From contig JABIQT010000034.1 in the NCBI GenBank assembly GCA_018667995.1, positions 1 to 7,421 of the forward strand: a DNA stretch of 7,421 nucleotides. Reading direction: 5' to 3'. A model generated the notes under the pieces. That model worked only from the letters and a program-made list of their open reading frames with translations, was not told the DNA's origin and did not search any database. Shown here piece after piece: positions 1-7,421 of the stretch. The stretch's first letter is position 1, and each line of letters opens with the position of its first letter. A program made the translations under genes and the position numbers. This stretch comes from Candidatus Latescibacterota bacterium. Lineage in GTDB: Bacteria; JAAXHH01; JABIQT01.

Positions 1-12
1 AGAGGAATCTAT

Positions 13-30
13 TGCGGCTGACGAGCCGCA
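13..30. other. GC-rich stem-loop of unknown role
   Basis: A perfect 7-bp stem (TGCGGCT at 13-19, AGCCGCA at 24-30) closes a GACG tetraloop. No T-run follows on either strand, so it is not a good intrinsic terminator. It may be RNA structure near the 3' end of a gene that lies mostly outside the window, or chance. Confidence 0.35.
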
Positions 31-104
31 GACGTCCGTTGGGACTCGGGATAAATAGGGCACGGCGCGGAAGCGCTCTGCGGCCCAGTAATCATGTCCA
101 GGTC

Positions 105-149
105 TTTACGTATAAAGCCCCAACCTTTATATTGAATATCTGGCTTTAT
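105..149 (+). promoter_or_regulatory. Candidate sigma70-type promoter with flanking inverted repeat, upstream of the solute-binding protein gene
   Basis: TTTACG (105-110) and TATATT (128-133) are separated by 17 bp, matching the -35/-10 consensus at 4/6 and 5/6 positions. A perfect 8-bp inverted repeat, ATAAAGCC (112-119) and GGCTTTAT (142-149), brackets the -10 element. A smaller dyad, ATATT-G-AATAT, lies at 129-139. The predicted start near 140 gives a leader of about 80 nt to the ATG at 220. The arms could be an operator for a regulator dimer or an RNA stem-loop; the sequence does not decide between them. The -35 is imperfect, so this is a moderate call. Confidence 0.4.
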
Positions 150-219
150 CTGCTCCGAACGAAAATCTGCGATATCGTCTGTCACTGACCTGGCAGCATC
201 TGCTCATGAAAGGTAAGAC

Positions 220-1902
220 ATGACAACTGCTCAACTACGTACGAGCCGGCCACGTCGCGTTCTGACCGTGGTTTCTATTCTGGCGACCGCGCTGCTGATT
301 CCGTCACTCATTTATTCCCAGGCAGGCCGCATAGTGAACTCCGTGGGCAAGATGCTCCCTGCGGACGCGGCGCCGCTCGCCCGGCAAGTAATTCGTCACA
401 TGACGCCGGAGCCAATCAGTCTCGATTCGAGTATTTTCCCATACGATACACGGGGTACGATACTACCATTCGAGGTGCTGCTGACCAGGGATGAAGACAT
501 GATACCCGGTCCCGGGGCAGCGGAGCGCTGGGAGTCCAATGAAGATGCAACGAAGTGGACTTTCTATCTCAGAGAAGGGGCCAGGTGGAGCGATGGTCGT
601 CCTGTCACAGCTCACGACTTCGTCTATGCGTATCGAAGGATGGTCGACCCTGAGAATGCGAATATCTATGCATTCTTCTATTACGATCTCGAGAACGCGC
701 GGGACATCAACCACGGCAAGCTGGCCGATATGTCTCAGCTGGGTATACGCGCCGTGGACGATCTTACGCTGATCATTGAGACAGACCACCCGGCACCTTA
801 CCTGCCGCACGTGGTATCGTTTGGCGACGCATTCCCCGTACCTCGTTGGGCGGTCGAGAAACACGGACGTCAGTGGACCGATGGCGAGAATATCGTTACA
901 AACTCGGGTTTTAAGCTGCAGGAGTGGCAGCGCGGTATCCAGATGACCTTCGTACCCGATCCCAATTACAACGGCCCCAATCAGCCCTATCTCGAGAAGG
1001 TGATTCACCCGTTTCGTGATCGGGCTGCCAGCAATATTCTTCCCTACGAGACCAATGAAGTGGACGTGGAATCCGTGGACCTGAGTGAGTTTGATCGCGT
1101 CCGGAACGATCCCGTACTCAGTAAGGAACTAGTCAGGATGCAGGATCCCGCTACCTGGTACCTGTTTTTTCGGACGCAAGAGCCACCATTCAATGATATT
1201 CGTGTGCGCGAGGCTTTTACGAGGGCCATCAATCGGGAGGCCATTGCGCGCGTCATTCTACGTGGTGTGGCCAGCCCGGCCTATTCGATGTTGCCTCCAG
1301 GCTTCACCGATTTCGACGGTCCAGCCTACAAACCGATCCAGCAGTACGATCCGCCCAGGGCTGCCCAGCTTATGAGTGAAGCCGGATTTCCACGGGGAAG
1401 GGGTTTCCCCAAGCAAGAGCTCTGGCTCCGTGCACCCGATCCCACCACCCGACGCGTTGCCGAGGCCATGCAGACGATGATAAAGGATCATTTGGGAGTC
1501 GACGTTGAGGTGCGGTCTGCAGACGATACCGCGTATATGAACGCGCTATTCGGCTGGCAAATGAACATTGGATTCATCAACTTCGGCGCCGACTACCTGG
1601 ACCCGCGGAATATGCTGGATATGACCTGGCGGTCGCAGCCCAAGGGCGCAGGGCGCCAGGATTGGACCAATGAGGAATTTGACAGCCTACTGCAGCAGGC
1701 TATAGAGATCACCGCTCCCGAGCGCCGGTCCGCACTGTACAAACAGGCCGAGATGAAGCTGGTGTCGGAATATGCGGCTGCTTTCGTGTACCATCCTCAA
1801 GGTCTGCAATTACGAAAGCCGTACATCAAGGGTTACGCGAGAAAGTCTGATGGTACTGTAGGAAGGCGTTTCGATTACACGAAGATATACGTCGGAAAGT
1901 AA
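220..1902 (+). CDS. ABC transporter periplasmic solute-binding protein, family 5 (OppA/DppA-like)
   Basis: This 560-aa protein is a likely periplasmic binding component that captures oligopeptides, or another ligand of this versatile family, for an ABC importer. Residues about 12-33 form an N-terminal hydrophobic segment after several arginines, a signal peptide or membrane anchor; there is no lipobox cysteine, unlike many Gram-positive homologues. The family 5 signature is clear at about residues 102-145: an ERW start, then WTFYLREGARWSDG and a following VTAHDFVYAYRRM stretch. The later conserved segment INREAIARVIL and the C-terminal ERRSALYKQAE also fit SBP_bac_5. Length is typical for OppA. 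The ATG at 220 is preceded by AAGG (210-213) 6 nt away. No permease or ATPase gene follows, so the transporter must be encoded upstream or elsewhere, or this is an orphan receptor. The ligand cannot be told from sequence. Confidence 0.93.
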   Translation: MTTAQLRTSRPRRVLTVVSILATALLIPSLIYSQAGRIVNSVGKMLPADAAPLARQVIRHMTPEPISLDSSIFPYDTRGTILPFEVLLTRDEDMIPGPGAAERWESNEDATKWTFYLREGARWSDGRPVTAHDFVYAYRRMVDPENANIYAFFYYDLENARDINHGKLADMSQLGIRAVDDLTLIIETDHPAPYLPHVVSFGDAFPVPRWAVEKHGRQWTDGENIVTNSGFKLQEWQRGIQMTFVPDPNYNGPNQPYLEKVIHPFRDRAASNILPYETNEVDVESVDLSEFDRVRNDPVLSKELVRMQDPATWYLFFRTQEPPFNDIRVREAFTRAINREAIARVILRGVASPAYSMLPPGFTDFDGPAYKPIQQYDPPRAAQLMSEAGFPRGRGFPKQELWLRAPDPTTRRVAEAMQTMIKDHLGVDVEVRSADDTAYMNALFGWQMNIGFINFGADYLDPRNMLDMTWRSQPKGAGRQDWTNEEFDSLLQQAIEITAPERRSALYKQAEMKLVSEYAAAFVYHPQGLQLRKPYIKGYARKSDGTVGRRFDYTKIYVGK

Positions 1903-1906
1903 TGCT

Positions 1907-1947
1907 TTGACATATTGTTACTGTATGGTATCTTTGGAAAATACAGT
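1907..1947 (+). promoter_or_regulatory. Strong candidate sigma70-type promoter with overlapping dyad operator, upstream of the GTPase cluster
   Basis: A consensus -35 TTGACA (1907-1912) is followed after 16 bp by TATCTT (1929-1934). The -10 is preceded by TGG, so it is an extended -10 (TGn). It starts 4 bp after the stop of the solute-binding protein gene, in an AT-richer stretch. A perfect 7-bp inverted repeat, ACTGTAT (1920-1926) and ATACAGT (1941-1947), encloses the -10; its half-sites are 21 bp apart centre to centre, two helical turns, so a dimeric regulator could sit on one face of the DNA. The predicted transcription start is near 1941. The regulator is not identifiable. Confidence 0.55.
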
Positions 1948-1995
1948 CATATTCGTCAATTTATCCCATGCGCCAACGCTGACATTCCAGTATTA

Positions 1996-2181
1996 ATGGG
2001 CGCTCCGGCGGATTCTTCAGCGGTTGAACACGATCGGTTCCTACCCGATACCGTCCACATAAATGTAGCTGGCAACCGGTCCTTTCCCGCGGATTTCTGG
2101 GACAGCGTCCGGATATGGACTCCGGCTCATGTGGCGGTGGATTTCTCCGACTTTGATATTCCAAAGGAGCAGGGCTTATGA
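1996..2181 (+). CDS. Possible small hypothetical protein (61 aa) leading the GTPase cluster
   Basis: I do not recognise this product. The frame is open back to a TTG at 1915, but that start lies upstream of the predicted transcription start. The ATG at 1996 coincides with a change in composition: codons from 1996 on have about 59% G or C in third position, against about 33% in the 27 codons before it, which suggests coding begins here. The stop codon overlaps the next start (TTATGA, 2176-2181), as in translationally coupled genes. Against it: there is no clear ribosome binding site before 1996, no recognisable domain, and the frame could simply be open by chance. The predicted product is acidic and rich in W/F/D, has no membrane segment or signal, and ends in PKEQGL. 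Confidence 0.4.
   Translation: MGAPADSSAVEHDRFLPDTVHINVAGNRSFPADFWDSVRIWTPAHVAVDFSDFDIPKEQGL
2164..2180 (+). promoter_or_regulatory. Ribosome binding site and coupled start of the coiled-coil gene
   Basis: AAGGAG (2164-2169) lies 8 nt before the ATG at 2178. This is an excellent Shine-Dalgarno site and supports the start there. It lies inside the last codons of the possible upstream small ORF, whose TGA overlaps this ATG. Confidence 0.7.
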
Positions 2182-2903
2182 ATACGTCGGAAGACGATAA
2201 AAGTGCTTCGAGCGATTCTACAAACGAAACTACGGATGAACAGAAAAACACGATTGAGTTCAGACACAGGAGTGAAGACATGAATATCGCACCGAAGGAA
2301 GTTCCTGTCGACCCCGCACCTTCCCGGAGGATCTCCGGTCCTCAGACCGCCGCTCCGCCTGTCCAGGGCAACTCCGCCGATGGCGAAGAGGTATCAACCG
2401 GTAACATCGACAAGATCCGTAATATCATTTTTGGCGATCAGATGCGGAATTACGAGAAGAAATTCCGGCGTCTTGAAGATCGGCTGAATCAGGAGCTGGC
2501 TGATCTGCGTGAAGAGACCAAACGCCACTTCAATTCATTGGAAACGCATATTTCCAGGGAGTTTGATTCTCTCGTCAATCGTCTCCGAAACGAACAGGAC
2601 GAACGCTCGCAGTCGGTGCACGAGCTGGAACAGGAAATGAAACTGCTCACATCCGATCTCGATCAGAAACTCTCCCGATTGGACAATAGTACCAGCGAGA
2701 CACAGCGAGATTTGAGGCAGCAGATTCTCGATCAGTCCAAGGCATTGCGAGACGAACTGCGACAGAAGCACCAGGAAATGATCGCCGCATTGGAGCGCGA
2801 ATCGAAGGATCTGACCGACAGCAAGGTAAGCCGCGGCGGTTTGGCCACACTGCTTACTGAGGTGGCTATGCATCTTAACGCTGACGGTGAGGGCGACGAG
2901 TAG
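2178..2903 (+). CDS. Cytosolic coiled-coil protein of a Ras-like GTPase cluster
   Basis: This 241-aa protein has no signal peptide or membrane helix. Residues 1-75 are polar, rich in S, T, D, E and P, and probably disordered. A compact motif follows at about residues 76-95 (IDKIRNIIFGDQMRNYEKKF), then a long heptad-like coiled coil rich in E, K, R, L and Q to about residue 215. A short C-terminal helix motif, SRGGLATLLTEVAMHL, ends the protein. The arrangement (conserved motif, coiled coil, conserved amphipathic end) suggests a scaffold or partner rather than an enzyme. From memory, similar coiled-coil proteins accompany bacterial Ras-like GTPase/OmpA clusters, which fits the neighbours; this is family-level recall, not a search result. 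An alternative start at 2280 (Met35) has an equally good ribosome binding site and would remove the first 34 residues. The next gene starts 29 bp downstream. Its molecular role is unknown. Confidence 0.82.
   Translation: MNTSEDDKSASSDSTNETTDEQKNTIEFRHRSEDMNIAPKEVPVDPAPSRRISGPQTAAPPVQGNSADGEEVSTGNIDKIRNIIFGDQMRNYEKKFRRLEDRLNQELADLREETKRHFNSLETHISREFDSLVNRLRNEQDERSQSVHELEQEMKLLTSDLDQKLSRLDNSTSETQRDLRQQILDQSKALRDELRQKHQEMIAALERESKDLTDSKVSRGGLATLLTEVAMHLNADGEGDE
2268..2282 (+). promoter_or_regulatory. Second in-frame ribosome binding site and start inside the coiled-coil gene
   Basis: AGGAG (2268-2272) sits 7 nt before an in-frame ATG at 2280 (Met35). It is as good as the upstream site, so this is either the true start or an internal start giving a shorter form without the acidic N-terminus. 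Confidence 0.35.
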
Positions 2904-2932
2904 CGGTTAATCCGTTCTCGTGTGGGCTGATC

Positions 2933-4735
2933 ATGTCTGATTCCTCAACGCAGGACGATTCTCCCAAGAAGACACCCTCTGATGTGACCGGTGATTCACT
3001 CGATGAACTGCGTCGCCTCATTTTGAATCGCGAACAGCGCGAGCTTGAGTCCCTGCGGGAGGATGTGGAGCACCTCACTAAGCGTCCCCATGCGCTGACA
3101 CCTGATGAAGTAAGTGATGTGCTGCCTGATGCCATTGTTCGCCGCACAGGGCAGGACAGGCAGTTGGCCAGGGCTCTTTCCTCCACAGTCGAGGAGGCCA
3201 TCCAGACCTCGGTCAAGAAAGATCCCCAACCACTCGTTGATGCCATTTTTCCGGTCATTGGTCCCGCCATCCGGAAGGCTATCAGTAATGCCTTGAGCAG
3301 CACCATCCAGTCCTTGAACACCACCCTTGAACACAGTTTATCACTGCAGGGCCTCAAGTGGCGTATGGAAGCCATGCGGACCGGGCGGCCCTTTGCTGAG
3401 ATCGTTCTCAGTCATACCATGCTGTATCAGGTCGACCAGGTCTTTCTGATCCACAAAGAGACCGGGCTGCTGCTACAGGACGTGGAGTCTGGTAATACGA
3501 CTGTGCAAGATGCCGATATGGTGTCTGGGATGCTGACAGCAATCCAGGATTTCGTGCACGACTCCTTCACGGTGAAGAAGGGTGAACAGCTCGACACCAT
3601 GCAGGTAGGTGATCTTACGGTCTGGATCGAGCGCGGCCCACACGCAATCATTGCCGCTGTCGTTCGGGGAGCCCCGAATCAGGAACTCAGAGTCGTTCTG
3701 CAGGATGCTGTGGAGACGGTACATCTGGAAATGGAAGTGGCGTTTCAGGATTTCTCGGGAGATTCGGGGCCGTTCGCTGCAATTCGCCCACATCTCGTTT
3801 CCTGTCTACAGATTCAGCTGGCCGAGGATGAGGAAACCAAGGCCAAATCGCCTGCCTTCTGGATCATCCTGTGTGCCTGTGTGATCAGTCTCAGTATCTG
3901 GGGATTCGTCTCCACCAGGGATGCCTGGCGGTGGTCGGCCTACTTGGATCTTCTGGAAGATGAACCCGGAATAGTCGTAACCAAGACCGGAACTCGGGAC
4001 GGCCTCTTCTACGTCAAGGGCCTACGTGATCCGCTGGCGCCGGATCCCGCCACCTTGCTGTCCGGCACCGGTCTCCTTCTGACGGACGTGTCAGGTGAAT
4101 GGGAGCCTTATCTTGCCTTTCGACCGGAATTTATTGTGCAAAGGGCCGCCCGGTTGGTATCGCTTCCTGAGACTGCGAAATTGACGTACGAGGATGGCAC
4201 GCTTCATCTCAGCGGTACTGCACCCATGATTTGGCTGAAGGACGCCCGCGAGCGTGTGCGGTATATGCAAGGCGTCGCGGGATTGGTGGAAGCGGATGAT
4301 TTCCTCACCGAAGAGATGGGCCGTATGCTCGATATGCAGGCGCTCGTCGAGAATCTTACAATAATCTTTCCCGTAGGATCAAGCCGTCTGAACCCCGGCG
4401 ACTACCGCCAGATTGAGACCGTAACGAATACCGTGAGAGCTCTTAACAGTGCTGCCGCAGCGGTAGCCATATCCACTCAGATTGAGATCATAGGACATTC
4501 AGACTCCACAGGGTCTGCGGCAATGAATACGCTCATCAGCACGCGGCGGGCGATGCGCGTCCGGGACGCCCTCGTTGACGCAGGATTTCCGGCTTCCGAG
4601 TTCATTGCACGCGGTGTCTCGGCCACTGTTCCGGTGGATGATGGATCACAGGACCGGATACAGGAAGCCAGTCGTCGAGTTTCATTTCACGTTCTGGTCT
4701 CCGACCGGGCCTCGGACGAGGAAACAAGGCAATGA
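2933..4735 (+). CDS. Single-pass membrane protein: cytosolic roadblock/longin-like region plus periplasmic OmpA_C domain
   Basis: The 600-aa protein has a predicted N-in/C-out topology. Residues 1-135 are a charged, helical, probably cytosolic region. Residues about 160-295 look like a small-molecule/GTPase-partner fold of roadblock/longin type: a VDQVFLIHKETGLLL strand pair (167-181) and the helix MVSGMLTAIQDFVHDSF (196-212), then GDLTVWIERG and AAVVRGAP strands. One hydrophobic helix lies at about 307-327. The periplasmic part starts with a BON-like stretch and ends in an OmpA_C domain from about residue 474: FPVGSSRL, GHSDSTG (521-527), N532 and STRRA. D524 and R539, 15 residues apart, match the pair that binds diaminopimelate in OmpA-type domains. 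No signal peptide is present, so the helix is the export signal. The roadblock/longin assignment is by pattern only. Its stop overlaps the GTPase start, so the two are probably translationally coupled and may work as partners. The ribosome binding site at 2933 is weak. Confidence 0.88.
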   Translation: MSDSSTQDDSPKKTPSDVTGDSLDELRRLILNREQRELESLREDVEHLTKRPHALTPDEVSDVLPDAIVRRTGQDRQLARALSSTVEEAIQTSVKKDPQPLVDAIFPVIGPAIRKAISNALSSTIQSLNTTLEHSLSLQGLKWRMEAMRTGRPFAEIVLSHTMLYQVDQVFLIHKETGLLLQDVESGNTTVQDADMVSGMLTAIQDFVHDSFTVKKGEQLDTMQVGDLTVWIERGPHAIIAAVVRGAPNQELRVVLQDAVETVHLEMEVAFQDFSGDSGPFAAIRPHLVSCLQIQLAEDEETKAKSPAFWIILCACVISLSIWGFVSTRDAWRWSAYLDLLEDEPGIVVTKTGTRDGLFYVKGLRDPLAPDPATLLSGTGLLLTDVSGEWEPYLAFRPEFIVQRAARLVSLPETAKLTYEDGTLHLSGTAPMIWLKDARERVRYMQGVAGLVEADDFLTEEMGRMLDMQALVENLTIIFPVGSSRLNPGDYRQIETVTNTVRALNSAAAAVAISTQIEIIGHSDSTGSAAMNTLISTRRAMRVRDALVDAGFPASEFIARGVSATVPVDDGSQDRIQEASRRVSFHVLVSDRASDEETRQ

Positions 4736-5223
4736 TTCAAAAGAAAATCTGTATGCTCGGGGCATTTGCGGTCGGCAAGACAAGTCTCGTTGGCCGTTTT
4801 GTTCGGAGTATTTTCTCCGACAAGTATCAGACAACCGTCGGGGTCAAAATAGACAAGAAGATCGTTTCGGTTGGCGACGAACAGGTAAACATGATGCTGT
4901 GGGATTTACACGGTGAAGACGAATTTCAGAAGGTCCGCATGTCCTATTTACGCGGCGCATCAGGTTACCTTCTGGTAGCAGATGGTACCCGGAAGGACAC
5001 ATTGGACATCGCCCTAAGTCTTCATGAGACCATTCAAGAGTCGGTGGGGACCATTCCGTGCATTCTGGTCGTCAACAAGTCAGATCTGTCTGACGACTGG
5101 GAAATTGAGAAATCCGAACTCGATGATCTGGCCACGAATCACTGGGAGATCATCTACAGCAGCGCTAAATCGGGCGAAGGTGTCGAAGAAGCCTTTCAAT
5201 CTCTTGCTCGACAGGTAGTCTAA
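4732..5223 (+). CDS. Ras-like small GTPase (prokaryotic Rab/Rup-type)
   Basis: This 163-aa protein is a minimal GTPase domain with all five G motifs. G1 is GAFAVGKTS (10-18), G2 Thr35 in YQTTVGVKID, G3 WDLHGEDEF (57-65), G4 NKSD (115-118) and G5 SAK (144-146). Length and spacing match Ras almost residue for residue. It is a nucleotide-dependent switch, probably cytosolic: there is no membrane helix and no C-terminal lipidation cysteine (it ends QVV). Two positions are unusual: Phe12 where Ras has Gly12, and Glu62 where Ras has the catalytic Gln61. Slow intrinsic GTP hydrolysis, or a different catalytic mode, is inferred. It is not a close MglA match, since MglA has a different G3. Its ATG overlaps the stop of the OmpA-domain gene by 4 bp, with GAGGAA (4718-4723) upstream. 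The likely partner is the roadblock/longin-like region of that neighbour. Confidence 0.95.
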   Translation: MIQKKICMLGAFAVGKTSLVGRFVRSIFSDKYQTTVGVKIDKKIVSVGDEQVNMMLWDLHGEDEFQKVRMSYLRGASGYLLVADGTRKDTLDIALSLHETIQESVGTIPCILVVNKSDLSDDWEIEKSELDDLATNHWEIIYSSAKSGEGVEEAFQSLARQVV

Positions 5224-5356
5224 AGAAAACAGTGATGGCAATCTGAGCCGCCTATTTGGTCACTCTCGACTTCCATACTGTGCAGCAGGCAGCCGCCCAG
5301 CATCTTGAAATACATCGATGCCATACCTCCCACAATCACACATAATTTCCCCACAC

Positions 5357-6865
5357 ATGTCACTACCCGAACAACTTCTTGCTTACACACAGACCGCTTT
5401 CGTTGATCCCCGACACCCCGCCTATCTGCTGATGAATGACGAGGGATCCCTTCTTGAATGGGGTGGGGAACTTTCCCACTATTCGCTTTCTTCGCTTGCA
5501 CAAAACGAACCCGTCAGCGCGCAGCTCCCATTCCTGGAGGGGCTCCTGCCTGCTGAGACGATTCCGCTGGAACTACCCTCAGTTGAAGTGGCGGCGGGCG
5601 TCTACGCCGATCTCCACATCCTGACCGGAGATCGGGGCGATTGGATATTGCCGTTGGATGCGACCGAGGCCGTACATGAACAGCAGAAGATTCAGCAAAA
5701 GCTCAACGAGATTAACCTTCGAAAGACCAATAACCAAAGCGGTACGTCAAGTCCAACAGAGATTCCCTGGCATGCCGTGTTTCCAACACTGAACATTGCG
5801 GCCATGGTTCGTGTGGATGAGCACGAATTTAACCTGCTCTCTGCTCCCCCCTCGTGGCTGATAAAGCTGTGGCCTGAAGCGGTATCCCTCAGAGAGAGGA
5901 TTCGACCGGGCGATGTCTTTTCATTCCTTGAGTATTTTCTCATCGAGGCTGAGACATTCTGGGAATCTTCATCGTCCGGGCAGTTGGGCTCAGGGTTCTG
6001 GACGGAAGCCGATCAGCATGGCCACGAGTATCAACTTGAGGCAACGGCCACAGCGGTGGACGACACAAAGCTCCTGCTGATTTCATTCCCTGAGCAGGTC
6101 TTCCACGATCAGCAGGAGATACTTCAGAAGAGTAGAGAAATCAGCCTTACCCATGAGCGAACGCTTCAGGAAATTCAGAAAAAGGACGTGCTTCTTCATT
6201 GCATTGTCCACGACCTGAAAAGTCCCCTAAGTACTATGAAAGGGGTACTCGACCTCCTCGCAGCCGGTATCATAAAACCAGAGCGTATGGAGTCCATGAT
6301 TGCCTCGGGTCAACAGCAAGCCGATCGACAGCTCGGAATGATCCAAGATATCCTGACCGCCTTTGCCGCTGAAATGGGTGCCCTGGATTCCCATTCTGTA
6401 CGCCGGGTCGATGCGCCAGATGTCGTTCGCTGTGCTCGATCTGTGGCAGACGGACTCGAACCCGCCTACTCTAGAAGGAACATCAGGCTGGTTGTGGGAT
6501 CGCGTACAGAGGATGCAGCCGATTGGCCGGTAGTCGGGGAAGAGTCCCGGCTGGAGCGTATCTTTACCAATCTGCTTGAGAACGCCCTGCGCCACACCGC
6601 CGAAGGCACTGCCGTCACCATCGACTTCAGCCGGAAGAACGGCACCATTCTGACCACTATAGAGGATGAAGGCCCGGGGATCCCTGAGGGTCTGGTCGAT
6701 CGCTTGTTCGAGAAATTCTCACAGGGCGAACAGGGCGGTTCGACGGGCCTGGGACTCTACTTCTGCCGCATTACCGTAGAACGCTGGGGCGGAGCCATAG
6801 GAGCGCAGAACCGCGATGAAGGCGGTGCACGATTCTGGTTTGACTTGCCTGAGCCCGCCAATTAG
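5357..6865 (+). CDS. Soluble sensor histidine kinase with two PAS-like N-terminal domains
   Basis: The 502-aa protein autophosphorylates a histidine and would pass phosphate to a response regulator, though none is in the window. There is no membrane helix, so it senses an internal signal or partner. Two PAS-like segments precede the kinase core: about 20-105 (YLLMNDEGSLLEWGG, QLPFLEGLLP, WILPLDAT) and 135-245 (WHAVFPTLNI, then FSFLEYFLIEAETFW at 188-202). The H-box is VHDLKSP with phospho-acceptor His285, preceded by IQKKDVLLHCI. The ATPase core has N-box NLLEN (405-409), G1 DEGPGIP (437-443) and G2 TGLGL (463-467), so it appears catalytically complete. I chose ATG 5357 because residues before it look unlike the domain and use unusual codons. 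ATG 5318 would add 13 residues; neither start has a clear ribosome binding site. The gene lies 133 bp after the GTPase on the same strand, so it is probably in the same cluster, possibly with its own promoter. Confidence 0.93.
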   Translation: MSLPEQLLAYTQTAFVDPRHPAYLLMNDEGSLLEWGGELSHYSLSSLAQNEPVSAQLPFLEGLLPAETIPLELPSVEVAAGVYADLHILTGDRGDWILPLDATEAVHEQQKIQQKLNEINLRKTNNQSGTSSPTEIPWHAVFPTLNIAAMVRVDEHEFNLLSAPPSWLIKLWPEAVSLRERIRPGDVFSFLEYFLIEAETFWESSSSGQLGSGFWTEADQHGHEYQLEATATAVDDTKLLLISFPEQVFHDQQEILQKSREISLTHERTLQEIQKKDVLLHCIVHDLKSPLSTMKGVLDLLAAGIIKPERMESMIASGQQQADRQLGMIQDILTAFAAEMGALDSHSVRRVDAPDVVRCARSVADGLEPAYSRRNIRLVVGSRTEDAADWPVVGEESRLERIFTNLLENALRHTAEGTAVTIDFSRKNGTILTTIEDEGPGIPEGLVDRLFEKFSQGEQGGSTGLGLYFCRITVERWGGAIGAQNRDEGGARFWFDLPEPAN

Positions 6866-6913
6866 GAGCAAAGCTGTCTCCAGCGGACGTTTTTACCAAA
6901 TTAACTAGACTAA

Positions 6914-6937
6914 TATTGGCGCCGGTAGACGCCAATA
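6914..6937. repeat. Perfect 8-bp inverted repeat before the FG-GAP gene
   Basis: TATTGGCG (6914-6921) and CGCCAATA (6930-6937) are exact reverse complements around an 8-nt centre. A second, alternative pairing exists between CCGGT (6922-6926) and ACCGG (6937-6941). No T-run follows, so it is not a standard terminator for the kinase gene. It lies 41 bp before the start codon at 6978, where an operator or a leader RNA structure would be expected. A weak possible -35 (TTTACC, 6892-6897) sits 16 bp before the first arm, but no convincing -10 is present. Confidence 0.45.
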
Positions 6938-6977
6938 CCGGTGCTCGCCGTGAGTACACCTGGCCAAGGATAATGAT

Positions 6978-7421
6978 ATGCGCGTTGCCGTACCTTTTAC
7001 AGTCACCTCACCCCTGCCGGATAATCTCGGACACATACCCATCTCTTCAGAGGTTGATTTCTCCTCGTTGATCGCCTCCGCAGGACTCACGGGCGTATTG
7101 AATCCCAATACCATAGTAATCCTCGATGTCTCCAGCGGAACTCCGGTACCCCATGGCCGCACAGAGGACTTCGCGTATTCGGATTGCGGGCGATTGGAGT
7201 GGGTGATTGCTGATGGGGCTCACAAGGAATATGAAATACACTTCTCCGTTGTAGCTGAGAGACCTCCGCTTCTTCCTCAAGAATACACGCCGATGGTCGG
7301 TGTCGGAGACCTGATTCGTTACAATGCCGGTGTGCCCAGGCCCATTACCCTCGGGTATTCTATGAAATTGGTCGATATCACCGGATATGGTCAACGGGAT
7401 CTTGTCGGATGTTGGAATTAC
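6978..7421 (+). CDS. FG-GAP/VCBS-repeat-like protein, 5' part (runs off the window)
   Basis: An open frame of 148 codons starts at ATG 6978, with AAGGA (6966-6970) 7 nt before it, and has no stop before the window edge. The first about 90 residues look like a beta-rich domain (VDFSSLIASAGLTGVL, then a strand-rich stretch with LEWVIADG and YEIHFSVV). After it, residues 131-146 read as an FG-GAP/VCBS blade: VDITGYGQRDLVG resembles the canonical D-x-N-G-D-G-x-x-D loop, keeping D133 and D141 but with Thr and Tyr at two usual ligand positions. Such proteins are usually beta-propellers that bind carbohydrates or calcium outside the cell. No N-terminal signal peptide is visible, which is odd for that class. 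The catalytic domain, if any, is beyond the window, so no enzyme activity is called. Confidence 0.72.
   Translation, partial: MRVAVPFTVTSPLPDNLGHIPISSEVDFSSLIASAGLTGVLNPNTIVILDVSSGTPVPHGRTEDFAYSDCGRLEWVIADGAHKEYEIHFSVVAERPPLLPQEYTPMVGVGDLIRYNAGVPRPITLGYSMKLVDITGYGQRDLVGCWNY

Follow-up and report, generated by a model that had tools for sequence, protein, structure and literature searches.

The window analysed here, a stretch of 7,421 nucleotides from Candidatus Latescibacterota contig JABIQT010000034.1, carries on its forward strand the genes for a coiled-coil protein, a membrane protein with an OmpA domain, a small GTPase, and a histidine kinase. An earlier reading made from the sequence only had placed four same-strand genes at 2178-6865, and this is borne out both by the coordinates in the ORF list, where all four are found, and by Pfam matches. 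The two start/stop overlaps noticed in that reading are present as ATGA sequences, one at 4732-4735, joining the stop of the OmpA protein to the start of the GTPase, and the other at 2178-2181, joining an upstream candidate ORF of 88 aa (1915-2181) to the coiled-coil gene. The remaining intergenic gaps measure 29 bp, between the genes for the coiled coil and the OmpA protein, and 94 or 133 bp between GTPase and kinase, depending on the kinase start chosen. Of the two candidate starts, 5357 is likelier than 5318 because it is at the position matching MSLPEQLLAYTQ that the homologues start. The features, with the evidence for each, are as follows:

2178-2903, plus strand: coiled-coil protein, 241 aa (ORF)
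2933-4735, plus strand: longin-TM-OmpA protein, 600 aa, equivalent to the "DUF-TM-OmpA" partner of Group 1 Rup (ORF, Pfam, alignment)
3074-3307, plus strand: amphipathic helical region preceding the longin domain (alignments A3 and A6; no Pfam family)
3308-3820, plus strand: predicted longin domain, residues 126-296, core from about 3422 (AlphaFold2 model, Foldseek, VIA)
3854-3910, plus strand: single transmembrane helix, residues about 308-326 (hydropathy 2.34 over 19 residues)
3911-4360, plus strand: putative periplasmic domain between the transmembrane helix and OmpA (alignment; no Pfam family)
4367-4657, plus strand: OmpA peptidoglycan-binding domain (Pfam PF00691, E=1.2e-11)
4732-5223, plus strand: Ras/Rab-like GTPase (Rup), 163 aa (Pfam Ras, E=3.2e-33)
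5357-6865, plus strand: cytosolic histidine kinase, 502 aa, or 515 aa from 5318 (HisKA and HATPase_c; homologue starts)
5357-5740, plus strand: predicted PAS-like N-domain common to Rup outputs (alignment A5; homologue model with pLDDT about 93; no Pfam family)
5696-5698, plus strand: codon of an invariant Gln, residue 114 from 5357 or 127 from 5318 (alignment A5)
6200-6358, plus strand: HisKA phosphoacceptor domain (Pfam E=3.6e-7)
6539-6856, plus strand: HATPase_c domain (Pfam E=1.3e-25)

Judged feature by feature against the published locus, the window carries a signalling operon of the Group 1 Rup kind. This locus was described in 2014 by Wuichet and Søgaard-Andersen and comprises a coiled coil, a DUF-TM-OmpA protein, a Ras-like GTPase without the catalytic Gln, and an output with an invariant N-terminal Gln (PMC4316618). 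The window matches every published feature: a single-domain Ras-superfamily GTPase below 240 aa (163 aa), a G3 motif without the catalytic Gln (DLHGED), a cytoplasmic coiled-coil neighbour (2178-2903), a second neighbour combining a conserved domain, a transmembrane helix and OmpA, and an output, here a histidine kinase, with the N-terminal Gln (Gln114). The locus had been regarded in the sequence-only reading as an uncommon module of no known function; it is a conserved module, but one already in print. The Rup GTPases are reported to be the closest prokaryotic group to the eukaryotic Rab, Ras, Rho and Ran proteins (PMC4316618; PMC4915359). A literature search found no experiment on any Rup system, no Rup study besides the former paper and a short discussion in the latter, and no link between longin and OmpA domains. 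With respect to the 2014 account, the new elements are the predicted longin nature of the DUF, the PAS-like fold predicted for the output domain, the occurrence of sigma-54 activators and cyclases among the outputs, the optional character of OmpA, and the frequent loss of Gly60.

The GTPase is the one small GTPase previously noticed, its Ras match being supported by Rab-23 as the nearest PDB sequence (E=1.6e-26). The G1 motif (GAFAVGKT) is intact, while G3 has Glu in place of Gln61. Among the GTPases compared, Asp58 of G3 is retained in 50 of 50 and Gln61 is absent from most; Gly60 is replaced in 20 of the 50, and the family may therefore hydrolyse GTP unusually or poorly.

The OmpA protein would have a cytosolic N-terminus and a periplasmic C-terminus, with the single transmembrane helix in between. 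Its OmpA domain carries the motif N-x3-S-x2-R-A-x2-V, and its Pfam match agrees with the earlier claim that the periplasmic part can bind peptidoglycan. The cytosolic domain has no significant match in Pfam (best E 0.051), and a profile search of PDB sequences retrieved no solved chain. Nevertheless, its AlphaFold2 model (pLDDT 82.8, pTM 0.72) shows the order b-b-a-b-b-b-a-a, with the extra C-terminal helix of longin domains. The top Foldseek match is Mon1-Ccz1, and VIA gives Z scores of 14.0 for TRAPP Trs23 (2.6 A over 125 residues), 13.2 for VAMP7, 12.7-12.8 for Fuzzy (12.7 in Fuzzy-Inturned:Rab23), and 11.2 for Mon1-Ccz1:Ypt7. Longin chains cover model residues 41-171, whereas roadblock chains extend only to about 148. 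The domain is thus confidently predicted to be a longin, nearest to TRAPP Trs23, VAMP7/Sec22b, Fuzzy and Mon1-Ccz1, which narrows the initial guess of a roadblock or longin fold.

Published longin and roadblock proteins serve small GTPases as GEFs, and in some cases as GAPs (PMC10933270). The window resembles the eukaryotic longin Rab GEFs (TRAPP, Mon1-Ccz1 and Fuzzy-Inturned) in pairing a Rab-like GTPase with a predicted longin partner whose best fold matches they are, and Fuzzy-Inturned has been solved in complex with Rab-23, the nearest PDB match of the window GTPase. Unlike them, the system is bacterial, operon-encoded, and tethered through a transmembrane helix and OmpA, with a longin partner that is at most a candidate GEF; its GTPase lacks Gln61, and membrane traffic is not implied. 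Among bacterial systems, MglA/MglB of Myxococcus are likewise a small GTPase and its partner, the latter having the related roadblock fold (MglB, VIA Z 11.6, covering only model residues 40-148). However, MglA lacks the G3 Asp, and the partner in the window is membrane-bound and has a predicted longin topology with an extra C-terminal helix. The window falls outside the MglA family, given the fully retained Asp58 and the lack of any roadblock Pfam match in its ORFs. The actinobacterial conservons (CvnA-D, AGPS) are also operons with a small GTPase, a partner of the roadblock/longin class, a further protein, and a histidine kinase. Their kinases, however, are membrane sensors with HAMP and an LPxR motif, while in the window it is the longin/OmpA protein that lies in the membrane, alongside a cytosolic kinase. 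The absence of transmembrane helices from the kinase and of a roadblock gene by Pfam places the window outside this group too.

By hydropathy, the kinase contains zero transmembrane helices. Its N-domain, which is common to Rup outputs, is PAS-like as far as can be predicted from secondary-structure order only. The Gln, invariant in alignment A5 and retained in 43 of 44 output proteins, lies, in the homologue model, beyond the PAS-like fold, in a long C-terminal helix. Across the loci, this domain is found in kinases, sigma-54 activators, nucleotidyl cyclases, HD-GYP proteins, and stand-alone N-domains. The kinase, earlier counted as a part of the module, is indeed present in the window, but it is one among several exchangeable outputs; the conserved unit is therefore the GTPase plus the common N-domain, predicted to be PAS-like. 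Where the gene groups split, the GTPase remains beside an N-domain output, and these two form the tightest pair in the system. A model of the two from one locus (L053), built as a single read-through chain with the stop read as Gly, has a pTM of 0.59, which gives no ground for claiming an interface between them; in a fold search with the GTPase-N-domain model, the matches were all taken up by Rab/Ras.

The idea of a module, which depended on homologues being co-located elsewhere, is upheld: among 61 loci, picked by the cytosolic region of the OmpA protein so that all adjacency counts are conditional on that region, the longin gene is adjoined by the GTPase gene in 50 and by a coiled-coil homologue in 51, and all four genes occur together in 37. 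The order coiled coil, longin/OmpA protein, GTPase, and output is seen again in distant genomes, which puts the gene set far beyond chance. At the level of whole genomes (388, raw counts that ignore kinship), longin protein and GTPase are both present in 33, only one of them in 5, and neither in 350, and they co-occur even where the genes are unlinked. The only protein seen without the longin domain belongs to a genome (G113) that lacks the GTPase at E 1e-10. In two other genomes (G592 and G596) the GTPase and output are present and the longin protein was not detected. Within the window's own phylum the full set is found in only 1 of 16 genomes. Several loci (L092, L093 and L099) encode, adjoining the GTPase and output, a longin protein of about 300 aa without the transmembrane helix and OmpA. 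The wall-binding part is thus optional, and the description of the module as cell-wall-linked holds for the window, not for several other loci. Since OmpA and the transmembrane helix are missing there, wall sensing would not be the core function.

The reading that we consider probable is that a wall-tethered longin platform controls the nucleotide state of the GTPase, which in turn drives the cytosolic kinase through the PAS-like domain. The OmpA-domain protein would sit in the inner membrane, its periplasmic domain holding peptidoglycan, and the longin domain, with the helical extension and the coiled-coil partner, would face the cytosol, probably as a dimer by analogy with other longin/roadblock complexes. 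There it may bind the Rab-like GTPase and set its nucleotide state as an exchange factor, a GAP, or a docking platform. In one nucleotide state, the GTPase would bind the N-domain of the kinase and change its activity, the output being carried by a response regulator encoded elsewhere in the genome. The GTPase has no catalytic Gln of its own; the invariant Gln of the output may stand in for it, or another mechanism may be at work.

It is important to note that longin fold likeness by itself is no proof of function, and that some longin domains, those of SNAREs and adaptins, do not control GTPases in such a way. Both are among the top fold matches, and in them longin is a localisation or assembly domain. 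In this sense, the OmpA protein might be an envelope scaffold for GTPase and output, with a longin domain that has no effect on nucleotide state and with no wall sensing. OmpA domains are common wall anchors, and the GTPase with its N-domain output can occur without an adjoining longin gene. This alternative is nonetheless unlikely: envelope placement is not a constant task of a protein that lacks the transmembrane helix or OmpA in several loci, and longin protein and GTPase are kept together at the genome level even if unlinked. Somewhat less likely still is a reverse flow, as in one model of the conservons, where a histidine kinase is accompanied by a small GTPase proposed as the output; the kinase would then act upstream, and the N-domain with its invariant Gln would be a GAP. 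The retention of this Gln in nearly all outputs, while most GTPases lack Gln61, suits such a role. Against it, the outputs are swapped among kinases, sigma-54 activators, nucleotidyl cyclases and stand-alone N-domains as downstream effectors would be, the kinase has no transmembrane helix, the Gln is predicted to lie in the long helix after the PAS-like fold, and the additional replacement of Gly60 suggests that GTP hydrolysis is perhaps unusual or poor. That the genes are neighbours by accident, or share an operon merely for regulation while their products do not interact physically, is highly improbable, for although a shared operon by itself proves no interaction and the full set is rare in the window's phylum, the order is conserved across phyla, co-occurrence extends to unlinked genes, and in G113 the longin domain and the GTPase are missing together.

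If the longin platform does control the GTPase, the system would show a Ras-type switch coupled to the peptidoglycan layer and plugged into kinases, sigma-54 activators or cyclases. The predicted longin partner names a candidate Rup regulator, opens the way to GEF/GAP assays, and would tie a bacterial signalling operon to the Rab-controlling machinery of eukaryotes. A broader proposal, possible if rather doubtful, is that a Rab-like GTPase and a longin regulator form a widespread bacterial operon pair, outside the archaeal line and wall-tied in some lineages, which controls outputs via the common PAS-like effector domain and is homologous to the eukaryotic longin-Rab modules (TRAPP, Mon1-Ccz1 and Fuzzy-Inturned). 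Were this homology true, the control of Rabs by longins would have arisen before endomembranes, or would have been exchanged with bacteria.

Regarding the coiled-coil protein, an N-terminal motif common to it and the OmpA protein was suspected and set aside, as it scored only 19% in hhalign. Its own conserved motifs are ID-IR-ILFG...E-RF--LE at the N-terminus and KV-R..L at the C-terminus.

The window is one entire contig (C884) of a metagenome-type assembly that is 85% complete, and reading of its open reading frames (ORFs) bore out the four genes that the sequence-only reading had placed on one strand:

2178-2903, forward strand: coiled-coil protein (ORF)
2933-4735, forward strand: OmpA-domain protein (ORF; Pfam OmpA)
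4732-5223, forward strand: GTPase (ORF; Pfam Ras)
ending at 6865, forward strand: histidine kinase (ORF; Pfam HisKA and HATPase_c)

The two stop/start overlaps reported with them are also present, at 4732-4735 and at 2178-2181, the latter with an upstream ORF that may not be a real gene. Judged by its homologues, the kinase start seems better placed at 5357 than at 5318. No transmembrane helix was found in the kinase, and the OmpA protein has one (residues about 308-326). Further upstream, 220-1902 encodes an oligopeptide-type ABC transporter substrate-binding protein with no sign of module membership. A sigma-70-like sequence (TTGACA-16-TATCTT with extended TG) lies at 1907-1934, just 5′ of an 88-aa ORF and the coiled-coil gene; seven sites of this type were found in the region against 3.1 expected. 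ORFs 1915-2181 and 6978-7421, the second of which runs off the contig, gave no significant match in Pfam, NCBIfam, or PHROGs. At their N-termini, the coiled-coil (2178-2500) and OmpA (2933-3060) proteins and their homologues resemble each other in a motif (IR-ILFG/LR-LIL, E.., LE), for which hhalign gives weak support (19%).

In the Group 1 Rup loci described by Wuichet and Søgaard-Andersen (2014; PMC4316618), a coiled-coil protein, a protein that combines an uncharacterised domain with a TM helix and OmpA, and an output with an invariant N-terminal Gln accompany a GTPase that lacks the catalytic Gln of the G3 motif. In the window, the G3 sequence is DLHGED, in which Glu takes the place of the Gln, and Gln114 of the kinase (codon 5696-5698) occupies the column that is invariant when the outputs are aligned; Gln is found there in 43 of 44 outputs. 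Since every published feature is present, the locus belongs to this kind. No Rup member had been characterised up to 2014 according to the same authors, and no later experimental test of one was found in the literature. Of 50 GTPases, 20 have another residue in place of Gly60 of G3 (DxxG), mostly His (16 His, 3 Asn, 1 Ser), so GTP hydrolysis may be unusual in this family. GTPases of the G060 group show this replacement (for example at locus L047, 6720-7250), an uncommon feature in a Ras-family switch.

Sequence searches found no longin resemblance in the cytosolic domain of the OmpA protein. An AlphaFold2 model of residues 126-296, built from a 53-sequence alignment (mean pLDDT 82.8, pTM 0.72), shows leading helices followed by strands and helices in the order b-b-a-b-b-b-a-a. 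Foldseek places the Mon1-Ccz1:Ypt7 complex first (E=1e-4), and its leading matches belong either to the longin class (longin, adaptor/coatomer small subunit) or to the roadblock proteins. VIA-align matched it to TRAPP Trs23 (Z 14.0, 125 residues, 2.6 Å), VAMP7 (13.2), Sec22b (12.9), CPLANE Fuzzy (12.8), a Lokiarchaeal longin (11.7), and MglB (11.6). Longin chains align through residue 171 of the model, whereas MglB reaches only 148; the longin-typical C-terminal helix is thus present. By sequence, the nearest solved relative of the GTPase is Rab-23, and the structure of Rab-23 bound to the longin proteins Fuzzy-Inturned (9rs9) also appears in the match list of the domain; this coincidence is suggestive but falls short of proving homology.

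Proteins of the longin and roadblock classes are known to serve, as dimers, as platforms for small GTPases, usually in the role of GEFs and sometimes of GAPs (PMC10933270), and for this reason the longin/OmpA protein would control or dock the GTPase at the inner membrane. The OmpA domain would tie it to the wall, and the GTPase would act on the PAS-like N-domain of the cytosolic kinase. Several loci encode a longin protein of about 300 aa alone, so the system can do without the wall part. In the GTPase–N-domain model, the Gln proposed to act in trans sits in a long helix after the PAS-like fold, at the position of a signalling helix, and its role may be catalytic or structural. GTPase and N-domain modelled as a single chain gave pTM 0.59 (shallow alignment, short linker).

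Profile searches found the cytosolic domain in 9 of 384 genomes drawn from across the bacterial families, in 18 of 146 genomes of a phylum taken from its gene content to be cyanobacteria, and in 36 of 388 genomes around G060. In the 388-genome set the Rup GTPase occurs in 35 and both in 33 (Fisher p about 5e-42, kinship between genomes ignored). Of the three genomes counted for the domain only, G635 and G638 are represented by fragmented assemblies, and G113 encodes a protein with the helical, TM, and OmpA parts but without the longin domain; no GTPase was found in G113 at E 1e-10. Two genomes (G592, G596) carry GTPase and output only, and where the gene group is split (e.g., G458, G654), N-domain protein and GTPase remain together. 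From this pattern, the coiled coil with the longin protein and the GTPase with the output form two sub-modules, which almost always co-occur. At locus L033 (G049:C16), an internal deletion has reduced the GTPase to 108 aa (8060-8386) beside an intact longin/OmpA gene, a 91-aa N-domain remnant follows (8383-8658), and a second, full-length GTPase lies at C141:577-1068 of the same genome.

Gene order was read at 61 loci, picked by the cytosolic region and with a contig end scored as absence. The coiled-coil gene adjoins the longin gene in 51, the longin gene adjoins the GTPase gene in 50, the genes for the GTPase and an N-domain output are adjacent in 41, and the complete set stands together in 37. 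Within the phylum of the window, only the window genome, one of 16, has the full set. Another member, G013, encodes a coiled coil and a diverged longin-type protein lacking TM/OmpA, ordered as in the window (L034, G013:C27); no Rup GTPase was found in this genome, and decay of the pair after GTPase loss is possible.

Among the 44 outputs are 22 sigma-54 activators with a Fis helix-turn-helix, 11 histidine kinases, and three proteins with nucleotidyl cyclase domains; one output is an HD-GYP protein recognised by motif, and three are stand-alone N-domains. This range widens the 2014 list. In a Rubricoccaceae member (L002, 2968-5474), the kinase has no N-domain, and the gene after it encodes a receiver-AAA-Fis response regulator that may be a downstream partner.
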